Shown in pieces: positions 1 to 64,000 of a DNA stretch of 64,000 nucleotides. The position numbers and the translations under genes were made by a program. How positions within the stretch are numbered: the first letter of the stretch is position 1; each line of letters opens with the position of its first letter. The DNA is from Amycolatopsis mongoliensis (GTDB lineage Bacteria > Actinomycetota > Actinomycetes > Mycobacteriales > Pseudonocardiaceae). Under the pieces are notes generated by a model. The model was given only the letters and a program-made list of their open reading frames with translations, was not told where the DNA came from and made no database searches. The stretch covers positions 9,858,001 through 9,922,000 of the forward strand of contig NZ_CP127295.1 of NCBI RefSeq assembly GCF_030285665.1, read 5' to 3'.

Positions 1-2
1 AC

Positions 3-24
3 CCGGCCGGGCGTGCCCGGCCGG
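3..24 (-). terminator. GC-rich hairpin after the M64 peptidase gene
   Basis: A perfect 10-bp inverted repeat (3-12 with 15-24, CCGGCCGGGC and its complement) starts ten bases past the stop codon of the minus-strand peptidase gene. There is no visible T tract, and the window edge cuts off what follows. It is probably a terminator by position and stem strength only. Confidence 0.45.
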
Positions 25-33
25 CCGCGCTGA

Positions 34-1788
34 TCACGGCAGCAGCGTCACCACGAACGACCGGGTGGGGCCGGTGTTGCCGGCCGCGTCGATCGAGCGG
101 TACTCGACGCGGTGGCGCCCGTAGCCCGGCATGCGCGTCGCGAACGGCGACACCGTCAGGCCGCCGGAGCCGAGGTTGCCGTACGCCAGGCCGTCGATCT
201 CCGTGCCGCGTGTGGTGAACAGGTACGGCGCGTTCGGGTCGGTGGGCCAGCCGTAGTACTTGTGCCAGCCGTCGCCGTCCACGCGGAACTCGGGCAGCCC
301 GTCGGACGGCGTCAGCCGCATCGTGAACGAACCGTGGAAGACGTTGTCCTTCGCGGGCGGCAGCTCGGCCGTCGTGGTCGGGCCGGCCGCGTCGACCGCC
401 CAGGTCAGCGTCGTGCCGCCGGTCGTCGCCGTCAGGGTGTGCGACCCGCGTGACTCCTTCAGGGCGAAGTCGGGGCCGCTCCCGGCCGGCTTCCCGTCGA
501 GGGCCCAGCGGACCTGCGGGATCGAGCCGGTCGGCTCGCCGGTCTCGACGTAGACGACGTCGTGACCGCCGACGGGCTGGGCGGTGGGGGTCGACGCCAC
601 CACCGCCGGGCCGCCGGCGGGCGGGGTGGTCACCGACGTGTCGACGGTCCACGTGCGGGTCGCCGTCGGCCGGACCGCCGGGTCGCGGACGAACGGCGTC
701 GGGTCGGTCACCTTCGCGCTCAGCGTATGCTTGCCGGGCTTCACGTGCGTCTGTCGCAGGTCGAGCGCGTCCGAGCCGCGCACGGGGACGCCGTCGAGGG
801 TCCAGGTGACGTCGAGGCGGTGGTCGGCCGGGTGCATCGTCCGCACCCACACGACGCGGTCGGCGCCGATCGTCCCGGCCTCGGTGCCACCGCTGATGAG
901 CGGCACCTTGGCGGAGATGCGCTGCGTCATCCGTTCCCGGCCGACCTGGTCGAACGCGTAGCCGAGCGTCTTCATCATCGAATGCTCGCTCGGCCGCCAG
1001 ACGCCGGTCTGCGTGTAGAGCCCGCCTTCGAAGCGGCCGATCGTGCCGCCCGACTCGCTGGGCTCGCCCAGCCAGCGCCACCACTTCGCGTGCTGGTCGC
1101 GCATCTGCCGCTCGGTCAGCAGGGTGTGGTGGACCGAGTCCGGCTCGCCGCCTTCGTACGCGCCGCCCGGGACGTTGCGGGCGTAGTAGTCGTACTCGTC
1201 GTCGAGGCCGCCGAGCGAATGGCCCAGTTCGTGGGGCGAGATCAGCGCGGAAAGCGCGTTCCCGCCGGACGCCGTCGCGTAGGTGCCGCCCGCGCCGCCG
1301 TACGTGCCGCTGTTGGCGAGGGCGAGGATCTGCCGGTTGGCGCGGGTGGTGCCGGGCACGAGGTCGGCGTACCGCTGGGCCGCGTCGTCGTCGACGGTCA
1401 GCAGCCGCTGGACGCTCGCGGCGGTGCAGCCACCCCAGAAACCCATGTTCAGCGGGGTGTCCCGGCGTGGTGCGTCGAGCGACGGGTCACAGTCCACACC
1501 GGACTCGGGCGAGGCGATCGACACGGCGTAGACGTTGAAGTAGCTGCGGTAGGACTTGAACGGCTCGAGCGACCACAGGGTGCTGACGTGCCGCTGGACG
1601 TCGGCGAAGAACTTCGGCTGTTCCGCTGCGGTGTAGCCGTCCCCGAGGACGACGAGGGTGAACCGCTGGGCGACGGGCCCGGTCACCTGGACGGCGGTGA
1701 CGCTCGCGGCCGGCTCGGCGGCTTGTGCGGGGGTGGCGATTCCGGCGGCGATCAACAGTGCTGCGGCGAACCCGGCCCACTTCGACAT
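34..1788 (-). CDS. Secreted zinc metallopeptidase, IgA-peptidase M64 family
   Basis: This 584-residue protein is probably a secreted Zn-dependent endopeptidase. Residues 1-24 form a signal peptide (short basic start, Ala/Leu/Ile-rich core, AQAA cleavage region). Residues about 38-290 carry the M64 domain, with HELGHSLGGLDDEY at 186-199. This gives the HExxH zinc ligands plus the following DDEY typical of M64. The C-terminal half, from about 300, is rich in beta strands and Thr/Pro with Ig-like segments such as VTWTLDGVPV and VRWALDGKPAG, so it is probably substrate- or wall-binding. The ATG at 1788 is directly followed by the signal peptide. It is divergent from the lipoprotein gene at 1852 and transcribed toward the window edge. 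The family assignment is firm; the natural substrate is unknown, and the family name does not imply that IgA is cleaved here. Confidence 0.85.
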   Translation of the reverse strand: MSKWAGFAAALLIAAGIATPAQAAEPAASVTAVQVTGPVAQRFTLVVLGDGYTAAEQPKFFADVQRHVSTLWSLEPFKSYRSYFNVYAVSIASPESGVDCDPSLDAPRRDTPLNMGFWGGCTAASVQRLLTVDDDAAQRYADLVPGTTRANRQILALANSGTYGGAGGTYATASGGNALSALISPHELGHSLGGLDDEYDYYARNVPGGAYEGGEPDSVHHTLLTERQMRDQHAKWWRWLGEPSESGGTIGRFEGGLYTQTGVWRPSEHSMMKTLGYAFDQVGRERMTQRISAKVPLISGGTEAGTIGADRVVWVRTMHPADHRLDVTWTLDGVPVRGSDALDLRQTHVKPGKHTLSAKVTDPTPFVRDPAVRPTATRTWTVDTSVTTPPAGGPAVVASTPTAQPVGGHDVVYVETGEPTGSIPQVRWALDGKPAGSGPDFALKESRGSHTLTATTGGTTLTWAVDAAGPTTTAELPPAKDNVFHGSFTMRLTPSDGLPEFRVDGDGWHKYYGWPTDPNAPYLFTTRGTEIDGLAYGNLGSGGLTVSPFATRMPGYGRHRVEYRSIDAAGNTGPTRSFVVTLLP

Positions 1789-1851
1789 CGTCCCGGTCTA
1801 CCGCAGTGCTTTCGCCGCCGGAACCGCCGGAAGTCGGGCTATCCTGCGGGG

Positions 1852-2505
1852 ATGGGGAATCGAGGGGGAATCCTGCCGGCTGTCGGCGCACTGGCCCTGC
1901 TGGCCGCTTGTTCGGCTCCGGCGCCCGCGCCGGTCGCGCAGACCACGACTCCGGCTTCGGCTTCGGCCAAGCCGCCGACGACCGGGCCGTCATCGGACGC
2001 GCCCGCACTGGGCCCGGGGCCGGGCTCGCAGCCGCCGACGACACCGCAGCCACCGCCGCCGAACTCGCCGGCCGAGGTGACGTCGGCCTGCCCGTTCCTG
2101 GGCGTCACCGAATCGAGCGCCACGATGGGCGTCGTCCTGGACGCCTACGCGGTCGAGGAGGCGAAGACCACGCAGCAGGACGCGACGACCTACCACTGCA
2201 CCTACGCCAGCCGGACCGGCGGCCGGCAACTGCTCGACCTGTTCGTCACCGTGGTCCCGGGCACCGGGCAGATCCCATCCCTGGTCACCGCGTGGACCAA
2301 GGACTGCAAGGGCCCGGCCAAACCGATCGGCGGAGTGGCCGGCACCACCCGCACCTGCTCGCTGGACGGCGCCGACTCGGGCGACGTCATGGTGCTGGTG
2401 GTGAAGAAGTCCCACGGCCAGACCCGGCTGGCCGAGCTCTACGTCCGCCCGTTCACCGACGAGGTCTACGCCAAGCTCGCCCAGCTCCTGACCGACCGGC
2501 TGTAA
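1852..2505 (+). CDS. Uncharacterised lipoprotein
   Basis: This 217-residue exported lipoprotein has a short signal sequence ending in the lipobox LLAACS, so Cys is about residue 19. A Pro/Thr/Ser-rich linker (residues 20-75) follows, then a compact domain with CPF and three more cysteines, likely paired as disulfides. The layout resembles actinobacterial DUF3558-type lipoproteins, but I cannot confirm the family. A TATCCT -10-like hexamer (1840-1845) lies six bases before the ATG, which suggests a leaderless transcript. The gene is divergent from the M64 peptidase and converges on the response-regulator gene with a 4-bp gap. Function unknown. Confidence 0.7.
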   Translation: MGNRGGILPAVGALALLAACSAPAPAPVAQTTTPASASAKPPTTGPSSDAPALGPGPGSQPPTTPQPPPPNSPAEVTSACPFLGVTESSATMGVVLDAYAVEEAKTTQQDATTYHCTYASRTGGRQLLDLFVTVVPGTGQIPSLVTAWTKDCKGPAKPIGGVAGTTRTCSLDGADSGDVMVLVVKKSHGQTRLAELYVRPFTDEVYAKLAQLLTDRL

Positions 2506-2509
2506 GCCG

Positions 2510-3178
2510 TTATACGCGGGTGAGCCGGTACCAGACCTCGGGCCGGCCCACCTGGCCGTAGTGCGGCTCCCGGTGCGCCATTCCGTTGTCCGCCAGGTAC
2601 TCCAGGTACCGGCGCGCCGTCACGCGGGAGGCGCCGATCGCGTTCGCCGCCGCGCCCGCGGACAAGCCCTCCGCCGCGCCGGACAGCGCGTCCGTGATCG
2701 CCTCCAGGGTCTGGACGCTCATTCCCTTCGGCAGCGGGGGTTGCTCCGTCGTGCGCAGCGCCCCCAGCGCGCGGTCGATCTCGGCCTGGCCGGTCACCTC
2801 GCCCGACGCGTCGCGGAACTCCGCGTAGCGCTCCAGCTTCTCGCGCAACGTGGCGAACGTGAACGGCTTCAGCAGGTACTGCACCACCCCCACCGACACC
2901 GCGGCCTTCACCAGGCCGAGGTCGCGCGCCGACGTCACGGCGATGACGTCGATCGGCAGGCCGGCCGCGCGCAGGGAGCGGCACACCGCCAGGCCGTGCG
3001 TGTCGGGCAGGTAGAAGTCAAGCAGCACCAGGTCGACCGGCTCGCGTTCGCAGAACCGCAGCGCCTCGCCGCCGGAATGGACGACGCCGGCCACGGAGAA
3101 CCCGGGCAGCCGCTCGACGTAGACGCGGTGCGCCTCGGCGGCCACCGGCTCGTCCTCCACCACCAGCACGCGGATCAC
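2510..3178 (-). CDS. CitB/DcuR-type response regulator
   Basis: This 222-residue cytoplasmic transcription regulator is the partner of the upstream histidine kinase. The receiver domain (residues 1-120) has the acidic pocket E8-D9, phospho-acceptor D54 (LVLLDFYLPD) and K104 (LLKPF). A helix-turn-helix region near 160-200 (ANAIGASRVTARRYLEYL) matches the CitB/DcuR/DpiA branch rather than OmpR or NarL. The GTG start overlaps the kinase stop as GTGA, so the two are translationally coupled. The divergent dctA gene makes control of C4-dicarboxylate uptake the obvious inference. This family answers to citrate, malate or succinate in other bacteria; the ligand here is unknown. Confidence 0.88.
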   Translation of the reverse strand: MIRVLVVEDEPVAAEAHRVYVERLPGFSVAGVVHSGGEALRFCEREPVDLVLLDFYLPDTHGLAVCRSLRAAGLPIDVIAVTSARDLGLVKAAVSVGVVQYLLKPFTFATLREKLERYAEFRDASGEVTGQAEIDRALGALRTTEQPPLPKGMSVQTLEAITDALSGAAEGLSAGAAANAIGASRVTARRYLEYLADNGMAHREPHYGQVGRPEVWYRLTRV

Positions 3179-4749
3179 CGGTCCGCCTCCTGCCGCGGCA
3201 GCCGCACGGTGAACACCGCGCCGCCGTCCCGTCCGAGGTCGACTGTGCCGCCGTAGCGGCGCACCGCCTGCCCGACGAGCGCGAGGCCGAGCCCGTGGCC
3301 GTCCTCCGCCTTCGTCGACCAGCCGCGGCGGAAGATGTCGGCGTCTTCGGGGACGCCGGGCCCGCTGTCGGTGACGCGCAGCAGCAGCCCGCCGTCCTCG
3401 GACCGGGCGGTGACGACGACCGCCGGCTTGCCACCGCCGCGCACAGCCGCGTCGATGCCGTTGTCGATGAGGTTGCCGAGGATGGTCACCAGGTCGCGGG
3501 CGGCGATCCCGAGCGAGGCGTCGTCGATCACCGTGTCCGGGGTGACGGTGAGCTCGACCCCGCGTTCGCTCGCCTCGGCGGCCTTTCCCAGCAGCAGCGC
3601 GGCGAGCACCGGCTCGGCGACGGCGCCGACGACGCGGTCGGTCAGCTCCTGGGCGAGCGCGAGCTCGGCAGTCGCGAACTCGACGGCCTGCTCGGGTTTG
3701 CCGATCTCCACCAGGGAAACGACGGTGTGCAGCCGGTTCGCCGCCTCGTGCGCCTGCGACCGCAGCGCCTCCGCCAGCCCGCGGGCGGTGGTCAGCTCCC
3801 CGGTCAGCGTCTGCAGTTCCGTGTGGTCGCGCAGGACGACGACGGTGCCCTGGGAGCGGCCGCCCGAGCGGACGGCGGTCGTGCTGACCAGCAGCACGCG
3901 CGCGTCGGTCAGGTGCAGTTCCTCGGCCCGGTTCTCGGCCGACGCGAACGCTTGCGCCAGCTCGTCCGGCAGGCCCAGCGACGCCAGCTCGCGCCCGACC
4001 GGGTCGGCGTCGAGACCGAGGAGCGTGCGCGCGCCGTCATTGCAGAGCCGGATCCGCCCGTCCCGGCCGACGAGCAGCACGCCTTCGCGCACCGAGTGCA
4101 GCACGGCTTCGTGGTACTCGAACAGGTTGCTCAGCTCGTCGGGCGCGACCCCGCGGGTCTGGCGCCGCAGCCGGGCGCTGATCAGCCAGCCGCCCAGCGC
4201 CCCGACCAGCAGCACCGCGCCGGCGACGCCGAACAGCGGCCAGAGCCGTTCGCGCAGCTCGGCCGAGATCGCCGCGACGGTGATCCCGACCGCGACCAGC
4301 GCGACCACCCGCTGCCCCGGCCCGAACACCGGCACGACCGTCCGGACCGACGGGCCGAGCGAGCCGGTGTAGGTCTCGGTGTAGTCCAGCCCGCGCTGTG
4401 CCTGTTCGATCGTCCCGATGTAGTGCTGGCCGATCAGCGCCGGGGTCGGGTGGGTGTAGCGGATCCCGGCCGGGCTCATGATCGTGATGAAGTCGACGTG
4501 GGTGTGGGCCTGCACCCGCAACGCGAACGGCTGCAGCGTGGCGCTCGGGTTCGCCGTCGCCGCCGCGGCGGCGACGGTCGGCGCGTCCGCCACCGCCAGG
4601 GCGATCGCCCGGACCTGGTCGCGCGCGTTCTCGTTCACCGCCCGCGACGCGTCCAGGTACGCGAACGTGATCCCGGCGCCGGCGAGCACGCAGAGCACCA
4701 CCAGCTGCAGCACGAGCAGCTGACGGGCCAGGCTCCAGCGGGACCGCAT
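3175..4749 (-). CDS. CitA/DcuS-type sensor histidine kinase
   Basis: This is a 524-residue membrane sensor. TM1 is about residues 10-33, followed by an extracytoplasmic PAS-like (sCache) ligand domain (about 35-170) and TM2 (about 172-195). A cytoplasmic PAS domain comes next. The dimerisation helix holds the phospho-acceptor His in SQAHEAANRLH, the CitA/DcuS form of the H box. The ATPase domain has the N box NLIDNGIDAA and G boxes DSGPGVP and GHGLGLAL. I chose the ATG at 4749 because GAGGAGG stands correctly before it; an upstream in-frame start at 4836 would add a Cys/Arg-rich tail with no family counterpart. The gene is coupled to the regulator by GTGA and divergent from dctA, the probable target of the pair. 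Confidence 0.9.
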   Translation of the reverse strand: MRSRWSLARQLLVLQLVVLCVLAGAGITFAYLDASRAVNENARDQVRAIALAVADAPTVAAAAATANPSATLQPFALRVQAHTHVDFITIMSPAGIRYTHPTPALIGQHYIGTIEQAQRGLDYTETYTGSLGPSVRTVVPVFGPGQRVVALVAVGITVAAISAELRERLWPLFGVAGAVLLVGALGGWLISARLRRQTRGVAPDELSNLFEYHEAVLHSVREGVLLVGRDGRIRLCNDGARTLLGLDADPVGRELASLGLPDELAQAFASAENRAEELHLTDARVLLVSTTAVRSGGRSQGTVVVLRDHTELQTLTGELTTARGLAEALRSQAHEAANRLHTVVSLVEIGKPEQAVEFATAELALAQELTDRVVGAVAEPVLAALLLGKAAEASERGVELTVTPDTVIDDASLGIAARDLVTILGNLIDNGIDAAVRGGGKPAVVVTARSEDGGLLLRVTDSGPGVPEDADIFRRGWSTKAEDGHGLGLALVGQAVRRYGGTVDLGRDGGAVFTVRLPRQEADR

Positions 4750-4907
4750 CGTCGGGGGCACCTCCTCATACCAGCACACGCGCTCCTCCGATGTCCGAAG
4801 GGGACGGTCCGGCCGCCGCGCGAACTCAATGAACACAAGTGAGCCGGATCACCGGAGTGCGCCTACAGTGTGCCGCAACCTGGAACACCCCTGAGCTGGA
4901 GGCAACG

Positions 4908-6266
4908 GTGCCGACCCCACCGACCACCGAGGACACCCCGCGCAAGCGGGACAAGACCCACTACCTGTACCTGGCCGTGATCGTGGCGGTCGCGCTCGGG
5001 ATCCTGGTGGGCTTCCTCTTCCCCGGCTTCGCCAAGGGCCTCAAGCCCCTCGGCGACGGCTTCGTCAACCTGATCAAGATGATGATCACGCCGATCATCT
5101 TCTGCACCATCGTCATCGGCGTCGGCTCGGTCGCGAAGGCGGCCAAGGTCGGCAAAGTCGGTCTGATGGCGTTGTTCTACTTCATCATCATGTCGACCTT
5201 CGCCTTGGCGATCGGCCTGGTCGTCGGCAACATCCTGCACCCGGGCACCGGCCTGCACCTCAACCCGGCCGACGTGAAGAGCGTCCAGAAGTCCGCCGGC
5301 GGCGCCGAAGGCCCGGTCGACTTCCTGCTCGGCATCATCCCCAAGACCCTCGTGTCCGCCTTCACCGAGGGCGAAGTCCTGCAGACGCTGCTGGTCGCGC
5401 TGCTCGTCGGGTTCGCGCTGCAGAAGCTCGGCCCGAAGGGCACCCCGATCCTGCGCGGCATCGAGCACATCCAGCGGCTGGTCTTCCGGATCCTGGCGAT
5501 GATCATGTGGGCCGCCCCGGTCGGCGCGTTCGGCGCCATCGCCGCGGTGGTCGGCGCGACCGGCTGGGCCGCGCTGAAGAGCCTCGCGGTGATCATGATC
5601 GGGTTCTACGCGACCTGCCTGGTGTTCGTGTTCGTGATCCTCGGGATCGTGCTGTGGCTCGGCGCCCGCGTCTACATCTGGCACCTGCTGCGCTACCTCG
5701 GCCGCGAGTTCCTGCTGATCCTCTCGACGTCGTCGTCGGAGTCGGCGCTGCCGCGGCTGATCGCGAAGATGGAGCACGTCGGCGTGAGCAAGTCCGTCGT
5801 CGGCATCACGGTGCCGACCGGCTACTCGTTCAACCTGGACGGCACCGCGATCTACCTCACCATGGCGACGCTGTTCATCGCCGCCGCGCAGGACGCACCC
5901 CTGTCGATCGGAGCGCAGATCGGCCTGCTCGCGTTCATGATCATCGCGTCGAAGGGCGCCGCTGGCGTCAGCGGCTCGGGCATCGCGACCCTGGCGAGCG
6001 GCCTGCAGTCGCACCGGCCGGAGCTGGTCAACGGCGTCGGCTTCATCCTCGGCATCGACCGGTTCATGTCGGAGGCCCGCGCGCTGACGAACTTCGCCGG
6101 CAACGCCGTGGCGACCGTCCTCATCGGAAACTGGACGAAGGAGTTCGACCGGGAGAAGGCTCAGCGGGTCTTCGCCGGGCACGATCCGTTCGACGAGGCC
6201 ACCATGCTCGACGACGACGCCCACGGCGCGAAAACCGAGCCGGAAGCCGAAAAAATTCCGGTCTGA
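4908..6266 (+). CDS. dctA: C4-dicarboxylate:cation symporter, DctA family
   Basis: This 452-residue inner-membrane secondary transporter belongs to the DAACS/DctA (glutamate/dicarboxylate symporter) family. It imports succinate, fumarate or malate with H+ or Na+. It has eight or more membrane segments, the re-entrant serine-rich hairpin STSSSESALPRL, and the substrate/cation motifs PTGYSFNLDGTAIY and GAAGVSGSGIATLA. The GTG at 4908 is chosen because CTGGAGG lies six bases upstream; the longer frame from 4839 adds 23 residues with no family match. The gene is divergent from the CitA/DcuS-type system, with about 160 bp of shared control region. The C-terminal tail is charged and ends shortly after HDPFDEAT. 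Family is certain; substrate is inferred. Confidence 0.92.
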   Translation: MPTPPTTEDTPRKRDKTHYLYLAVIVAVALGILVGFLFPGFAKGLKPLGDGFVNLIKMMITPIIFCTIVIGVGSVAKAAKVGKVGLMALFYFIIMSTFALAIGLVVGNILHPGTGLHLNPADVKSVQKSAGGAEGPVDFLLGIIPKTLVSAFTEGEVLQTLLVALLVGFALQKLGPKGTPILRGIEHIQRLVFRILAMIMWAAPVGAFGAIAAVVGATGWAALKSLAVIMIGFYATCLVFVFVILGIVLWLGARVYIWHLLRYLGREFLLILSTSSSESALPRLIAKMEHVGVSKSVVGITVPTGYSFNLDGTAIYLTMATLFIAAAQDAPLSIGAQIGLLAFMIIASKGAAGVSGSGIATLASGLQSHRPELVNGVGFILGIDRFMSEARALTNFAGNAVATVLIGNWTKEFDREKAQRVFAGHDPFDEATMLDDDAHGAKTEPEAEKIPV

Positions 6267-6310
6267 CCCACGACGTTCGTGCTCACGCCCCCGCTGAGCA
6301 CGAGCCACGC

Positions 6311-6349
6311 GGGCCGCGGTGCGAGTTCCCCGACTTCGCACCGCGGCCC
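6311..6349. terminator. Convergent hairpin terminator between dctA and hxlR-type gene
   Basis: A perfect 14-bp stem (6311-6324 with 6336-6349) with an 11-base loop is followed by GTTTCC on the plus strand. It lies between the 3' ends of two convergent genes and can serve both strands. Confidence 0.85.
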
Positions 6350-6376
6350 GTTTCCATGTCCGCTTCCGTGTCCGCT

Positions 6377-6778
6377 TCAGGAGGCGGCTTTGCCGTCGTA
6401 GACGACGCGCGCGGCGGCGATCGACTCCCGATGCCGCTCCGCCCAGCCGAGCAGGCCGTTCAACGACTGGTACAGCTCCTTCGCCATCGGCGTGGCTTCG
6501 TACTCCACGCGCGGCGGGACCGTCGGGTAGATCGTGCGGACCAGGAGGCCGTCGCGCTCGAGGTTGCGCAGGGTCAGCGTCAGCATCCGGCGGCTGATCC
6601 CTTCGACCGAGCGCTCCAGCTCGGTGAACCGCACCGGGCCGCGCGTCGCCTCCAGGAGGATGCCGATCGCCCACTTGCCGCTGATCCGGTTGATGACCTC
6701 GAGCACCGTGCAGACGTCGAGTTTTTCCGGGTCGATCTCGGTGACCTGGACGGGTACATCGATGTTCCCCTGGGACAT
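6377..6778 (-). CDS. HxlR-family transcriptional regulator
   Basis: This 133-residue winged-helix repressor or activator has the HxlR core at residues 20-110: CTVLEVINRISGKWAIGIL, then FTELERSVEGISRRMLT, then RNLERDGLLVRTIYPTVPP. There is a single Cys at about residue 22, the position used for redox or aldehyde sensing in HypR/YodB-like relatives. The ATG at 6778 is preferred over one eight codons upstream because GGAAGGAGG lies seven bases before it. The gene is divergent from the MFS exporter at 6884, and an inverted repeat in the gap (6820-6842) is a likely operator. Probable job: control of the exporter and of its own gene in response to a reactive or toxic compound. Confidence 0.88.
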   Translation of the reverse strand: MSQGNIDVPVQVTEIDPEKLDVCTVLEVINRISGKWAIGILLEATRGPVRFTELERSVEGISRRMLTLTLRNLERDGLLVRTIYPTVPPRVEYEATPMAKELYQSLNGLLGWAERHRESIAAARVVYDGKAAS

Positions 6779-6819
6779 GAAAGTGCCTCCTTCCCGGCGC
6801 ACCCATGGTCACACATGAT

Positions 6820-6842
6820 GGGCACTGTTACAAGAAGTGCCC
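6820..6842. promoter_or_regulatory. Candidate HxlR operator
   Basis: GGGCACT (6820-6826) and AGTGCCC (6836-6842) form a perfect 7-9-7 inverted repeat in the 105-bp gap between the divergent regulator and exporter genes. A further half-site-like AAGTGCC lies at 6781-6787, just upstream of the hxlR-type start. Dyads around GGCACT are plausible for this family; binding is inferred. Confidence 0.6.
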
Positions 6843-6883
6843 TGGCAACGACCAGGTGGAACACTCGACTGGAGGGGCCTGAC

Positions 6884-8308
6884 ATGGCCGAGAACCACCC
6901 CACCCGCTCCCGCGGCCTCGCACTGGCGGTGCTGTGCGCCGCGTCGCTGATGGTCGTGCTCGACAGCAGCATCGTCGCGGTGGCGCTGCCCGCCATCCAG
7001 GCCGACCTCGGCTTCAAGCCCGCCGGGCTCGCCTGGGTCGTCACGGCGTACCTGGTCGCCTTCGGTGGCCTGCTCCTGATCTCCGGACGGCTCGGCGACC
7101 TGTTCGGCCGCCGCCGCGTCTTCCTCGGCGGGCTCGGCCTGTTCACGACGGCGTCGCTCGTGGCCGGGCTGGCCACCGACGCCGGCGTGCTCGTCGTCTC
7201 GCGGTTCGCGCAGGGCGTCGGCGGCGCGCTCGCGTCGGCCGTCGTGCTCGGCATGATCGTCACGATGTACCCCGAGCCGCGGGCCCGCGCGAAGGCGATC
7301 GGGGTGTACAGCTTCACGCAGGCCGCGGGCGCGTCGATCGGGCTCATCGCGGGCGGCGCGCTGACGCAGGCGCTGAGCTGGCACTGGACGTTCTTCGTCA
7401 ACCTGCCGATCGGCGTGGTCGCGCTGGTGCTGGCGGTCCGCGTGGTCGAGGCCGACCGCGGCCCGGGCCTGCGGGCCGGCCTGGACGTGCTCGGCGCGGT
7501 GCTGGTCACCGCCGCGGTGATGCTCGGCGTGTACGGGATTTCGTCCTACGCCTGGGGTGCGCTGGTCGCGGCCGCCGTGCTGCTGGCCGCGTTCGTGGTG
7601 CGGCAGGCGAAGGCGCGCACGCCGCTGCTGCCGTTGCGGCTGTTCCGGATCCGCGCGGTGACCGGCGCGAACCTGGTGATGGTGCTGATGGTCGCCGGGA
7701 TGCTGGGCTTCCAGTTCGTCACCGCGTTGTACCTGCAGCAGGTGCTGGGCCTCGACGCGCTGCGGACCGGCGTCGCGTTCCTGCCGGTGCCGCTGGTGAT
7801 CGCGGTGGCGTCGCTCGGGTTCGCGGACAAGCTGGCGGCGCGGTTGGGGCCGCGGACGGTGCTGCTGTCCGGACTGGGCCTGGTCATCGTAGGCCTGCTG
7901 CTGCTCACGCGAGTCTCGGTCGCGGGTTCCTACTTCGCCGACGTCCTGCCGCCGCTGCTGGTGATGGGCCTCGGCGCGGGCGCGGCCATCCCGGCGCTGA
8001 TGGGGCTGGCGATGTCGGACGTCGCCGCGGCCGACGCGGGCGTGGCGTCCGGCCTGATCAACACGACCCAGCAGGTGGGCGCGGCGCTGGGCACGGCGGT
8101 GCTGGCTTCCCTCGCCGCCTCCCGGACCGCGAGCCTCGGCTCGGCGGACCACCGCGAGGCACTGGCGGCGGGGTTCCGGCTGGCGTACGGGGTCAGCGCG
8201 GGCTTCCTGATCGCAGCGGTCGCCCTGGGAGCGGGGGTACTGGCCCGCCGCCCCCGCCCGACCGCACTTCCCGCGGAACCCGAGGTCTGCGTCGCCGGTC
8301 AGGCGTGA
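6884..8308 (+). CDS. MFS drug-efflux transporter, DHA2 (14-TM) family
   Basis: This 474-residue inner-membrane proton antiporter has about 14 membrane segments. MFS motif A is seen as GRLGDLFGRRRVF, motif B/C-type glycines as SFTQAAGASIGLIAGGAL, and the DHA2 N-terminal signature as LDSSIVAVALPAI. The ATG is preceded by GGAGGGG at a good distance. It is divergent from the HxlR regulator, its probable controller. Likely substrates are hydrophobic antibiotics or quaternary cations; none can be named. The TGA stop falls inside the first copy of the repeat cluster at 8304-8419. Confidence 0.9.
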   Translation: MAENHPTRSRGLALAVLCAASLMVVLDSSIVAVALPAIQADLGFKPAGLAWVVTAYLVAFGGLLLISGRLGDLFGRRRVFLGGLGLFTTASLVAGLATDAGVLVVSRFAQGVGGALASAVVLGMIVTMYPEPRARAKAIGVYSFTQAAGASIGLIAGGALTQALSWHWTFFVNLPIGVVALVLAVRVVEADRGPGLRAGLDVLGAVLVTAAVMLGVYGISSYAWGALVAAAVLLAAFVVRQAKARTPLLPLRLFRIRAVTGANLVMVLMVAGMLGFQFVTALYLQQVLGLDALRTGVAFLPVPLVIAVASLGFADKLAARLGPRTVLLSGLGLVIVGLLLLTRVSVAGSYFADVLPPLLVMGLGAGAAIPALMGLAMSDVAAADAGVASGLINTTQQVGAALGTAVLASLAASRTASLGSADHREALAAGFRLAYGVSAGFLIAAVALGAGVLARRPRPTALPAEPEVCVAGQA

Positions 8309-8419
8309 TCCAGAAGCCGACACGCGTGATCAGAGGGTCGACACACGTGATTGAAGGGTCGACACGGCTTCCTCGGCCGTGTCGACCCTTCAATCACGCG
8401 AGTTGGCGTTCTGATCACG
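8304..8419. repeat. Five-copy 21-nt repeat cluster forming a 23-bp hairpin, containing both convergent stop codons
   Basis: Three direct 21-nt units start at 8304, 8325 and 8346, each beginning CGTGAT. Two inverted units end at 8398 and 8419. The third unit and the first inverted unit make a perfect 23-bp stem (8346-8368 with 8376-8398) around a 7-base loop. The TGA stop of the MFS gene (8306-8308) and the TGA stop of the convergent SRPBCC gene (8415-8417) each lie within the CGTGATC of the outermost unit. It should act as a bidirectional terminator; its unit structure suggests amplification of a repeat family. Confidence 0.85.
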
Positions 8420-8858
8420 CCAGGTAGGCCGACAGGCCACGGTGGCCCCGCCGCATCATCAGCGCGTGGTTCGCGCGGAAGAGCGGCCGGGCCACCGCGT
8501 CGAGCCGCCGCAGCAGCTCCTTGCGAGCCTGGACGTCCTGGGTGATCTCCAGGAGCGTGCCCGCGCCCGCCGCGCGGACCGCTCCGGCCAGCACCCCGTC
8601 CAGGTCGCCGCTCAACCGGACCCGCATCAGACCCGCTCGCTCGTCCTGGTGGTCCCGGTGCATCCGGACCACCAGGCGGAACGGGAGCCGGGACCGGCAG
8701 ATCAGCTCGGCGGTGTCGTCGTCCACCCGGCGCACCGTGCGGACGTCCGACCACCACCGCGGGTAGCCGGCGAGGTCGGTGACCACGCCGAACACCCGCT
8801 CGGGCGCGGTACCGGGCAGCAGCCACGTGCTGCTGAACCGGTAGCGTGCGCCCGTCAC
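8415..8858 (-). CDS. SRPBCC-fold (polyketide cyclase/START-like) protein
   Basis: This 147-residue soluble protein has a helix-grip fold that usually binds hydrophobic ligands. The opening strand-helix signature is FSSTWLLPGTAPERVFGVV, followed by the loop DLAGYPRWWSDV, both typical of actinobacterial SRPBCC proteins of the coenzyme-Q-binding/polyketide cyclase group. The GTG start follows the anti-sigma stop by one base, so it is the last gene of the sigma operon. Its stop is embedded in the repeat cluster. Role in the sigma response is unknown; lipid or membrane-stress handling is conceivable. Confidence 0.75.
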   Translation of the reverse strand: MTGARYRFSSTWLLPGTAPERVFGVVTDLAGYPRWWSDVRTVRRVDDDTAELICRSRLPFRLVVRMHRDHQDERAGLMRVRLSGDLDGVLAGAVRAAGAGTLLEITQDVQARKELLRRLDAVARPLFRANHALMMRRGHRGLSAYLA

Positions 8859-8859
8859 G

Positions 8860-9579
8860 TCACACCTGGGCCGAGACCAGCTTCCGGCCGTCCACCGTGA
8901 CGATGTCGACCGACTTGACGTCGTCGGGTGCCACCAGCGCGGACCCGTCGAGCGAGAAGCCCTGGCTCTCCCATTTCTCCGACACTTTCCAGCTGCCGGC
9001 GGTGACCGCCTGGCCTTCCTTCGTGACGACCTGCAGCAGGCACTGTTCCCCGGCCTTGACGCCCTTCACGGCGACATTCACCCGGACCCAGCCCTGGAAC
9101 GGCGCCACCGACGCGGCCAGTTGCACGCCCGTGGTCGGATCACGGCCTTCGACGCTCTTCGTGCCCGGAGGCGAGTCCGGCGGAGCAACCGGAGCGGCGA
9201 TGCCGGTGTCCGGCGCCGTCTGCCGGCCCACCAGGATCCCGCCGCCGAGCGCGGCCACCACCAGCACCGCCGCCGCGACCAGGGCCAGGCCCCGGCGTGA
9301 CGAACGGCCCGAGCGGACCGGCGCCGCCGTCTCCTCTTCGCGCACCCGCCGCAGGGTCTTCTGCAGCAGCAGGTCCCCGCCTTCGGGCGGCCCGTCGAGG
9401 AACGCCTCGGGCGGTACCTCGTCGAGCGACTCGCGCAGGGCGACGAGCTCGTTCAGGTCGAACCGGCACTGCGCGCAGGTCTGCAGGTGCCGCCGCTCGA
9501 AGTCGGCCGCCTCCCCGGGATCGAGCGCGCCGAGGGCGTACGCGCCGAGCTGCGTGTGACTCTCGTCGACCGAGTTCAT
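8860..9579 (-). CDS. Membrane anti-sigma factor, RskA/ZAS type
   Basis: This 239-residue single-pass membrane protein should hold the neighbouring ECF sigma factor inactive. The N-terminal cytoplasmic anti-sigma domain (residues 1-75) has the zinc motif H31-x3-C35-x2-C38 (HLQTCAQC). A TM helix lies near 100-125 (LVAAAVLVVAALGGGILVG). An extracytoplasmic RskA-like C-terminal domain follows (TTGVQLAASVAPFQGWVRVNV, with one Cys). Its ATG overlaps the sigma stop as ATGA, the usual arrangement for stoichiometric sigma/anti-sigma production. Release in relatives is by regulated proteolysis; the signal here is not visible. Confidence 0.88.
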   Translation of the reverse strand: MNSVDESHTQLGAYALGALDPGEAADFERRHLQTCAQCRFDLNELVALRESLDEVPPEAFLDGPPEGGDLLLQKTLRRVREEETAAPVRSGRSSRRGLALVAAAVLVVAALGGGILVGRQTAPDTGIAAPVAPPDSPPGTKSVEGRDPTTGVQLAASVAPFQGWVRVNVAVKGVKAGEQCLLQVVTKEGQAVTAGSWKVSEKWESQGFSLDGSALVAPDDVKSVDIVTVDGRKLVSAQV

Positions 9580-10229
9580 CGCGCCACCTCCGTTCCGCTC
9601 GAAATCATCGCTGCTCTCAGTGCTCTCAGTGCGTAATACGACCTTGATTTCACGGTACCCGGTGCGACGCCCAGTGTTCTCGCCGCTTCGGCCACCGTCC
9701 GTCCCCGGTAGTAGATCTCCACCAGGACCTCTCGGTGCTCGTTAGAAAGGCCGTCCATCGCGCCGAGCACCGTCATCGAGTCGACCACGCTCTGGGCGTG
9801 ATCGCGCTCGACGGCCGGTGTCGGCACTCCTTCGGCCGGTTCGGCCACCTCCTGTGGCCGGGCCGCCCGGGCACGTGCCCGGTCGGTGACCAGGTTGCGC
9901 GCGACGGTCAGCAACCAGCCGCGCACCGAGCCCTTCCCGTCGTTTTGCAGGTCGTCGGCGTGTTTCCACGCGCGGACCAACGTCTCCTGGACCACGTCCT
10001 CGGCTGCCGCCCGATCACCGGTCAGCCTCGTCGCGTAGGCCAGCAGGCTCCGGCCGTGTTCGGCGTACAACTGCCGAATCAGGTCTTCGCCTTTGGCCTT
10101 CTTAGGCCGCCTGCCTCCGATCGCCACCCTCGTCCTCCCGACGGTGTTCTGAGTCGGCGAGGACAGTACTGCAACCCGCAGCGCCACCGGCGGTGCGTGG
10201 GTCGAGCGCAGCGCGACCATGGTGTTCAT
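9576..10229 (-). CDS. ECF RNA polymerase sigma factor (SigK/SigL-like)
   Basis: This 217-residue sigma-70-family group 4 factor has sigma2 at about residues 45-110 (LLAYATRLTGDRAAAEDVVQ and VRAWKH) and sigma4 at about 155-210 (EHREVLVEIYYRGRTVAEAA and APGTVKSR). The ATG at 10229 has GGAAGG upstream. A later GTG in frame (VAIGGRRPKK) would give a protein nearer the usual family length and cannot be excluded. It is coupled to the anti-sigma gene and lies 43 bp downstream of the lipoprotein gene. A TGAACC-N16-CGTGTC element before the lipoprotein gene suggests autoregulation. Confidence 0.88.
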   Translation of the reverse strand: MNTMVALRSTHAPPVALRVAVLSSPTQNTVGRTRVAIGGRRPKKAKGEDLIRQLYAEHGRSLLAYATRLTGDRAAAEDVVQETLVRAWKHADDLQNDGKGSVRGWLLTVARNLVTDRARARAARPQEVAEPAEGVPTPAVERDHAQSVVDSMTVLGAMDGLSNEHREVLVEIYYRGRTVAEAARTLGVAPGTVKSRSYYALRALRAAMISSGTEVAR

Positions 10230-10272
10230 CGGCTGCCCGTCCTTCCTCGTTCTGCCCGGAAACCGTCGGTGT

Positions 10273-10788
10273 TCAGTAGCCGGAGCCACCGGCCGCGGGC
10301 TGGGCCTGACCGCCCGCGGTGACCTTGCTGCCGTCCGGCGCGATGGCGAACCAGGTGCCGTTGGCGCCCTGGCCGTTCATCTGCCCCGGTGCCTTGTCGC
10401 CCGAGAACTCGTACAGCGCCCAGCCGTTGAGCGTGAGCTGCTTGCTGCCGTCCGGGCGCGCCAGCGTGCCGACCTGGCTCTGCTGGATGCCCTGGAGCAT
10501 CGGCGGGGCCTCCCCGGCCAGCGCCGGCGGCCACGTCGTCGCGCACTGGGCGTCGCAGTTGGACGTCGGCGGCGTCGACATGTCCTTGTCGAACCGGTAG
10601 AGCGTCTTGCCCGCCGCGTCGGTGACGACCGCCCCGACCCCCGCGACCGCGGTGGCGGCCAGCATCACGTGCCCGGGCTGCCCGTGCTCGGGACCCTGGG
10701 TTCCGGAAGCCATGTCACCGCAGGCCGACAGTGGGGCGACGACAGCGACCGCGGCGGCGCACAAGCCTGCCGTCCGGATACGGTTCAT
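10273..10788 (-). CDS. Surface lipoprotein with YxFxxD-type repeats (PF03640-like)
   Basis: This 171-residue lipoprotein has a signal sequence ending in LSACGD, so the lipidated Cys is near residue 21. Two copies of the secreted-repeat motif follow: TLYRFDKDMSTPP with CDAQCATTWPPAL, and ALYEFSGDKAPGQMNGQG. This is the PF03640 lipoprotein family, common in actinobacteria and of unknown role, perhaps haem or redox related. The ATG at 10788 has GAGGAGA seven bases upstream, and the longer open frame reaching 11217 is not coding-like. It is the first gene of the sigma/anti-sigma/SRPBCC operon, so it is a probable regulon member and possibly a surface sensor or effector of the response. Confidence 0.85.
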   Translation of the reverse strand: MNRIRTAGLCAAAVAVVAPLSACGDMASGTQGPEHGQPGHVMLAATAVAGVGAVVTDAAGKTLYRFDKDMSTPPTSNCDAQCATTWPPALAGEAPPMLQGIQQSQVGTLARPDGSKQLTLNGWALYEFSGDKAPGQMNGQGANGTWFAIAPDGSKVTAGGQAQPAAGGSGY

Positions 10789-10843
10789 GACGTTCTCTCC
10801 TCGGTGAGGGCGGCACCGCCGTCCGGCGGACCTCGACACCTCA

Positions 10844-10871
10844 GACACGGACGGTTGCCCGAAACGGTTCA
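10844..10871 (-). promoter_or_regulatory. Candidate ECF-type promoter of the sigma operon
   Basis: On the minus strand TGAACC (10871-10866), 16 bases, then CGTGTC (10849-10844) matches the general ECF pattern of a -35 with AAC and a -10 with CGT. The -10 lies about 55 bases before the lipoprotein ATG. Autoregulation by the operon's own sigma factor is inferred. Confidence 0.5.
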
Positions 10872-10938
10872 GCGGGGTTTCGCACGGTTCGGTGCCGGTT
10901 CGAGGCCGGATTGGTGTGTTCCGGTGATCGGCACGATC

Positions 10939-10968
10939 TTGTCGCCGTGCGGGACGGGTTCCTAAGCT
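10939..10968 (+). promoter_or_regulatory. Housekeeping-type promoter before lipoprotein gene
   Basis: TTGTCG (10939-10944), 18 bases, then TAAGCT (10963-10968) is a good sigma-70-like match placed 43 bases before the GTG start at 11012. Confidence 0.55.
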
Positions 10969-11011
10969 GACGACGTTCGCACCGCCGCCCCCGATCGCCG
11001 CGGGAGCCGCC

Positions 11012-11596
11012 GTGTCCGTGAAACCCCTCGTCTTCGTGGCGCTGCTGGCCGTGGGCTGCTCCACCCCGGCTCCCCTGCCGCCGCCGTTCACGGCTTCGCT
11101 GACGTCGCCCACCGACGTCGTGCTGCACTGGCCGGACGACGCCGACGGGCACCGCGTCGAGTACGCGAACGACCCCGCCGGGCCGTGGACGACGCTGCGG
11201 TTCCTGCCCCCGCACACGACGAGTTACCACCACCCGGACCTGATCCCGGAGACGCCGTTCTACTACCGGGAGCAGCCGTTCACCGGCCCGGTGTCGGCGG
11301 AGACGACCGCGGGCGCGCCGGCGGCCGCGGACGCGACGGGGCTGCACGCGGTGGCGTCGGGCGACTCGGTGACGTTCACGTGGGCCGACCGCTCGGCGGA
11401 CGAAGCCGGCTTCCTGCTGGAGATCCGGCGGCCGGGCGCGACGGCGTTCGACCCGGTCGAGGTGACCGACCCGGACGCGACGACGTGCGCGCTGTCACTG
11501 CTGCCCGGCGAGGCGGGGGCCACCTACCGCCTCCGGGCGCTGCACTACGGCCCGCTCTCCCCGGTGGTCCACCAGACCACCGGGAAGGAGCGGTGA
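11012..11596 (+). CDS. Lipoprotein with fibronectin type III-like domains
   Basis: This 194-residue secreted lipoprotein has a signal sequence with lipobox LAVGCS (Cys at about residue 17). Two beta-sandwich repeats of fibronectin type III character follow (about 28-100 and 105-190). They are recognisable by VVLHWPDDADGHRVEYAN and TFYYR-type strands, then VTFTWADRSADEAGFLLEI and TYRLRALHYG. The GTG start matches the promoter at 10939-10968. It is divergent from the sigma operon and converges on uvrA with a 7-bp gap. No enzymatic motif is seen; a cell-surface binding role is inferred. Confidence 0.75.
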   Translation: MSVKPLVFVALLAVGCSTPAPLPPPFTASLTSPTDVVLHWPDDADGHRVEYANDPAGPWTTLRFLPPHTTSYHHPDLIPETPFYYREQPFTGPVSAETTAGAPAAADATGLHAVASGDSVTFTWADRSADEAGFLLEIRRPGATAFDPVEVTDPDATTCALSLLPGEAGATYRLRALHYGPLSPVVHQTTGKER

Positions 11597-11603
11597 GCCG
11601 CTG

Positions 11604-14465
<2,862 letters not shown>

Positions 14466-14542
14466 GCCAGGGTCCCTTCAGTGTCATTCTCAGCTGCGGT
14501 TGCCGGCCCGGTGTCAGGCTGCACGGGCGGCCGCGATCCATG

Positions 14543-15748
14543 CTACGAGCCACCACCGACAGAAACTGGCTCCGCGTCCTTGACCTGCGGTTCTTCCGGC
14601 TTGCGGCGGGTGGTGAGCCACCGGTGGACCGGCCGTTCGACCCCCGCGGTGACCGCCCAGCCGCCCAGTACGGCGGCGCCGACGACCACGGGGAGCCGCA
14701 GCCAGCCGGGCAGGCCGGCGTCGAGCAGAGCGCGGGCCAGGATGTAGCCCAGTTCCTGGTGCACCAGATAAAGACCATACGAGATGCCCGCGAGCCAGGT
14801 GACGGCCGGGGCGATCCTCGCCAGTCCGGGGAACCGCCAGTCCGGGCCGCGGGCGGCCAGGCAGACCAGCAGCAGGAGCACGGCGAACCCGATCGTGGAC
14901 GGCCAGCGCGCGGCGTCCTGCGGCAGCGCCCGGTGCAGCGGGAACACCTGCAGGTCCTGCGCGGCGACGGCGGCGAGGACGAACAGCGCGGCGTGCCAGT
15001 GCGCGAGCCGCTTCTTCGACCACAGCCAGAGCGCGATGCCGATGGCGAACACGTGCAGGCGGTGCAGCCCCAGCCCGTAGTAGACGCTGTCGACGACCGG
15101 GCGCGCCGTCTCCGGGTCGAAGACGGCGAAGCGGAGCAGGAGCGGGACGAGGATCAGCGCCCAGAGCAGGGCGACGGTCAGCCGGTGGGTGCGCCACGAC
15201 CGCGGCCACAGCAGAGCCGCGCCGGTGAAGGCCATCAGCTGCACCGGCAGCGTCCAGTAGGAGCCGTCCAGGTAGTAGAACGTCTCCGAGCGCACCCCCC
15301 ACTCCTGCACCATGCCGAGGTTGGCGACCAGGTCGAGCCCGGTCGGGATGTACCAGGGCGCGGGGTTCGCCGGCGGTCCCTGCGGCACGCCGAAGAGGAA
15401 CCCGGTGACGCCGGGCGGGTAGGGCAGGCCGCTGAAGGAGATGGCGGCGTACCGCGTGACGACGTAGGTCACCACGACGGCGACGAAGTAGGCGGGCACG
15501 AGGCGCGCTACGCGGTTCCACAGCCACCGGCGCGGATTGCCCTTGCGCAGGCTCGCGCAAACGAAGAAGGCGGAGATCACCAGCAGGATCGCGGCCCCGA
15601 ACTGCGCTGTCACCCGGAAGGGGTACCCCGTGAGCTCGGGGTGCAGCAGCGCGCCCTGGTGGGTGACGTGCCCCAGGATGACCGCGAAGACGGCGACGAC
15701 GCGGAGCAGGTCCCAACTGATCCGGCGCGGCGTCGGGGAGGTGGGCAC
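14543..15748 (-). CDS. Membrane acyltransferase, acyltransferase-3 family
   Basis: This 401-residue integral membrane O-acyltransferase has about ten TM segments. It opens with RRISWDLLRVVAVFAVILGH, whose H is the catalytic His of the OatA/acyltransferase-3 family, and has SFSGLPYPPG and the C-terminal GISYGLYLVHQELGY. Such enzymes acylate cell-wall or secreted glycans or natural products. The GTG at 15748 is the first start before the conserved motif, but its ribosome site is weak. It sits 77 bp downstream of uvrA in the same direction and is divergent from the metallohydrolase gene; no functional tie to repair is apparent. Confidence 0.82.
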   Translation of the reverse strand: MPTSPTPRRISWDLLRVVAVFAVILGHVTHQGALLHPELTGYPFRVTAQFGAAILLVISAFFVCASLRKGNPRRWLWNRVARLVPAYFVAVVVTYVVTRYAAISFSGLPYPPGVTGFLFGVPQGPPANPAPWYIPTGLDLVANLGMVQEWGVRSETFYYLDGSYWTLPVQLMAFTGAALLWPRSWRTHRLTVALLWALILVPLLLRFAVFDPETARPVVDSVYYGLGLHRLHVFAIGIALWLWSKKRLAHWHAALFVLAAVAAQDLQVFPLHRALPQDAARWPSTIGFAVLLLLVCLAARGPDWRFPGLARIAPAVTWLAGISYGLYLVHQELGYILARALLDAGLPGWLRLPVVVGAAVLGGWAVTAGVERPVHRWLTTRRKPEEPQVKDAEPVSVGGGS

Positions 15749-15847
15749 GGTCGTCCTGAGGTCGGCTGGCGGGGGCTGCCGTGAGCGTACGGGGGACGGC
15801 GGGCGCGCGCTTGTGCGGGTGGAACCGCTTGGAGCGAAACGACTACC

Positions 15848-16534
15848 GTGTGCACGGTGAACATCGTGGAGACCTACACCGGGCACGTCGACCCGGGCGG
15901 CGACGCCACCCGGCGGACCCTGGACGCGCTGACCATCACCAAGCTGTCCGTCGGCCCGATGGACAACAACACGTACCTGCTGGTGTGCCGGGAGTCGAAC
16001 GAGGCGCTGCTGATCGACGCGGCGAACGACCCCGAGCGCATTTCGGACCTGATCGGCCACGGCCCGGACCGCCCGGCGCTGCGCACGGTGGTGACCACCC
16101 ACCAGCACCAGGACCACTGGCAGGCGCTCGGCGCGGTCGCGGGGGCGAACGGGGCCAACACGGCGGCCCACCCCCTGGACGCCTCGCCGTTGCCGGTGCC
16201 GCCGGACTTCCTCGTCGAGGACGGGGACACGCTGTCGGTGGGGCAGGTCACGCTGTCGGTGATCCACCTGAGGGGGCACACGCCCGGGTCGATCGCACTC
16301 CTGTACCGCGACCCGTCGGGGCATCCGCACCTGTTCACCGGGGATTCGCTGTTCCCGGGCGGAGTGGGGCGGACCACGTCGCCCGAGGACTTCGCGCAGC
16401 TCCTGGACGACGTCGAGGCGCGGATCTTCGACGAGCTGCCGGACGACACGTGGTTCTACCCGGGCCACGGGGACGACTCCACGCTGGGCGCGGAGCGGCC
16501 GAAGCTGAAGGAGTGGCGCGAGCGCGGCTGGTGA
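15848..16534 (+). CDS. Metallo-beta-lactamase-fold hydrolase (glyoxalase II-like)
   Basis: This 228-residue soluble metallohydrolase has the binuclear metal signature HxHxDH in TTHQHQDHWQAL (about residues 79-90), the second histidine in HLRGHTPGSIAL, the bridging Asp in FTGDSLFPGG and a last His in FYPGHGDDS. The overall layout is that of glyoxalase II-like MBL proteins. A homologue sits next to uvrA in mycobacteria, which supports conserved synteny. I use the GTG at 15848 because GGAGCG precedes it at 11 bases; the GTG at 15857 is also possible. Physiological substrate unknown, probably a thioester. Confidence 0.88.
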   Translation: MCTVNIVETYTGHVDPGGDATRRTLDALTITKLSVGPMDNNTYLLVCRESNEALLIDAANDPERISDLIGHGPDRPALRTVVTTHQHQDHWQALGAVAGANGANTAAHPLDASPLPVPPDFLVEDGDTLSVGQVTLSVIHLRGHTPGSIALLYRDPSGHPHLFTGDSLFPGGVGRTTSPEDFAQLLDDVEARIFDELPDDTWFYPGHGDDSTLGAERPKLKEWRERGW

Positions 16535-16544
16535 ATTTCCTCCG

Positions 16545-16579
16545 AGCGGGGCGGCCAATGGTTTTCGGGCGGCCCCGCT
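16545..16579 (+). terminator. Hairpin terminator after the MBL gene
   Basis: AGCGGGGC (16545-16552) pairs with GCCCCGCT (16572-16579) and is followed by TTGTATTT. It lies ten bases past the MBL stop and before the end of the convergent DUF1684 gene. Confidence 0.7.
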
Positions 16580-16627
16580 TTGTATTTCCCGCGCCGCCGC
16601 TCGACGCCGACGAGCCCGCTGGAAGGG

Positions 16628-17410
16628 TCACCCGCGCTCGTACGGGATCTTCTCCCCCGCCTCGACCGGGAACGGCAGGTGGTTGCCCGCCGGCGGCAGC
16701 GGGCACGTCGCGAAGTCGGTGAACGCGCACGGCAGGTTGACCGCCCGGTTGAAGTCCAGCGTCACCGAACCGTCGGACGCAGGCGCACCGACCGGCAGCG
16801 AGCGGTTCGCCGCGTACGTCGTCACCCCGCTCGTCTCATCCGTGAACAGGATGCTCAACCCGCCGTCCTTGCCGTTGAACGCGGTCAGCGTGTGCGACTC
16901 TCCGCCGAAGGAGAAGTGCACCAGACCCGGCGCCGTGTAGACGTGGCTGAGGCCCTCCACGACGGCACCGACCGTCGTGGGCCGCGGTGAGTCGAACGGC
17001 TCGAAGCGGCCCGGCACCACCCAGGACGGCGACGGCTCGTACGCCGGGACGCCGTGGAACTCGCGCAGCACCTCGGCCTTCGGGTCGTGCACGCGGATCA
17101 GGTACCCCGAACGGCGGGCGACCTCGATCTCGACGTCGCCGGCCAGCACGCGCGTGCCCGCGCCGCTGTTGACCAGCTCGAACCGGCGGGTCTCGGTGAT
17201 CGGGGCGCCCTCGTGCACGAGTGTCGCGCCCGCCGGGTCGACGTACGCCGCGTCGGCGTCCTGCCACCAGCGGCCGGGGATGCCCGGGTACTCCCGCGGG
17301 GTGTCCGTCAGCCAGTCGAGCGACACCAGCGCCAGCCAGCCGTGGGGTGCCGCGAGGTCCTCCTCACGGCGCGTCTTCCAGTCCTGCCACTCGCTCGTGA
17401 ACGTGCTCAT
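16628..17410 (-). CDS. DUF1684 family protein
   Basis: This 260-residue soluble protein of the DUF1684 family has hallmarks WQDWKTRREEDLAAPHGWLA at the N-terminus, a central FGGESHTLTAFNGKDGG, and the C-terminal TLDFNRAVNLPCAFTDFATC then PLPPAGNHLPF. The two cysteines near the end are conserved in the family as I recall it. Function is unknown; the fold is all beta. The ATG at 17410 has GAGAAGGGG upstream. It follows the cyclase-like gene at 17431 by 20 bp on the same strand, so it may be the distal gene of that operon, although the family is widespread elsewhere. Confidence 0.85.
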   Translation of the reverse strand: MSTFTSEWQDWKTRREEDLAAPHGWLALVSLDWLTDTPREYPGIPGRWWQDADAAYVDPAGATLVHEGAPITETRRFELVNSGAGTRVLAGDVEIEVARRSGYLIRVHDPKAEVLREFHGVPAYEPSPSWVVPGRFEPFDSPRPTTVGAVVEGLSHVYTAPGLVHFSFGGESHTLTAFNGKDGGLSILFTDETSGVTTYAANRSLPVGAPASDGSVTLDFNRAVNLPCAFTDFATCPLPPAGNHLPFPVEAGEKIPYERG

Positions 17411-17430
17411 CGCGGGCCCCTTCTCCTCGG

Positions 17431-18036
17431 CTACGACGGTGCCAACCCGTCGCCGGAGCCGGTATTCCGCGTCCCAGTATCCGGACCGGTCCGCAGCCAC
17501 GCGATTTCACGCTCGCCCCCGGCGTGAACCACCACCCGCCGGAACTCCGGCGCGTCGCCGATCGCCGCGTGGAACCGGTCGGAGACGATCAGCAGCTGAT
17601 CGCGCTCCGGCTCCGCGGCCATCGCCGCCTTCAGCACCTCCGCCTCGCACAGCCAGACCGCCAGCGCGATCGCGGCGCCGCCGAAGTTCGGCCGGCGCAG
17701 CACCACGTCGCCGTGGTCGGCGGCGAGCCTCAGGCGCAGCCTGCCGAACTCGTTGAGGTGACGGTTGCGGCGCCGCAGCGCCCCGGCCAGCTCGTCGGCG
17801 AAGTCCGTCGCGACCCACCGCCGCGGCACGGACGGCGGGATGACCAGCGTCGTGTTGTCCCCCTCCGGCCGGCGGTACCAGGTCGGTGTCCGGTACGGCA
17901 CCGGGACGTGGTCGAACACCTCGTCCAGCACCCCGTCGAGGATGGTGCCGAGGTGCACCGCGCGGGCGGTGCCGCCGCGGCTCGGGGCGACGATCCCGAT
18001 CCGGACGACGGTCGCAGCCACCGGCACGGTGCGCAT
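17431..18036 (-). CDS. Degenerate nucleotidyl-cyclase-like protein
   Basis: This 201-residue protein resembles, by recalled pattern, small actinobacterial class III nucleotidyl-cyclase-fold proteins. Recognisable segments are the strand pair around YRRPEGDNTTLVIPPSVP (residues about 54-71), the helix ELAGALRRRNRH, the strand GRLRLRLAADHGDV, and the end segment DQLLIVSDRFHAAIGDAPEF. In active enzymes the first strand carries a metal-binding Asp and the second has GDG. Here the first strand reads VVRIGIVAPSRGG without the Asp, and the second reads GDN, so catalysis is doubtful. It starts four bases after the stop of the 18041-19006 gene, so the two are co-transcribed. A binding, scaffold or sensing role is inferred. 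The family match rests on memory of the pattern, not a search. Confidence 0.6.
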   Translation of the reverse strand: MRTVPVAATVVRIGIVAPSRGGTARAVHLGTILDGVLDEVFDHVPVPYRTPTWYRRPEGDNTTLVIPPSVPRRWVATDFADELAGALRRRNRHLNEFGRLRLRLAADHGDVVLRRPNFGGAAIALAVWLCEAEVLKAAMAAEPERDQLLIVSDRFHAAIGDAPEFRRVVVHAGGEREIAWLRTGPDTGTRNTGSGDGLAPS

Positions 18037-18040
18037 GGCC

Positions 18041-19006
18041 TCAGTCCCCCCGGGGCTCGAAGGACCACTGCAAGCCGTAGCTCAGCCCCTGGTGCAGCTC
18101 GTGGAACTCGAACCCCACCTCGCCGACCCGGTTGACCGACAGCGCGTCGCCCGAGTCGACGCCGTCGTCGACCACCCGGCCCGGCACGCCGTTGAGCCGC
18201 CACACGCGCGGCGGCGGGTTCGCGCGGTCGAACCGGACTCGCACCGAGAGCCGCTCGCAGCGGCGCAACGGCGTCATGACGTAGTACGGCCGCAGCGACG
18301 TGCGCCGCGGCGCGAAGCGGACCCCGTATTCGTGCCGCTGGCCGAGCCGCAACGGGCTGGGGAGCCGCATGACGAACTGCGCGTGGCTCACCGAAACCTG
18401 GCGCGCTTCGACGATCTCGCCGCCGAACAGGGCGTCGGCGGTGATGTCCGGCACCGGGTCGCTGCCCGGCTCGGCCGGCACGCTGAAGGAGAGCACGAGC
18501 TCGTCGAGCTCGTCGACCTCCGCGACGATCCGGCGTTCCTCCTCCAGGTCCGGCGGATCGCGGTCGAGGTGCAGCGTCGCCTTCATCGACTCGACGTACC
18601 AGCCGGCCAGCGGGTGCAGGTCGCGCTCCGGCGGGGGCGTCACGAGCAGCTCGTCGAGCCGGCGGAACGCCAGGTCGATCCGGCGGCGCGCGGTGCGCGG
18701 GTCCCGGTCCAGGACGCTGGCCAGCCACGAGATCCGCCGGTCGAGGAACTCCCCCGCGGCCTCTTCGTGCAGGCCGAACGCCGCGAGCGCGGCCAGCCGG
18801 AGGTCGTCCGGCAGCCGTCCGCACAGCTCGGTGAGCCGCAGCACGAGCTTCCGCCGGGCCTCGGCCGGCCGGTCGGCGTCGGTGATGTCGCACACCTCGC
18901 GCAGGAACGGGCCGATCCGCTGGTGCAGGTCGGCCGCGTCGAGCCCGCGGCCGCGGCGCAGTTCGTTCAGCTCGCGCACGAACGGGAAGGAGTTCTCCGG
19001 CCGCAT
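18041..19006 (-). CDS. Two-domain actinobacterial protein: helical module plus beta-rich domain
   Basis: This 321-residue protein has no enzymatic motif that I can find. Residues 5-130 are helical, with IGPFLREVCDITDADRP, RLPDDLRLAALAAFGLH and WLASVLDRDPRTARRRIDLA. I recall this module as an N-terminal unit in many uncharacterised actinobacterial proteins with variable C-termini. Residues 145-321 are beta-rich (ATLHLDRDPPDLEEERRIV, HEYGVRFAPRRTSLRPYYV, PPRVWRLNGVPGRVVDD). The ATG at 19006 has GGAAGGGG upstream, and a minus-strand TAATGT about 50 bases before it may be the -10. It is the first gene of the unit with the cyclase-like gene. Function unknown; the pairing suggests a regulator or effector that needs the cyclase-like partner. 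Confidence 0.7.
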   Translation of the reverse strand: MRPENSFPFVRELNELRRGRGLDAADLHQRIGPFLREVCDITDADRPAEARRKLVLRLTELCGRLPDDLRLAALAAFGLHEEAAGEFLDRRISWLASVLDRDPRTARRRIDLAFRRLDELLVTPPPERDLHPLAGWYVESMKATLHLDRDPPDLEEERRIVAEVDELDELVLSFSVPAEPGSDPVPDITADALFGGEIVEARQVSVSHAQFVMRLPSPLRLGQRHEYGVRFAPRRTSLRPYYVMTPLRRCERLSVRVRFDRANPPPRVWRLNGVPGRVVDDGVDSGDALSVNRVGEVGFEFHELHQGLSYGLQWSFEPRGD

Positions 19007-19107
19007 CCCACCCCTTCCCGGTGCCGCGGTGAAATGACAGCCCACATTACCAAGAAAGGTTCCGTGCCGGGCGTGACAGATCGCGGACACTCGCATTCAC
19101 GGAAATA

Positions 19108-19144
19108 CCCGGCCGGCCGGCCCCCCACGAGCCGGCCGGCCGGG
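19108..19144 (-). terminator. Hairpin terminator after the micro-ORFs
   Basis: A perfect 14-bp stem (19108-19121 with 19131-19144) with a 9-base loop is followed on the minus strand by GGGTATTTCC. It separates the two very small ORFs from the gene starting at 19006. Confidence 0.75.
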
Positions 19145-19154
19145 CTGCTGCGGA

Positions 19155-19199
19155 TCAGTTCGCGCCGAGGATCAGCGCCCAGATCAAGTGGCTCTCCAT
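19155..19199 (-). CDS. Possible 14-residue peptide
   Basis: An ATG at 19199 opens a 14-codon frame encoding MESHLIWALILGAN. A strong ribosome site, GAGGAGG, lies six bases upstream and overlaps the stop codon of the preceding 55-codon ORF (TGAGGAGG). This layout is typical of translational coupling. The peptide is hydrophobic and too short for a domain. It could be a leader, a membrane micropeptide or chance. The longer 77-codon frame running through it uses an upstream start with poor coding character and I do not favour it. Confidence 0.35.
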   Translation of the reverse strand: MESHLIWALILGAN

Positions 19200-19210
19200 C
19201 GCACACCTCC

Positions 19211-19378
19211 TCATCGCTGCACCCAGGCCGGGTCGGAGAAAGTGGCGGAGCCGTGCAACGCCGGCGCGGCCGGTTCCGCTGCGTTTCCGGTGGCCGCCAG
19301 GAATCCCGCGACGGTACCGACCACGAACGCGACGAAGACCGATTTCACCAGGGTCAAGATCTTGCAGTAGACGTTCAC
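19211..19378 (-). CDS. Small secreted or single-pass membrane peptide (55 residues)
   Basis: A GTG at 19378, with GGGGAG nine bases upstream, opens a 55-codon frame. Residues 1-12 (VNVYCKILTLVK) are followed by a hydrophobic stretch SVFVAFVVGTVAGFLAATGN, then a signal-peptidase-like site near NAA-EPA and a short tail ending in FSDPAWVQR. It reads as a type I signal peptide with a 20-residue mature peptide, or as one TM helix. It lies 112 bp downstream of the Crp-family gene on the same strand. It is short enough for automated callers to miss. Function unknown; a secreted signal or membrane accessory of this locus is inferred. Confidence 0.6.
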   Translation of the reverse strand: MNVYCKILTLVKSVFVAFVVGTVAGFLAATGNAAEPAAPALHGSATFSDPAWVQR

Positions 19379-19490
19379 GGCAAAGCACTCCCCGACCTCG
19401 CTCGAAATGGAATCCGGCCGGTTGGCATCTGATTTCTTTTCCGGCCGGAACCAGGATCGCGCCGGGGCGGCTCCGCTCAGAGGCCCGCTG

Positions 19491-20198
19491 TCACGGGCGT
19501 TGTGTGCCGTTTGGCTCAGAGCGGGCGAAGGCGCGCAGGACCCGCGGCTCGCGGATGAGGATCCGGCGGCGGCCGGTCTCGACGATCCCCCGCTCCCGCA
19601 GGACGTGCAACGCCCGGGCGACGGTACGCCGGGCCGCTCCGATCTGCGACGCGATGTCCTCCTGCGACATCGCGCCCTCGATGAGCACGCCTTCCGGAAC
19701 GCGCCGGCCGTGCTCCTCCGCCAGCCGGACCAGGACCACCGCGACCCGGCGGCTGACGTCGAAGGCCGCGGAGTCGACCCGGGCCGACTCCGCGTTGCGG
19801 AGCCGGGCCGCGACCGTCTTGATCGTCGCGATGGCGATCTCGGGCCGGGTGTGCAGGACGTCGACGAACTCCGCGCCGGTCAGCTGGTAGACGGTGCAGG
19901 GTTCGATCGCGCGCACCGACGCCGACCGCGGCCGCCCGGTCACGGCGGCGAGATCGCCGAGCACCTCGCCGGGGCCGCGCAGGCCGAAGAGCACCTCGCG
20001 GCCGTCCTCGACGATCGTGGAGACGCGCACCCAGCCGGCGACCAGCACGTGGACGTGGTCGGACGGGTCGCCCTCCATGAGCACGACGTCGTTCGCGCGA
20101 AACCGCCGGCGGGTGCCGCGGGCGAGCAGGTACTCGCGATCGGTGTCGGCGAGATAGGCCAGGAGCGCGCCCTCGCCCGTGTCGTCGTGCCCGCTCAT
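19491..20198 (-). CDS. Crp/Fnr-family regulator with intact-looking cyclic-nucleotide pocket
   Basis: This 235-residue transcription regulator has a cyclic-nucleotide-binding beta-roll at residues 10-120. Its phosphate-binding cassette reads GEVLGDLAAVTGRPRSASVR. It keeps the Arg that binds the cyclic phosphate in CRP (RSA) but has GD where CRP has GE. A dimerisation helix follows. The winged helix at about 170-220 is GAMSQEDIASQIGAARRTVA and HVLRERGIVETG. There is no Fnr-type Cys cluster. The ATG at 20198 is chosen for GGAGGGG just upstream. It is the first of a minus-strand series leading to the small ORFs and the cyclase-like gene, and is divergent from rnhA. Confidence 0.88.
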   Translation of the reverse strand: MSGHDDTGEGALLAYLADTDREYLLARGTRRRFRANDVVLMEGDPSDHVHVLVAGWVRVSTIVEDGREVLFGLRGPGEVLGDLAAVTGRPRSASVRAIEPCTVYQLTGAEFVDVLHTRPEIAIATIKTVAARLRNAESARVDSAAFDVSRRVAVVLVRLAEEHGRRVPEGVLIEGAMSQEDIASQIGAARRTVARALHVLRERGIVETGRRRILIREPRVLRAFARSEPNGTQRP

Positions 20199-20272
20199 GG
20201 CTCCCCTCCGGATCTCCACCGTAACCCGGCGTGGCGGGCCGGGGCGAGCGCCGGGACCGGTAGGGTCGCCGC

Positions 20273-20734
20273 GTGGACGTGGAGATCTACACCGACGGCG
20301 CGTGCAGCGGGAACCCGGGACCGGGCGGCTGGGGCGCGGTCCTCCGGTACGGGCGGCACGAGCGCGAGCTCTACGGCGGCGAAGCCACCCCGACGACGAA
20401 CAACCGGATGGAGCTGACGGCGCCGATCCGGGCGCTGGAGAGCCTGACCCGGCCGTCGCAGGTCCGCGTATACACCGACAGCACGTACGTGCGCAACGGG
20501 ATCACGCAGTGGCTGCCGCGCTGGAAGAGCAACGGCTGGCTGACGGCGGCGCGCGAACCGGTGAAGAACGCGGACCTGTGGCAGCGCCTGGACGCCGCGG
20601 TCGGCGAGCACGAGGTCGAGTGGCTGTGGGTCAAGGGCCACGCGGGGCACCCGGAGAACGAGCGCGCGGACCGGCTCGCGGTGCGCGGGGCCCAGGAGGC
20701 GCGGGAGATCGGGAAGCCGGTCAACGCGGGTTAG
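20273..20734 (+). CDS. rnhA: Ribonuclease HI
   Basis: This 153-residue endonuclease cleaves the RNA strand of RNA:DNA hybrids. The four acidic catalytic residues are visible: D8 in [15 protein letters not shown]47 in NNRMEL, D69 in YTDSTYV and D133 in ERADRL, with the flexible-loop H123 ([11 protein letters not shown]). Length is normal for the bacterial enzyme without an extra domain. The start is a GTG at 20273; a second GTG two codons on is equally possible. It stands alone, divergent from the Crp-family gene. Confidence 0.95.
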
Positions 20735-20841
20735 TCCGAAGTGGACGGACGCTGCGCCGTTCGGGCGATCGGCGTTCCCGCCGCCGGGTTTCCGGTGCAG
20801 GATCGGACCCTTCCGGACCGGGGAGGGAACGGGATCTCGCC

Positions 20842-21489
20842 ATGGTGCGCACGGTCGACGGCAAGCCGAAGCCGTTCGGGGAGGACAAACCGCCGAAGGG
20901 GCGGGCAGCTCTGCTGGCGGCAGCCGTGGTCGGCGCCGCCGCCGCGGGCGGCACCGCGCTGAGCGGCGGCGCGGCTTCGATCGAGTCCGGCGGGGGATCG
21001 AGTCTGCAGGCGCGGAACGCCGGCAAGGAGTCGGCGCGCAAGGGCAAGCACGAAGACGCGATGAAGCGCCTCGGCCTCAAGACGCTGAAGAAGATCGCGA
21101 AACGCGAACTGAAGTGCGCCCCGTATGCGTTCGGGCAGGTCCGGCAGTTCTTCTTGCGCCATCCGTGCAAGGCGCTCTCGCGGATGCTGCTGGCCGTCGG
21201 AGACGGTGCCGGAAACACTGTCGTCGTCACGATCGCGTGGGTCCGGATGCCGAAAGCCGCCGAGGCTCGCGACCTGCGGGACCTGGCCGACCGGGATGGG
21301 AGCGGGAACATCTACGCCCTGCCTGACGCGCTGCTGAAGCGGGCGGGCGTGCGGTTCACCGGCGAGCACTACGAGTCGCGCCTCGACGGCTCCCTCCTGG
21401 TGATCGCCGAGGCGGCCGGCGGCGGCCACCCGGATCCGGCGGTCCTCGACGCCGCGGCCGACGTCGCGGCGGCGTTTCCCGCGCCCTGA
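20842..21489 (+). CDS. Uncharacterised protein with N-terminal Ala/Gly-rich hydrophobic stretch
   Basis: This is a 215-residue protein I do not recognise. Residues 1-23 are polar and basic (KPFGEDKPPKGR). An Ala/Gly-rich hydrophobic segment (ALLAAAVVGAAAAGGTAL) follows, perhaps a membrane or export signal. A Lys-rich helical part (KKIAKRELKCAPYAFG) leads to a beta-alpha domain around LLAVGDGAGNTVVVTIAWV and the C-terminal HYESRLDGSLLVIAEA. Two cysteines lie about 17 residues apart. I take the ATG at 20842 because upstream codons in the same frame are not protein-like. GGGAGG lies about 17 bases upstream, further than ideal. It has coding-like third-position bias. Confidence 0.6.
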   Translation: MVRTVDGKPKPFGEDKPPKGRAALLAAAVVGAAAAGGTALSGGAASIESGGGSSLQARNAGKESARKGKHEDAMKRLGLKTLKKIAKRELKCAPYAFGQVRQFFLRHPCKALSRMLLAVGDGAGNTVVVTIAWVRMPKAAEARDLRDLADRDGSGNIYALPDALLKRAGVRFTGEHYESRLDGSLLVIAEAAGGGHPDPAVLDAAADVAAAFPAP

Positions 21490-21564
21490 AATCCCGTGCT
21501 CCCCCAGCAGCGAAACGCACTACAGCGCTCCGGTGGCCCGGACGCGCCGTGGCACAATTCGCCG

Positions 21565-21945
21565 GTGCCTCCCGCTTCGTGCCCGTGCGGCCTCGCCGAG
21601 TCCTACACCGCCTGCTGCGGCCGGTTCCACGAAGGCGGCCTCGCGGCACCGACCGCCGAACTGCTGATGCGCTCGCGGTACAGCGCCTTCGCCGTCGGGG
21701 ACACCCCCTACCTGCTGCGCACCTGGCACCCGGACACCCGGCCACGCCGGCTGAGCCTGGACCCGCGTCAGGAATGGACGCGGCTGGAGATCCTCGCCCG
21801 CACCGGCGGCGGCCTGCTGCACACCGAGGGCACGGTCGAGTTCCGCGCGCACTACCGCCACCACGGCCGCGACGGCTTCCTCGAGGAGAACAGCCGCTTC
21901 CGCCGTGACGGCGGCCACTGGGTCTACCTCGACGCGGAAGCCTGA
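21565..21945 (+). CDS. YchJ-type (UPF0225) protein
   Basis: This 126-residue protein of the YchJ/UPF0225 family has an N-terminal SEC-C-like zinc motif PPASCPCGLAESYTACCGRF. Its body has the family signature LLMRSRYSAFAVGDTPYLLR and TWHPDTRP, and the end ENSRFRRDGGHWVYLD. The fold is NTF2-like. I prefer the GTG at 21565, directly before the Cys motif; a CACAAT hexamer eight bases before it may be the -10 of a leaderless transcript. The longer frame from 21496 adds an unconserved tail. Its TGA overlaps the ATG of the next gene. Biological role unknown. Confidence 0.85.
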   Translation: MPPASCPCGLAESYTACCGRFHEGGLAAPTAELLMRSRYSAFAVGDTPYLLRTWHPDTRPRRLSLDPRQEWTRLEILARTGGGLLHTEGTVEFRAHYRHHGRDGFLEENSRFRRDGGHWVYLDAEA

Positions 21946-22340
21946 TGGGCACCGCCGTCGTCGGCGTGGCCGGCGCTCTCCTCCAGCACCGGCTGGCCGC
22001 GCGCAGCCGCCGGTGGCAGCGGGAAGACGCGCTCGGCAAGCTGAAGCAGACCGTCTACGCCGAGTACCTGCGCTCGATCAGCGCGAGCCACGGCCAGGCG
22101 ATGGCCGGCGAACGGACCCGTGCCGAGGACGCCCGCCTGCACGCCGCCACGGCCGAGATCGAAGTCCTCGCCGGAGCGGCGGTTTCCGGACCGGCCCGGG
22201 AGCTCACGACCACCGTGATCGACACCCACGCGAGGATCGCCGCCGGTGACGGCGTCGAGGAAACGACCGTGGCCGCGGTCAACCGCCGGCGGCTCGAAGT
22301 GATCGCGCTCTTCAAGGCCGATCTCGAGATCGAGCCGTAG
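21945..22340 (+). CDS. Small uncharacterised helical protein
   Basis: This is a 131-residue protein with a weakly hydrophobic N-terminal segment (MGTAVVGVAGALLQHRLAAR), then an almost entirely helical, charged body (KLKQTVYAEYLRSISASHGQ and ALFKADLEIE) that could form an antiparallel coiled coil. The start overlaps the preceding YchJ-type stop as TGATG, so translation is coupled. No known domain is recognised. It could be a membrane-tethered adaptor, but nothing in the sequence fixes a role. Confidence 0.6.
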   Translation: MGTAVVGVAGALLQHRLAARSRRWQREDALGKLKQTVYAEYLRSISASHGQAMAGERTRAEDARLHAATAEIEVLAGAAVSGPARELTTTVIDTHARIAAGDGVEETTVAAVNRRRLEVIALFKADLEIEP

Positions 22341-22389
22341 CCCGAAACCCGCCACGAACACCGCCACCGCCGTGCTAAACAGTGCGGCG

Positions 22390-23700
22390 ATGGGAAAACT
22401 GACGCGCCGCGCCCGGGCCAGAGCCGACTACCTCGGTTTCATGGGCGCCCGGGAGTGGCCGCTCGCCGCTTCCGGGCTCGGGGTCGTGCTCGGGGTCGTA
22501 ACCGTCCTGCCGAGCGCCGTCGGGGTCGTGCTCTCCGTCGTCGCCCTCGGGCTCGGCCTCGCCACCTTCACCCGGGACGTCCGGCTGCTGCGCCGCCGCT
22601 GGGCCGGGTTCGCCTTCACCGCCATCGCCGCGCCCTTCCCGACCGCGGAGCTGCCGCCGCCGTCGGCCTACCCGCCCTCGGAGTACCTCGCCGTGCCCGC
22701 CCGCGGGACCGCGCTGGTCAGCGCCGCGATCGACCGGGACCTCTGGACGGAACGGCACACGATCACCGTCGCCGAAGAGCCCTACCGGCTGCCGCCCGCC
22801 CTCAAAGCGACCGCGCCGCACGTGCTGCCGCTGCGGGCGCGCGGGCGGCTGCTGTTCAACGGCCCGATCGTCGGCCTGCGTGGCGACCCGCTGCCGGCCA
22901 CCGGTGCGCGGCCCGCGCCGATCCGGCTGCACCGCGCCCGGTTCTTCGACGCCGTCTGCTCGAACGAACTCGGCACGCTCCGCATCACCCGCGCCGACAC
23001 CGGCGAGGAGTACGACCTGCGCAAGGCCGAGCTGACCGACACCGACGGCGCCCTCCGTGAGCTGAGCAGCAGCACGCTGGCGGACCTCGTCGGCGTCTCC
23101 ACCGTCGCGTTCACCACCGACGGCAAGCTCGTCACCGTCCGGCAGTCGTCGCTCAACGCCGTGAGCGGGCTGCTGCTCGCGCCGTCGGGCAGCGGCTCGC
23201 TCGAACCCCGGGACCTGCGCACCCTGGGCGGCGGTCCGCGCCGGTTCCTCCACACCACCGTCTGCGCCGGGATGGAACGCGAACTGTGCGAGGAGAGCGG
23301 CCTCCGGCCCCAGGACGTCCGCGAGACGAAGCTCGTCGGGTTCGCGCGCTGGATGGAACGCGGCGCCAAGCCGGAGTTCTTCGGCGTGACCGAGCTGGCG
23401 GTCGACAGCGCCGAGGTCGCGGGCCGGTGCCCGGTCAGCGGTGAGCGCCTCTACAGCGCCGGGCTGACGCTCTTCGACGTCGACCTCCCGGCCATCGGGG
23501 CCGCACTGGGCGACGGTGTCCCGCTCAGCGAGGCACTTCCGCGGCGGATCTGGGAGGACGGTTCGCTGCCGCTCCTGCTGGCGCCGCCCGCCAGGCCGCC
23601 GCGGCGGCCTGGCGGGCGGCGCGGATCTGACCGGTTCGCCCCTGTTCTCCGGGTGACCGGACCGCTACGATCGTCCGCAATTGTTAGGAAAGTTCCCTAA
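22390..23700 (+). CDS. Membrane-anchored protein with Nudix-like C-terminal domain
   Basis: This is a 436-residue protein. Residues about 20-70 contain two TM segments (LGVVLGVVTVLPSAVGVVL, SVVALGLGLATF), with a basic LRRRW flank. A cytoplasmic region follows. At about residues 270-340 a Nudix-like stretch reads TTVCAGMERELCEESGLRP. It has the RExxEE core of the Nudix box, but the glycines expected upstream are displaced, so the hydrolase activity is uncertain. The ATG at 22390 is taken over the GTG at 22372; neither has a clear ribosome site. The last 35 codons run through a perfect 42-bp palindrome (23581-23622), and the TAA lies inside the csxA operator, so the 3' end is unusual. The true end may differ if there is a frameshift. 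Confidence 0.6.
   Translation: MGKLTRRARARADYLGFMGAREWPLAASGLGVVLGVVTVLPSAVGVVLSVVALGLGLATFTRDVRLLRRRWAGFAFTAIAAPFPTAELPPPSAYPPSEYLAVPARGTALVSAAIDRDLWTERHTITVAEEPYRLPPALKATAPHVLPLRARGRLLFNGPIVGLRGDPLPATGARPAPIRLHRARFFDAVCSNELGTLRITRADTGEEYDLRKAELTDTDGALRELSSSTLADLVGVSTVAFTTDGKLVTVRQSSLNAVSGLLLAPSGSGSLEPRDLRTLGGGPRRFLHTTVCAGMERELCEESGLRPQDVRETKLVGFARWMERGAKPEFFGVTELAVDSAEVAGRCPVSGERLYSAGLTLFDVDLPAIGAALGDGVPLSEALPRRIWEDGSLPLLLAPPARPPRRPGGRRGSDRFAPVLRVTGPLRSSAIVRKVP
23581..23622. repeat. Perfect 42-bp palindrome inside the 3' end of a CDS
   Basis: Positions 23581-23601 are the exact reverse complement of 23602-23622, with no spacer. The all-G/C sequence encodes a Pro/Arg/Gly-rich tail of the Nudix-like protein. 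It may work as a transcription stop upstream of csxA, because the hairpin lies about 60 bp before that gene's operator. Confidence 0.8.
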
Positions 23701-23701
23701 C
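23683..23701 (+). promoter_or_regulatory. Candidate CsnR-type chitosanase operator before csxA
   Basis: GTTAGGAAAGTTCCCTAAC is an inverted repeat (GTTAGG/CCTAAC) 50 bp before the csxA start. It matches the palindrome with core AGGAAAGTTTCCT that I recall upstream of actinomycete chitosanase genes, bound by the ROK-family repressor CsnR and relieved by chitosan oligomers. The regulator gene is not in this window. Confidence 0.7.
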
Positions 23702-23750
23702 GATGGTCCCGTTGTTCCCCACGCCGCCGTGGTGCCTAGGAGGCGCGCTA

Positions 23751-26700
23751 GTGAGCTATCGGCAGAAAAGAACCCGGACCCTCGTGGCGGCGGCGGTGCT
23801 CGCCGTCGCCGTGAGCGGGGCGACCGTCCCGGCGGCCACCGGCCAGGAGCAGGCGAGAGCGACGGTCGCGGCCGCGGGCCCGGCCACCGCCGTCCCCGGC
23901 TTCCTGATCCAGACGTCGGCGCAGGTCAGCGACGACGCGGCGGTCTCGAAGCCCGGCTTCGACACCGCCGGCTGGTACCCCGTCGGTCCGCGCTCGACCG
24001 TCTACGCGGGCCTGCTGGCCAACGGCAAGTACGCCGACCCGTTCTACTCGACGAACATGAAGAACGTGCCGACCGCGGACTTCAAGGTCCCGTGGTGGTA
24101 CCGCACCGACCTCACCGTCACCGACACCACGCAGCGCACCTACCTCGACTTCAGCGGCGTGCTGTCGAAGGCCGACGTCTGGGTCAACGGGACGCGGATC
24201 GCGGACAAGACCCAGGTCACCGGCGCCTACACCCGCCACGACCTGGACATCACCGCGCAGGTGAAGGCCGGCACCAACAGCATCGCGTTCAAGGTCTACC
24301 CGAACGACCCGAACAAGGACCTGTCGATGGGCTGGATCGACTGGGCGCAGACCCCGCCGGACCAGAACATGGGCATCGTGCGGGACGTCCTCGTCCGGCG
24401 CAGCGGCCCGGTGGCGTTGCGCGGCGGCCACGTCGTCACGAAGCTGACCGGGACGGCCCACGCCGACCTCACGGCGAAGGCCGACGTCCGCAACGACTCG
24501 GCGGCCGCGGTCTCCACGACGGTGTCCGGCACGGTCGCCGGCAAACCGGTCAGCCAGACCGTGTCGCTGGCGGCCAAGGAGAAGAAGACCGTCACCTTCC
24601 CGGTGATCGGGATCGACAACCCGCAGGTCTGGTGGCCGGCCGGGATGGGCGGGCAGCCGCTCTACGACCTCGACCTGACCGCGAGCGTCGGCGGCACGGC
24701 GTCGGACTCCTCCCACTCGAGCTTCGGCGTCCGCCAGGTGACGGCGAACAAGAACGCCGGCGGCGGCCGATCCTACACGATCAACGGGCGCCCGCTGCTG
24801 ATCAAGGGCGGCGGCTACTCGCCGGACCTGTTCCTGCGCTGGAACGAGCAGTACGCGGCGGACAAGCTCGCCTACGTCAAGGACCTCGGGCTCAACACCG
24901 TGCGCCTGGAGGGGCACATCGAGCCGGACGAGTTCTTCGACCTCGCCGACCGGATGGGCGTGCTGACGCTGCCCGGCTGGGAGTGCTGCGACAAGTGGGA
25001 GGGCCAGGTCAACGGCGACGAGAAGGGTGACCCCTGGACCGCCGCGGACTACCCCGTCGCGAAGGCGTCGATGACCGCGGAGGCCGAGCGCCTGCGCGAC
25101 CACCCGAGCGTCATCTCGTTCCTGATCGGCAGTGACTTCGCGCCCGACGCGACGATCGAGAAGAACTACCTCGACGCGCTGAGCGCCGCGGACTGGCCCA
25201 CTCCGGTGGTCCCGGCCGCGTCGGCGAAGTCGTCGCCGCAGCTCGGGTCGTCCGGCATGAAGATGAACGGCCCGTACGACTACGTCCCGCCGAACTACTG
25301 GTACGACAAGGCGCACAGCGACCTCGGTGGCGCGTGGAGCTTCAACTCGGAGACCAGCGCCGGGCCGGACATCCCGACGATGGACACGCTCAAGCGGATG
25401 ATGTCCTCGAGCGAGCTCGACACGATGTGGAAGAGCCCGTCGACCGCGCAGTACCACCGGTCGTCGTCCTCGACGTTCGCCAACCTGAAGCTCTTCGGCG
25501 ACGCGCTGACCGGCCGCTACGGCAAGCCGGCGAGCCTGGACGACTTCGTCCGCAAGGCGCAGCTGGCGCAGTACGAGAACGTCCGCGCCGAGTTCGAGTC
25601 GCACTCGCGCAACTTCAGCGACAGCTCGAACCCGGCCACCGGGATCATCTACTGGATGCTCAACAGCGGCTGGACGTCGCTGCACTGGCAGCTGTTCGAC
25701 GCCTACCTCGACCAGAACGGCTCCTACTTCGGGGCCAAGAAGGCGAACGAGCCGCTGCACATCCAGTACTCGTACGACACCAAGTCGGTCGTCGTGGTCA
25801 ACCACAACCACGACGCGGCGGCGAACCTCACCGCGTCCGTCAAGCTCTACAACCTCGACGGGACGGAGAAGTTCAACCAGTCGAAGACCGTGTCGGTGGG
25901 CGGTGACGGCGCGAAGACCACCGCGCTGACCATCGGTTCGGTCAGCGGCCTGTCGACGACGTACCTGGCGAAGCTGGTCCTGACCGACGGGTCGGGCAAG
26001 GAGGTCAGCCGCAACGTCTACTGGCTGTCCACCAAGGCCGACACGCTCGACTGGGCCAACAGCGACTGGTACTACACGCCGACGACGTCGTACGCCGACC
26101 TGTCCGGGCTGAACGGCCTGGCCCAGGTGACGCTCGGGTCGACCGCGACCTCGACGGCCAACGCCGACGGCACCACGACGACCAAGGTGACGCTGACGAA
26201 CGGCTCGGCGAACAAGGTGCCGGCGTTCTTCGTCGACGCGCACGTCGTCGGCGCGGCGGGCGCGCCGGTGCTGCCGGTGCGGTGGACCGACAACCAGGTC
26301 AGCCTCTGGCCGGGCGAGTCGACCACGCTGACGGCGACGTACCGGACCGCGGACCTCAAGGGCGCCAAGCCGTCCGTGCGGGTCGCGGGCTGGAACACCG
26401 GGACGAAGACGATCCCGGCGGACGGCACGGTCGATCCCGGCCCGGGCAACCCCGTCGACTACCAGGCCGAGAACGCCACGATCACCGGCGGCGTCGCGGA
26501 GTCGAACCACGCCGGCTTCACCGGCACCGGGTTCGTCAACTACGACAACGCGACCGGCAGCGCGGTGGAGTTCTCCGTCGACGCGGCCGCCGCGGGACCC
26601 GCGAACGTCGTCCTGCGGTTCGCCAACGGCACCACGGTGAACCGGCCGATGGACATCACGGTCAACGGCACGGAGGTGGCGTCCGCGGTGGCCTTCGGCG

Positions 26701-26828
26701 GCACGGGGAACTGGGACACCTGGCAGACGGTCACCGTGCCCGTCACGCTGACCGCCGGGACGAACAAGATCAAGGCGACCGCGACGACCGCCAACGGCGG
26801 CCCGAACGTCGACAAGATCACCGTCTAG
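23751..26828 (+). CDS. csxA: Exo-beta-D-glucosaminidase (GH2) with CBM35
   Basis: This 1025-residue secreted enzyme removes GlcN from the non-reducing end of chitosan and chito-oligosaccharides. The first 30 residues or so are a signal peptide (RTRTLVAAAVLAVAVSGATV). GH2 jelly-roll, Ig-like and TIM-barrel domains follow. The general acid is D462 (IGSDFAPD) and the nucleophile E534 (SFNSETSAG), 72 residues apart as in A. orientalis CsxA (469 and 541). A CBM35 module ends the protein (DYQAENATI, NHAGFTGTGFVNYDN). The GTG at 23751 has AGGAGG seven bases upstream; frames starting earlier lack it. Single gene, with a chitosanase-type operator in front and a strong hairpin behind. Identity is very secure. 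Confidence 0.97.
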   Translation: MSYRQKRTRTLVAAAVLAVAVSGATVPAATGQEQARATVAAAGPATAVPGFLIQTSAQVSDDAAVSKPGFDTAGWYPVGPRSTVYAGLLANGKYADPFYSTNMKNVPTADFKVPWWYRTDLTVTDTTQRTYLDFSGVLSKADVWVNGTRIADKTQVTGAYTRHDLDITAQVKAGTNSIAFKVYPNDPNKDLSMGWIDWAQTPPDQNMGIVRDVLVRRSGPVALRGGHVVTKLTGTAHADLTAKADVRNDSAAAVSTTVSGTVAGKPVSQTVSLAAKEKKTVTFPVIGIDNPQVWWPAGMGGQPLYDLDLTASVGGTASDSSHSSFGVRQVTANKNAGGGRSYTINGRPLLIKGGGYSPDLFLRWNEQYAADKLAYVKDLGLNTVRLEGHIEPDEFFDLADRMGVLTLPGWECCDKWEGQVNGDEKGDPWTAADYPVAKASMTAEAERLRDHPSVISFLIGSDFAPDATIEKNYLDALSAADWPTPVVPAASAKSSPQLGSSGMKMNGPYDYVPPNYWYDKAHSDLGGAWSFNSETSAGPDIPTMDTLKRMMSSSELDTMWKSPSTAQYHRSSSSTFANLKLFGDALTGRYGKPASLDDFVRKAQLAQYENVRAEFESHSRNFSDSSNPATGIIYWMLNSGWTSLHWQLFDAYLDQNGSYFGAKKANEPLHIQYSYDTKSVVVVNHNHDAAANLTASVKLYNLDGTEKFNQSKTVSVGGDGAKTTALTIGSVSGLSTTYLAKLVLTDGSGKEVSRNVYWLSTKADTLDWANSDWYYTPTTSYADLSGLNGLAQVTLGSTATSTANADGTTTTKVTLTNGSANKVPAFFVDAHVVGAAGAPVLPVRWTDNQVSLWPGESTTLTATYRTADLKGAKPSVRVAGWNTGTKTIPADGTVDPGPGNPVDYQAENATITGGVAESNHAGFTGTGFVNYDNATGSAVEFSVDAAAAGPANVVLRFANGTTVNRPMDITVNGTEVASAVAFGGTGNWDTWQTVTVPVTLTAGTNKIKATATTANGGPNVDKITV

Positions 26829-26837
26829 CGCAAGTCC

Positions 26838-26884
26838 GTGAATGTCGCATTGAGGGACTTGAAGTCTCTCAATGCGACATTCAC
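26838..26884. terminator. Near-perfect 47-nt palindrome between convergent genes
   Basis: A 17-bp stem (26838-26854 with 26868-26884) opens with GTGAATGTCGCATTGAG and encloses a second 5-bp stem (GACTT/AAGTC). It starts ten bases after the csxA stop and ends six bases before the esterase stop, so it can terminate both. Its GTGAATG end is shared with the palindromes at 45370-45424, which suggests a dispersed intergenic repeat family. Confidence 0.85.
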
Positions 26885-26889
26885 AGCTT

Positions 26890-28281
26890 TCAGAGGGAGT
26901 CCCAGAGCAGGCGCTGGTCGCGGTCCGGGTCGGACACCGTCGTGGAGACGTCGTCGAAGAGGCGCGTGACGCGGTCGGCCGTGGCGTAGCGGGGCCAGCC
27001 CGGGTCGCCCGTCGCGATGAACCGGACCCACGCGTCGAACATCTCCGTCGCCATCGCCTGCATCCGCTCGGCCGGGAACGGCCGGCCGGCGAAGAGGAAC
27101 CGCCAGTTCCTGTTGCGGATGTCGTCGAACGTCAACGGCAGGTCGAGCCCGTGCGGCGCGCCGAGACCGCGACCGCGCGGGGCGATCCGCCAGTCCAACC
27201 GGTACATCCAGGCGTCCTGCTGCTTCTCGGCGAAGCGGATCGCCGGGATCCACCAGTCCCCCGCGGTCAGCGCGCGGTTGCGGATCTGCTCCTCGGGCCA
27301 GTCGAGTAGGTCGTTATACACCTCGACGGCCTTCTCGACGGCGGAAACGTCCAGCATCGTCGAGCCCACGCCCAGGAGCTTCGCGCCGCCCGACTGCAGC
27401 CAGCTGAACAGGTCCTCCTCGTCGGCCGTCGTCCCGATCAGCAGCGGAACCTGGCGGACGCCGTCCAGCGGCCGTTCCGGCAGCAGCTCGTCGCCGACGA
27501 CCACGCGGTAGGTCACCTTGGTCCCGGAGACCGCGGAAACCCGTTGCTGCGCTTCGAGAATCCGCTTCACGGGCAGCGTCGCCAGGTCCTCCGGCGCGGC
27601 GTCCAGTTCGGAAAGGACCGCGGAAGCGATCGCCGTGCCTTCGGCCGGGGTGTGCACGACCGAGCCGACGCCGGTGCCGCTCTGCACGATCGCCTGGTGG
27701 ACGAGCCCGCGCGTGGCGGGCACCGCGAGCAGCGTCCCGACCGTGCGGCCGCCGTTGGACTGCCCGGCGAGCGTCACCCGGCCCGGGTCGCCCCCGAACG
27801 CGGAGATGTTGTCGCGCACCCACTCCAACGCGGCGACCTGGTCGCGCAGGGACAGGTTGGAGCCGGCGACGCCGGGCAGGTGCAGCAGGCCGAGCACGCC
27901 GAGCCGGTAGGCGACGGTCACCACGACGACGCCGCGCCGCGCATAGGCGGACGCGTCGAACTGGTGCGGAGCGCCCATCACGCCGCCCCCGCCGTGGATC
28001 CAGACGAGCACGGGGTACGAGCCGGGCGGCTCCGGGGCGTAGACGTTCAGGTAGAGGCAGTCCTCGTCGCCGGTGAAGCCGCGTCCGGTCAGCTCCGGCT
28101 GCGGGGCCCGGGCCGCCCACCGCGTGGCGTCGCGCTCGCCGGACCACGGCGGCACCGGCCGGGGCGCGCGGAACCGCAGCTCCCCCACCGGCGGTGCGGC
28201 GTAGGGCACGCCGAGGAACGTCCTGACTCCGTCCTGTCCGGACCCGCGCAGGGCACCGGCCGCGATCTCCACCGTCCTCAC
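26890..28281 (-). CDS. Type B carboxylesterase
   Basis: This 463-residue alpha/beta hydrolase belongs to the carboxylesterase/cholinesterase family. It shows GxLRG near the start, FLGVPYAAPPVGELRFRAP, the EDCLYLNVYAP disulfide/fold motif, the oxyanion loop HGGGGVMGA, and a nucleophile elbow GQSNGG where most relatives have GESAGG. There is no export signal, so it is probably cytoplasmic. The GTG at 28281 gives VRTVEIAAGALRGSGQDGVR, the expected N-terminus; the open frame upstream of it is not protein-like. It converges on csxA and is divergent from the SnoaL-like gene. Substrate unknown. Confidence 0.88.
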   Translation of the reverse strand: MRTVEIAAGALRGSGQDGVRTFLGVPYAAPPVGELRFRAPRPVPPWSGERDATRWAARAPQPELTGRGFTGDEDCLYLNVYAPEPPGSYPVLVWIHGGGGVMGAPHQFDASAYARRGVVVVTVAYRLGVLGLLHLPGVAGSNLSLRDQVAALEWVRDNISAFGGDPGRVTLAGQSNGGRTVGTLLAVPATRGLVHQAIVQSGTGVGSVVHTPAEGTAIASAVLSELDAAPEDLATLPVKRILEAQQRVSAVSGTKVTYRVVVGDELLPERPLDGVRQVPLLIGTTADEEDLFSWLQSGGAKLLGVGSTMLDVSAVEKAVEVYNDLLDWPEEQIRNRALTAGDWWIPAIRFAEKQQDAWMYRLDWRIAPRGRGLGAPHGLDLPLTFDDIRNRNWRFLFAGRPFPAERMQAMATEMFDAWVRFIATGDPGWPRYATADRVTRLFDDVSTTVSDPDRDQRLLWDSL

Positions 28282-28304
28282 GCGATCCAGCCTAGGCGCG
28301 GGAC

Positions 28305-28335
28305 TTGCCCTGGAGTGCGCTCCAGCGTGTTGACT
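28305..28335 (+). promoter_or_regulatory. Candidate MerR-type promoter/operator
   Basis: TTGCCC (28305-28310) and TTGACT (28330-28335) are 19 bases apart, and the spacer begins in the perfect dyad CTGGAGTGCGCTCCAG (28310-28325). A dyad in an over-long spacer is the hallmark of MerR-family control. It lies just before the SnoaL-like gene. No MerR gene is in this window, so the regulator is inferred. Confidence 0.5.
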
Positions 28336-28360
28336 GGGGCACACACACTGGGAGGGAATC

Positions 28361-28768
28361 GTGACCGCAGCAGAGAACAAGCAGCTCCTGAGAACCGCCT
28401 TCGACGCCTGGGGCACCGGCGACATCCGGCCGCTGCTCGCCGCCATGGCCGACGACGTCGTGTGGACCGTCAGCGGGCACAACAGCTGGTCGGGCAGCTT
28501 CCACGGCAAGGACTCGGTCCGCCGCGACCTGCTCGGGCCGCTCGGCGAGCAGTTCGACGGCACCTACACCAGCACCGCGAGCCGGTTCGTCGCCGAGGAC
28601 GACGTCGTCGTGGTCGAGACGCGAGGCAGCGTCGCCACGAAGGCCGGGCCGCGCTACGACAACCAGTACTGCTTCGTGTTCCGCGTGACCGACGGCCGGA
28701 TCCGCGAGATCACCGAGTACCTGGACACGCAGCTGGTCGCCGAGGTGCTCACCGAGCTGGCCAGGTGA
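28361..28768 (+). CDS. SnoaL/ketosteroid-isomerase-like (NTF2-fold) protein
   Basis: This 135-residue small soluble protein has the NTF2-like cone fold: first helix KQLLRTAFDAWGTGDIRPLL, second helix MADDVVWTVSGH, and the beta sheet segments FVAEDDVVVVETRG and NQYCFVFRVTDGRIREITEY. Full length for the family. The GTG start follows GGGAGGGAATC. Relatives include isomerases, dehydratases and pure ligand binders; the catalytic set is not diagnostic here. Its promoter region has a MerR-like dyad, suggesting induction by a small molecule. Confidence 0.83.
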   Translation: MTAAENKQLLRTAFDAWGTGDIRPLLAAMADDVVWTVSGHNSWSGSFHGKDSVRRDLLGPLGEQFDGTYTSTASRFVAEDDVVVVETRGSVATKAGPRYDNQYCFVFRVTDGRIREITEYLDTQLVAEVLTELAR

Positions 28769-28786
28769 CACCCGCCGCGGCGGACG

Positions 28787-28799
28787 GGTAATGATTACC
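28787..28799 (+). promoter_or_regulatory. Small palindrome over the antiporter start region
   Basis: GGTAATGATTACC is a 13-bp dyad ending two bases before the GTG of the antiporter gene, over the place where a leaderless -10 would sit. It is a possible repressor site; no regulator is known. Confidence 0.35.
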
Positions 28800-28801
28800 C
28801 C

Positions 28802-30685
28802 GTGCACATAGCGGCAGAGATAGTGGCGCTGGTCGTGACGGTCCTCTTCGTCAGCGCGGTGGCGCGGCGGCTGGACTGGTCCGCCCCGCTGTGCCTGATC
28901 GTCGTCGGGGTCGGCGCGTCCTACGTGCCGGGCGTGCCCGAGTACCACCTCGACCCCGAGGTCGTCCTGCTCGGCCTGCTGCCGCCGCTGCTCTACTCGG
29001 CGGCCATCCAGACGTCGCTGGTCGACTTCCGGAAGAACCGCGCGGCGATCGGGCTCATGTCGGTCGGGCTCGTCGTGTTCACCGCCTTCGGCGTCGGGCT
29101 CGTCGCCTGGGCGGTGATCCCCGACCTCCCGCTGGCCGGCGGGATCGCACTCGGCGCCATCGTCGCCCCGCCGGACGCAGTCGCCGCCAGCGTCGTCGCC
29201 CGCCGCGTCGGCATGCCCCGCAAGCTGATCCGGCTGCTGGAGGGCGAGAGCCTCTTCAACGACGCGGCCGCGCTGGTCGCCCTGCGCACGGCCATCGCCG
29301 CGCTGGCCGGCTCGGTCAGCCTCTGGCAGGTCGGGGCCGACTTCCTGCGTGCGGCCATCGGCGGGATCGTGGTCGGGCTGGTCGTCGGGTTCGTGGCCGC
29401 GTTCATCCGCGCCCGGCTGAACGAGCCGGTGCTGGACACCGCGCTGTCGTTCGCCGTGCCGTTCATCGCCTACATCCCGGCCGAGGCGATCCACGGCTCC
29501 GGCGTGCTCGCCGTCGTCGTCGCCGGGCTCATCCTGGGGCACAAGGCACCGAAGATCCTCTCCGGCTCGGCCCGGCTGGCCAGCAGGCTGAACTGGCAGA
29601 CCATCGCGTTCCTGCTGGAGAACATGGTCTTCCTGCTGATCGGCCTGCAGCTGCGGCGGATCCTGTCCGAAGTCGGCGAATCCGGGCTGTCGCTGTTGCT
29701 GCTGACCTGGATCTGCGTCGCGGTGCTCGGCGCGACCATCGTCACGCGGGTGCTGTACCTGATCGGCATCGGCACGGTGAAGCGGCTGGAGCGACGGCTG
29801 CTGCCCGGCAAGCCCCGGGCGAAGATCTGGCCGTGGCGCTACTCGGCCGTGATCGCCTGGGCGGGGATGCGCGGCGTGGTCACGCTCGCCGCGGCGTTCG
29901 TGCTGCCCGCGGACACCCCGCAGCGGGCCGTGCTGGTGCTCGCCGCGTTCGTCGTCGTGGCCGGCACCCTGGCCGTGCAGGGCATGACGCTGCCGCCGCT
30001 GATCCGGCGGCTGCGCCTGCCGCGGCCGGACCCGGCGGAGGACGCGCTGCAGGAAGCGTCCGTGCTGCACGACATGACCACCGCGGCGCTGGCGAAGCTC
30101 GAAGAGATCCAGCAGCCGGACGACCCGCCGGAGATCATCCAGCGCATCCGCGACCGGCTGCAGAACCGCTCCGACTCCGCGTGGGAGCAGCTCGGCAGGC
30201 AGAGTGTCCTCGCCGAGACGCCGAGCGACGCCTACCGCCGCCTGCGGATCCAGCTCCTCGAAGTGGAACGCGAGCAGTTCCTGAAGGCCCGTGACGCCGG
30301 CAGCGCCGACGACGACGTCCTGCGGAAGGTCCTGGAGCGGCTCGACATCGAAGAGTCCATGCTCGACCGGGACGAAGAGGAACCCGACGTCGAAGGCCGC
30401 GAGCTGCGCACCCCGGCCGCGACGGCCGGGTCGTGCAAGCACCTGGCCCACGAGTGGGCCGACAAGGAGCCCAGTTCGAAGGACACCTGCGCCGCCTGCA
30501 TCGAGGAAGGCACGACCTGGGTGCACCTGCGGATGTGCCTGAAGTGCGGCAACGTCGCCTGCTGCGACTCGTCGCCTCGGCGCCACGCCACCCGGCACTT
30601 CCACGAATCCCGCCATCCGGTCATGCGCAGCTTCGAGCCGGGCGAGACGTGGCGATGGTGTTTCGTGGACAAGCAACTCGGTTAG
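28802..30685 (+). CDS. Na+/H+ antiporter (CPA1/NhaP-NHE type) with C-terminal UBP zinc finger
   Basis: This 627-residue fusion has residues 1-400 as the antiporter, with about 12 TM segments. Motifs include LLPPLLYSAAIQTSL, the core GAIVAPPDAVAASVVARRVG, GESLFNDAAALVALR (family ND motif) and WAGMRGVVTLAAAF. Residues 410-530 are a charged helical cytoplasmic region. From about 540 comes a UBP-type zinc finger: CKHLAHEW, CAACIEEGTTWVHLRMCLKCG, NVACCDSSPRRHATRHFHE and HPVMRSFEPGETWRWC. This finger binds ubiquitin tails in eukaryotes; in bacteria it may bind C-terminal or other peptides. GTG start. Ion homeostasis is likely; the finger probably regulates it. Confidence 0.9.
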   Translation: MHIAAEIVALVVTVLFVSAVARRLDWSAPLCLIVVGVGASYVPGVPEYHLDPEVVLLGLLPPLLYSAAIQTSLVDFRKNRAAIGLMSVGLVVFTAFGVGLVAWAVIPDLPLAGGIALGAIVAPPDAVAASVVARRVGMPRKLIRLLEGESLFNDAAALVALRTAIAALAGSVSLWQVGADFLRAAIGGIVVGLVVGFVAAFIRARLNEPVLDTALSFAVPFIAYIPAEAIHGSGVLAVVVAGLILGHKAPKILSGSARLASRLNWQTIAFLLENMVFLLIGLQLRRILSEVGESGLSLLLLTWICVAVLGATIVTRVLYLIGIGTVKRLERRLLPGKPRAKIWPWRYSAVIAWAGMRGVVTLAAAFVLPADTPQRAVLVLAAFVVVAGTLAVQGMTLPPLIRRLRLPRPDPAEDALQEASVLHDMTTAALAKLEEIQQPDDPPEIIQRIRDRLQNRSDSAWEQLGRQSVLAETPSDAYRRLRIQLLEVEREQFLKARDAGSADDDVLRKVLERLDIEESMLDRDEEEPDVEGRELRTPAATAGSCKHLAHEWADKEPSSKDTCAACIEEGTTWVHLRMCLKCGNVACCDSSPRRHATRHFHESRHPVMRSFEPGETWRWCFVDKQLG

Positions 30686-30695
30686 GGTCGAGGCC

Positions 30696-31382
30696 ATGAG
30701 CACGCCCGAGCAGGAGATCGAATACCGCCAGCACCGCTTCAGCCCGCCGCCGGGCGCGACGGAGATCTTCCTGGTGCGCCACGGCGAGTCGGCTCCCGCC
30801 CGCGGCGAAAACCCCTTTCCGCTGGTCGACGGCCAGGCCGACCCGGAGCTCGCGCCCGACGGCCGCGACCACGCCCGGCGCGTCGGCGACCGGCTGGCCG
30901 GCGAGCGGATCGACGCGATCTACGTGACGACCCTGCGCCGCACGGCGGAGACCGCGGCGCCGCTGGCGGAGAAGCTCGGGATCACGCCGGTCGTCGAGCC
31001 GGACCTGCGCGAGATCCACCTCGGCGACTGGGAGAACGGCCTCTTCCGGAAGTACACGACCGACGGCCATCCGATCGTCGAGCGGCTGTGGGCCGAGCAG
31101 CGCTGGGACGTCATCCCGGGCGCGGAGTCCGACGAGCGGTTCGGCGCCCGGCTGCGCGGCGCGCTGACGCGGATCGCCGCCGCGCACCCGGACCGGCGCG
31201 TCGCCGTGTTCACCCACGGCGGCGTGATCGGCGAGGTGTTCGCGCAGGCCAGCCGCTCGGTCGAGCGGTTCGCGTTCCTCGGCGCCGACAACGGGTCGAT
31301 CTCGCACCTGGTGCTGCACGGCGACAGCTGGATCATCCGGCGCTTCAACGACACGGGCCACCTGGCTACCCCGCTCGGTTGA
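30696..31382 (+). CDS. Histidine phosphatase superfamily protein
   Basis: This 228-residue protein has the branch-1 (phosphoglycerate-mutase-like) RHG motif LVRHGESAPARG (His about 25) as the phospho-acceptor, TLRRTAETAAPLAEKLG with the second Arg, and HGGVIGEVFAQ with the second catalytic His. It is probably a broad phosphatase; the substrate cannot be told. It starts ten bases after the antiporter stop, so it is probably co-transcribed. Its 3' end overlaps the convergent FetB-like gene by 17 bp. Confidence 0.88.
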   Translation: MSTPEQEIEYRQHRFSPPPGATEIFLVRHGESAPARGENPFPLVDGQADPELAPDGRDHARRVGDRLAGERIDAIYVTTLRRTAETAAPLAEKLGITPVVEPDLREIHLGDWENGLFRKYTTDGHPIVERLWAEQRWDVIPGAESDERFGARLRGALTRIAAAHPDRRVAVFTHGGVIGEVFAQASRSVERFAFLGADNGSISHLVLHGDSWIIRRFNDTGHLATPLG

Positions 31383-32112
31383 GCTTCCCCGCCGCGACGA
31401 ACTGCACGGTCACCAGGATCGAGACGGCCTCCGCGGCGAGCAGCCCGATCAGCACCAGCACCTGCGTCATGCCCGCCTGCACCGGGCCCGCGCCGCCCAG
31501 CAGCACGCCGACGTAGGCGCCCGGCAGCGTCACCAGGCCGACCGTGCGGGTCTGGTCCAGCGCCGGGATCAGCGCGTGCCCGGCCGACGGGCGGCAGATC
31601 TCCAGCGCGGCGGGCCGCGGCAGGAACCCCAGGGCGAGCGCCGCTTCGTACTCGCCGTGGCGGGCCTTCAGCTCGTCGAGCGCCCGGCGCGCGGCCTGCG
31701 ACGTCGCGGTCATCGCGCCGCCGATGACGATGCCGGCGATCGGCACCACCGCGATCGGCTCGAGCGGGACCACCCCGGCGCCCAGCACGAGGGCGAGCAC
31801 CGGCGCGACGCCCGCCGCGATCGCCAGCGCCGTCCACGGCAGGTTCGCCCAGGTGCCGGCGCGCCGGGCCGACGTCACCGCGGCGATGCCGAACATCAGC
31901 AGCACGAACACGCCGGTGAGCGGGGGCGACCGCAGGACGGCGGTGATCACCAGCGACACGAGAGCCAGCTGCGCCACCGCCCGGACGGCGGCGATCAGCA
32001 CGTCGCGTCCCCGCCCGAGCCCGCCGGCCCGGACGACCGCGGTGGCGGTGGCGGCGAGCAGGACCAGGACCGCCACCAGGGCGGGTCCGAAGGTGATCGC
32101 GGCGTTGCTCAC
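31366..32112 (-). CDS. FetB/UPF0014-type ABC transporter permease
   Basis: This 248-residue inner-membrane permease has about seven TM segments. The family signature GGAMTATSQAARRALDELKA is present, with ALALGFLPRPAALEICRP and the PGAYVGVLLGGAGPVQAG loop. In E. coli, FetB pairs with the ATPase FetA in iron export. No ATPase gene is adjacent here, so the partner must lie elsewhere or be absent. It has a GTG start. The last five codons are shared antisense with the phosphatase gene. Confidence 0.85.
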   Translation of the reverse strand: MSNAAITFGPALVAVLVLLAATATAVVRAGGLGRGRDVLIAAVRAVAQLALVSLVITAVLRSPPLTGVFVLLMFGIAAVTSARRAGTWANLPWTALAIAAGVAPVLALVLGAGVVPLEPIAVVPIAGIVIGGAMTATSQAARRALDELKARHGEYEAALALGFLPRPAALEICRPSAGHALIPALDQTRTVGLVTLPGAYVGVLLGGAGPVQAGMTQVLVLIGLLAAEAVSILVTVQFVAAGKLNRAG

Positions 32113-32134
32113 GCCGCCGATCCTGCCCCAGAAC

Positions 32135-32608
32135 TCAGACGGCGCAGCTGAACTGGCGGCCCGGCTCGGCGACGGTCTTCTCGGCGACGACGACGCCGTC
32201 GACCACGATCCGGCAGCGCAGCTCGCCGGGCCCGGGGTTGCGGGCGGCGATGCTGTAGAACTCGGTGCGGCCGGCCGGGCCGACGCGGGTGAACTCCGCC
32301 GACCACGGCGTCGTCACCTCGGCGCGCTGGGTCAGCGCCGAACCCGCGGCGGCGTACGTGACGTCCTGGGCGCGGTGCGCGCCGAGCAGCTCGTAGACGA
32401 CGGAATGGCTGACGGTGGCGACCGCGGCCGGCACGACCGGCGCGGCCACCGGCTCTTCCCTGGCCGGTCCGCGCGCGGTCCGGGGCACGACGAACGTCGT
32501 CACCGCGACGGCGGCGGCGAGCACGCCCAGGACGACCACGACGCTGCCGGCCGACCTGGCACGGCGCGGACAGTCGTGGCCGAGCCGGATCGCGGTGGGA
32601 ACACCCAT
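32135..32608 (-). CDS. MmpS-family membrane protein
   Basis: This 157-residue single-pass membrane protein has a short cytoplasmic start and a TM at about residues 20-45 (SAGSVVVVLGVLAAAVAVTT). An extracytoplasmic beta domain of MmpS type follows: HSVVYELLGAHRAQDVTYAA, EVTTPWSAEF and LRCRIVVDGVVVAEKTV. MmpS proteins assist MmpL/RND lipid exporters in mycobacteria; no MmpL gene is next to it here. The ATG at 32608 follows a GAGAGAAG-like site. It is 22 bp upstream of the FetB-like gene on the same strand and may be co-transcribed with it. Confidence 0.8.
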   Translation of the reverse strand: MGVPTAIRLGHDCPRRARSAGSVVVVLGVLAAAVAVTTFVVPRTARGPAREEPVAAPVVPAAVATVSHSVVYELLGAHRAQDVTYAAAGSALTQRAEVTTPWSAEFTRVGPAGRTEFYSIAARNPGPGELRCRIVVDGVVVAEKTVAEPGRQFSCAV

Positions 32609-32729
32609 GGAGAGGTCTTCTCTCGTCGCGCGCACTTCCGCCGAGTGCGTCGACCTATATCTCGCCGTGACCTCACTGCGCGTTAGCCGTGCTTCGCGAG
32701 ATGTGCAACTTTCACCCAAATGGGTGCCC

Positions 32730-33143
32730 TCAGTCCACGAGCCCCGCTTCGGCGAGCATCCGCAGGACCCGCTGACCGGCGGGCGGGCAGGCCGGCGCTT
32801 CGGCGGAGGTGAGCCAGGCGGCCTCGGCGATCTCCCGCGACGGCGTGGGCTCGCCCCGGTGGTCGGCGGTGTAGCAGGTCATCCGGACCAGCCGGCCGTC
32901 GGCGAACCCGTCGGCCTGCTCTTCGAGGGCGGCGAAGAAGCGGAAGGTGAGCGGGTCGAGCTCGACGCCGAGCTCTTCGCGGATCTCCCGGCACAACCCG
33001 GCGACGTCGCCCTCGCCCGGCTCGCGCTTGCCGCCGGGGAGGTAGAACTTCGTCTTCCCGGTGGTGCGGACGGACAGCAGGCGGCGGTCGCGGACGTGGA
33101 TCCAGGCCAGTGCGTCGATGGTTTTGTCGGACCCCGGGTGCAT
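32730..33143 (-). CDS. Nudix hydrolase
   Basis: This 137-residue Nudix enzyme is probably a pyrophosphohydrolase. The Nudix box is complete, running from FYLPGGKREPGEGD through REIREELGV with all catalytic glutamates. The N-terminus has the MutT-like DALAWIHVRDRRLLSVRTTG. Substrate not assignable. The ATG at 33143 lies only 10 bp from the divergent AraC-type start. On its strand CATACT sits seven bases before the ATG, so a leaderless transcript is likely. Confidence 0.9.
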   Translation of the reverse strand: MHPGSDKTIDALAWIHVRDRRLLSVRTTGKTKFYLPGGKREPGEGDVAGLCREIREELGVELDPLTFRFFAALEEQADGFADGRLVRMTCYTADHRGEPTPSREIAEAAWLTSAEAPACPPAGQRVLRMLAEAGLVD

Positions 33144-33153
33144 GATCTGGAGT

Positions 33154-34053
33154 ATGTACGAAGAGGCGGCGCCTCCCGGGGCGCTGGCGGGCGTGGCGCG
33201 CTGCGTGTGGCGGTCGGCTTCGGCGGGACCGAAGCGGATCGTCCCCGACGGCTGCCTGGACCTGGTCGTCGGCGACGGCGCGGTGTTCATCGCGGGCCCG
33301 GACACGGCGGCGTGGTCGTCGGTGACCCGGCCTCGCGCGGAGCTTCGAGGAGTGAGGTTCACACCCGGGCGGGCACCAGCGGTCCTCGGCGTGGCGGCCG
33401 ACGAGCTGCGCGACCGCCGGGTGCCGTTGGGTGAGGTGTGGGGGCGTGCCGGGGAGGAGCTGGCGGAGCGGTTGCTGTCGGGTGAGCTGACGCCGGCGCA
33501 AGCGGTTGCGTCGCGGTTGCCGGAGGTGCCGCCGGCGGACCCGGCGGTGGCGGCGCTGATCGCGAGGCTGGACGCGGGAGCGGCACGGGTCGCGGAGGCG
33601 GCGGCGATGGTGACGGGAGCAGCCCGCACCGCGGCGGCGCTCGACCGAAGCGGCGCGGATCCGGCCTCACTCACCACCCAAAGCGCCGGCCCAGCCCGAG
33701 CCGCCGCCCTCCTCGCCCGGCCGGGCGCACCCCGGGCCGCGCCGGAGCTCACCGCCGCGCGGCTCGAAGACCCCGGGCCCTTCGCGGTGAGCGAGCGGCG
33801 GCTGCGGCGGCGGTTCGTCCAGGCCGTCGGGTACGGGCCGGCCACCTACCTCCGGGTCAGCCGCTTCCAGCGCGCCGTCGCCCTGGCTCCGCGCACCCCC
33901 GGGCTGGCCGCGCTGGCCGCCGCCGCGGGGTATGCCGACCAAGCGCACCTCAGCCGGGACTGCCGGGCCCTCACCGGGCTGACACCCCGCGCCTACTTCC
34001 GCCCACCCTCCACTGTGGACGAGGCGGTGCGTGACCGGCTCCGTTCGGCGTAA
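33154..34053 (+). CDS. AraC-family regulator with an insertion in its DNA-binding domain
   Basis: This is a 299-residue protein. The N-terminal part (residues 1-140) resembles the DUF6597/AraC-cupin partner seen in many actinobacterial regulators: IVPDGCLDLVVGDGAVFIAG, VRFTPGRAPAVLGVAADEL. The C-terminal HTH pair is VSERRLRRRFVQAVGYGPAT and LAALAAAAGYADQAHLSRDC, followed by LTGLTPRAYF. Between the first HTH helices (DAGAARVAEAAAM) and VSERRL lies an extra stretch of about 55 Ala/Pro-rich residues (about 150-208) that most relatives lack. CATGAT lies seven bases before the ATG, suggesting a leaderless transcript from a promoter overlapping the Nudix promoter. It probably controls itself and the Nudix gene. 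Confidence 0.82.
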   Translation: MYEEAAPPGALAGVARCVWRSASAGPKRIVPDGCLDLVVGDGAVFIAGPDTAAWSSVTRPRAELRGVRFTPGRAPAVLGVAADELRDRRVPLGEVWGRAGEELAERLLSGELTPAQAVASRLPEVPPADPAVAALIARLDAGAARVAEAAAMVTGAARTAAALDRSGADPASLTTQSAGPARAAALLARPGAPRAAPELTAARLEDPGPFAVSERRLRRRFVQAVGYGPATYLRVSRFQRAVALAPRTPGLAALAAAAGYADQAHLSRDCRALTGLTPRAYFRPPSTVDEAVRDRLRSA

Positions 34054-34158
34054 CCCGTGCGGGCAACCGGAAGTGGACTCTCACCCGGGAGGGTAAGCGG
34101 ACGGTAAACGACTACCAGGAGCGCTATCCTCCCTTCGACCAGTGATCAGGGAGGGCGT

Positions 34159-35136
34159 GTGGCCACCATCAGCGACGTCGCGGCGAGGGCCGGCGTCTCC
34201 ACGGCGACCGTGTCGCGCGCGCTCAACGGCAAGTCCACTGTGGACCCGATGCTCGCCGCGCGCGTCCAGGAGGCGGCCGCCGAGCTCGGCTATCACCCGA
34301 ACGGGCTGGCGCGGAACCTCCGCCGCCAGGAGACCGCGGTCCTCGCGCTGATCATCTCCGACGTCGAAAACCCGTTCTTCACGGCCATCGCGCGCGGGGT
34401 CGAGGACCTCGCGCAGCGGTCGGGCTACTCCGTCGTGCTCTGCAACTCCGACGAGAACGAGGACAAGGAACGGCGCTACATCGAGGTCGCGCTGCAGGAG
34501 CGGGTCGCCGGCGTGGTGCTGTCGCCCACCGGCCGGTCGACGAACGTCGAGGGCCTGCGCCGTCAGGGCACGCCGCTGGTGGCGGTGGACCGCCCGCTGC
34601 CCGCCGACACGGGCGACCAGGTCCTGGTCGACACGCGCCACGCCGCCGCCGAAGCCACGCGGCACCTGCTGGCGGGCGGCTACCGCCGCGTCGGCTGCCT
34701 GACCGGGCCCGCCGGCGTCCGCACGGCCGACGACCGCCTGGCCGGGTACGCCGACGTCGTCGGCGAAGCGAACGTCGTGTCCCGGCGGGCGGAATACCGG
34801 GCCGAGGGCGCCCGGCTGGCCGCGCTGGAGCTGCTCGACGAGCCGTCGCCGCCGGACGCACTCCTGGTCGCGAACAGCACGATGGCGATCGGCGTGCTCG
34901 AAGCGCTCTCGTCGCGCGGCCTGCGTTCGGGCCGTGACGTCGGCATCGTCTCGTTCGACGACGCCCCGTGGACGACGCTCATCGACCCGCCGCTGACGGT
35001 GGTCGCCCAGCCGGCGTACGAGGTCGGCCGCGTGGCGGCGCAGCTCCTGCTGGCCCGGATCGCGGACAGCAGCCGCGAAGCGACGACCACGACGCTCGAA
35101 GCCCGGCTGATCGAGCGGAAGAGCTCACGCCGCTGA
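34159..35136 (+). CDS. LacI-family transcriptional regulator
   Basis: This 325-residue repressor has HTH and hinge at residues 1-60 (ATISDVAARAGVSTATVSRA, RALNGKSTVDP, GYHPNGLARNLR). A periplasmic-binding-protein-like sensor follows (SDVENPFFTAIARGVEDLA, VAGVVLSPTGRSTN, VGIVSFDDAPWTTLIDPPLT). The GTG at 34159 has GGGAGG four bases upstream. No sugar transport or catabolic gene is adjacent, so its target is elsewhere. A strong hairpin at 35221-35259 ends the unit. The ligand, probably a sugar, is unknown. Confidence 0.9.
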   Translation: MATISDVAARAGVSTATVSRALNGKSTVDPMLAARVQEAAAELGYHPNGLARNLRRQETAVLALIISDVENPFFTAIARGVEDLAQRSGYSVVLCNSDENEDKERRYIEVALQERVAGVVLSPTGRSTNVEGLRRQGTPLVAVDRPLPADTGDQVLVDTRHAAAEATRHLLAGGYRRVGCLTGPAGVRTADDRLAGYADVVGEANVVSRRAEYRAEGARLAALELLDEPSPPDALLVANSTMAIGVLEALSSRGLRSGRDVGIVSFDDAPWTTLIDPPLTVVAQPAYEVGRVAAQLLLARIADSSREATTTTLEARLIERKSSRR

Positions 35137-35220
35137 GGCAGACCGAGCAGGGCAGGTCCCCCGAAGGTCGACTCGCGCACGCAGACAGCCGGTTCGAAGC
35201 AGGGGCATCCGCGGACAGAC

Positions 35221-35259
35221 GTGCCTGGGGGGCCGGCTCGTGCCAGGCCCCCCAGGCAC
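35221..35259 (+). terminator. Terminator of the LacI-family gene
   Basis: A perfect 14-bp stem (35221-35234 with 35246-35259, GTGCCTGGGGGGCC and its complement) with an 11-base loop lies 85 bp past the LacI stop. There is no T tract, as is common in high-GC genomes. Confidence 0.75.
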
Positions 35260-35417
35260 GCCCCACCCCCTGTGTCCCCCATGGCCGGCGCCAACCCGCC
35301 GGATCCTGTGAGCACGGAGCGGAAATCGTTTACTCACACGGAACGTAAGACCGGGGACGCACACTGTCAAGCCTGGACAACGTCGTCCGATGCGGGCAGA
35401 CTATCCGGAAGTTGCTT

Positions 35418-35433
35418 ACTCAACGTGTTGAGT
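35418..35433. promoter_or_regulatory. Candidate operator of the toxin-antitoxin operon
   Basis: ACTCAAC-GT-GTTGAGT is a 7-2-7 inverted repeat about 100 bp before the antitoxin gene. Antitoxins of the Xre/MbcA/ParS type autoregulate through such dyads. Binding is inferred. Confidence 0.5.
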
Positions 35434-35534
35434 GATGTGCGGTAAGTGTCGATCTCTGGTGAATTCACCCACAGTCCGGGCAAGAAACCGCACGAACCCG
35501 CACACGCGCGCTGTTTCGGGTTAACCTGAGCCAC

Positions 35535-36116
35535 ATGTCTGTAGCGCTGGAGAACATCCTCGCCAAGGCGGGCCTGAAGGTCGACGCGAACGAGTTCCTC
35601 ACGCTCGTCGAAGACGCGGCGCGCAGACTGTCCCCACCGAACCCGGATCCCTCGCACTACTTCTCCGCCGACCAGCGTGCCGCGCTGACCGACGTCGGCC
35701 TCGACCTTTCGCCGCGCCGCGAGAGCGAACCGGACTTCCGGGCGCGCACCGTCGCCGCCCACGCCGTCCTCGCCGAGAGCGCGCTCAGCGTCAACGAGGC
35801 GGCGAAGGCCCTCGGCGTCGACGACAGCCGGATCCGCCACCGCCTCAAGGAAGGCAGGCTGACCGGCTGGAAGGACGGCGGCTGGCGGCTCCCGGCGTGG
35901 CAGTTCGCCGGCTCGGGCGTGCTGCCCGGCCTCGAGGTCGTGCTCAAAGCCCTCCCCGAGGACCAGCCCGCGCTCGTCGTCGCCGCGTTCATGAGCACCC
36001 CGCAGCCCGACCTGGTCATCAACGAGCACCCGGCGACCCCTCGCCAGTGGCTCCTCTCCGGGGGTGACCCGGACCACGTCGCCCGCCTCATCGCCATGCT
36101 CGGCTCGCCGTTCTAG
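35535..36116 (+). CDS. Antitoxin, Xre/MbcA/ParS type
   Basis: This 193-residue protein pairs with the RES-domain toxin downstream. Residues about 85-115 carry a DNA-binding helix-turn-helix (LSVNEAAKALGVDDSRIRHR). The C-terminal part has the MbcA/ParS toxin-binding signature TPRQWLLSGGDPDHVARLIA. The N-terminal 80 residues are a helical extension, as in the Rv3188-like branch of mycobacteria. It probably binds the RES toxin, neutralises it, and represses the operon through the palindrome at 35418-35433. ATG start with a -10-like TAACCT seven bases upstream. The gap to the toxin gene is 51 bp. Confidence 0.85.
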   Translation: MSVALENILAKAGLKVDANEFLTLVEDAARRLSPPNPDPSHYFSADQRAALTDVGLDLSPRRESEPDFRARTVAAHAVLAESALSVNEAAKALGVDDSRIRHRLKEGRLTGWKDGGWRLPAWQFAGSGVLPGLEVVLKALPEDQPALVVAAFMSTPQPDLVINEHPATPRQWLLSGGDPDHVARLIAMLGSPF

Positions 36117-36167
36117 GCTGGGCCTCCCCGAGCAAGATCACCGACAAGGACGGACCACCCCCGACCC

Positions 36168-36824
36168 ATGGCCCGGCTCCCGCTGCCGCCCGCCCGATCC
36201 GTCCTGGTCCGGCAGTTGAACCGCGCCGACGACGTGGTGACGGTCCAGCCCGCGACCAGGCTCGTCCGGATCTTCACCGCGCACGGCAACCACCCCCAGC
36301 AGTGGAACTCGTTCCGCTACACCGGCCCGCTCCCGCACGGCCGGTTCGACCAGCAGTCGCCCGGCCGTGGCGGCGCACCGGTCGCCGACCCCGCGAACGG
36401 GGTCCTCTACTTCGGCCTCACGGTGCGCACCTCGGTCGCGGAGGTCTTCCAGACGAGTTCGGCGGTCGACCGCCGCACGCGCGGCCCCCGGCTGGTCGTC
36501 GTCCGCCCGACCCGCACGCTGCGCCTGCTCGACCTGACCGGCCTGTGGCCGACGCGGGTGGGCGCGTCGCAGGAGATCTCCAGCGGGCCGAAGAAGCTGA
36601 CGCAGGCGTGGGCTCGCGCGATCCGCGGCGCGTTCAGCGACCTCGACGGCCTCTGGTACCGCTCCTCGATGGACTCCGGCGACCCGGCGCTCTGCCTGTG
36701 GGACCCGCCGGCGGGCGCGGCGCTGCCGATCGCGCCGGACGTGCTGCTGCCGCTGGACCACCCGGGCCTGGACGTGCCGCTGGGCCGGGTCTGCGAAGAG
36801 CTGAACTACACGCTGCTGAACTGA
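36168..36824 (+). CDS. RES-domain toxin (NAD+-degrading type)
   Basis: This 218-residue toxin has RES-family residues in RLVRIFTAHGNHPQQWNSF (Arg), VLYFGLTVRTSVAEVFQ (Tyr and Glu of the NAD pocket), and the late segment DLDGLWYRSSMDSGDPALCL with the conserved Ser. Relatives such as MbcT and Rv3189 phosphorolyse or hydrolyse NAD+ and stop growth. It follows its antitoxin by 51 bp. Its 3' end overlaps the remnant of a HAD-phosphatase gene by 19 bp on the opposite strand. The catalytic residues look intact, so the toxin should be functional. Confidence 0.87.
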   Translation: MARLPLPPARSVLVRQLNRADDVVTVQPATRLVRIFTAHGNHPQQWNSFRYTGPLPHGRFDQQSPGRGGAPVADPANGVLYFGLTVRTSVAEVFQTSSAVDRRTRGPRLVVVRPTRTLRLLDLTGLWPTRVGASQEISSGPKKLTQAWARAIRGAFSDLDGLWYRSSMDSGDPALCLWDPPAGAALPIAPDVLLPLDHPGLDVPLGRVCEELNYTLLN

Positions 36825-37050
36825 GCTTCGAGCAGCGGGACGATCGCGGTCAGGTCACCGGAGTCGACGACGTGGGTGGCGACCGCGCGAGCCTGCGGCG
36901 CGGGGTTGAAGCCGATGCTCGTCCCGACGGCGGCGAAGAGCGACAGGTCGGACCGGCCTCGTGCCCCAGCACCGCGGCCACCCACGCGCACGAGCTCGTG
37001 CCGGGGACCAGCGTGCCGTCGACGTCGAAGCAGACCAGCCCGTCAGCCAA
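36806..37050 (-). pseudogene. HAD-family phosphatase (SerB-like) remnant with internal deletion and frameshift
   Basis: On the minus strand a TTG at 37050 opens a frame reading ADGLVCFDVDGTLVPGTSS, which is HAD motif I (DxDGT), then AWVAAVLGHEA. At about 36965-36975 the frame changes and the reading resumes as SDLSLFAAVGTSIGFNPAP (HAD motif IV and C-terminal end), finishing ATHVVDSGDLTAIVPLLEA. Around 130 residues of the middle, including the cap and motifs II and III, are missing. The first frame ends in nonsense, so the product is dead. It overlaps the YciI-like gene by eight bases and the RES toxin gene by 19. Confidence 0.8.
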
Positions 37051-37387
37051 GCGTGCCCCGCGGGCAGACGAAGCCCACGATCTCCGACGCGATCAGCCCG
37101 GCCTGCTCCGCCGGATCGGCGTCCAGGATCGCGCGGGTCTCCGCCTCCGACGTCCGGAAGAACGCCACCCCGGTCACCGGCAACGAAGACGACGGCTCCG
37201 GCACCGCGCCCGCGAACAGCAGCGCCCCTGCAGCCTGTTGCCGGCGCGCCGACGAAAGATGCCGGGCACGCAGCTCGCGAGCCATCTCCTCGGAGATCTC
37301 GCCGGCGCGCGGACCCGCCCGGAACAGCACCATCCGCCAGGTCTCGAGCTCGAAATCCACCTCGGGCACCGTCATGACCACGGACAT
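37043..37387 (-). CDS. YciI-like (YCII-related) protein
   Basis: This 114-residue small dimeric alpha/beta-barrel protein has YCII features in FELETWRMVLFRAGPRAGEI, RARHLSSARRQQAAGALLFA and PAEQAGLIASEIVGF. The usual His-Asp pair of YciI is not obvious; HLSS may hold the His. Function unknown. ATG at 37387; a second ATG four codons on is possible. The gene overlaps the start of the broken HAD gene, so it was probably the first gene of a two-gene unit that has lost its second member. Confidence 0.75.
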   Translation of the reverse strand: MSVVMTVPEVDFELETWRMVLFRAGPRAGEISEEMARELRARHLSSARRQQAAGALLFAGAVPEPSSSLPVTGVAFFRTSEAETRAILDADPAEQAGLIASEIVGFVCPRGTLG

Positions 37388-37417
37388 TCGCAGGCTCCGG
37401 CGGCCCGCGCAACAGGC

Positions 37418-39361
37418 CTAGAGGTGACGCCCCCACCAGTCGAGGATCGCCTCGAAGCGCTGCACCCGGTGGCGGGGGCGCCCGGACCGGGACAGCTCGT
37501 GCCCCTCACCCGGGAACAGCAGGAACTCCGCCGGCGCGCCCGCGCGCCGCAGGGCCACGAACATCCGCTGCGCCTGCTCCAGCGGACACCGCCAGTCCTC
37601 CTCCGAATGGACCACCGCGAACGGGATCTTGATCTGCGCCGCGTACGAAAGCGGCGAACGCTCGCGCTGCACTTCCGGCGACGCGCCGACGTACGCGTCG
37701 ACGAACGTGTAGCCGATGTCGGAGCTGCCGACCATCGAGTCCCACGCGTTGACCGCGCGCTCGCTCCACGCCGCCTTGAACCGCTCGCCGTGGTGGGCCG
37801 CCAGCCAGCTCGTCATGAACCCGCCGTACGAACCGCCCATGATGCCCACGCGGGAGGCGTCCAGGTCCGGGCGCTCCAGCGCCTTGTCCAGCAGCGCCAG
37901 GACGTCGTCGACGTCGACCGTGCCGAAGCCGTGCGAGATCGAGTGGCCGTGGGCCTGCCCGTAGCCCGCCGAGCCGCGCGGGTTGCCGAGCACCACCGCG
38001 TACCCCGCGGCCGCGTACACCTGCGCCTCGTCGAACACCGCCCAGTCCTGCTGGGTGAACGGGCCGCCGTGCACCACGCGCAGCACCGGGTGCGGGCCGT
38101 CGCCTTCGGGCAGCACCAGCCAGCCGTGCACCGGGTAGCCGTCCGGCGCCGTGGTCTCCAGCTCGAGCATCGGCCGGATGCCCTTGTCGCGCAACGGCTT
38201 CGAGTAGCCGGTCAGCACCTGCGGGACGCCGTCCCGGAGCAGCACGACCTCGCCCGAGGTGTCCGGCGTGGCGATCACCGCCGCCAGCACCGGGCCGTCC
38301 AGGGTGAACGACCGGAGCGCGGTGCGGTCCGCGTAGACCACCGGCAGATCGGCCAAGGGAGCGTCCGCGGCGTCGAAGGGGACCGCGCGCAGCTCCACCG
38401 CACCGCGGTTGCGGACGGCCACGAGCACGTCGCCCTCGCGCGGCGCCGGCGGGCCCGCCGAGGCCTCGCAGTCGACGGTTTCGATGTCGGTGAGCCGGCG
38501 CGCCTTCACCGGGCCTGCGCCGAACTCCGGCGTCGCCGCGTAGAGCCCGGTCATCGCGGCTTCGTGGTGCTCCTCGAACGACTGTCCGAAGTAGAACAGC
38601 GTGCCGTCGGCGGCGAACGCCGGACGCTCCGAGTACCCCACGCCGCGCACGACCAGCTCGGGCTCGCCGCCCTCGGCGGAGATCGCGCAGACGTCGCGGT
38701 GGTCGCTCTCGGCCGCACCCCAGTCCGGCGGTGCCGTGAAGACGACGCGGGTGCCGTCCGGGGTCCACACCGGGGTGGTGACGTCGTACCCGTCGCCGGT
38801 CAGCGGTTCGAGGTCCGCCGGGACTTCCTCGAACGTGTCGACGACGAACAGCCGCTGCGTGCGGTCGCGCAGGAAGCCGACGTCGTCGATCCGGTAGTCC
38901 ATGCGCGTGATCCGGCGCGGGGCCTCGGCGGCCGGCTCCGGCGTCTCGCCGTCGGCGTCCGCCGTCCCGTACCGGCCGGCTTCGGGCACCCGGGCGGTGA
39001 AGGCGATCCGCCTCGAGTCCGGCGCCCACACCGGCTCGCCGGCGCCGAGGTGCAGCGACGTCAGCCGGCGCGCGTCACCGCCGTCGGCCGGCATGACGTG
39101 CAGCTGCGGGCTGCCGTCGGCGCCCTTGCCCTCCCCCGCGCGGAGGAACGCCACCCAGCGCCCGTCCGGGGAGATCGCGGGCGCCGAGTCGCGCGGACCG
39201 TGCGTCCACGCGGACTCGCCGCCCTCGAGCGAGACGCGCCGCACTGAGCTGTGCGCGGCGTTCGTCTTCAGGTCGGGCTTCTTAACCGCGGTGAGCAGCA
39301 GGTTCCCGCGCAGCGCGGGACGGCCGGGAACGACGAGGGCTTCGATGTCGGCAGGACGCAC
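37418..39361 (-). CDS. S9-family prolyl oligopeptidase-like peptidase
   Basis: This is a 647-residue cytoplasmic serine peptidase. Residues 1-390 are a beta-propeller (DSAPAISPDGRWVAFLRAGE, PVWTPDGTRVVFTAPP). Residues 400-647 are the alpha/beta hydrolase domain with HGGPFTQQDWAVFDEAQ, NPRGSAGYG, the nucleophile motif GGSYGGFMTSWLA, the acid region HSEEDWRCP and the catalytic His in GEGHELSR. This is the S9C (acylaminoacyl-peptidase) branch. GTG start. No export signal, so it is likely to degrade peptides or N-acylated peptides inside the cell. Confidence 0.92.
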   Translation of the reverse strand: MRPADIEALVVPGRPALRGNLLLTAVKKPDLKTNAAHSSVRRVSLEGGESAWTHGPRDSAPAISPDGRWVAFLRAGEGKGADGSPQLHVMPADGGDARRLTSLHLGAGEPVWAPDSRRIAFTARVPEAGRYGTADADGETPEPAAEAPRRITRMDYRIDDVGFLRDRTQRLFVVDTFEEVPADLEPLTGDGYDVTTPVWTPDGTRVVFTAPPDWGAAESDHRDVCAISAEGGEPELVVRGVGYSERPAFAADGTLFYFGQSFEEHHEAAMTGLYAATPEFGAGPVKARRLTDIETVDCEASAGPPAPREGDVLVAVRNRGAVELRAVPFDAADAPLADLPVVYADRTALRSFTLDGPVLAAVIATPDTSGEVVLLRDGVPQVLTGYSKPLRDKGIRPMLELETTAPDGYPVHGWLVLPEGDGPHPVLRVVHGGPFTQQDWAVFDEAQVYAAAGYAVVLGNPRGSAGYGQAHGHSISHGFGTVDVDDVLALLDKALERPDLDASRVGIMGGSYGGFMTSWLAAHHGERFKAAWSERAVNAWDSMVGSSDIGYTFVDAYVGASPEVQRERSPLSYAAQIKIPFAVVHSEEDWRCPLEQAQRMFVALRRAGAPAEFLLFPGEGHELSRSGRPRHRVQRFEAILDWWGRHL

Positions 39362-39413
39362 GTCCTCGACCGTACCCGAAATCCTTAGCGCTGCGAACGA
39401 CCTTCGTCGGGAC

Positions 39414-40376
39414 TTACGCCGCGACCTGCTTGCGCTCGTCGCGGCGGGCCTTCGCCAGGCTCGCCACCGTGGTCACGGTGAGCACGACGATGATGACGCC
39501 GAGGGAGATCCAGTTGTTGATGTCCAGCCAGTCCGGCACGACGTGGTACTCGTGCAGCGCGTGCAGGAACAGCTTCGCGCCGATGAACGCGAGGATCACC
39601 GCGAGGCCGTAGGTCAGGTAGACCAGCTTCGTCACCAGCCCGCCGAGCAGGAAGTACAGCTGCCGCAGGCCCATCAGCGCGAACGCGTTGGCGGTGAAGA
39701 CGAGGAACGCCTCCTGCGTGATGCCGAAGATCGCCGGGATCGAGTCGACCGCGAAGAGCAGGTCCGCCGAGCCGATGGCCACGATCACCAGCAGCATCGG
39801 CGTGATCATCCGCTTGCCGTTCAGCTTCACCGTGTAGTGGTGGCCGTGGTAGTCGTCGGTCACCGGGGCGAACTTGCGGACCTGCCGGGTGACGGCGTTC
39901 TCGTGGTACTCCTCGTCCTCGCCCTTGCCGCGCAGCATGCTGACCGCGGTCCAGACGAGGATCGCGCCGAAGAGGAAGAACACCCAGACGAACTGCGCGA
40001 TCAGCGCGGCCCCGATGGCGATGAAGACGCTGCGGAAGGCCAGCGCGAGCAGGATGCCGACCAGCAGCACGCGGTGCTGGTGGATGGCGGGCACCTTGAA
40101 CGACGCCATGATGATCATGAAGATGAACAGGTTGTCGACACTCAGCGAGTACTCGGTGATGTACCCGGTGAAGAACTCGACGCCCGGCTCGTGCCCGGCG
40201 AAGAACCACACGCCCGCACCGAAGAGCACCGCGCAGGAGACGTAGAAGATCACCCAGCGAGCAGCTTCCCCCGTGGTCACTTCGTGCGGCTTGCGATCGA
40301 CGATGACCAGGTCCAGCGCGATGAGCGCGAGCAGGCCACCGATCGTGGCGATCCACAGCCACAGGGGGACAGTCAT
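39414..40376 (-). CDS. TerC-family membrane protein (Mn2+ exporter type)
   Basis: This is a 320-residue integral membrane protein with about nine TM segments. TerC/Alx signatures are TEYSLSVDNLFIFMIIM and LLFAVDSIPAIFGITQEAFL, each with the acidic residues thought to bind metal, and ALMGLRQLYFLLGG. Relatives export Mn2+ and load exported metalloproteins. The ATG at 40376 is chosen over the longer frame because it starts the first TM (TVPLWLWIATIGG) and has GGAGG 11 bases before it. A yybP-ykoY riboswitch leader precedes it, so expression should rise with Mn2+. Confidence 0.93.
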   Translation of the reverse strand: MTVPLWLWIATIGGLLALIALDLVIVDRKPHEVTTGEAARWVIFYVSCAVLFGAGVWFFAGHEPGVEFFTGYITEYSLSVDNLFIFMIIMASFKVPAIHQHRVLLVGILLALAFRSVFIAIGAALIAQFVWVFFLFGAILVWTAVSMLRGKGEDEEYHENAVTRQVRKFAPVTDDYHGHHYTVKLNGKRMITPMLLVIVAIGSADLLFAVDSIPAIFGITQEAFLVFTANAFALMGLRQLYFLLGGLVTKLVYLTYGLAVILAFIGAKLFLHALHEYHVVPDWLDINNWISLGVIIVVLTVTTVASLAKARRDERKQVAA

Positions 40377-40680
40377 GGAACACGAACCTCCGGATAGTGC
40401 GCATGAGCAACTAACCGGAGGTCTCTCCCGCCGGTGAAAACACCGGCCGACGGTGCCGGGGGCGCTGGGCCACCGTGCTGACGACACCGCCGCGAAGGAA
40501 TACTCCCCTCACAGCGCGTCCAGTTTGCCGGTTCTCCCCGGCCGAGCGCCAGCCGGAATCGCGCACGTCACCAGGTTGGTCCTGTAATTTCGGTCACCCC
40601 GGTCCACCAGGTGGTCCCGGGCGTGTGATCGATGTGAGCCGGTGAGGACACTCTCAGGAAAGTTCACATACGGTCACCTC
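40377..40680. other. 304-bp divergent control region (terC / S15-ABC)
   Basis: The terC-proximal half is the riboswitch leader (40415-40514). The rest, 40515-40680, holds no gene. TACGGT (40669-40674), six bases before the GTG at 40681, may be the -10 of a leaderless transcript for the hydrolase-ABC fusion gene. Confidence 0.6.
40415..40514 (-). promoter_or_regulatory. yybP-ykoY family (Mn2+) riboswitch
   Basis: On the minus strand the leader opens with GAGGGGAGTA (about 40512-40503) and closes with GGGAGAGACCTCC (about 40429-40417). These are the two conserved P1-flanking strands of the yybP-ykoY aptamer. The middle has GTCGTCAGCACGG and a GC-rich hairpin (CCGGTG-TTTT-CACCGG at about 40447-40432). 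It sits directly before a TerC gene, the classic target. The GGAGG ribosome site lies about 30 bases downstream, so control may act on translation or termination. The aptamer assignment is strong; the mechanism is inferred. Confidence 0.85.
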
Positions 40681-43545
40681 GTGCCCCGACTCCCGCTCCC
40701 GCGCACCCGCGGAGCCCGCCTCACCGCGCTCGCCGTCGTCGTCGTGGTCCTGGCCGCCGGCGCGGTCTTCTGGATCACGCGCCCCGCCCCGCCGGCCGCG
40801 GTGCCCACGCAGGACGCGCTGATCGACATGCCCGCCGCGCCCGGCTCGGCGGAGCAGGTCAAGATCGACACGACCACCTACCTGCCCGCCACCGTGCCCG
40901 CGCCCGCGGTGCTGCTCGCGCACGGGTTCGGCGGGGACAAGAACAGCGTCGCCGACGACGCGCGCGAACTCGCGCGGAAGGGCTTCGTCGTCATGACGTG
41001 GTCCGCGCGCGGGTTCGGCAAGAGCACCGGCAAGATCGGCCTCAACGACCCCGACGGCGAGGTCGCCGACGCGAGCCGCCTGATCGACCGGCTCGTCGCG
41101 CAGCACCAGGTGACCACCGACGCGAAGGGCGACCCGAAGGTCGCCGTCACCGGGGCCTCCTACGGCGGCGCGCTCTCGCTGCTGCTGGCCGGCACGGACA
41201 AGCGCGTCGACGCGGTCGCCCCGGTGATCACCTACAACGACCTCGCGCAGGGCCTGGTCCCGAACGCGGCCACCCCCGGGCTCACGGCCTCGGGCACCCC
41301 GGCCGCCGGGGCCTTCGCCACCGACGGCGTCTTCAAGAAGAGCTGGGCCGGCATCTTCTTCTCGGCCGGCTCCGGCGCCGCGTCCAGCGGCTCGCCGTCG
41401 GCCGAGGCGCCGGAAGCCGGGCAGGCGACCGACACGGGATCCACCGGTGCTACCGGCAACGCCGCCGCGGCCACCCCCGCCGTGCCCTCGGGCGCGGGCG
41501 GAGGTCGCCAGAGCGGGCCGGCCGACCCGTGCGGCCGGTTCACCGCCGCCGTCTGCCGCGCCTACACCGAACTCGGCACCACCGGGCAGGCGAGCCAGGC
41601 CAGCGTCGACCTGCTGCGCCGCGTCTCCCCCGTCTCGGTGACGAGCAAGATCACCGTCCCGACCCTGCTGGTCCAGGGCGAGAGCGACACGCTGTTCGGC
41701 CTCGACCAGTCCGACGCCACCGCGCGGCAGATCACCGCGGCGGGCGGCAAGGTGCGGACGATCTGGTACACGGGCGGCCACGACGGTGGCAAGCCCGGAC
41801 CGCAGCTGCGCGGGAAGATCGCCGACTTCCTCCGGACGGCCGTCGACGGCGGCGACCCGGGCACCGGGTTCAGCTACGACGTCCAGGGCACCTTGCGCGC
41901 CAACGGAACGCCGTCGGTGCGCACGGTCACCGCGGCCGGCTACCCCGGCCTCACCGGCCCGGCCACCGAGCGGCGACTGCTGGCGATGACCGGTCCCGCG
42001 CAGGCGATCGTGCGCCCCGCCGGGGCGAACCCCTCGGCGGTGAGCGGGATCCCCGGCCTCAACGGCGTCGCGAGCAGCACGTCCCGGCTGGGCGCGTTGT
42101 TCAGCAGCGACCCGCCCGGCCAGGCCGCGCAGTTCACGACCGCGCCGCTGGACGGGCAGCTCGTCGTCAGCGGCTCCTCGACCGTGCGGCTGCAGGTCGC
42201 CGCGGACCCCGCGCACCCGCAGCCGGACGCGGTGCTGTTCGCGAAGCTCTACGACGTCGGACAGGACGGCTCCCGGGTGCTGCCGGCCAACGCGATCGCG
42301 CCGTTCCGGGTGAGCGGGCTGCCCGCCGACGGCACGCCGGTCGAGGTCACGGTGACGCTGCCCGGCATCGTCCGGCCGATCGAGGGCGGGCACTCGCTGC
42401 GCCTGGTCGTCGGCACGACCGACCAGGCGTTCGCGACGCCGGCCGCGCCCGCGGTGTTCCGGGTCGCCCTCGCCGGCGGCACCGCGCTGGCCGTCCCGGT
42501 CGTGCCCGGCACGTCGGTCGGCTCGCCGGCCCCCGTCGGGCAGCTGGTGGGCATCGGCGTGACGCTGGCCATCGGTATGGCCGTGGTGCTCTTCGCGGCG
42601 CTGCGCCGCCGCCGGGCCACCGACGTCGATCCGGAGCTCGCCACGACACCGCTGGTCATCGAGGGGCTGCGCAAGGAGTACCCGGGCGGGTTCGTCGCGG
42701 TGAACGACCTGTCCTTCCGCGTCGAGCCGGGCCAGGTGCTCGGCCTGCTCGGGCCGAACGGCGCGGGCAAGACGACCACGCTGCGGATGCTGATGGGCCT
42801 GATCACGCCGACGAAGGGCCAGATCCGGGTCTTCGGGCACAAGATCACCGGCGGCGCGCCGGTGCTCTCGCGCATCGGCTCGTTCGTCGAGGGGTCCGGG
42901 TTCCTGCCGCACCTGTCCGGCCGGGCGAACCTCGAGCTGTACTGGGCGGCCACCGGACGGCCGGCGGACAAGGCGCACTTCGGCGAGGCGCTGGAGATCG
43001 CCGGGCTCGGCACGGCCGTCGACCGGCGCGTGCGGACCTACAGCCAGGGCATGCGGCAGCGGCTGGCGATCGCGCAGGCGATGCTCGGGCTGCCGGAGCT
43101 CATGGTGCTCGACGAGCCGACCAACGGGCTCGACCCGCCCCAGATCCACCAGATGCGCGAGGTGCTGCAGCGCTACGCCGCGACCGGCCGCACCGTGGTG
43201 GTCTCCAGCCACCTGCTGGCCGAGGTCGAGCAGACCTGCACGCACGTCGTGGTCATGCACCGCGGCGCGCTGGTCGCCGCGGGCGAGGTCGGCGAGCTGG
43301 CCGCGGCCGGCGGCGAGGCGACGTTCCGGGTCGGCGACCCGGCCGCGGCCGCGGCGGCGCTGAAGGCGGTCGGCGGGGTCACCGCGGTCGACGTCGACGG
43401 CGACCTCGTGCACGCGAACCTCGACGGGCTGCCGCGCGCCGAGGCGGTGGCGGCACTGGTCCGCGCCGGCGTCGCGGTGGAGCAGGCCGGGCCCCGGCGC
43501 CGGCTGGAAGACGCGTTCCTGCAACTGGTCGGAGACGAATCGTGA
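40681..43545 (+). CDS. Fusion: exported S15-type alpha/beta hydrolase plus ABC ATPase
   Basis: This is a 954-residue two-part protein. After a basic start and one TM (ALAVVVVVLAAGAVFW) comes an X-Pro dipeptidyl-peptidase-like hydrolase (residues about 45-480) with HGFGGDKNSVADDARELARK, GASYGGALSLL (nucleophile Ser) and a late GGHDGGKPG His. A jelly-roll domain follows, then a second TM (LVGIGVTLAIGMAVVLFAAL, about 620-645) and an ABC ATPase (about 655-954) with GPNGAGKTTT, YSQGMRQRLAIAQA and LDEPTNGLDPP. This places the hydrolase outside and the ATPase inside. GTG at 40681 is preferred (TACGGT six bases upstream); GTG 40642 is possible. Coupled to the permease by GTGA. Confidence 0.87.
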   Translation: MPRLPLPRTRGARLTALAVVVVVLAAGAVFWITRPAPPAAVPTQDALIDMPAAPGSAEQVKIDTTTYLPATVPAPAVLLAHGFGGDKNSVADDARELARKGFVVMTWSARGFGKSTGKIGLNDPDGEVADASRLIDRLVAQHQVTTDAKGDPKVAVTGASYGGALSLLLAGTDKRVDAVAPVITYNDLAQGLVPNAATPGLTASGTPAAGAFATDGVFKKSWAGIFFSAGSGAASSGSPSAEAPEAGQATDTGSTGATGNAAAATPAVPSGAGGGRQSGPADPCGRFTAAVCRAYTELGTTGQASQASVDLLRRVSPVSVTSKITVPTLLVQGESDTLFGLDQSDATARQITAAGGKVRTIWYTGGHDGGKPGPQLRGKIADFLRTAVDGGDPGTGFSYDVQGTLRANGTPSVRTVTAAGYPGLTGPATERRLLAMTGPAQAIVRPAGANPSAVSGIPGLNGVASSTSRLGALFSSDPPGQAAQFTTAPLDGQLVVSGSSTVRLQVAADPAHPQPDAVLFAKLYDVGQDGSRVLPANAIAPFRVSGLPADGTPVEVTVTLPGIVRPIEGGHSLRLVVGTTDQAFATPAAPAVFRVALAGGTALAVPVVPGTSVGSPAPVGQLVGIGVTLAIGMAVVLFAALRRRRATDVDPELATTPLVIEGLRKEYPGGFVAVNDLSFRVEPGQVLGLLGPNGAGKTTTLRMLMGLITPTKGQIRVFGHKITGGAPVLSRIGSFVEGSGFLPHLSGRANLELYWAATGRPADKAHFGEALEIAGLGTAVDRRVRTYSQGMRQRLAIAQAMLGLPELMVLDEPTNGLDPPQIHQMREVLQRYAATGRTVVVSSHLLAEVEQTCTHVVVMHRGALVAAGEVGELAAAGGEATFRVGDPAAAAAALKAVGGVTAVDVDGDLVHANLDGLPRAEAVAALVRAGVAVEQAGPRRRLEDAFLQLVGDES

Positions 43546-44471
43546 ACACCGAATCGGGCGTGCACACCGACCCGCACGCGCTGGACGAACTGAGCGACGC
43601 CGCGTCGCACGAGCACGCCGGGTCCGGGCCGGACGGCGCCGTCGAGGGCTACTCCGCCCGGCGGACGCTGCGGCTCGGCGTCGAGCTGCGGCGCCAGCTC
43701 AAGCGGCGGCGCACGCAGTTCCTGCTCGGGTTCGTCGCGATCCTGCCGTTCATCCTGGTGATCGCGTTCGAGCTCGGGCAGTCGAACCCGAACCGGCGCA
43801 GCGGCGGGTTCGTCGACCTGGCCACGGCGTCCGCGCCGAACTTCGTCGTGCTGGCGCTGTTCGTCTCGGGCACGTTCCTGCTGCCGATGATCGTCGCGTT
43901 GTTCTTCGGCGACACGATCGCGAGCGAAGCGTCGTGGTCGAGCCTGAAGTACCTGCTGGCGGTGCCGGTGCCACGGCAGCGGGTGCTGCGGCAGAAGGCG
44001 ATCGTCTCCGGGCTCCTGTCGGCGGCGGCGCTGGTGCTGCTGCCCCTGGTGTCGCTCGGCGTCGGCGTGCTCTGGTACGGCGCGGGCGACGCGATCAGCC
44101 CGACCGGGGACGCGGTCTCCTTCGGCGACAGCCTGCTGGCCATCGCCCTGTCCACCGTCTACATCATCCTGCAGCTGGCCTGGGTGGCCGGGCTGGCGCT
44201 GGCGCTGAGCGTGTCGACGGACGCCCCGCTCGGCGCGGTCGGCGGCGCGGTGCTGGTGGCGATCCTGTCGCAGATCCTGGACCAGATCACGGCGCTGGAG
44301 GGGCTGCGCAACTACCTGCCGACGCACTACGCGTTCTCGTGGATGGACCTGATCTCGACCGAAGTCGACTGGACGAACCTGGCCAGCGGCATGCTTTCGG
44401 CGGTCATCTACGGGACGGTGTTCTTCCTCTACGCCGGGCGGCGGTTCGCCCGGAAGGACATCACGAGCTGA
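43542..44471 (+). CDS. ABC-2 type transporter permease
   Basis: This 309-residue inner-membrane permease has six TM segments (FLLGFVAILPFILVIAFELG, FVVLALFVSGTFLLPMIVAL, and four more towards the end). SEASWSSLKYLLAVPVPRQR is the coupling-helix region of ABC-2 exporters. The N-terminal 45 residues are acidic and unstructured. It overlaps the fusion gene as GTGA and so must work with its ATPase domain. The exported substrate is unknown; the linked extracellular hydrolase may process it. Confidence 0.87.
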   Translation: MNTESGVHTDPHALDELSDAASHEHAGSGPDGAVEGYSARRTLRLGVELRRQLKRRRTQFLLGFVAILPFILVIAFELGQSNPNRRSGGFVDLATASAPNFVVLALFVSGTFLLPMIVALFFGDTIASEASWSSLKYLLAVPVPRQRVLRQKAIVSGLLSAAALVLLPLVSLGVGVLWYGAGDAISPTGDAVSFGDSLLAIALSTVYIILQLAWVAGLALALSVSTDAPLGAVGGAVLVAILSQILDQITALEGLRNYLPTHYAFSWMDLISTEVDWTNLASGMLSAVIYGTVFFLYAGRRFARKDITS

Positions 44472-44534
44472 AGCGGGTCGTCCGGTCGAGCGAGAAAACC
44501 TGAGCGGGCCGCCCCGCCGGGGTACGGTCTGGCC

Positions 44535-45269
44535 GTGCCGATCACCCTGGACAGCCACCACGACGTCGCCGTGCTGCGGATCGACCACGGCAAGGCCAAC
44601 ACCCTCGACACCGACTCCTGCCGCGAGCTCGTGCTCCGGCTGGAGGAGGCCTCGCAAGCCCGCGCGATGGTGCTCACCGGCACCGGCCGCATCTTCTCCG
44701 CGGGCGTCGACCTCAAGCGGATCCACGAGGGCGGCGCGGCGTACGTGTCGGAGTTCCTGCCGCTGCTGTCCGACGCGCTGCTTGCGGTGTTCGGCTTCCC
44801 GCGTCCGGTGGTCGCCGCGCTGAACGGACCCGCCATCGCCGGCGGCGCCGTGCTCGCGGCCGCGTGCGACCACCGCGTGCTCGGGTCCGGCACCATCGGC
44901 GTGACCGAGCTGCTGGTCGGGGTGCCGTTCCCGCTCTCCGCGCTGGAGATCCTGCGCTGCGCCTACGGCACCGCGCCGCTGCCCGGGCTCACCTACTCGG
45001 GCGCCGTCCACCGCGGCGAGGACGCCCTCGCGCGCGGGCTGGTCGACGAACTGGCGGACGAGGTGCTCGAGCGGGCGCTGGCCGTCGCGAGCCGCCTCGG
45101 TGAGCTGCCCGCCGAGGCGTTCGCGCACACCAAGGCCCAGATCCGCCAGCCCTTCCACGAGCGGATCGCCGAGTACCGCCACACCGACGACCCGGTGGTG
45201 GAGCGGCTGTGGCGCTCACCCGCGGCACTCGCCGCCGTGAAGTCCTATGTGGACAAGGTGCTCCGCTAG
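44535..45269 (+). CDS. Enoyl-CoA hydratase/isomerase family protein
   Basis: This 244-residue crotonase-fold enzyme has the CoA-binding/oxyanion segment IFSAGVDLKRIHEGG and the second oxyanion loop AALNGPAIAGGAVLAAACDH. It keeps the GVTELLVGVPFPLSALEILR region but lacks the standard glutamates of short-chain enoyl-CoA hydratase, so the reaction may be isomerisation or hydrolysis. TACGGT (44523-44528) six bases before the GTG suggests a leaderless transcript. Single gene, followed by palindromic repeats. Confidence 0.85.
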   Translation: MPITLDSHHDVAVLRIDHGKANTLDTDSCRELVLRLEEASQARAMVLTGTGRIFSAGVDLKRIHEGGAAYVSEFLPLLSDALLAVFGFPRPVVAALNGPAIAGGAVLAAACDHRVLGSGTIGVTELLVGVPFPLSALEILRCAYGTAPLPGLTYSGAVHRGEDALARGLVDELADEVLERALAVASRLGELPAEAFAHTKAQIRQPFHERIAEYRHTDDPVVERLWRSPAALAAVKSYVDKVLR

Positions 45270-45369
45270 TGTCGCGCGTCCGAGGCCCGTTGACAGCGGC
45301 CCGGCCCTGCGCGCCAAGATGGCATCGGGTGCAGCGGACCGGGATCTGCCGAGGGTCGCGGCGGCAGGT

Positions 45370-45424
45370 CCGGCGACATGAATGAGTCATTCATGTCGCC
45401 GGACGAGGTGAATGAGTCATTCAC
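45370..45424. repeat. Two GAATGAGTCATTC palindromes, one within a 33-bp perfect dyad
   Basis: ATGAATGAGTCATTCAT (45378-45394) and GTGAATGAGTCATTCAC (45408-45424) are two near-identical palindromes 13 bases apart. The first is extended by GC arms to a perfect 33-nt dyad (45370-45402). They lie in the 241-bp gap between convergent genes and could end both transcripts. Confidence 0.85.
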
Positions 45425-45510
45425 TGCGTCGCGGGAGGGGCTGCACGGGCCGGGCTCCCATGACGCAGGTTCCCGCCGCACCGAACGTCAAACTCCTGCA
45501 ACACGCGACG

Positions 45511-46014
45511 CTAGACGGCGTGGACGCCGCTCTCGACGAGGGCCTTGATGCCCTCGACCGTCTTCTGCATGTTGCCCTGCAGCTCCCCCAGCCGCATCGC
45601 GACGATCTCCTCCTCGTGCTCGGGCATCGAGCCGATGATCGCCGTCAGGTTGGACGGGCCCGGGCCGATCTGGGCCCACTGGCGCAGGATCGTGCCGTCC
45701 CCGTCGGGGACGAGCTCGAAGCGCCACGACGCGGCCGGGTTCGTCACGTCCATCACGGCCCACGCGAACAGCCGCTCGGGCTCGTAGCCGGTCACCGTCG
45801 AGACGGTCTCCCACTCCCCGGCGACCGGGTGGGAGTTGCGGCCGCGGAACTGCGCGCCCAGGCCGGGCTCGGCGCCCTCGACCCAGCCGCCGCCCTGGAA
45901 CTCGCTGGAGAACCGGGCCGGCAGGTCGACGTCCAGCAGCCAGGACCAGACCTCGGCCGGCCGCGCGGCGATGCGGACTTCGACCTGCGTCGTAGGGCAG
46001 TCGGAAACCTTCAT
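45511..46014 (-). CDS. SRPBCC-fold protein
   Basis: This 167-residue helix-grip protein opens with the strand and helix TTQVEVRIAARPAEVWSWLL, has the PARFSSEFQGGGWVEGAEPG turn, and ends in a long C-terminal helix (EHEEEIVAMRLGELQGNMQK). It is related to the polyketide cyclase/dehydrase and AHSA1-like families. No catalytic residues can be assigned, so it may be a ligand-binding or lipid-transfer protein. Start ATG at 46014, monocistronic, divergent from the S37 peptidase gene. Confidence 0.78.
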   Translation of the reverse strand: MKVSDCPTTQVEVRIAARPAEVWSWLLDVDLPARFSSEFQGGGWVEGAEPGLGAQFRGRNSHPVAGEWETVSTVTGYEPERLFAWAVMDVTNPAASWRFELVPDGDGTILRQWAQIGPGPSNLTAIIGSMPEHEEEIVAMRLGELQGNMQKTVEGIKALVESGVHAV

Positions 46015-46200
46015 GGCGGACCCCTCGCTCGATGCCGGTGCCTACGGCTTCGGACCGTACGGGGCGCTGATCACCCGGACAACTCACACGGTGCCCGCGG
46101 TTGCGCACGGGAGAGGACGCGCGCCACCCGACGAAAGTCGGAACCTGACCGATTCTGCGCCCGGACAGCCGATTGCCGACCGCGGCCGGTTCTGTGAGGG

Positions 46201-46213
46201 TCCCACGGTGGGA
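46201..46213 (+). promoter_or_regulatory. Small palindrome before the S37 peptidase gene
   Basis: TCCCAC-G-GTGGGA is a 13-bp dyad 25 bases before the start codon. It could be a repressor site or a small RNA hairpin near the ribosome site (GGAGGG at 46225-46230). No regulator is known. Confidence 0.3.
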
Positions 46214-46237
46214 TCCGAAGCCGGGGAGGGTGCGTCC

Positions 46238-47632
46238 ATGCGCAGACTGTTCACCGCCGTCGCGGCGGTCGTGCTGGCCGTGGTGGGGCTCGCGCCCACC
46301 GCGGGCGCGGCGACCGACATCGAGGCCGCCCTGCGGAAGATCCCCGGCCTGACGATCGTCAAGGAGGACCCGGCGCCGGCCGGGTTCCGGTTCTTCCAGC
46401 TGACCTTCACCCAGCCCGCCGACCACCGCCACCCCGGCGCGGGCACGTTCCAGCAGCGGTTCACCCTGCTGCACCGCGACTTCGCGGCGCCGACGGTCGC
46501 CTTCACCAGCGGCTACAACGTCAACACCGCGCCGAACCGGTCGGAGCCGACGCAGATCGTCGACGGCAACCAGCTTTCGATGGAGTACCGGTACTTCACG
46601 CCGTCGCGGCCCCAGCCGGAGAACTGGGCGCAGCAGCTGACGATCTGGCAGGCCGCCGCGGACGAGCACCGCGCGGTCCAGGCGTTCAAGGCGATCTACC
46701 CGGGCAAGTGGCTGGCCACCGGCGGCAGCAAGGGCGGCATGACCGCGACGTACTTCCGGCGCTTCTTCCCCGACGACGTCGACGCGACGATCCCGTACGT
46801 CGCGCCCAACGACGTCATCGACCCGCTCGACGTCTACAACCGGTTCCTCTCCCGCGTGGGCGACGACCCGGGCTGCCGCGACGCGTTGAAGGCGATCCAG
46901 CGTGACGCGCTGAAACGGCGTGACGAGCTGGGCGCGATCGCCGCGGCGGACGCGGCGAAACGGGGCCTGACGTTCTCGATCGTCGGCTCGGCCGACAAGT
47001 CCCTCGAGATCTCGGTGATCGACTCGTACTTCGCCTTCTGGCAGTACCAGAAGCAGGCGGACTGCGCGACGGTGCCCGCGCCGGGAGCGCCCGCGGCCGT
47101 CGTCTACGCCTGGTACGAAAAGGTGGAGAGCCTCAACACCTATTCGGACCAGGACCTGGCGCCGTTCATCCCGTACTACTACCAGGCGGCCGCGCAGCTG
47201 GGTTCGCCCGAGGCGTACGACGGCTACCTGCGCGACCTGCTCCGCTACCCCGGCGCCGACCAGCCGAAGACGTTCGTGCCCTCGTCGGTCAAGATCCCGC
47301 GGTTCGACTACCTGGCCATGCCGGACATCGACTTCTGGGTCAAGTCGCGCGGGACCCGGCTGCTGTTCGTGTACGGCTCGAACGACCCGTGGGGCGCCGA
47401 GCCGTTCGAGCTGGGCTTCGGCAGCCGCGACTCTTACCGCTACTACGTGCCGGGCGGCAACCACGGGTCGAAGATCGCGCAGCTGCCCGCGGCCGACGCC
47501 GCCGCGGCGACCGCGACGGTCCGGCGCTGGGCGGGGTTGCCCCCTGCCTCGGGTCTGACGGCCCGCAGCGCGCCGGCCGGGTTCCCCGGCTTCGACGCCG
47601 ACCTCACCCTTTCGGCGCGGCCACCGCTGTGA
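46238..47632 (+). CDS. Secreted peptidase, S37 (PS-10) family
   Basis: This 464-residue secreted aminopeptidase-like serine peptidase has a signal peptide at residues 1-26 (RLFTAVAAVVLAVVGLAPTA, AGAA cleavage). The alpha/beta hydrolase body has the nucleophile elbow GGSKGGMTATYFRRFFP, preceded by PGKWLATG. The acid lies in the FVYGSNDPWGAEPF region and the catalytic His in VPGGNHGSKIAQL. The family, known from Streptomyces PS-10, cuts prolyl or tripeptidyl substrates from protein N-termini. ATG at 46238 with GGAGGG seven bases before. Single gene; an extracellular nutrient role is likely. Confidence 0.88.
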   Translation: MRRLFTAVAAVVLAVVGLAPTAGAATDIEAALRKIPGLTIVKEDPAPAGFRFFQLTFTQPADHRHPGAGTFQQRFTLLHRDFAAPTVAFTSGYNVNTAPNRSEPTQIVDGNQLSMEYRYFTPSRPQPENWAQQLTIWQAAADEHRAVQAFKAIYPGKWLATGGSKGGMTATYFRRFFPDDVDATIPYVAPNDVIDPLDVYNRFLSRVGDDPGCRDALKAIQRDALKRRDELGAIAAADAAKRGLTFSIVGSADKSLEISVIDSYFAFWQYQKQADCATVPAPGAPAAVVYAWYEKVESLNTYSDQDLAPFIPYYYQAAAQLGSPEAYDGYLRDLLRYPGADQPKTFVPSSVKIPRFDYLAMPDIDFWVKSRGTRLLFVYGSNDPWGAEPFELGFGSRDSYRYYVPGGNHGSKIAQLPAADAAAATATVRRWAGLPPASGLTARSAPAGFPGFDADLTLSARPPL

Positions 47633-47692
47633 CTTTCCTCAGGCCGGGCGTAGTCTCACGGCACCTTGACGGCCCGGCTTGAGGAGGCACGC

Positions 47693-48082
47693 ATGCCTCG
47701 TCCCGTCCACTTCGAGATCCACGCGAGCGACCCCGAACGCGCGGCGGCCTTCTACACAGCGGTGTTCGGCTGGAAGTTCGAACGCTGGGGCGACGTCCCG
47801 TACTGGGCGATCACGACCGGCGAAGGCCACGGCATCGACGGCGGGCTCGTCCCCCGCGTCGGCCCGGCGCCCGAGGAGTCGGCGCCGGTGCACGGTTTCG
47901 TCAACACGATCGACGTCGCCGACCTCGACCAGGCGCTCGCCGCAGTGACCGAAGCGGGCGGCTCGCCGGCAGTGCCGAAGAACCCGGTGCCGGGTGTCGG
48001 GTGGCTGGCGTACGCCAAGGACACCGAAGGCAACATCTTCGGCATGCTGCAGCCGGACTCGACGGCTTCGGCGCCCGCCTAG
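47693..48082 (+). CDS. VOC-superfamily (glyoxalase/bleomycin-resistance-like) protein
   Basis: This 129-residue protein has a paired beta-alpha-beta-beta-beta fold with FEIHASDPERAAAFYTAVFG, GWKFERWG, FVNTIDVADLDQALAAVTEA, GGSPAVPK and the end AKDTEGNIFGMLQPD. The metal ligands of true glyoxalase I are only partly present (H in HFEIHAS, E in TEGN). The function is open. ATG at 47693 with GAGGAGG seven bases before, preferred over the GTG-type start nine codons upstream. The last four bases overlap the convergent MmcQ gene. Confidence 0.85.
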   Translation: MPRPVHFEIHASDPERAAAFYTAVFGWKFERWGDVPYWAITTGEGHGIDGGLVPRVGPAPEESAPVHGFVNTIDVADLDQALAAVTEAGGSPAVPKNPVPGVGWLAYAKDTEGNIFGMLQPDSTASAPA

Positions 48083-48426
48083 GGGCGTTTCGCCCTCGGC
48101 AGCCGCCGGACGACCTCGTCGTAGGAGGCGTCGATGAGCTCTTCGAGTTCGGCGTCGGGAACATCGGCACCGAGTCCGACACGGTTCCAGCCGTAGCGGC
48201 CGAGGTAGTCCATGACGGTGACGGAGTCCGGGTACCGTTCCCGGATCTCGGCGGCTTCGTCTCGGGTGGCCCCGCACTTGACGGCGACGCTGCCGGGCTC
48301 GTCCTGCCCGATGAAGGCGAAGCCCTTGCCTCCGACCTTCGCGACGAGCACGTGATCACCGAAGGGATAGGTCTCCTCGGCCCCCGGCTTGCCGAGACAG
48401 TACGCGACGACGGCTTCGACGTTCAC
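48079..48426 (-). CDS. MmcQ/YjbR-family protein
   Basis: This 115-residue protein of the MmcQ/YjbR family has a double-wing fold and may bind DNA. Signatures are YCLGKPGAEETYPFGDHVLV, KVGGKGFAFIG, VAVKCGATRDEAAEIRERYP and GRYGWNRVGL. GTG start at 48426. The 3' end overlaps the VOC gene by four bases. Role unknown. Confidence 0.85.
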   Translation of the reverse strand: MNVEAVVAYCLGKPGAEETYPFGDHVLVAKVGGKGFAFIGQDEPGSVAVKCGATRDEAAEIRERYPDSVTVMDYLGRYGWNRVGLGADVPDAELEELIDASYDEVVRRLPRAKRP

Positions 48427-48605
48427 TGATCGAGTCTCCCCTCCGCACGGTCAAGCCATGCCGACGCGAGCCGACCGCAACGGCCGAGCCGCGCCCCGCA
48501 GACCGCCGCAGCACTGTGCCGGCCGACCACCGCACCACCCGGCGAGCGGCCGCACCGCCGAGCACCACGGGCACCGGCGCATCCCCTCGGCCGCCCTGCT
48601 CCCGG

Positions 48606-50762
<2,157 letters not shown>

Positions 50763-50769
50763 GTCCACC

Positions 50770-50792
50770 AGAGTAGGCCGACCCACCGACAA
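50770..50792 (-). promoter_or_regulatory. RecA-NDp/PafBC-type DNA-damage promoter of uvrB
   Basis: On the minus strand TTGTCGGTG (50792-50784), eight bases, then TACTCT (50775-50770) matches the consensus TTGTCRGTG-N8-TANNNT known from mycobacterial LexA-independent DNA-damage promoters driven by PafBC. Expression of uvrB should therefore be induced by genotoxic stress. Confidence 0.85.
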
Positions 50793-50808
50793 TTTCCGTC
50801 GGGCCTGG

Positions 50809-51420
50809 TCAGCGGGGCCGGAACACCGTGACGGAGGTGACTTCGCCACCGGTCACGGCGCAGTGCAGGACGGCGCCCGGCACGGGGTCGTCCCCGAAGC
50901 ACGAGACCAGCACCCGGTCGGGTCCGGTCGCCTGGACCTCGGTGCGCGGGAACTCCGCCAGCACCTCGCCGGCCTCGGCTCCGGGTTCGGCGAGGTGAGC
51001 CAGCACCACCTCGCGCGCCGACGGCGGGGGCGGGATGGGGAGGCCGTGCCCTTCGAAGAGGCGGTTCAGCTGGTCGGCCGCCGAAACCGCGCGGGGGAAC
51101 CCCGCGAACGCCGACGTCTGGACGACGACTTCGCAGATCTCGGCCGGCGACAGTCCCGAGGCGAGGCCCGTGCGGAGGTGGACGCTCAGCGGCGGGCCGA
51201 CCATCCCCGCCGCGACGATCGCCGCCAGGGTGGCCGCCTCCCGCGTCCGGCTGTCCAGCGCCGGGCGTTCGTGCAGGTGGCCGTAGACGGTGCCGACCGC
51301 CAGCTCGCCCAGCGCCGGCACGGTGGCGAACAACGCGTCGAGCCGCTGCGCACCGTCCTCGACCAGCCCGGCGAAGTTCTCGCGGCCCCGGTCGTGCAGG
51401 TCCGCTATCGGCTCGGTCAT
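50809..51420 (-). CDS. Carboxymuconolactone-decarboxylase-like protein with C-terminal extension
   Basis: This is a 203-residue protein. Residues 1-125 form the all-helical CMD/AhpD-like fold: [60 protein letters not shown] and [19 protein letters not shown]. The redox CxxC of AhpD is absent, so it belongs with the decarboxylase-like branch. Residues 130-203 form a small beta-rich extra domain with two cysteines ([20 protein letters not shown]), which resembles an NTF2-like fragment. It is 46 bp from uvrB on the same strand but upstream of uvrB's own promoter. Confidence 0.75.
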
Positions 51421-51432
51421 CGCGATCCCCTC

Positions 51433-52845
51433 TCAGCAGTTGCAGTCACAACAGGAGCAGCAGTCGCAACAGCCGTCACAGCCACCGCAGTCGCAGCCCC
51501 CGCAGTCGCCGCCCCCGCCCGAGTGCGGTTTCCCGCTCCACGGCCCAGGATAGGGATCGCGGCAGCAGAACTGGCAGGTGCAGCACATGTAGGGCGTGAG
51601 CGCGCAGCCGAGGAGGAAGTTGCGCTTCTTCGGCGGGACGGCGAACTTGGGGTACCAGAGCCCGCCACCCTTGCCGTCGAGCGGCTCCGGACCACCGGAA
51701 TCACCCGGCCCACCCGGACCACCGGGCCCGCCCGGACCTCCAGGTCCACGCGGACCCCGGCCGCCGGGGCCGCCCGGGCCGGGCGCGCCCGGCGGCGGAA
51801 CCGGCCCCGGCGGCGGAAAGCCCTGCGGCGCACCGGAACCCGGAGGCACCTGGGGCGGGTACTGCTGCGGAGCCGGTCCGCGGCCGATCCAGCCCGGCGG
51901 CGGCTGCTGAGGGTGCTGCGGCGGCGTGGGTCCCGGCCCGATCCACCCGGGCGGCGGCTGCTGCCCGGCGTCCGGGCCGTGGGCGTGTGCCGAGCCGTGC
52001 CCGAAGGCGCGTCGCACCGCCTGGCGCAGTTCGTGGACCAGCAACGCGTGCACGAGAGCCGGCTTCGCGAACTCGGCTTCCCGCAACGCCAGTTCCACCC
52101 CGAGCACCGCGTCGTCGCACAACCGCCGCGCCTCGCCGAGTGAGGTTCCGGTGGCCCGCAACGGGTTCCAGGCGCCCACGGCGGCGTCGGCCGCGTGGTC
52201 CTCGACCGCGTCCAGCAGGTGGGCCACCCGCCCGAACAGCCGGCCCGCCTCCGCCAGCGGGGCCATGTTCCCGGGGCGGGCGGCCAGCTCCGCGGTCCGC
52301 GCGAAGGCCGCGGAGGTGGCCAGCTCGGCGGGCTCGGTCGCGAGGAGCGCCGAGTCACCGAAGCGCACCGAGTGCTCCAACGAACCCTGCCGGGAGACCG
52401 CCTCCACCAGCACCGAAGTGTCGAAGCCGACCCGGCCGCCGGTGCTGCTGCCCTGCGAAGCCCACCGGGCCGCGACCCGCCGCGCGGCCACGGCCACCGG
52501 ACGCCGGCCGAAGGCGCCGTCGCGGTCCTCGACGTGGTCGCCCACCTTCGCCGCGGCCAGCACCAGCGACACCGCGGCGGCGAGCTGGGCACCTTCCCCC
52601 CGCGCCACCGTCGCCGGGCGCATACCCCGCAGCGGGCACGGCCCCGCGTCCCGGCGCAGGTCGGCGCGCGGTGCCTGTGCCTCGACCAGCGCGGAGATGA
52701 TCAGCCCGTCGTAGTTGGTGACGACGCGGGCCAGCTGGCCGTGTTCGTCGCGCAGCGTGAGACACAGCCCGCACAGGTGCGCGAGCCAGTCCGCGTGCAG
52801 GCTTTCGGACAGCCGGTGCCGGCACGGCCTGATGATCCCGAACAT
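51433..52845 (-). CDS. DUF5685-type protein with Gly-Pro repeat and extremely Cys-rich C-terminus
   Basis: This is a 470-residue protein. Residues 1-290 are a helical domain opening MFGIIRPCRHRL, with HLCGLCLTLRDEHGQLAR (several Cys, probably metal-binding). I recall this as the DUF5685 family, all-helical and prenyltransferase-like. Residues about 305-400 are a low-complexity Pro/Gly linker with repeated GGPGGPG triplets, collagen-like. The last 70 residues carry about 20 cysteines, in MCCTCQFCCRDP and then CGGCDCGGCDGCCDCCSC. That tail is probably a metal- or thiol-rich surface. ATG at 52845. The stop lies 12 bp before the CMD-like gene. Function unknown. Confidence 0.7.
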   Translation of the reverse strand: MFGIIRPCRHRLSESLHADWLAHLCGLCLTLRDEHGQLARVVTNYDGLIISALVEAQAPRADLRRDAGPCPLRGMRPATVARGEGAQLAAAVSLVLAAAKVGDHVEDRDGAFGRRPVAVAARRVAARWASQGSSTGGRVGFDTSVLVEAVSRQGSLEHSVRFGDSALLATEPAELATSAAFARTAELAARPGNMAPLAEAGRLFGRVAHLLDAVEDHAADAAVGAWNPLRATGTSLGEARRLCDDAVLGVELALREAEFAKPALVHALLVHELRQAVRRAFGHGSAHAHGPDAGQQPPPGWIGPGPTPPQHPQQPPPGWIGRGPAPQQYPPQVPPGSGAPQGFPPPGPVPPPGAPGPGGPGGRGPRGPGGPGGPGGPGGPGDSGGPEPLDGKGGGLWYPKFAVPPKKRNFLLGCALTPYMCCTCQFCCRDPYPGPWSGKPHSGGGGDCGGCDCGGCDGCCDCCSCCDCNC

Positions 52846-52951
52846 CCCCAGTTCCCCTCGACTCCCCGGACGGTCGGCGCACCTTAGCCCGAACGTGTGG
52901 CGCGCGCGTCGCGTGTGCGCGATTCGTGACCCGCCCGGCAGGATGAGCGCC

Positions 52952-53470
52952 ATGGCCGCACTGCACCCGCCGAAGGTCGAGGTCTTCGACCCCGCCGCGC
53001 GCGCGAACATCGACCCGAAGGGGATCGTCCGGGACGTCGAGGAGTACCGCGAGGAGCCGTTCGGCCTGTATCTCGCCCGCCCGGCACCCGGGCGCGCCCA
53101 GTTCCACTACCTCGAGTCGTGGCTGGTGCCCGGGCTCGGCCTGCGGCTCACCGACTTCTGGTTCTCCCCCGGCCACGAACGCGACCAGGACTTCTACCTC
53201 GACGTCGTCCGCGTCCGCCGCGACGGCCCCCGCTGGGTCGCCACCGACCTCTACGTCGACCTGGTGCTCAAGGACAAGCTGTCGCTGCGGGTGATCGACA
53301 CCGACGAGCTCCTCGAGGCCCACGCCGCCGGTCTCGTGACCGCCGAAGACGCGCAGTACGCGCTCGAGACCACCTACGCGGCGGTGGAGGGGCTGGCCGC
53401 GCACGGGTACGACCTCGCCGCCTGGCTGTCCACGAAGGACATCGCGCTGACCTGGCGGCGCCACCCCTAG
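52952..53470 (+). CDS. DUF402-family protein
   Basis: This 172-residue soluble protein of the DUF402 (FomD/Ntdp-like) family has the fold signatures RDVEEYREEPFGLYLARPAP, DFWFSPGHERDQDFYLDVV, the acidic metal-binding patch DLYVDLVLKDKLSLRVIDTD and DELLEAHAAGLV. Characterised relatives are nucleoside-diphosphate or CMP-ester hydrolases; the Asp-rich strand is preserved here, so hydrolase activity is plausible. Two ATGs compete (52943 and 52952); I use 52952 because AGGATGAG is then at ribosome-site distance. Divergent from the DUF5685 gene. Confidence 0.8.
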   Translation: MAALHPPKVEVFDPAARANIDPKGIVRDVEEYREEPFGLYLARPAPGRAQFHYLESWLVPGLGLRLTDFWFSPGHERDQDFYLDVVRVRRDGPRWVATDLYVDLVLKDKLSLRVIDTDELLEAHAAGLVTAEDAQYALETTYAAVEGLAAHGYDLAAWLSTKDIALTWRRHP

Positions 53471-53587
53471 GGGCCGCCGCATCCTCCGAACGATGGATGC
53501 GATGCGGACCGTTCCGATGACGCGCCGCCCCGGGCTGCCGCGGGATTCTCGTTCCGTCGGAAACGGATCGAGAAGGGGGACGGCGCC

Positions 53588-54493
53588 GTGCCGGTCATCG
53601 AGGTCGAGCACCTCCACAAGCGGTACGGGGACAAGGTCGCGGTCGACGACGTGTCGTTCACCGTCGAGCGCGGCGAGATCTTCGGCATCCTCGGGCCGAA
53701 CGGCGCGGGCAAGACCACGACCGTCGAGTGCCTGGAGGGCCTCCGGACGCCCGACGGCGGCCGGCTTTCGGTGCTGGGCCTCGACCCGCGCCGCGACCGG
53801 GCCGAGCTGCGCCAGCGCGTCGGCGTCCAGCTCCAGGAGGGCCGGCTGCAGGACAAGCTGCGGGTCGGCGAGCTGCTCGACCTCTACGCCGCCTTCTACC
53901 GCACCCCGGCGGACCCGGAGAAGTTGCTCGCCACCCTCGGGCTCACCGACCACCGCGACACCGCGTACAGGAAGCTCTCCGGCGGCCAGCAGCAGCGGCT
54001 GTCCATCGCGCTCGCGCTGGTCGGGCGCCCGGAGCTGGCGGTGCTCGACGAGCTCACCACCGGCCTCGACCCGCAGGCCCGCCGCGACGCCTGGGACCTC
54101 ATCGAGGCCGTGCGCGCCCAGGGCGTGACGATCCTGCTGGTCACGCACTTCATGGCCGAGGCGGAACGCCTCTGCGACCGGGTCGCGGTGATCGACGCCG
54201 GCCGCGTCGTCGCACTCGACTCGCCCGCCGGCCTGGTCGCCCGGGTGTCCGACGAGCAGGTCGTGCGGTTCCGGCCGTCGGCCCCGCTCGACCCCGGCGT
54301 GTTCGAGGCGCTGCCGGAGGTCCGGAAGGCCGAACGGCACGGCGACCGCCTCGTGGTCAGCGGCGGCGGGAACGTGCTCCACGCGGTGACGTCGCTGCTC
54401 GCCCGCCTCGGTGTGCTCGCCGGGGACCTGCGCGTCGAGCAGGCCGGCCTCGACGACGCGTTCGTCGCGCTCACCGGCCACCGGCCGGAGTGA
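53588..54493 (+). CDS. ABC transporter ATP-binding protein (DrrA-type exporter)
   Basis: This 301-residue ATPase of an ABC-2 exporter has Walker A GPNGAGKTTT, signature LSGGQQQRLSIALAL and Walker B AVLDELTTGLDP (Leu where Pro is usual, catalytic Glu kept). The C-terminal 80 residues form the beta-rich extension of drug exporters of the DrrA type. GTG at 53588, preceded by GAAGGGGG-type site. First of a six-gene same-strand run with the permease, two glycosyltransferases and a two-component system, which suggests a cell-envelope or drug-resistance role. Confidence 0.9.
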   Translation: MPVIEVEHLHKRYGDKVAVDDVSFTVERGEIFGILGPNGAGKTTTVECLEGLRTPDGGRLSVLGLDPRRDRAELRQRVGVQLQEGRLQDKLRVGELLDLYAAFYRTPADPEKLLATLGLTDHRDTAYRKLSGGQQQRLSIALALVGRPELAVLDELTTGLDPQARRDAWDLIEAVRAQGVTILLVTHFMAEAERLCDRVAVIDAGRVVALDSPAGLVARVSDEQVVRFRPSAPLDPGVFEALPEVRKAERHGDRLVVSGGGNVLHAVTSLLARLGVLAGDLRVEQAGLDDAFVALTGHRPE

Positions 54494-54503
54494 AGGGGGA
54501 ACC

Positions 54504-55247
54504 ATGTCCGTCCTGACCAAGCTGACCACCGCCGAAGCCAAAGTGTTCCTGCGCGACCCGGGCGCCCCGGCCGTCGTCGTCGGTATCCCGCTCGCGCTGC
54601 TGCTCGTGTTCGGGCTGATGCCCGGCGCGAACCAGCCGGACCCGAAGTACGGCGGCCACAGCCCACTGGCCACGGTGATCGCGCCGATGGCCGTCACGAT
54701 CCTGCTGGCCATGCTGGCGCTGACGCTGTTCCCGAACGCGATGGCCACCTACCGGGAAAAGGGCCTGCTGAAGCGGCTTTCCGCGAGCCCGGTGCCGCCG
54801 AGCCGGCTGCTGGCGGCGCAGTTGCTGGTCAACCTGGCCGCGGCCGTCGTCGTGGTCCTGCTCATCGCGGGCGTCGGCGGGCTCGTGCTCGGCATTCCCC
54901 TGCCGGGCAACCCGGCCGGCTTCCTGCTCTCGATCGTCCTCGGCGCGCTGGCGCTGTTCTCGGTCGGGCTGCTGGTGGCGGCCCTGGCGCCGACCGGCCG
55001 CGCGGCGAGCGGCATCGGCAGCGCGCTGTTCTTCCCGATGCTGGCGCTCGGCGGGGTCTGGGTGCCGAAGGAGCAGCTGCCGGTCTTCCTGCAGCACGTC
55101 GCCGACGTCCTGCCACTCGGGGCAACGCTCAACGCGCTGCGCGCCACCTGGGCCGGCAATGCCCCGGAGCTGCTGCAGCTCGGCGCGATGGCGGCTTTCG
55201 CCGTCGTCTGCACCACGATCGCGGTGCGGGTGTTCCGATGGGCGTGA
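54504..55247 (+). CDS. ABC-2 type permease (DrrB-type)
   Basis: This 247-residue inner-membrane permease has six TM segments. The coupling region is ATYREKGLLKRLSASPVPPS, and the last loop APTGRAASGIGSALFFPMLA with WVPKEQLPVFLQHVADVLPL is typical of ABC-2 exporters. The ATG has AAGGGGGA six bases upstream, 10 bp after the ATPase stop. Its 3' end overlaps the following glycosyltransferase by 10 bp. It works with the preceding ATPase; the cargo is unknown. Confidence 0.9.
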   Translation: MSVLTKLTTAEAKVFLRDPGAPAVVVGIPLALLLVFGLMPGANQPDPKYGGHSPLATVIAPMAVTILLAMLALTLFPNAMATYREKGLLKRLSASPVPPSRLLAAQLLVNLAAAVVVVLLIAGVGGLVLGIPLPGNPAGFLLSIVLGALALFSVGLLVAALAPTGRAASGIGSALFFPMLALGGVWVPKEQLPVFLQHVADVLPLGATLNALRATWAGNAPELLQLGAMAAFAVVCTTIAVRVFRWA

Positions 55248-56743
55248 CGACCGCACCCGCCCCGGCCCGGGTCCGGCCGGTCGCGTCGGCCGCCGTCGTC
55301 CCGGTCGCGATCGTGACCGCGCTGATGGCGATCCCATTGCTGCTGACGGCGAACCGCTACGGCTACTTCGGCGACGAGCTCTACTTCCTGGCCGCGGGCC
55401 GGCACCTGGCGTGGGGCTACGTCGACCAGCCGCCGCTGCTGCCGCTGCTGGCCCGGACCATGGACGCGCTCGGGCACTCGCCGTTCGTGCTCCGGATCCC
55501 GGCGATGCTGGCGATGCTCGCCGGGGCCGTGCTGACCGCGCTGATCGCCCGCGAACTCGGCGGCGGCGCCAAGGCGCAGACGCTGGCCGCCGCCACCTTC
55601 GCCGTGTCGACGAACTTCCTGGCCGGCGGGCACTACCTCGCGACGTCCACAGTGGACCCGTTCCTGTGGACACTGCTGCTGTGGCTGCTCGTCCGCTGGC
55701 TGCGCACCCGGGCCGACGGCCTGCTCGTCTGGGCCGGCGTCGTGACGGCGCTCGCGCTCCACACGAAGTTCCTCATCGGCGGGTTCTGGCTCGCCGCCGG
55801 GATCGCGCTCCTCGGGTGCGGCCCACGGGACCTGCTGCGCCGGCCCGCGTTGTGGGCCGGCGCGGGGATCGCCGCGGTCGCGCTGGTGCCGACGCTCCTC
55901 TGGCAGGCCACGCACGGCTGGCCGCAGCTGGGCATGGGTGCGGCGATCTCGCGGGAGGTCGACGGGACGTGGGGCGGCCGGCTGACGTTCCTGCCGACGG
56001 CCCTGCTCACGGCCGGGCTCCCGGTGGGTGCCGTCCTGCTGGGTTACGGCCTGTGGCGGTTGCTGCGCAGCCGCGAGCTGCGCTTCCTCGGCTGGACGAC
56101 GCTGCTGCTGACCGTCGTGTTCCTGGTGGTGAACGGCCGGTTCTACTACGTCGCCGGGATGTACCCGCTGTGCTGGGCGGTGGCCGCGGTCGCGCTCGAA
56201 CGCCGGGAGCCGGCGCGCTGGTGGCGGTGGATCACGACCTGGCCGGCTTACGTGCTCGCGGCGGTGCTCGTGCTGCCCGTCGCGCTGCCGATCTGGCCGC
56301 GGGTGTGGCTGACCGAGCACCCGGCGCTGCCGTCGCCGGTGTTCGCCTTCGCCGAGATCGGCTGGCCCGAGGCCGCCCGGTCGGTCGCCGGCACGTTCGC
56401 CCGGCTGCCCGGCCGGGACCACACGGCGGTGGTGACCGAGACGTACTGGGAAGCGAGTGCGCTCGACCGCTTCGGCCGCGACCTCGGCCTGCCCGAGCCG
56501 GCCAGCGGGAACCGGGGCTACGCGACGCTCGTCGTCCCGTCCGAAGCGGCAACGGACGTCCTGTTCGTCGGCGCCGACCCGCGGCCGCTGCTCGGGCACT
56601 TCGCCGACGTGCGGCCGATCGGCACCGTGGACACCGGTGCCGCGAAGCCGAGCTACTTCGACGGCGTGCCGCTGTGGCTGGCGACCGGCCGGGCCGAGCC
56701 GTGGTCCGCGCTGTGGCCGAAGCTGGTCAACACCCACACGTGA
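55238..56743 (+). CDS. ArnT/PMT-like membrane glycosyltransferase, copy 1
   Basis: This 501-residue integral membrane glycosyltransferase of the GT-C fold has about 10-12 TM helices. The first extracellular loop motif YGYFGDELYFLAAGRHLAWG holds the acidic catalytic pair (DE). The second conserved segment is VDQPPLLPLLARTMDALG, with TVDPFLWTLLLWLLVRWLRT later. Such enzymes use polyprenyl-phosphate sugars at the outer membrane face. It overlaps the permease gene by 10 bp. A tandem paralogue follows. A 12-bp hairpin lies nine bases after the stop. Confidence 0.87.
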   Translation: MGVTTAPAPARVRPVASAAVVPVAIVTALMAIPLLLTANRYGYFGDELYFLAAGRHLAWGYVDQPPLLPLLARTMDALGHSPFVLRIPAMLAMLAGAVLTALIARELGGGAKAQTLAAATFAVSTNFLAGGHYLATSTVDPFLWTLLLWLLVRWLRTRADGLLVWAGVVTALALHTKFLIGGFWLAAGIALLGCGPRDLLRRPALWAGAGIAAVALVPTLLWQATHGWPQLGMGAAISREVDGTWGGRLTFLPTALLTAGLPVGAVLLGYGLWRLLRSRELRFLGWTTLLLTVVFLVVNGRFYYVAGMYPLCWAVAAVALERREPARWWRWITTWPAYVLAAVLVLPVALPIWPRVWLTEHPALPSPVFAFAEIGWPEAARSVAGTFARLPGRDHTAVVTETYWEASALDRFGRDLGLPEPASGNRGYATLVVPSEAATDVLFVGADPRPLLGHFADVRPIGTVDTGAAKPSYFDGVPLWLATGRAEPWSALWPKLVNTHT

Positions 56744-56751
56744 GCCACGTG

Positions 56752-56783
56752 CCCGGCGTCACCATCCGCACGGTGGCGCCGGG
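56752..56783 (+). terminator. Hairpin between the tandem glycosyltransferase genes
   Basis: CCCGGCGTCACC (56752-56763) pairs with GGTGGCGCCGGG (56772-56783) over 12 bp with one T-G wobble and an 8-base loop. It could attenuate transcription between the first and second glycosyltransferases. No T tract follows. Confidence 0.5.
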
Positions 56784-56836
56784 TGGGCCCACGTAGGGTG
56801 CGGGAAGGACCGGCGCCGACGAACGACAGGAGCGTG

Positions 56837-58345
56837 ATGGACGCCGTAGCCACGGCCCCCGACCAGGCGAAAGCCGAGCCGGCGCGGTTCGCCGGGCTGC
56901 CGGTGGCCCTGCTCGCCGCGGGCGTCGCGGCCGCTTTGCTGCTCACCGCCGGCCGCTACGGCTACTTCGGCGACGAGCTGTACTTCCTCGCCGCCGGGAA
57001 GCACCTGGCGTGGGGCTACGCCGACCAGCCGCCGCTCGTCCCGTTCCTGGCGTGGGCGATGAACACCCTCGCCCCGGGCTCGCTGGTCGTCTTCCGGCTG
57101 CCGGCGATCGCCGCGACCGCCGCCGGAGTGGTCGTCACCGCGCTGATCGCCCGGGAGCTGGGCGGGCAGCGCAAGGCGCAGGCGCGCGCCGCGGCGGCGT
57201 ACGCGATCTGCGGGCAGTTCGTCGGCAGCGGCCACTACCTGGCGACGTCGACGATCGACCCGCTGCTGTGGACGCTCGTGCTGTGGCTGCTGGTCCGCTG
57301 GGTCCGCACCCGGAACGACTCGCTCTTGGTCTGGCTCGGCGTCGTGACGGCGGTGGCGCTCAACGACAAGCTGCTCATCGGCGCGTTCTGGGTGGTCGCC
57401 GGGTTCGCGGTGCTCGTGTTCGGGCCGCGAGAGCTGCTTCGCCGTCCGAAGCTCTGGCTGGGCGCGCTGATCGCCGCCGCCTCGCTGGTGCCCACGCTGC
57501 TGTGGCAGCGCGCGAACGGCTGGCCGCAGCTCGGCATGGGCGACGCGGTCGGCGCCGAGGTCGACGCGGCGGGCGGCCGCGAGAGCTTCGTCCCGAACCT
57601 CCTGGCCGGCGCCGGCTGGGTGATCGGCGCGCTCGGCGTCCTCTACGGCGTCGCCGTGCTGCTCGGGAGCCCGCAGCTGCGGTCGTACCGGTTCCTCGGC
57701 TGGACGGCGCTCGGCGTCGTCGCGGTCTTCCTGGTCGCCAACGGGCGGTACTACTACGCCGCCGGGATGTTCGGGGTGCTGTGGGCCGCGGCCGCGGTGC
57801 ACCTCGAAGCGCGAGAGCCATCCCGCTGGTGGAGGTGGGTGCCGACCTGGCCGGTGTTCGTGCTGTCGGCCCTGTTCAGCCTGCCCTTCACGCTGCCGGT
57901 CTGGCCCGCGCACTGGCTGGTCGACCACCCGGCCGCGCCGCGGCCCGCCTACGCGGCCGAAGAGATCGGCTGGCCGGACCTCGCCGGCGACGTCGCCGCG
58001 CTGTACCGGACCGCCCCGCCCGGCACGGCCGTCGTCACCGGCGGCTACTGGCAGGCGGGCGCGCTCGAGCGCTACGGGCCCGAGCGCGGCCTGCCCGAGG
58101 CGTACAGCCCGAGCCGCGGCTTCTGGTACTTCGGCCGGCCCGCCGACGACGTCGACACCGTGCTCTTCGTCGGCTACGACCCGTCGAAGCTCGCGAAGTA
58201 CTTCGGGTCCGCGCACATCGCCGGGCAGGTCGGCAACCGGCTCGGCGTCGTCAACGCGAGCGAGCACATGCCGGTCTGGCAGCTCACCGGCCGGACCGCG
58301 AGCTGGGCGGCGATCTGGCCGCAGCTCAAGGACATGAGAGCGTGA
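56837..58345 (+). CDS. ArnT/PMT-like membrane glycosyltransferase, copy 2
   Basis: This 502-residue paralogue of the preceding gene has the same loop YGYFGDELYFLAAGKHLAWG and matching YADQPPLVPFLAWAMNTL, plus the paired segment TIDPLLWTLVLWLLVRWVRT. The two proteins align throughout, so this is a tandem duplication that has diverged moderately. The ATG at 56837 has AGGAG five bases upstream and is preferred over a start 18 codons earlier. Its TGA overlaps the GTG of the histidine kinase (GTGA), placing the kinase in the same operon. Confidence 0.87.
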   Translation: MDAVATAPDQAKAEPARFAGLPVALLAAGVAAALLLTAGRYGYFGDELYFLAAGKHLAWGYADQPPLVPFLAWAMNTLAPGSLVVFRLPAIAATAAGVVVTALIARELGGQRKAQARAAAAYAICGQFVGSGHYLATSTIDPLLWTLVLWLLVRWVRTRNDSLLVWLGVVTAVALNDKLLIGAFWVVAGFAVLVFGPRELLRRPKLWLGALIAAASLVPTLLWQRANGWPQLGMGDAVGAEVDAAGGRESFVPNLLAGAGWVIGALGVLYGVAVLLGSPQLRSYRFLGWTALGVVAVFLVANGRYYYAAGMFGVLWAAAAVHLEAREPSRWWRWVPTWPVFVLSALFSLPFTLPVWPAHWLVDHPAAPRPAYAAEEIGWPDLAGDVAALYRTAPPGTAVVTGGYWQAGALERYGPERGLPEAYSPSRGFWYFGRPADDVDTVLFVGYDPSKLAKYFGSAHIAGQVGNRLGVVNASEHMPVWQLTGRTASWAAIWPQLKDMRA

Positions 58346-59613
58346 GCCTCGAGGTCGACTGGACCCGGCCGATGTGGCCGCCGGAGTCGGCGCGGACCCC
58401 GAGTGACTGGCAGCCGTGGCTGTACCGGGCCGAGCGCATCCTGCCCGGCGTGCTGCTGGCCGTCGCGACCGTGGTCAGCCTCGGCGTCGGCGGGCACGAC
58501 GGCCGCTGGTGGGTGATCACCGGCATCCTGGTCGCCGCCACCGCGCTCTGGGTGCTCGGCACGGTGGTCCTCGCGCCGCCGCGGCTGCGCGAACGGCCGG
58601 CGTTCGCCCTGCTCGCGTTCCTCGGCATCGTCGGGCTGGGCAGCGTCCTCGAAGTCCGGGACATCACGTTCCTGATCTTCATGATCTTCGCGTTCCTGGC
58701 CGCCATGCGGCTGCGGCCCACCTGGCTCGCGTTCGCCGCGCTGGCCGTGACGTCGCTGCTGATCAACACCCTCGGCAACGGCGGGCCCGTGCACGCGCTG
58801 CGGGAACGGCCGGCCGTCTGGATCACGATCATCGTCGTGCAGACCGCGGCCATCGGGGGCGGCGGGCTGCTCTCGACGGCCGTCGCCCGGCAGAACGAAG
58901 AACGCCGGCGCATGCTCGACGACCTCGCGGCGGCGCACGCGGAAAACGAGGGCCTGCAACGGCAGTTGCTCAGCCAGGCCCGCGAAGCGGGGATGCTCGA
59001 CGAGCGGCAACGACTGGCCCAGGAGATCCACGACACGCTCGCGCAGGGCTTCACCGGCATCATCACCCAGCTCGAGGCCGCCGCGCTGGCCAAGGACGAG
59101 CCCGCCGAGTGGGAGCGGCACCTGGACTCCGCGACCGCGCTCGCGCGGGAAAACCTCACCGCCGCCCGGCGTTCGGTGCGCGCGCTGCACCCCGAGCCCC
59201 TGGACGCCGCGACGCTGCCCGACGCGCTCGCCGACGTCGCGACGCGGTGGAGCGGGCGGACCGGCGTGCCCGCCGCGTTCACCGCCACCGGCGAACCTCG
59301 GCCGCTGCACCCCGAAATCGAGTCGACCATCCTGCGGGTCACCCAGGAAGCGCTGTCCAATGTGGACAAGCATGCTGCGGCGCGCCGGGTCGGCCTCACC
59401 CTGTCCTACATGGACGACGAGGTGACCCTGGACGTCCGGGACGACGGCGCCGGGTTCACCCCCGGCCCCGGCCCCGGCTTCGGGCTGCCCGGGATGCGCC
59501 GCCGCGTCGAGCGGCTCGCCGGTACCCTCCACGTCGAGTCCGAACCCGGCGGCGGCACCGCGATCTCGGCCGTCCTGCCCGCCGTCCCGTCCCCGCCGGA
59601 GGCTTCCGCATGA
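58342..59613 (+). CDS. NarL-class (HisKA_3) sensor histidine kinase
   Basis: This 423-residue membrane sensor has about four to six TM segments in residues 30-170 (GVLLAVATVVSLGVGG, ALLAFLGIVGLGSVLEV, FLIFMIFAFLAAM) and no large extracellular domain. It therefore looks like an intramembrane-sensing kinase. The dimerisation/phospho-acceptor helix is RQRLAQEIHDTLAQGFTGII (HDTLAQG box), and the ATPase end has DDGAGF and GFGLPGMRRRVERLAGTL. It overlaps both the glycosyltransferase and the regulator gene (ATGA). It resembles kinases that control neighbouring ABC exporters in response to envelope stress. Confidence 0.9.
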   Translation: MSLEVDWTRPMWPPESARTPSDWQPWLYRAERILPGVLLAVATVVSLGVGGHDGRWWVITGILVAATALWVLGTVVLAPPRLRERPAFALLAFLGIVGLGSVLEVRDITFLIFMIFAFLAAMRLRPTWLAFAALAVTSLLINTLGNGGPVHALRERPAVWITIIVVQTAAIGGGGLLSTAVARQNEERRRMLDDLAAAHAENEGLQRQLLSQAREAGMLDERQRLAQEIHDTLAQGFTGIITQLEAAALAKDEPAEWERHLDSATALARENLTAARRSVRALHPEPLDAATLPDALADVATRWSGRTGVPAAFTATGEPRPLHPEIESTILRVTQEALSNVDKHAAARRVGLTLSYMDDEVTLDVRDDGAGFTPGPGPGFGLPGMRRRVERLAGTLHVESEPGGGTAISAVLPAVPSPPEASA

Positions 59614-60233
59614 CGATCACCGTGCTCATCGCCGACGACCACCCGATCGTCCGCGACGGCCTGCGCGGCATCTTCACCGGCCACGGCTTCGACGTCGTCG
59701 GCGAGGCCGTGAACGGTGCCGAAGCCGTCACGCTGGCCGAGCGGCTGCGCCCCGACGTCGTGCTGATGGACCTGCGGATGCCGGGCACCGACGGCGTCGC
59801 GGCGATCACCGAGCTGGCGAGGCTGGGCAACCCGGCGCGGGTCCTGGTGCTCACGACCTACGACACCGACTCCGACGTCCTGCCCGCCATCGAAGCCGGC
59901 GCGACCGGCTACCTGCTCAAGGACGCCCCGCGCGAAGACCTCTTCCGCGCCGTCGAGGCCGCCGCGCGCGGGGAGGCGGTGCTCTCCCCCGCGGTCGCCA
60001 GCCGGCTGCTGGGCCGGATGCGCGCGCCGGCGCGGGAGGCGTTGTCCCAGCGCGAGCTCGAGGTGCTCACGCTAGTCGCCCGCGGCTCGACGAACAAAGA
60101 AGCGGCGAAGAAGCTCTTCATCAGCGAGGCGACGGTCAAGACGCACCTGATCCACGTCTACGCGAAGCTCGGCGTGAAGGACCGCGCGGCGGCCGTCGCG
60201 GTCGCGTTCGAACGCGGGCTGCTGGGTTCCTAG
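59610..60233 (+). CDS. NarL/LuxR-type response regulator
   Basis: This is a 207-residue regulator. The receiver has acidic pocket D9-D10, phospho-acceptor D54 (LMDLRMPG) and Lys in GYLLKDAP. The LuxR-type HTH is [20 protein letters not shown] and [23 protein letters not shown] overlaps the kinase stop. The TAG stop shares bases with the convergent coaE stop (4-bp overlap). Probable target: its own operon, including the ABC exporter. Confidence 0.92.
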
Positions 60234-61414
60234 GGCGCCCAGCCGGTGGTCGCCGCCCACTTCTCCGCGCGGGCGAACACGCCGTTGACGAACTCCTGCT
60301 TCTCGTCCGCGTAGGCCTCGACCGTGCCGTCCTCGGCGTGCGCGCCGGCCAGCCGCAGCTTCACGTCGCGATAGTCGTCGCGCTCGTCCGGGTTCGCGCG
60401 CAGGTAGTCGCGGAACAGCAGCGCGAGCCGCCACGCCGGCGTCTCGACCGACCGGACGTGCAGGTTCACCGGGCGCTTCGGGTCGGCGCCGACGTGCAGG
60501 CGCTTGGGCCACGTCCCGGTGCCGTCCTGAGCGTCGTCGCACCAGTCGCCCTCCAGCCGCGGGAACCCGGCGTCGGACAGCAGCTCGCGCAGGGTGTCGG
60601 CGTCGTCCAGGGTGGCCACCGTGAGCTGGAGGTCGACGACGTCCTTGGCGGGCAGGCCCGGGACGGCGGTGGAGCCGATGTGGTCGGCGCGGCGGGCCAG
60701 TTCCCCCGCCGCGGCGCGAACGCGGGCGAGCACCCGCTCGGCCTGCGCCGGCCAGGTGAGGTCGTATTCGGCGATCTTCGGGGACACCGGCGGCCGCGGC
60801 TTCCGCAGCCGGACGTTCGCCTCGAACGGCACGAGCCGGTCGGCCCACAGCGCGTCGACGTCGGCGAGCACGGCGTCTTCGGCGCCGCCGTTGTCCAGCC
60901 AGACGTCCGCGACGGCGCGGCGCTGCTCGTCGCTCGCCTGCGCCCGGATCCGCGCCCGCGCGTCCTCCTCGGCCATGCCCCGCGCCGTCACCAGCCGCCG
61001 GACCCGCACCTCGACCGGCGCGTCGACCACGACGACCAGGTGGTACACGGTCGCGAGGCCGTTCTCGACCAGCAGCGGGATGTCGTGGACGATGACGGCG
61101 TCCGGCGCGGCGGCGGCCATCAGCTCGCCGGTGCGGGCGCCGACCAGCGGGTGCACGATCGCGTTCAGCCGGCGGCGCGACTCGTCGTCGGCGAACGCCT
61201 TCGCGGCGAGCACGGGCCGGTCGAGCGAACCGTCCGCGGCCAGGATCTCCTCGCCGAACTCCTCGACGAGCCGGGCGAGCCCCTCGGTGCCGGGCTCGAC
61301 CACCTCGCGGGCGATCCGGTCGGAGTCGATCAGTACGGCGCCGTGCTCGGCGAGCCGGTTCGCCACGGTCGACTTGCCGGCCCCGATCCCACCCGTCAAC
61401 CCCACACGCAACAT
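60230..61414 (-). CDS. coaE: Dephospho-CoA kinase fused to a GrpB-like domain
   Basis: This is a 394-residue bifunctional-looking protein. Residues 1-195 are dephospho-CoA kinase, the last step of CoA synthesis: P-loop [24 protein letters not shown] and [11 protein letters not shown]. Residues about 215-390 are a GrpB/UPF0157 nucleotidyltransferase-like domain with [20 protein letters not shown]. The same fusion occurs in mycobacteria, so it is an actinobacterial trait, not an artefact. The ATG at 61414 begins MLRVGLTGG; the longer frame upstream is not protein-like. Confidence 0.95.
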
Positions 61415-61557
61415 GCCGATCACCCTAGTCAGGCCGCCCGGGCCGCCGGGTGCTGCGCCCGATCGTGTGACACGTCCGCTCATCCCGTAACGCGGGTAAT
61501 CGTTTTCCGATGCGACCGGCAGCGGGTCATCGGCCCGCCTGGTCAAGGGGAGGGACC

Positions 61558-61791
61558 ATGAGGATGACGAAGCTCGGCAGAGCGGCGATCGTGGTGCTGG
61601 GGGCGGGCGGGCTCACCATGGGGGCACCCGGCGTCACGACGGCGACACCGGCGGAGCCTGCCGCTCGCTGCCTGTCCGGCGTCTACCGGGTCCAGGTCCA
61701 GCCGCTCCGGTCGCTGTACACGGTGAAGAGCGCGTGGATCCCGTTCACCGTGACGTGCCCGAAGGGCCAGGTCACGACCCCGCCCGCGTGA
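61558..61791 (+). CDS. Small secreted protein
   Basis: This 77-residue protein has a clear signal peptide ([20 protein letters not shown], cleavage near TATPAEPA). The mature part has about 45 residues with two cysteines ([13 protein letters not shown] and [11 protein letters not shown]), likely one disulfide. The ATG has GGGGAGGG six bases upstream. I do not recognise the family; a small extracellular beta-type peptide is likely. It is divergent from coaE and is followed by another small gene. Confidence 0.65.
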
Positions 61792-61940
61792 CGGCGTAGC
61801 GAGTGCATACGAACGGGTGACCCGCAAGGCGATAGTGACGCGTGACTCAACCGATATCCGGACACGCCGCGTTCCTTCCTCACCTTCACCGCCCCGGCTG
61901 CGTACCGTGCGCGCGACAGGGTCGCCCACACGGAGGAACG

Positions 61941-62189
61941 ATGGCGGACAGCAAGCACGTCGGGAGGCACCGGCTCGGCACGCCGGGGCTGGTGCACTGC
62001 GTTCTTCACCGCACCGTGGCCGACGCGCTGGCGGACTACCGCCGGACCTGGCTCAGCGCCCTGCTCGTGCCGGCCAAGCACAGCTTCGCGGGACTCCGCC
62101 GCAAGGCCCGCGCGGCGGCGCTCGAGCGCATCTGGGTGCCGGCGGTGGGCACCGCGACGGTGCGGCCGGTGACCGCCCAGGCCGCCTGA
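61941..62189 (+). CDS. Small basic protein
   Basis: This 82-residue protein has no export signal; it is basic with helical central segment LHRTVADALADYRRTWLSAL and KHSFAGLRRKARAAALERIW. The ATG is preceded by GGAGGAACG, a good ribosome site. One Cys. No family recognised; the amphipathic helices could bind nucleic acid, protein or membrane. It may be transcribed from the preceding 150-bp gap or with the small secreted-protein gene. Confidence 0.5.
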   Translation: MADSKHVGRHRLGTPGLVHCVLHRTVADALADYRRTWLSALLVPAKHSFAGLRRKARAAALERIWVPAVGTATVRPVTAQAA

Positions 62190-62195
62190 CGGCGA

Positions 62196-62227
62196 GGGCT
62201 CGGCGCGGGCCGAGCCCGGCCCGCGCC
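62196..62227. terminator. Two overlapping, mutually exclusive hairpins between convergent genes
   Basis: GGGCTCGGC (62196-62204) pairs with 62209-62217, and GGCGCGGGCC (62202-62211) pairs with 62218-62227. The stems share bases, so only one can form at a time. They lie seven bases past the plus-strand stop and 20 bases from the minus-strand OsmC stop, a two-way terminator. Confidence 0.75.
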
Positions 62228-62246
62228 GCCCGGAGATCCGGTTACC

Positions 62247-62693
62247 TCAGCGGCCGGTCTCCCGCGTCTCGATCGCGATCTCCGAGGACAGCGTCCGGTG
62301 GACCGGGCACTTGTCGGCCATCAGCATGAGCTTCGCGCGCTGGTCGTCGTCCAGCTCGCCTTCCAGCTCGATTTCGCGCGTGATCCGGCTCAGCATGCCG
62401 CGCTCGGTCTCGCACCTGGCGCAGTCCTCGGCGTGGATGCGATCGTGCCGGAGCCGGATCGTCGCCCGGGTCAGCGGGATGCCCTTGCGGTTGGCGTACA
62501 TCCGCAGCGTGATCGCCGTGCACGAACCCAGCGAAGCGAGCAGCAGCTCGTACGGGTTCGGGCCGGCGTCGGCGCCCCCGACCTCGACCGGTTCGTCGAC
62601 GAGCAGCTCGTGGGTCGCCGTCGTGACCTGCTGCGTGTAGGTGCCGTCGCCGCTCGCGGTGACGACGACCGTGCCCGGCTCGGGGTGCTCCAT
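62247..62693 (-). CDS. OsmC-family protein
   Basis: This 148-residue peroxidase-like or redox protein of the OsmC/YhfA branch has its two family cysteines in LASLGSCTAITLRMYA and MADKCPVHRTL. An extra CxxC lies in AEDCARCETERG. It probably reduces organic hydroperoxides using a thiol. Start ATG at 62693, five bases after the HD-domain gene, with which it forms a two-gene operon. Confidence 0.88.
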   Translation of the reverse strand: MEHPEPGTVVVTASGDGTYTQQVTTATHELLVDEPVEVGGADAGPNPYELLLASLGSCTAITLRMYANRKGIPLTRATIRLRHDRIHAEDCARCETERGMLSRITREIELEGELDDDQRAKLMLMADKCPVHRTLSSEIAIETRETGR

Positions 62694-62698
62694 CCGCG

Positions 62699-63319
62699 TC
62701 AGTCCTCCCAGGGTGAGTCCAAGATCGTGGTGACGAAGTCCGTCCGCTCGAAGCCTGGCACGAACCGGGCCAGGACATCGGCTTTGACGTTCCCGAACGT
62801 CGTGTCGGGCCGGTCACGGATGCCGTCGGTGAAGGCCTCGAGGATGCGCCGCTTGAAGTCCGGCCGCGGGTGCGCCGCCACGACCGCGGCCCGGGCGTCG
62901 GCGGGGAGGTCGTGGTAGCCGATGCCCAGGACGTCGTACTCGACACCGGCCGTCACCAGCGCGACCTCGGGTTCCATGTGTTCGGGGATGCCTGGGGTGG
63001 TGTGCAGCGCGATGGCCGTCCAGGCGATCCGGGCGCGCTCGGCGGCGACGCCGTGCCCGAGCAGGAAACGGCGGGCCTCGTCCGCGCCGTCGAGCTCGAA
63101 GCGCCGGTCGGTGCGGTGGCCCGCGACGAGCCCGAGGTCGTGGAACAGCGCCGCCACGTAGAGCAGCTCGGCGTCGAAGTCGAGGCCGCGGCGCCGTCCC
63201 TGGAGCGCGCCGAAGAGGTAGACGCGGGCGGAGTGGTCGTAGAGGAGCGGGCCCGCGGTGTCGCGGACGTATGCGGTGGCTTCGCGGGCGAGCGCGGTGT
63301 CAGGGACGTCGATGGTCAT
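62699..63319 (-). CDS. HD-domain protein (cyanamide-hydratase-like)
   Basis: This 206-residue metal-dependent HD-superfamily protein has the diagnostic HD in YVAALFHDLGLVAGHRTDRR, an upstream His in YDHSARVYLF, and LHTTPGIPEHMEPEVALVTA with further metal ligands. Relatives include cyanamide hydratases and phosphohydrolases; the substrate is unknown. ATG at 63319. First gene of a pair with osmC-like and divergent from the TetR gene, which may regulate both. Confidence 0.85.
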   Translation of the reverse strand: MTIDVPDTALAREATAYVRDTAGPLLYDHSARVYLFGALQGRRRGLDFDAELLYVAALFHDLGLVAGHRTDRRFELDGADEARRFLLGHGVAAERARIAWTAIALHTTPGIPEHMEPEVALVTAGVEYDVLGIGYHDLPADARAAVVAAHPRPDFKRRILEAFTDGIRDRPDTTFGNVKADVLARFVPGFERTDFVTTILDSPWED

Positions 63320-63416
63320 GCCGACGACGATGCCCGCCCGCGCGGTGCTCGGACATGCGTCCAGCGGACGGGAACCCCGCACATCCGGACATCCGGCGCA
63401 TTCCCAAGACGCGCCG

Positions 63417-63427
63417 GATATCGTATC
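63417..63427. promoter_or_regulatory. Small dyad in the HD/TetR divergent gap
   Basis: GATA-TCG-TATC is an 11-bp palindrome 52 bases before the TetR start, in the 159-bp gap shared with the HD-domain gene. TetR regulators often bind such dyads between divergent genes. Weak on its own. Confidence 0.35.
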
Positions 63428-63478
63428 TTCTGCTGCGGGTGGTTCACCCGGACGTGTTGTGCGCGAAGGGGGTGCGCC

Positions 63479-64000
63479 GTGGCCACCAGGCACCTGTCGA
63501 TGCGCCCCGCCGAGCAGGGCAACCGCGAGCGCTTCCTGGACGCGGCGCTGGCGGTGCTGTTCGACCGCGGTGTCACCGGGCTGACGGTCCGCGGCGTGGC
63601 CGAGGAGGCCGGCGCGTCGACGATCTCGGTGTACGCCCGCTTCGGCGGCCGCGAGGGCCTGCTCGACGCGCTGTACGAGCGCACGTTCGAGTCGCTGCGG
63701 CAGGTGCTGGAGGATCTGCCGCCGGCGAGCCCGGACGGCGTCGCGGACCTGCTGCACCTGGCGCTCGAGTACCGGCTGTTCGCCCGCGAGAGCCCGGTCC
63801 GCTACGCGCTGATGTTCGAGCGCCCGGTGCCGAGGTTCGACCCCGACCCGGCGCTGCGGTCGACGGTCCTGCGGACGACGTTCACCCTGTTCATCGCCCG
63901 GGTCCAGCGGGTGTGCCCGCCGGAGGCGGACGCCCGCGAGGCGGCGTACCAGCTGTGGACGGCGATGCACGGCCTGGTCGGCGCGGAGCTGATGCTGGCT
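63479..64000 (+). CDS. TetR-family transcriptional regulator, cut by window end
   Basis: The first 174 codons of a repressor are present with no stop before the window ends. Residues about 15-65 give the TetR HTH: DAALAVLFDRGVTGLTVRGV, AEEAGASTISVYARFGGREG and LLDALYERTF. A helical ligand domain follows (YRLFARESPVRYALMFERP, AAYQLWTAMHGLVGAELMLA). The GTG at 63479 has AAGGGGG upstream. The length of the visible part is near that of a full TetR protein, so only 15-25 residues may be missing. Divergent from the HD-domain/OsmC operon, its likely target. Confidence 0.88.
   Translation, partial: MATRHLSMRPAEQGNRERFLDAALAVLFDRGVTGLTVRGVAEEAGASTISVYARFGGREGLLDALYERTFESLRQVLEDLPPASPDGVADLLHLALEYRLFARESPVRYALMFERPVPRFDPDPALRSTVLRTTFTLFIARVQRVCPPEADAREAAYQLWTAMHGLVGAELMLA

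Follow-up and report, generated by a model that had tools for sequence, protein, structure and literature searches.

Organization of the locus

The DNA analyzed here (hereafter the window) is a stretch of 64,000 nucleotides from the soil bacterium Amycolatopsis mongoliensis (GCF_030285665.1, NZ_CP127295.1, positions 9,858,001-9,922,000 of the forward strand), in which five elements follow one another on the minus strand between 17431 and 20198, in the order CRP, TM, MESH, HB and CYC. All five were confirmed by coordinates where a preceding sequence-only reading had placed them, and the features of the locus are as follows.

19491..20198, minus strand: CRP (P0004), a Crp/Fnr regulator with a cNMP-binding domain and a Crp-type HTH (Pfam)
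19411..19450, minus strand: inverted repeat with CCGGCCGG-type arms between CRP and TM (alignment)
19211..19378, minus strand: TM, a micropeptide of 55 aa with a GTG start (family alignment, 10 rows)
19155..19199, minus strand: MESH, a micropeptide of 14 aa, MESHLIWALILGAN (recurrence and selection)
19107..19145, minus strand: GC-rich hairpin 3' of MESH (-43.8 kcal/mol, z -4.34)
18041..19006, minus strand: HB, a helical N-domain followed by a beta-sandwich C-domain
17431..18036, minus strand: CYC, a protein with a class III cyclase fold and, in Amycolatopsis, a degenerate catalytic site

Related genera carry this set as well, and the cassette is therefore probably a functional, hitherto undescribed unit of signalling or defence; a description of it was not found in the accessible parts of the openly licensed literature.

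The CRP regulator and its clade

CRP matched PF00027 (1.4e-23) and PF13545 (4.5e-15) in the Pfam scan, as a Crp/Fnr transcription factor does. The cyclic-phosphate Arg said to be retained is indeed present as R91 within PRSASV, and in the alignment the ribose Glu of CRP proteins is replaced by Asp (D82 in the window; 10 of the 11 CRPs aligned have it). Glu137 lies at the base-contact position, which we take to be equivalent to S128 of the E. coli protein. A Glu at the matching position of XC_0249 reads guanine, according to the accessible part of the source (PMC11224242). Alignment and a palindrome search for a CRP operator yielded nothing convincing.

The linkage between regulator and micropeptide follows the phylogeny: in a 59-row CRP tree, all 24 M[EQ]SH-linked CRPs fell within a single 29-row clade (support 100/99), and of the remaining five rows three are CRPs paired with CYC but lacking MESH, while two have neither partner. 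MESH accompanied 23 of the 26 top-scoring CRP loci, with MQSH in one and neither in two (L157, L209), and none of the 31 lower-scoring loci; L185, at which no CRP gene was called, was left out of these counts. A second Lentzea CRP added later (L214, 261 bits) also carries a MESH, of 26 residues. Within the host genome (10.8 Mb), where 10 CYC matches are listed, each of the three CRP matches at E <= 1e-45 has a CYC match at most 1.6 kb away.

The TM and MESH micropeptides

The ten aligned TM peptides share a basic residue and a single hydrophobic helix, with F-x-x-G-x-x-x-G in most; they measure 55 aa in the window and about 23-39 aa in other genera, and their pN/pS is 0.21 in Actinokineospora (g2) and 0.56 in Amycolatopsis. 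The sequence-only reading had called TM a membrane or secreted peptide, of which the membrane-type look stands while secretion is shown by nothing. Both TM and MESH look like membrane micropeptides.

The 14-codon ORF proposed at 19155-19199 is present, and its recurrence across genera together with protein-level selection indicates that it is more than a chance frame: pN/pS is 0.25 in frame against 0.95 and 1.51 in the shifted frames. Its ribosome-binding site is kept in the 15-sequence Amycolatopsis alignment, and its length ranges from 10 to 26 residues across loci. Among loci up to L213 (2,687,796 strand-bases, window excluded), all 86 M[EQ]SH micro-ORFs of 9-24 residues with a ribosome-binding site, representing 32 distinct peptides, adjoin a cassette CRP or HB; chance matches do exist among later loci chosen via the DNA pattern itself (L228, L235). 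The order was searched in 200 genomes (29 belonging to the host family or genus) for the pattern GAGGN{4,9}ATGGARAGYCAY, which occurred at nine places in eight genomes; three of the places are cassettes (G000, one of two in G532, and G510) and six are not. A broader DNA pattern matched in 76 of 297 family genomes; among its METH/MESH places outside cassettes, 10 were read and none encodes a similar hydrophobic micropeptide, and of seven further places none but L214 had a CRP with MESH.

Both CCGGCCGG-type arms of the upstream repeat are recognisable by eye in the 15 Amycolatopsis sequences. The hairpin behind MESH, near-invariant across the 15 Amycolatopsis loci, is probably an intrinsic terminator without a T-run, and because so strong a structure stands 3' of MESH, the cassette genes are probably expressed as two transcripts. 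Most other loci, when folded, gave different hairpins at this place. A scan with promoter and terminator consensus sequences returned no matches, as did an Rfam scan of 16500-21000, which RNAs outside Rfam would escape.

HB and the degenerate cyclase

The helical/beta protein anticipated at 18041-19006 does consist of two domains, spanning residues of about 8-122 and 130-317. The best Pfam match of the N-domain (E 0.029) came from one of 12 rows, and carriers of this domain in four genomes searched were open frames of 162-511 residues, with no large multidomain form among them; the VIA-align rows cover HB 130-318 only and not the N-domain, which may thus have a known fold.

CYC was found by profile and by model to have a class III cyclase fold, as had been supposed: it matched the Ma1120 profile at 1.3e-7, and class III cyclases were the top matches of its AF2 model (pLDDT 85.7) in both Foldseek and VIA-align. 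Its first metal Asp is absent as claimed, Gly14 occupying that position. The GDN reported in place of GDG is present too, but the second metal Asp (D60) is kept within it and hence the change is not in itself a defect. The transition-state positions, missed by the sequence-only reading, have changed from Arg to Trp128 and from Asn to Ala124. Across 19 Amycolatopsis-type rows, Gly14 and Trp128 are invariant, Ala124 is found in 18 (Val in one) and Asp60 in 18. The two metal Asp, Asn and Arg of an active class III cyclase are thus not all present, and the description of a catalytically degenerate cyclase holds in Amycolatopsis, whereas the CYCs of L158, L159, L160, L163, L165 and L166 keep D, GD, Asn and Arg. 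Ma1120-type adenylyl/guanylyl cyclases resemble CYC in fold and profile and differ from the Amycolatopsis protein in these three lost positions and in its lack of a PF00211 match (Pfam).

Recurrence across loci

Thirty-seven loci in seven groups were tabulated; they were selected for MESH, so that only the other columns are informative. A CRP adjoins MESH in 34 (not in G510, G539 and Pseudonocardia lacus), HB lies within 4 kb in 36, TM occurs in 24 and CYC within 6.5 kb in 21, the flanks being of unequal length. One locus (G423) has MQSH instead of MESH and neither HB nor CYC nearby. Of the 34 CRP loci listed, 13 have CYC behind CRP in the same orientation, including 7 of 10 in f21 genomes, and at 21 none was seen there. 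The five-gene set put forward as a unit does recur in other actinobacteria, but its constant part is CRP-TM-MESH with HB, and CYC is variable.

Neighbours and known systems

In other genera the cassette or related CRPs adjoin genes of nucleotide signalling and conflict, namely CYC, PycTM, CHAT/CATRA/CATASP, Sa_NUDIX and NTPases, the last with weak STAND/AAA matches, several below the Pfam cut-off. Related CRPs found with the same profile but outside the tree precede PycTM (L219, 3.9e-15; L216, 8.3e-15) and a PF00211 cyclase (L224, 8.9e-26). The cassette is similar to Pycsar in its class III cyclase-fold partner, its CRP-type cyclic-nucleotide-binding domain, a presumed membrane output and the PycTM directly behind those related CRPs; it differs in that the putative receptor is a transcription factor, the output would consist of micropeptides and CYC here lacks the first metal Asp. 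PADLOC gave no PycC match for the window CYC up to E = 1 and none for eight CYC relatives, and no PycTM or PycTIR effector was detected by Pfam among eight locus and flank sequences, such effectors standing beside related CRPs only.

A likeness to CATRA/CHAT conflict systems is seen in P. lacus (L024), where a TM-MESH-HB-CYC set adjoins CHAT, CATRA and CATASP genes; CATRA-N or CATRA-C with CATASP had no Pfam match among the window proteins scanned. TM and MESH are presumably akin to type I toxins of the Ibs and TisB class in size and hydrophobicity, and differ from them in their link to a Crp regulator and in the conserved MESH start. The accessible part of Kaur et al. 2020, on NTP-dependent conflict systems (PMC7159879), reports actinobacterial cyclase-type domains, some inactive, and CRP-like factors linked to peptide-processing systems. 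The cassette shares with these an inactive cyclase-type domain and a CRP-like factor with peptides, whereas in those systems the peptides are precursors of the FxSxx-COOH type, accompanied by metallopeptidase and radical-SAM genes; MESH/TM micropeptides or HB were not found in that part of the source.

Proposed function and alternatives

The putative sensing or conflict circuit of the sequence-only reading is partly supported, by the recurrence, the cyclase fold, the degeneracy of CYC in this genus and the neighbours in other genera. Our tentative preference, at somewhat short of even confidence, is that the cassette is a cyclic-nucleotide-gated membrane micropeptide module. CRP would bind a cyclic mononucleotide and regulate the transcription of the operon it belongs to; the final products of this operon, the two very small hydrophobic peptides, would enter the cytoplasmic membrane with HB as their partner, probably through binding of the peptides or of another partner, and the output would be protective. 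CYC-family cyclases beside CRP would produce the ligand in related genera; the Amycolatopsis CYC would be a pseudo-cyclase that binds nucleotide at most and whose gene is being lost, so that the ligand would have to come from another cyclase. We counted for this reading the recurrence, the selection on MESH, the CRP clade, the CYC and PycTM neighbours, R91 and Glu137. Counted against it were the 16 of 37 loci in which CYC was not seen, its degeneracy in Amycolatopsis, the ribose Glu changed to Asp, the fixed locus, the lack of a convincing operator, and the 13 loci in which TM was not found (including 6 of 15 Amycolatopsis and 5 of 5 g156).

A somewhat unlikely but substantial alternative is housekeeping, in which a Crp responding to cAMP or cGMP would govern two small membrane subunits that tune a transporter or envelope complex, HB would be envelope- or chaperone-like and no conflict system would exist. 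All 15 Amycolatopsis loci, that of the window included, occupy the same chromosomal place (RNase HI upstream and DUF1684 downstream), which suggests vertical inheritance rather than a mobile defence island; CRP, HB and MESH are under purifying selection (pN/pS about 0.25); and a same-clade CRP in G510 (L209) stands just before a TM ORF and KdpF (PF09604, 1.2e-9), so that such CRPs can adjoin small membrane subunits. Against it speak the patchy distribution, with 41 of the 297 family genomes matching the CRP profile at 1e-55, and the conflict-system-type neighbours in several genera.

More doubtful is that TM and MESH (10-55 residues) are executioner micro-effectors of an undescribed transcription-based defence, in which an infection-made cyclic nucleotide would switch CRP and membrane-damaging peptides would replace a PycTM-type protein; the nucleotide would come from the CYC cyclase in relatives and from another cyclase in Amycolatopsis, with HB as restraint or partner. 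It is improbable that the peptides are secreted or exported pheromone-like signals that CRP or HB would read. A regulator does stand next to very short, conserved and hydrophobic peptides, and the Amycolatopsis TM has a polar tail C-terminal to its helix; against this, no exporter or modifying enzyme was seen to recur among the partly annotated neighbours, a peptidase (CHAT) was seen at the P. lacus locus only, and the conserved part of MESH is its N-terminus, not its C-terminus.

Attenuator leader peptides whose translation controls HB expression would accord with the CCGGCCGG-type-arm hairpins before TM and behind MESH in Amycolatopsis, with HB lying 3' of MESH in several genera and with two Lentzea loci (L194, L196) lacking a strong hairpin between MESH and HB. 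As the main explanation this was rejected in view of the two g168 loci ordered HB-CRP-TM-MESH, with MESH last, and of the convergent gene 3' of MESH in g156; the hairpin moreover sits 3' of the MESH stop with sequence unrelated between genera, and the MESH peptide itself is conserved, leaving any such role very improbable. Chance neighbours with spurious small ORFs, to which the four HB paralogues of the host genome with no CRP labelled beside any might point, are already contradicted by the 37 loci in which the set recurs, by linkage confined to one clade and by selection at the protein level, and can hardly be entertained.

Significance

Gene callers skip ORFs as short as MESH, which would be one of the shortest protein families conserved in bacteria; few shorter ones are known. 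Overall, MESH is linked to a clade of CRPs with relatives that adjoin cyclases and Pycsar effectors, it can serve as a marker for locating such cassettes, and it allows a connection of cyclic-nucleotide signalling with transcription and membrane micropeptides to be tested in multicellular actinobacteria.

Organization of the cassette

The window (9858001-9922000 in the 10.8 Mb genome) encodes proteins whose nearest named relatives are those of Amycolatopsis, and from 20198 downward its minus strand carries the following elements in order.

19491-20198, minus: Crp/Fnr regulator (CRP)
19211-19378, minus: TM ORF, 55 residues with one hydrophobic helix
19155-19199, minus: MESH, 14-codon ORF, MESHLIWALILGAN
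19107-19145, minus: GC hairpin, -43.8 kcal/mol, z -4.34
18041-19006, minus: HB, helical N-domain and beta-sandwich C-domain
17431-18036, minus: CYC, class III cyclase-fold protein

CRP was the sole element matched in Pfam, NCBIfam and PADLOC scans, and these returned no match for the others. No description of the CRP-micropeptide-HB cassette was found in a search of openly licensed papers.

Recurrence across genomes

The Crp regulator, two micropeptides and HB constitute a conserved unit, often near cyclase-fold proteins. The HB profile, by which 32 loci were fetched from contigs of named genomes, matched 21/394 class genomes and 125/297 family genomes, and the CRP profile matched 30/394 at 1e-45 and 41/297 at 1e-55, respectively. 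Many HB relatives, including four host paralogues and most lower-scoring HB-profile loci, have no adjoining CRP or MESH. The cassette was tabulated in 37 loci, every one selected because an M[EQ]SH micro-ORF lies close to CRP or HB: 15 from Amycolatopsis (including the window), 8 g2 (Actinokineospora where contigs match), 4 g145 (likewise Lentzea), 3 g168, 5 g156, 1 g167 and Pseudonocardia lacus. Within this selection CRP adjoins MESH on the same strand in 34/37, HB lies within 4 kb in 36/37, the TM ORF directly precedes MESH in 24/37, and CYC lies within 6.5 kb in at least 21/37, a lower bound because flank lengths vary. MESH is also present in five Amycolatopsis loci from the CRP search (L200, L204-L207), which were left out as possible repeats.

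The order CRP-TM-MESH-HB holds for Amycolatopsis and g2 as well as for the first loci of g145, excepting six Amycolatopsis loci without TM and G510 without CRP. Two of the three g168 loci read HB-CRP-TM-MESH and the remaining one has MESH facing HB. CRP is followed by MESH in g156, where all five loci carry a convergent SMODS-associated NUDIX gene (PF18167, E 3.4e-34 to 5.8e-10) past MESH, directly or with CYC between. CYC stands ahead of CRP in three g145 loci, separated from it in L020 and L022 by genes for a Band 7 protein and for an NTPase that matches AAA/nSTAND3 weakly. P. lacus has a CHAT peptidase gene (3.4e-18) where CRP would stand; TM, MESH, HB and CYC come next, then an NTPase that matches nSTAND3 weakly, and CATRA (3.5e-50) and CATASP (6.8e-25) genes lie beside this set.

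In a 59-row CRP tree, all 24 M[EQ]SH-linked CRPs fell inside one 29-row clade (support 100/99), along with three CRP-CYC pairs lacking MESH (L210-L212), L157 and L209; the f21 CRP-CYC pairs branch outside it. CRP is followed by CYC in 13/34 listed loci (L158, L159, L160, L163, L165, L166, L177, L181, L182, L183 and L210-L212), and CRP-CYC or CRP-CRP-CYC arrays occur in 7/9 among L215-L223, excepting L217 and L219. In the host, each of the three CRP matches at 1e-45 lies no more than 1.6 kb from a CYC match, although just ten CYC matches are listed genome-wide.

Three related CRPs found with the CRP profile are absent from the tree. The Pycsar effector PycTM lies directly 3' of those in L219 (3052-3612, 3.9e-15) and L216 (3188-3730, 8.3e-15). 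The CRP gene of L224 (2469-5181) overlaps the 5' end of a gene for a canonical class III cyclase of 683 residues with a GAF domain (PF00211, 8.9e-26), likely a cAMP/cGMP pair. CYC proteins of L020, L022 and L023 bear C-terminal tails such as GNVIQAGRIGKIDARN, which we take to resemble RHIM/BASS amyloid signalling motifs.

Micropeptides and hairpins

On comparative sequence evidence, TM and MESH are real micropeptides. Within-genus comparison of MESH ORFs (136 pairs) yielded pS 0.337 and pN 0.086, a ratio of 0.25 versus 0.95 and 1.51 in the two shifted frames. For TM, pN/pS was 0.21 in g2 (21 pairs) and 0.56 in Amycolatopsis (45 pairs), where MESH is present in 15/15 loci and TM absent in 6/15. 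Most TM peptides in a 10-row alignment carry a basic residue followed by F-x-x-G-x-x-x-G.

The g2 loci L186-L192 (Actinokineospora-type) hold a third conserved micro-ORF immediately upstream of CRP, read by eye as mostly 7-12 codons with a METE start and a GGAG-type ribosome-binding site; one such micro-ORF is listed for L021. In L209 (2324-2589, G510) a CRP of the 29-row clade precedes a TM ORF of 27-33 residues and, after it, KdpF (PF09604, 1.2e-9).

A strong hairpin, unrelated in sequence between genera, follows MESH in most of 24 folded loci (exceptions L194 and L196), and we take it to mark where the CRP transcript ends; a scan requiring a T-run found no terminator. Throughout Amycolatopsis both micro-ORFs are bracketed by hairpins with CCGGCCGG-type arms (19411-19450 and 19107-19145 in the window), which could pair mutually.

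Candidate ligand and proposed role

The closest solved relatives of CRP are mycobacterial Crp/Fnr proteins (3.8e-36), E. coli CRP ranking lower. The phosphate Arg is kept (R91) and Asp82 occupies the usual ribose-Glu position, as does Asp in 10/11 aligned CRPs. Through a gap-free alignment to M. tuberculosis CRP, and the residue equivalence between that protein and E. coli CRP, we equate Glu137 with E. coli S128, a position read by eye in the 11 CRPs as Glu in 6, Asp in 2 and Gln, Gly and Ser in one each. As XC_0249 reads guanine by Glu at the S128-equivalent position, according to PMC11224242, cGMP would by analogy be the first candidate ligand.

The sole pointers to a possible defence role are the neighbours PycTM, CHAT, CATRA and Sa_NUDIX and the weak STAND/AAA matches, and the fixed chromosomal place of the cassette in Amycolatopsis argues against it. 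The CRP family, the neighbours in relatives and the peptide chemistry together suggest a cassette in which a cyclic nucleotide would switch membrane peptides.
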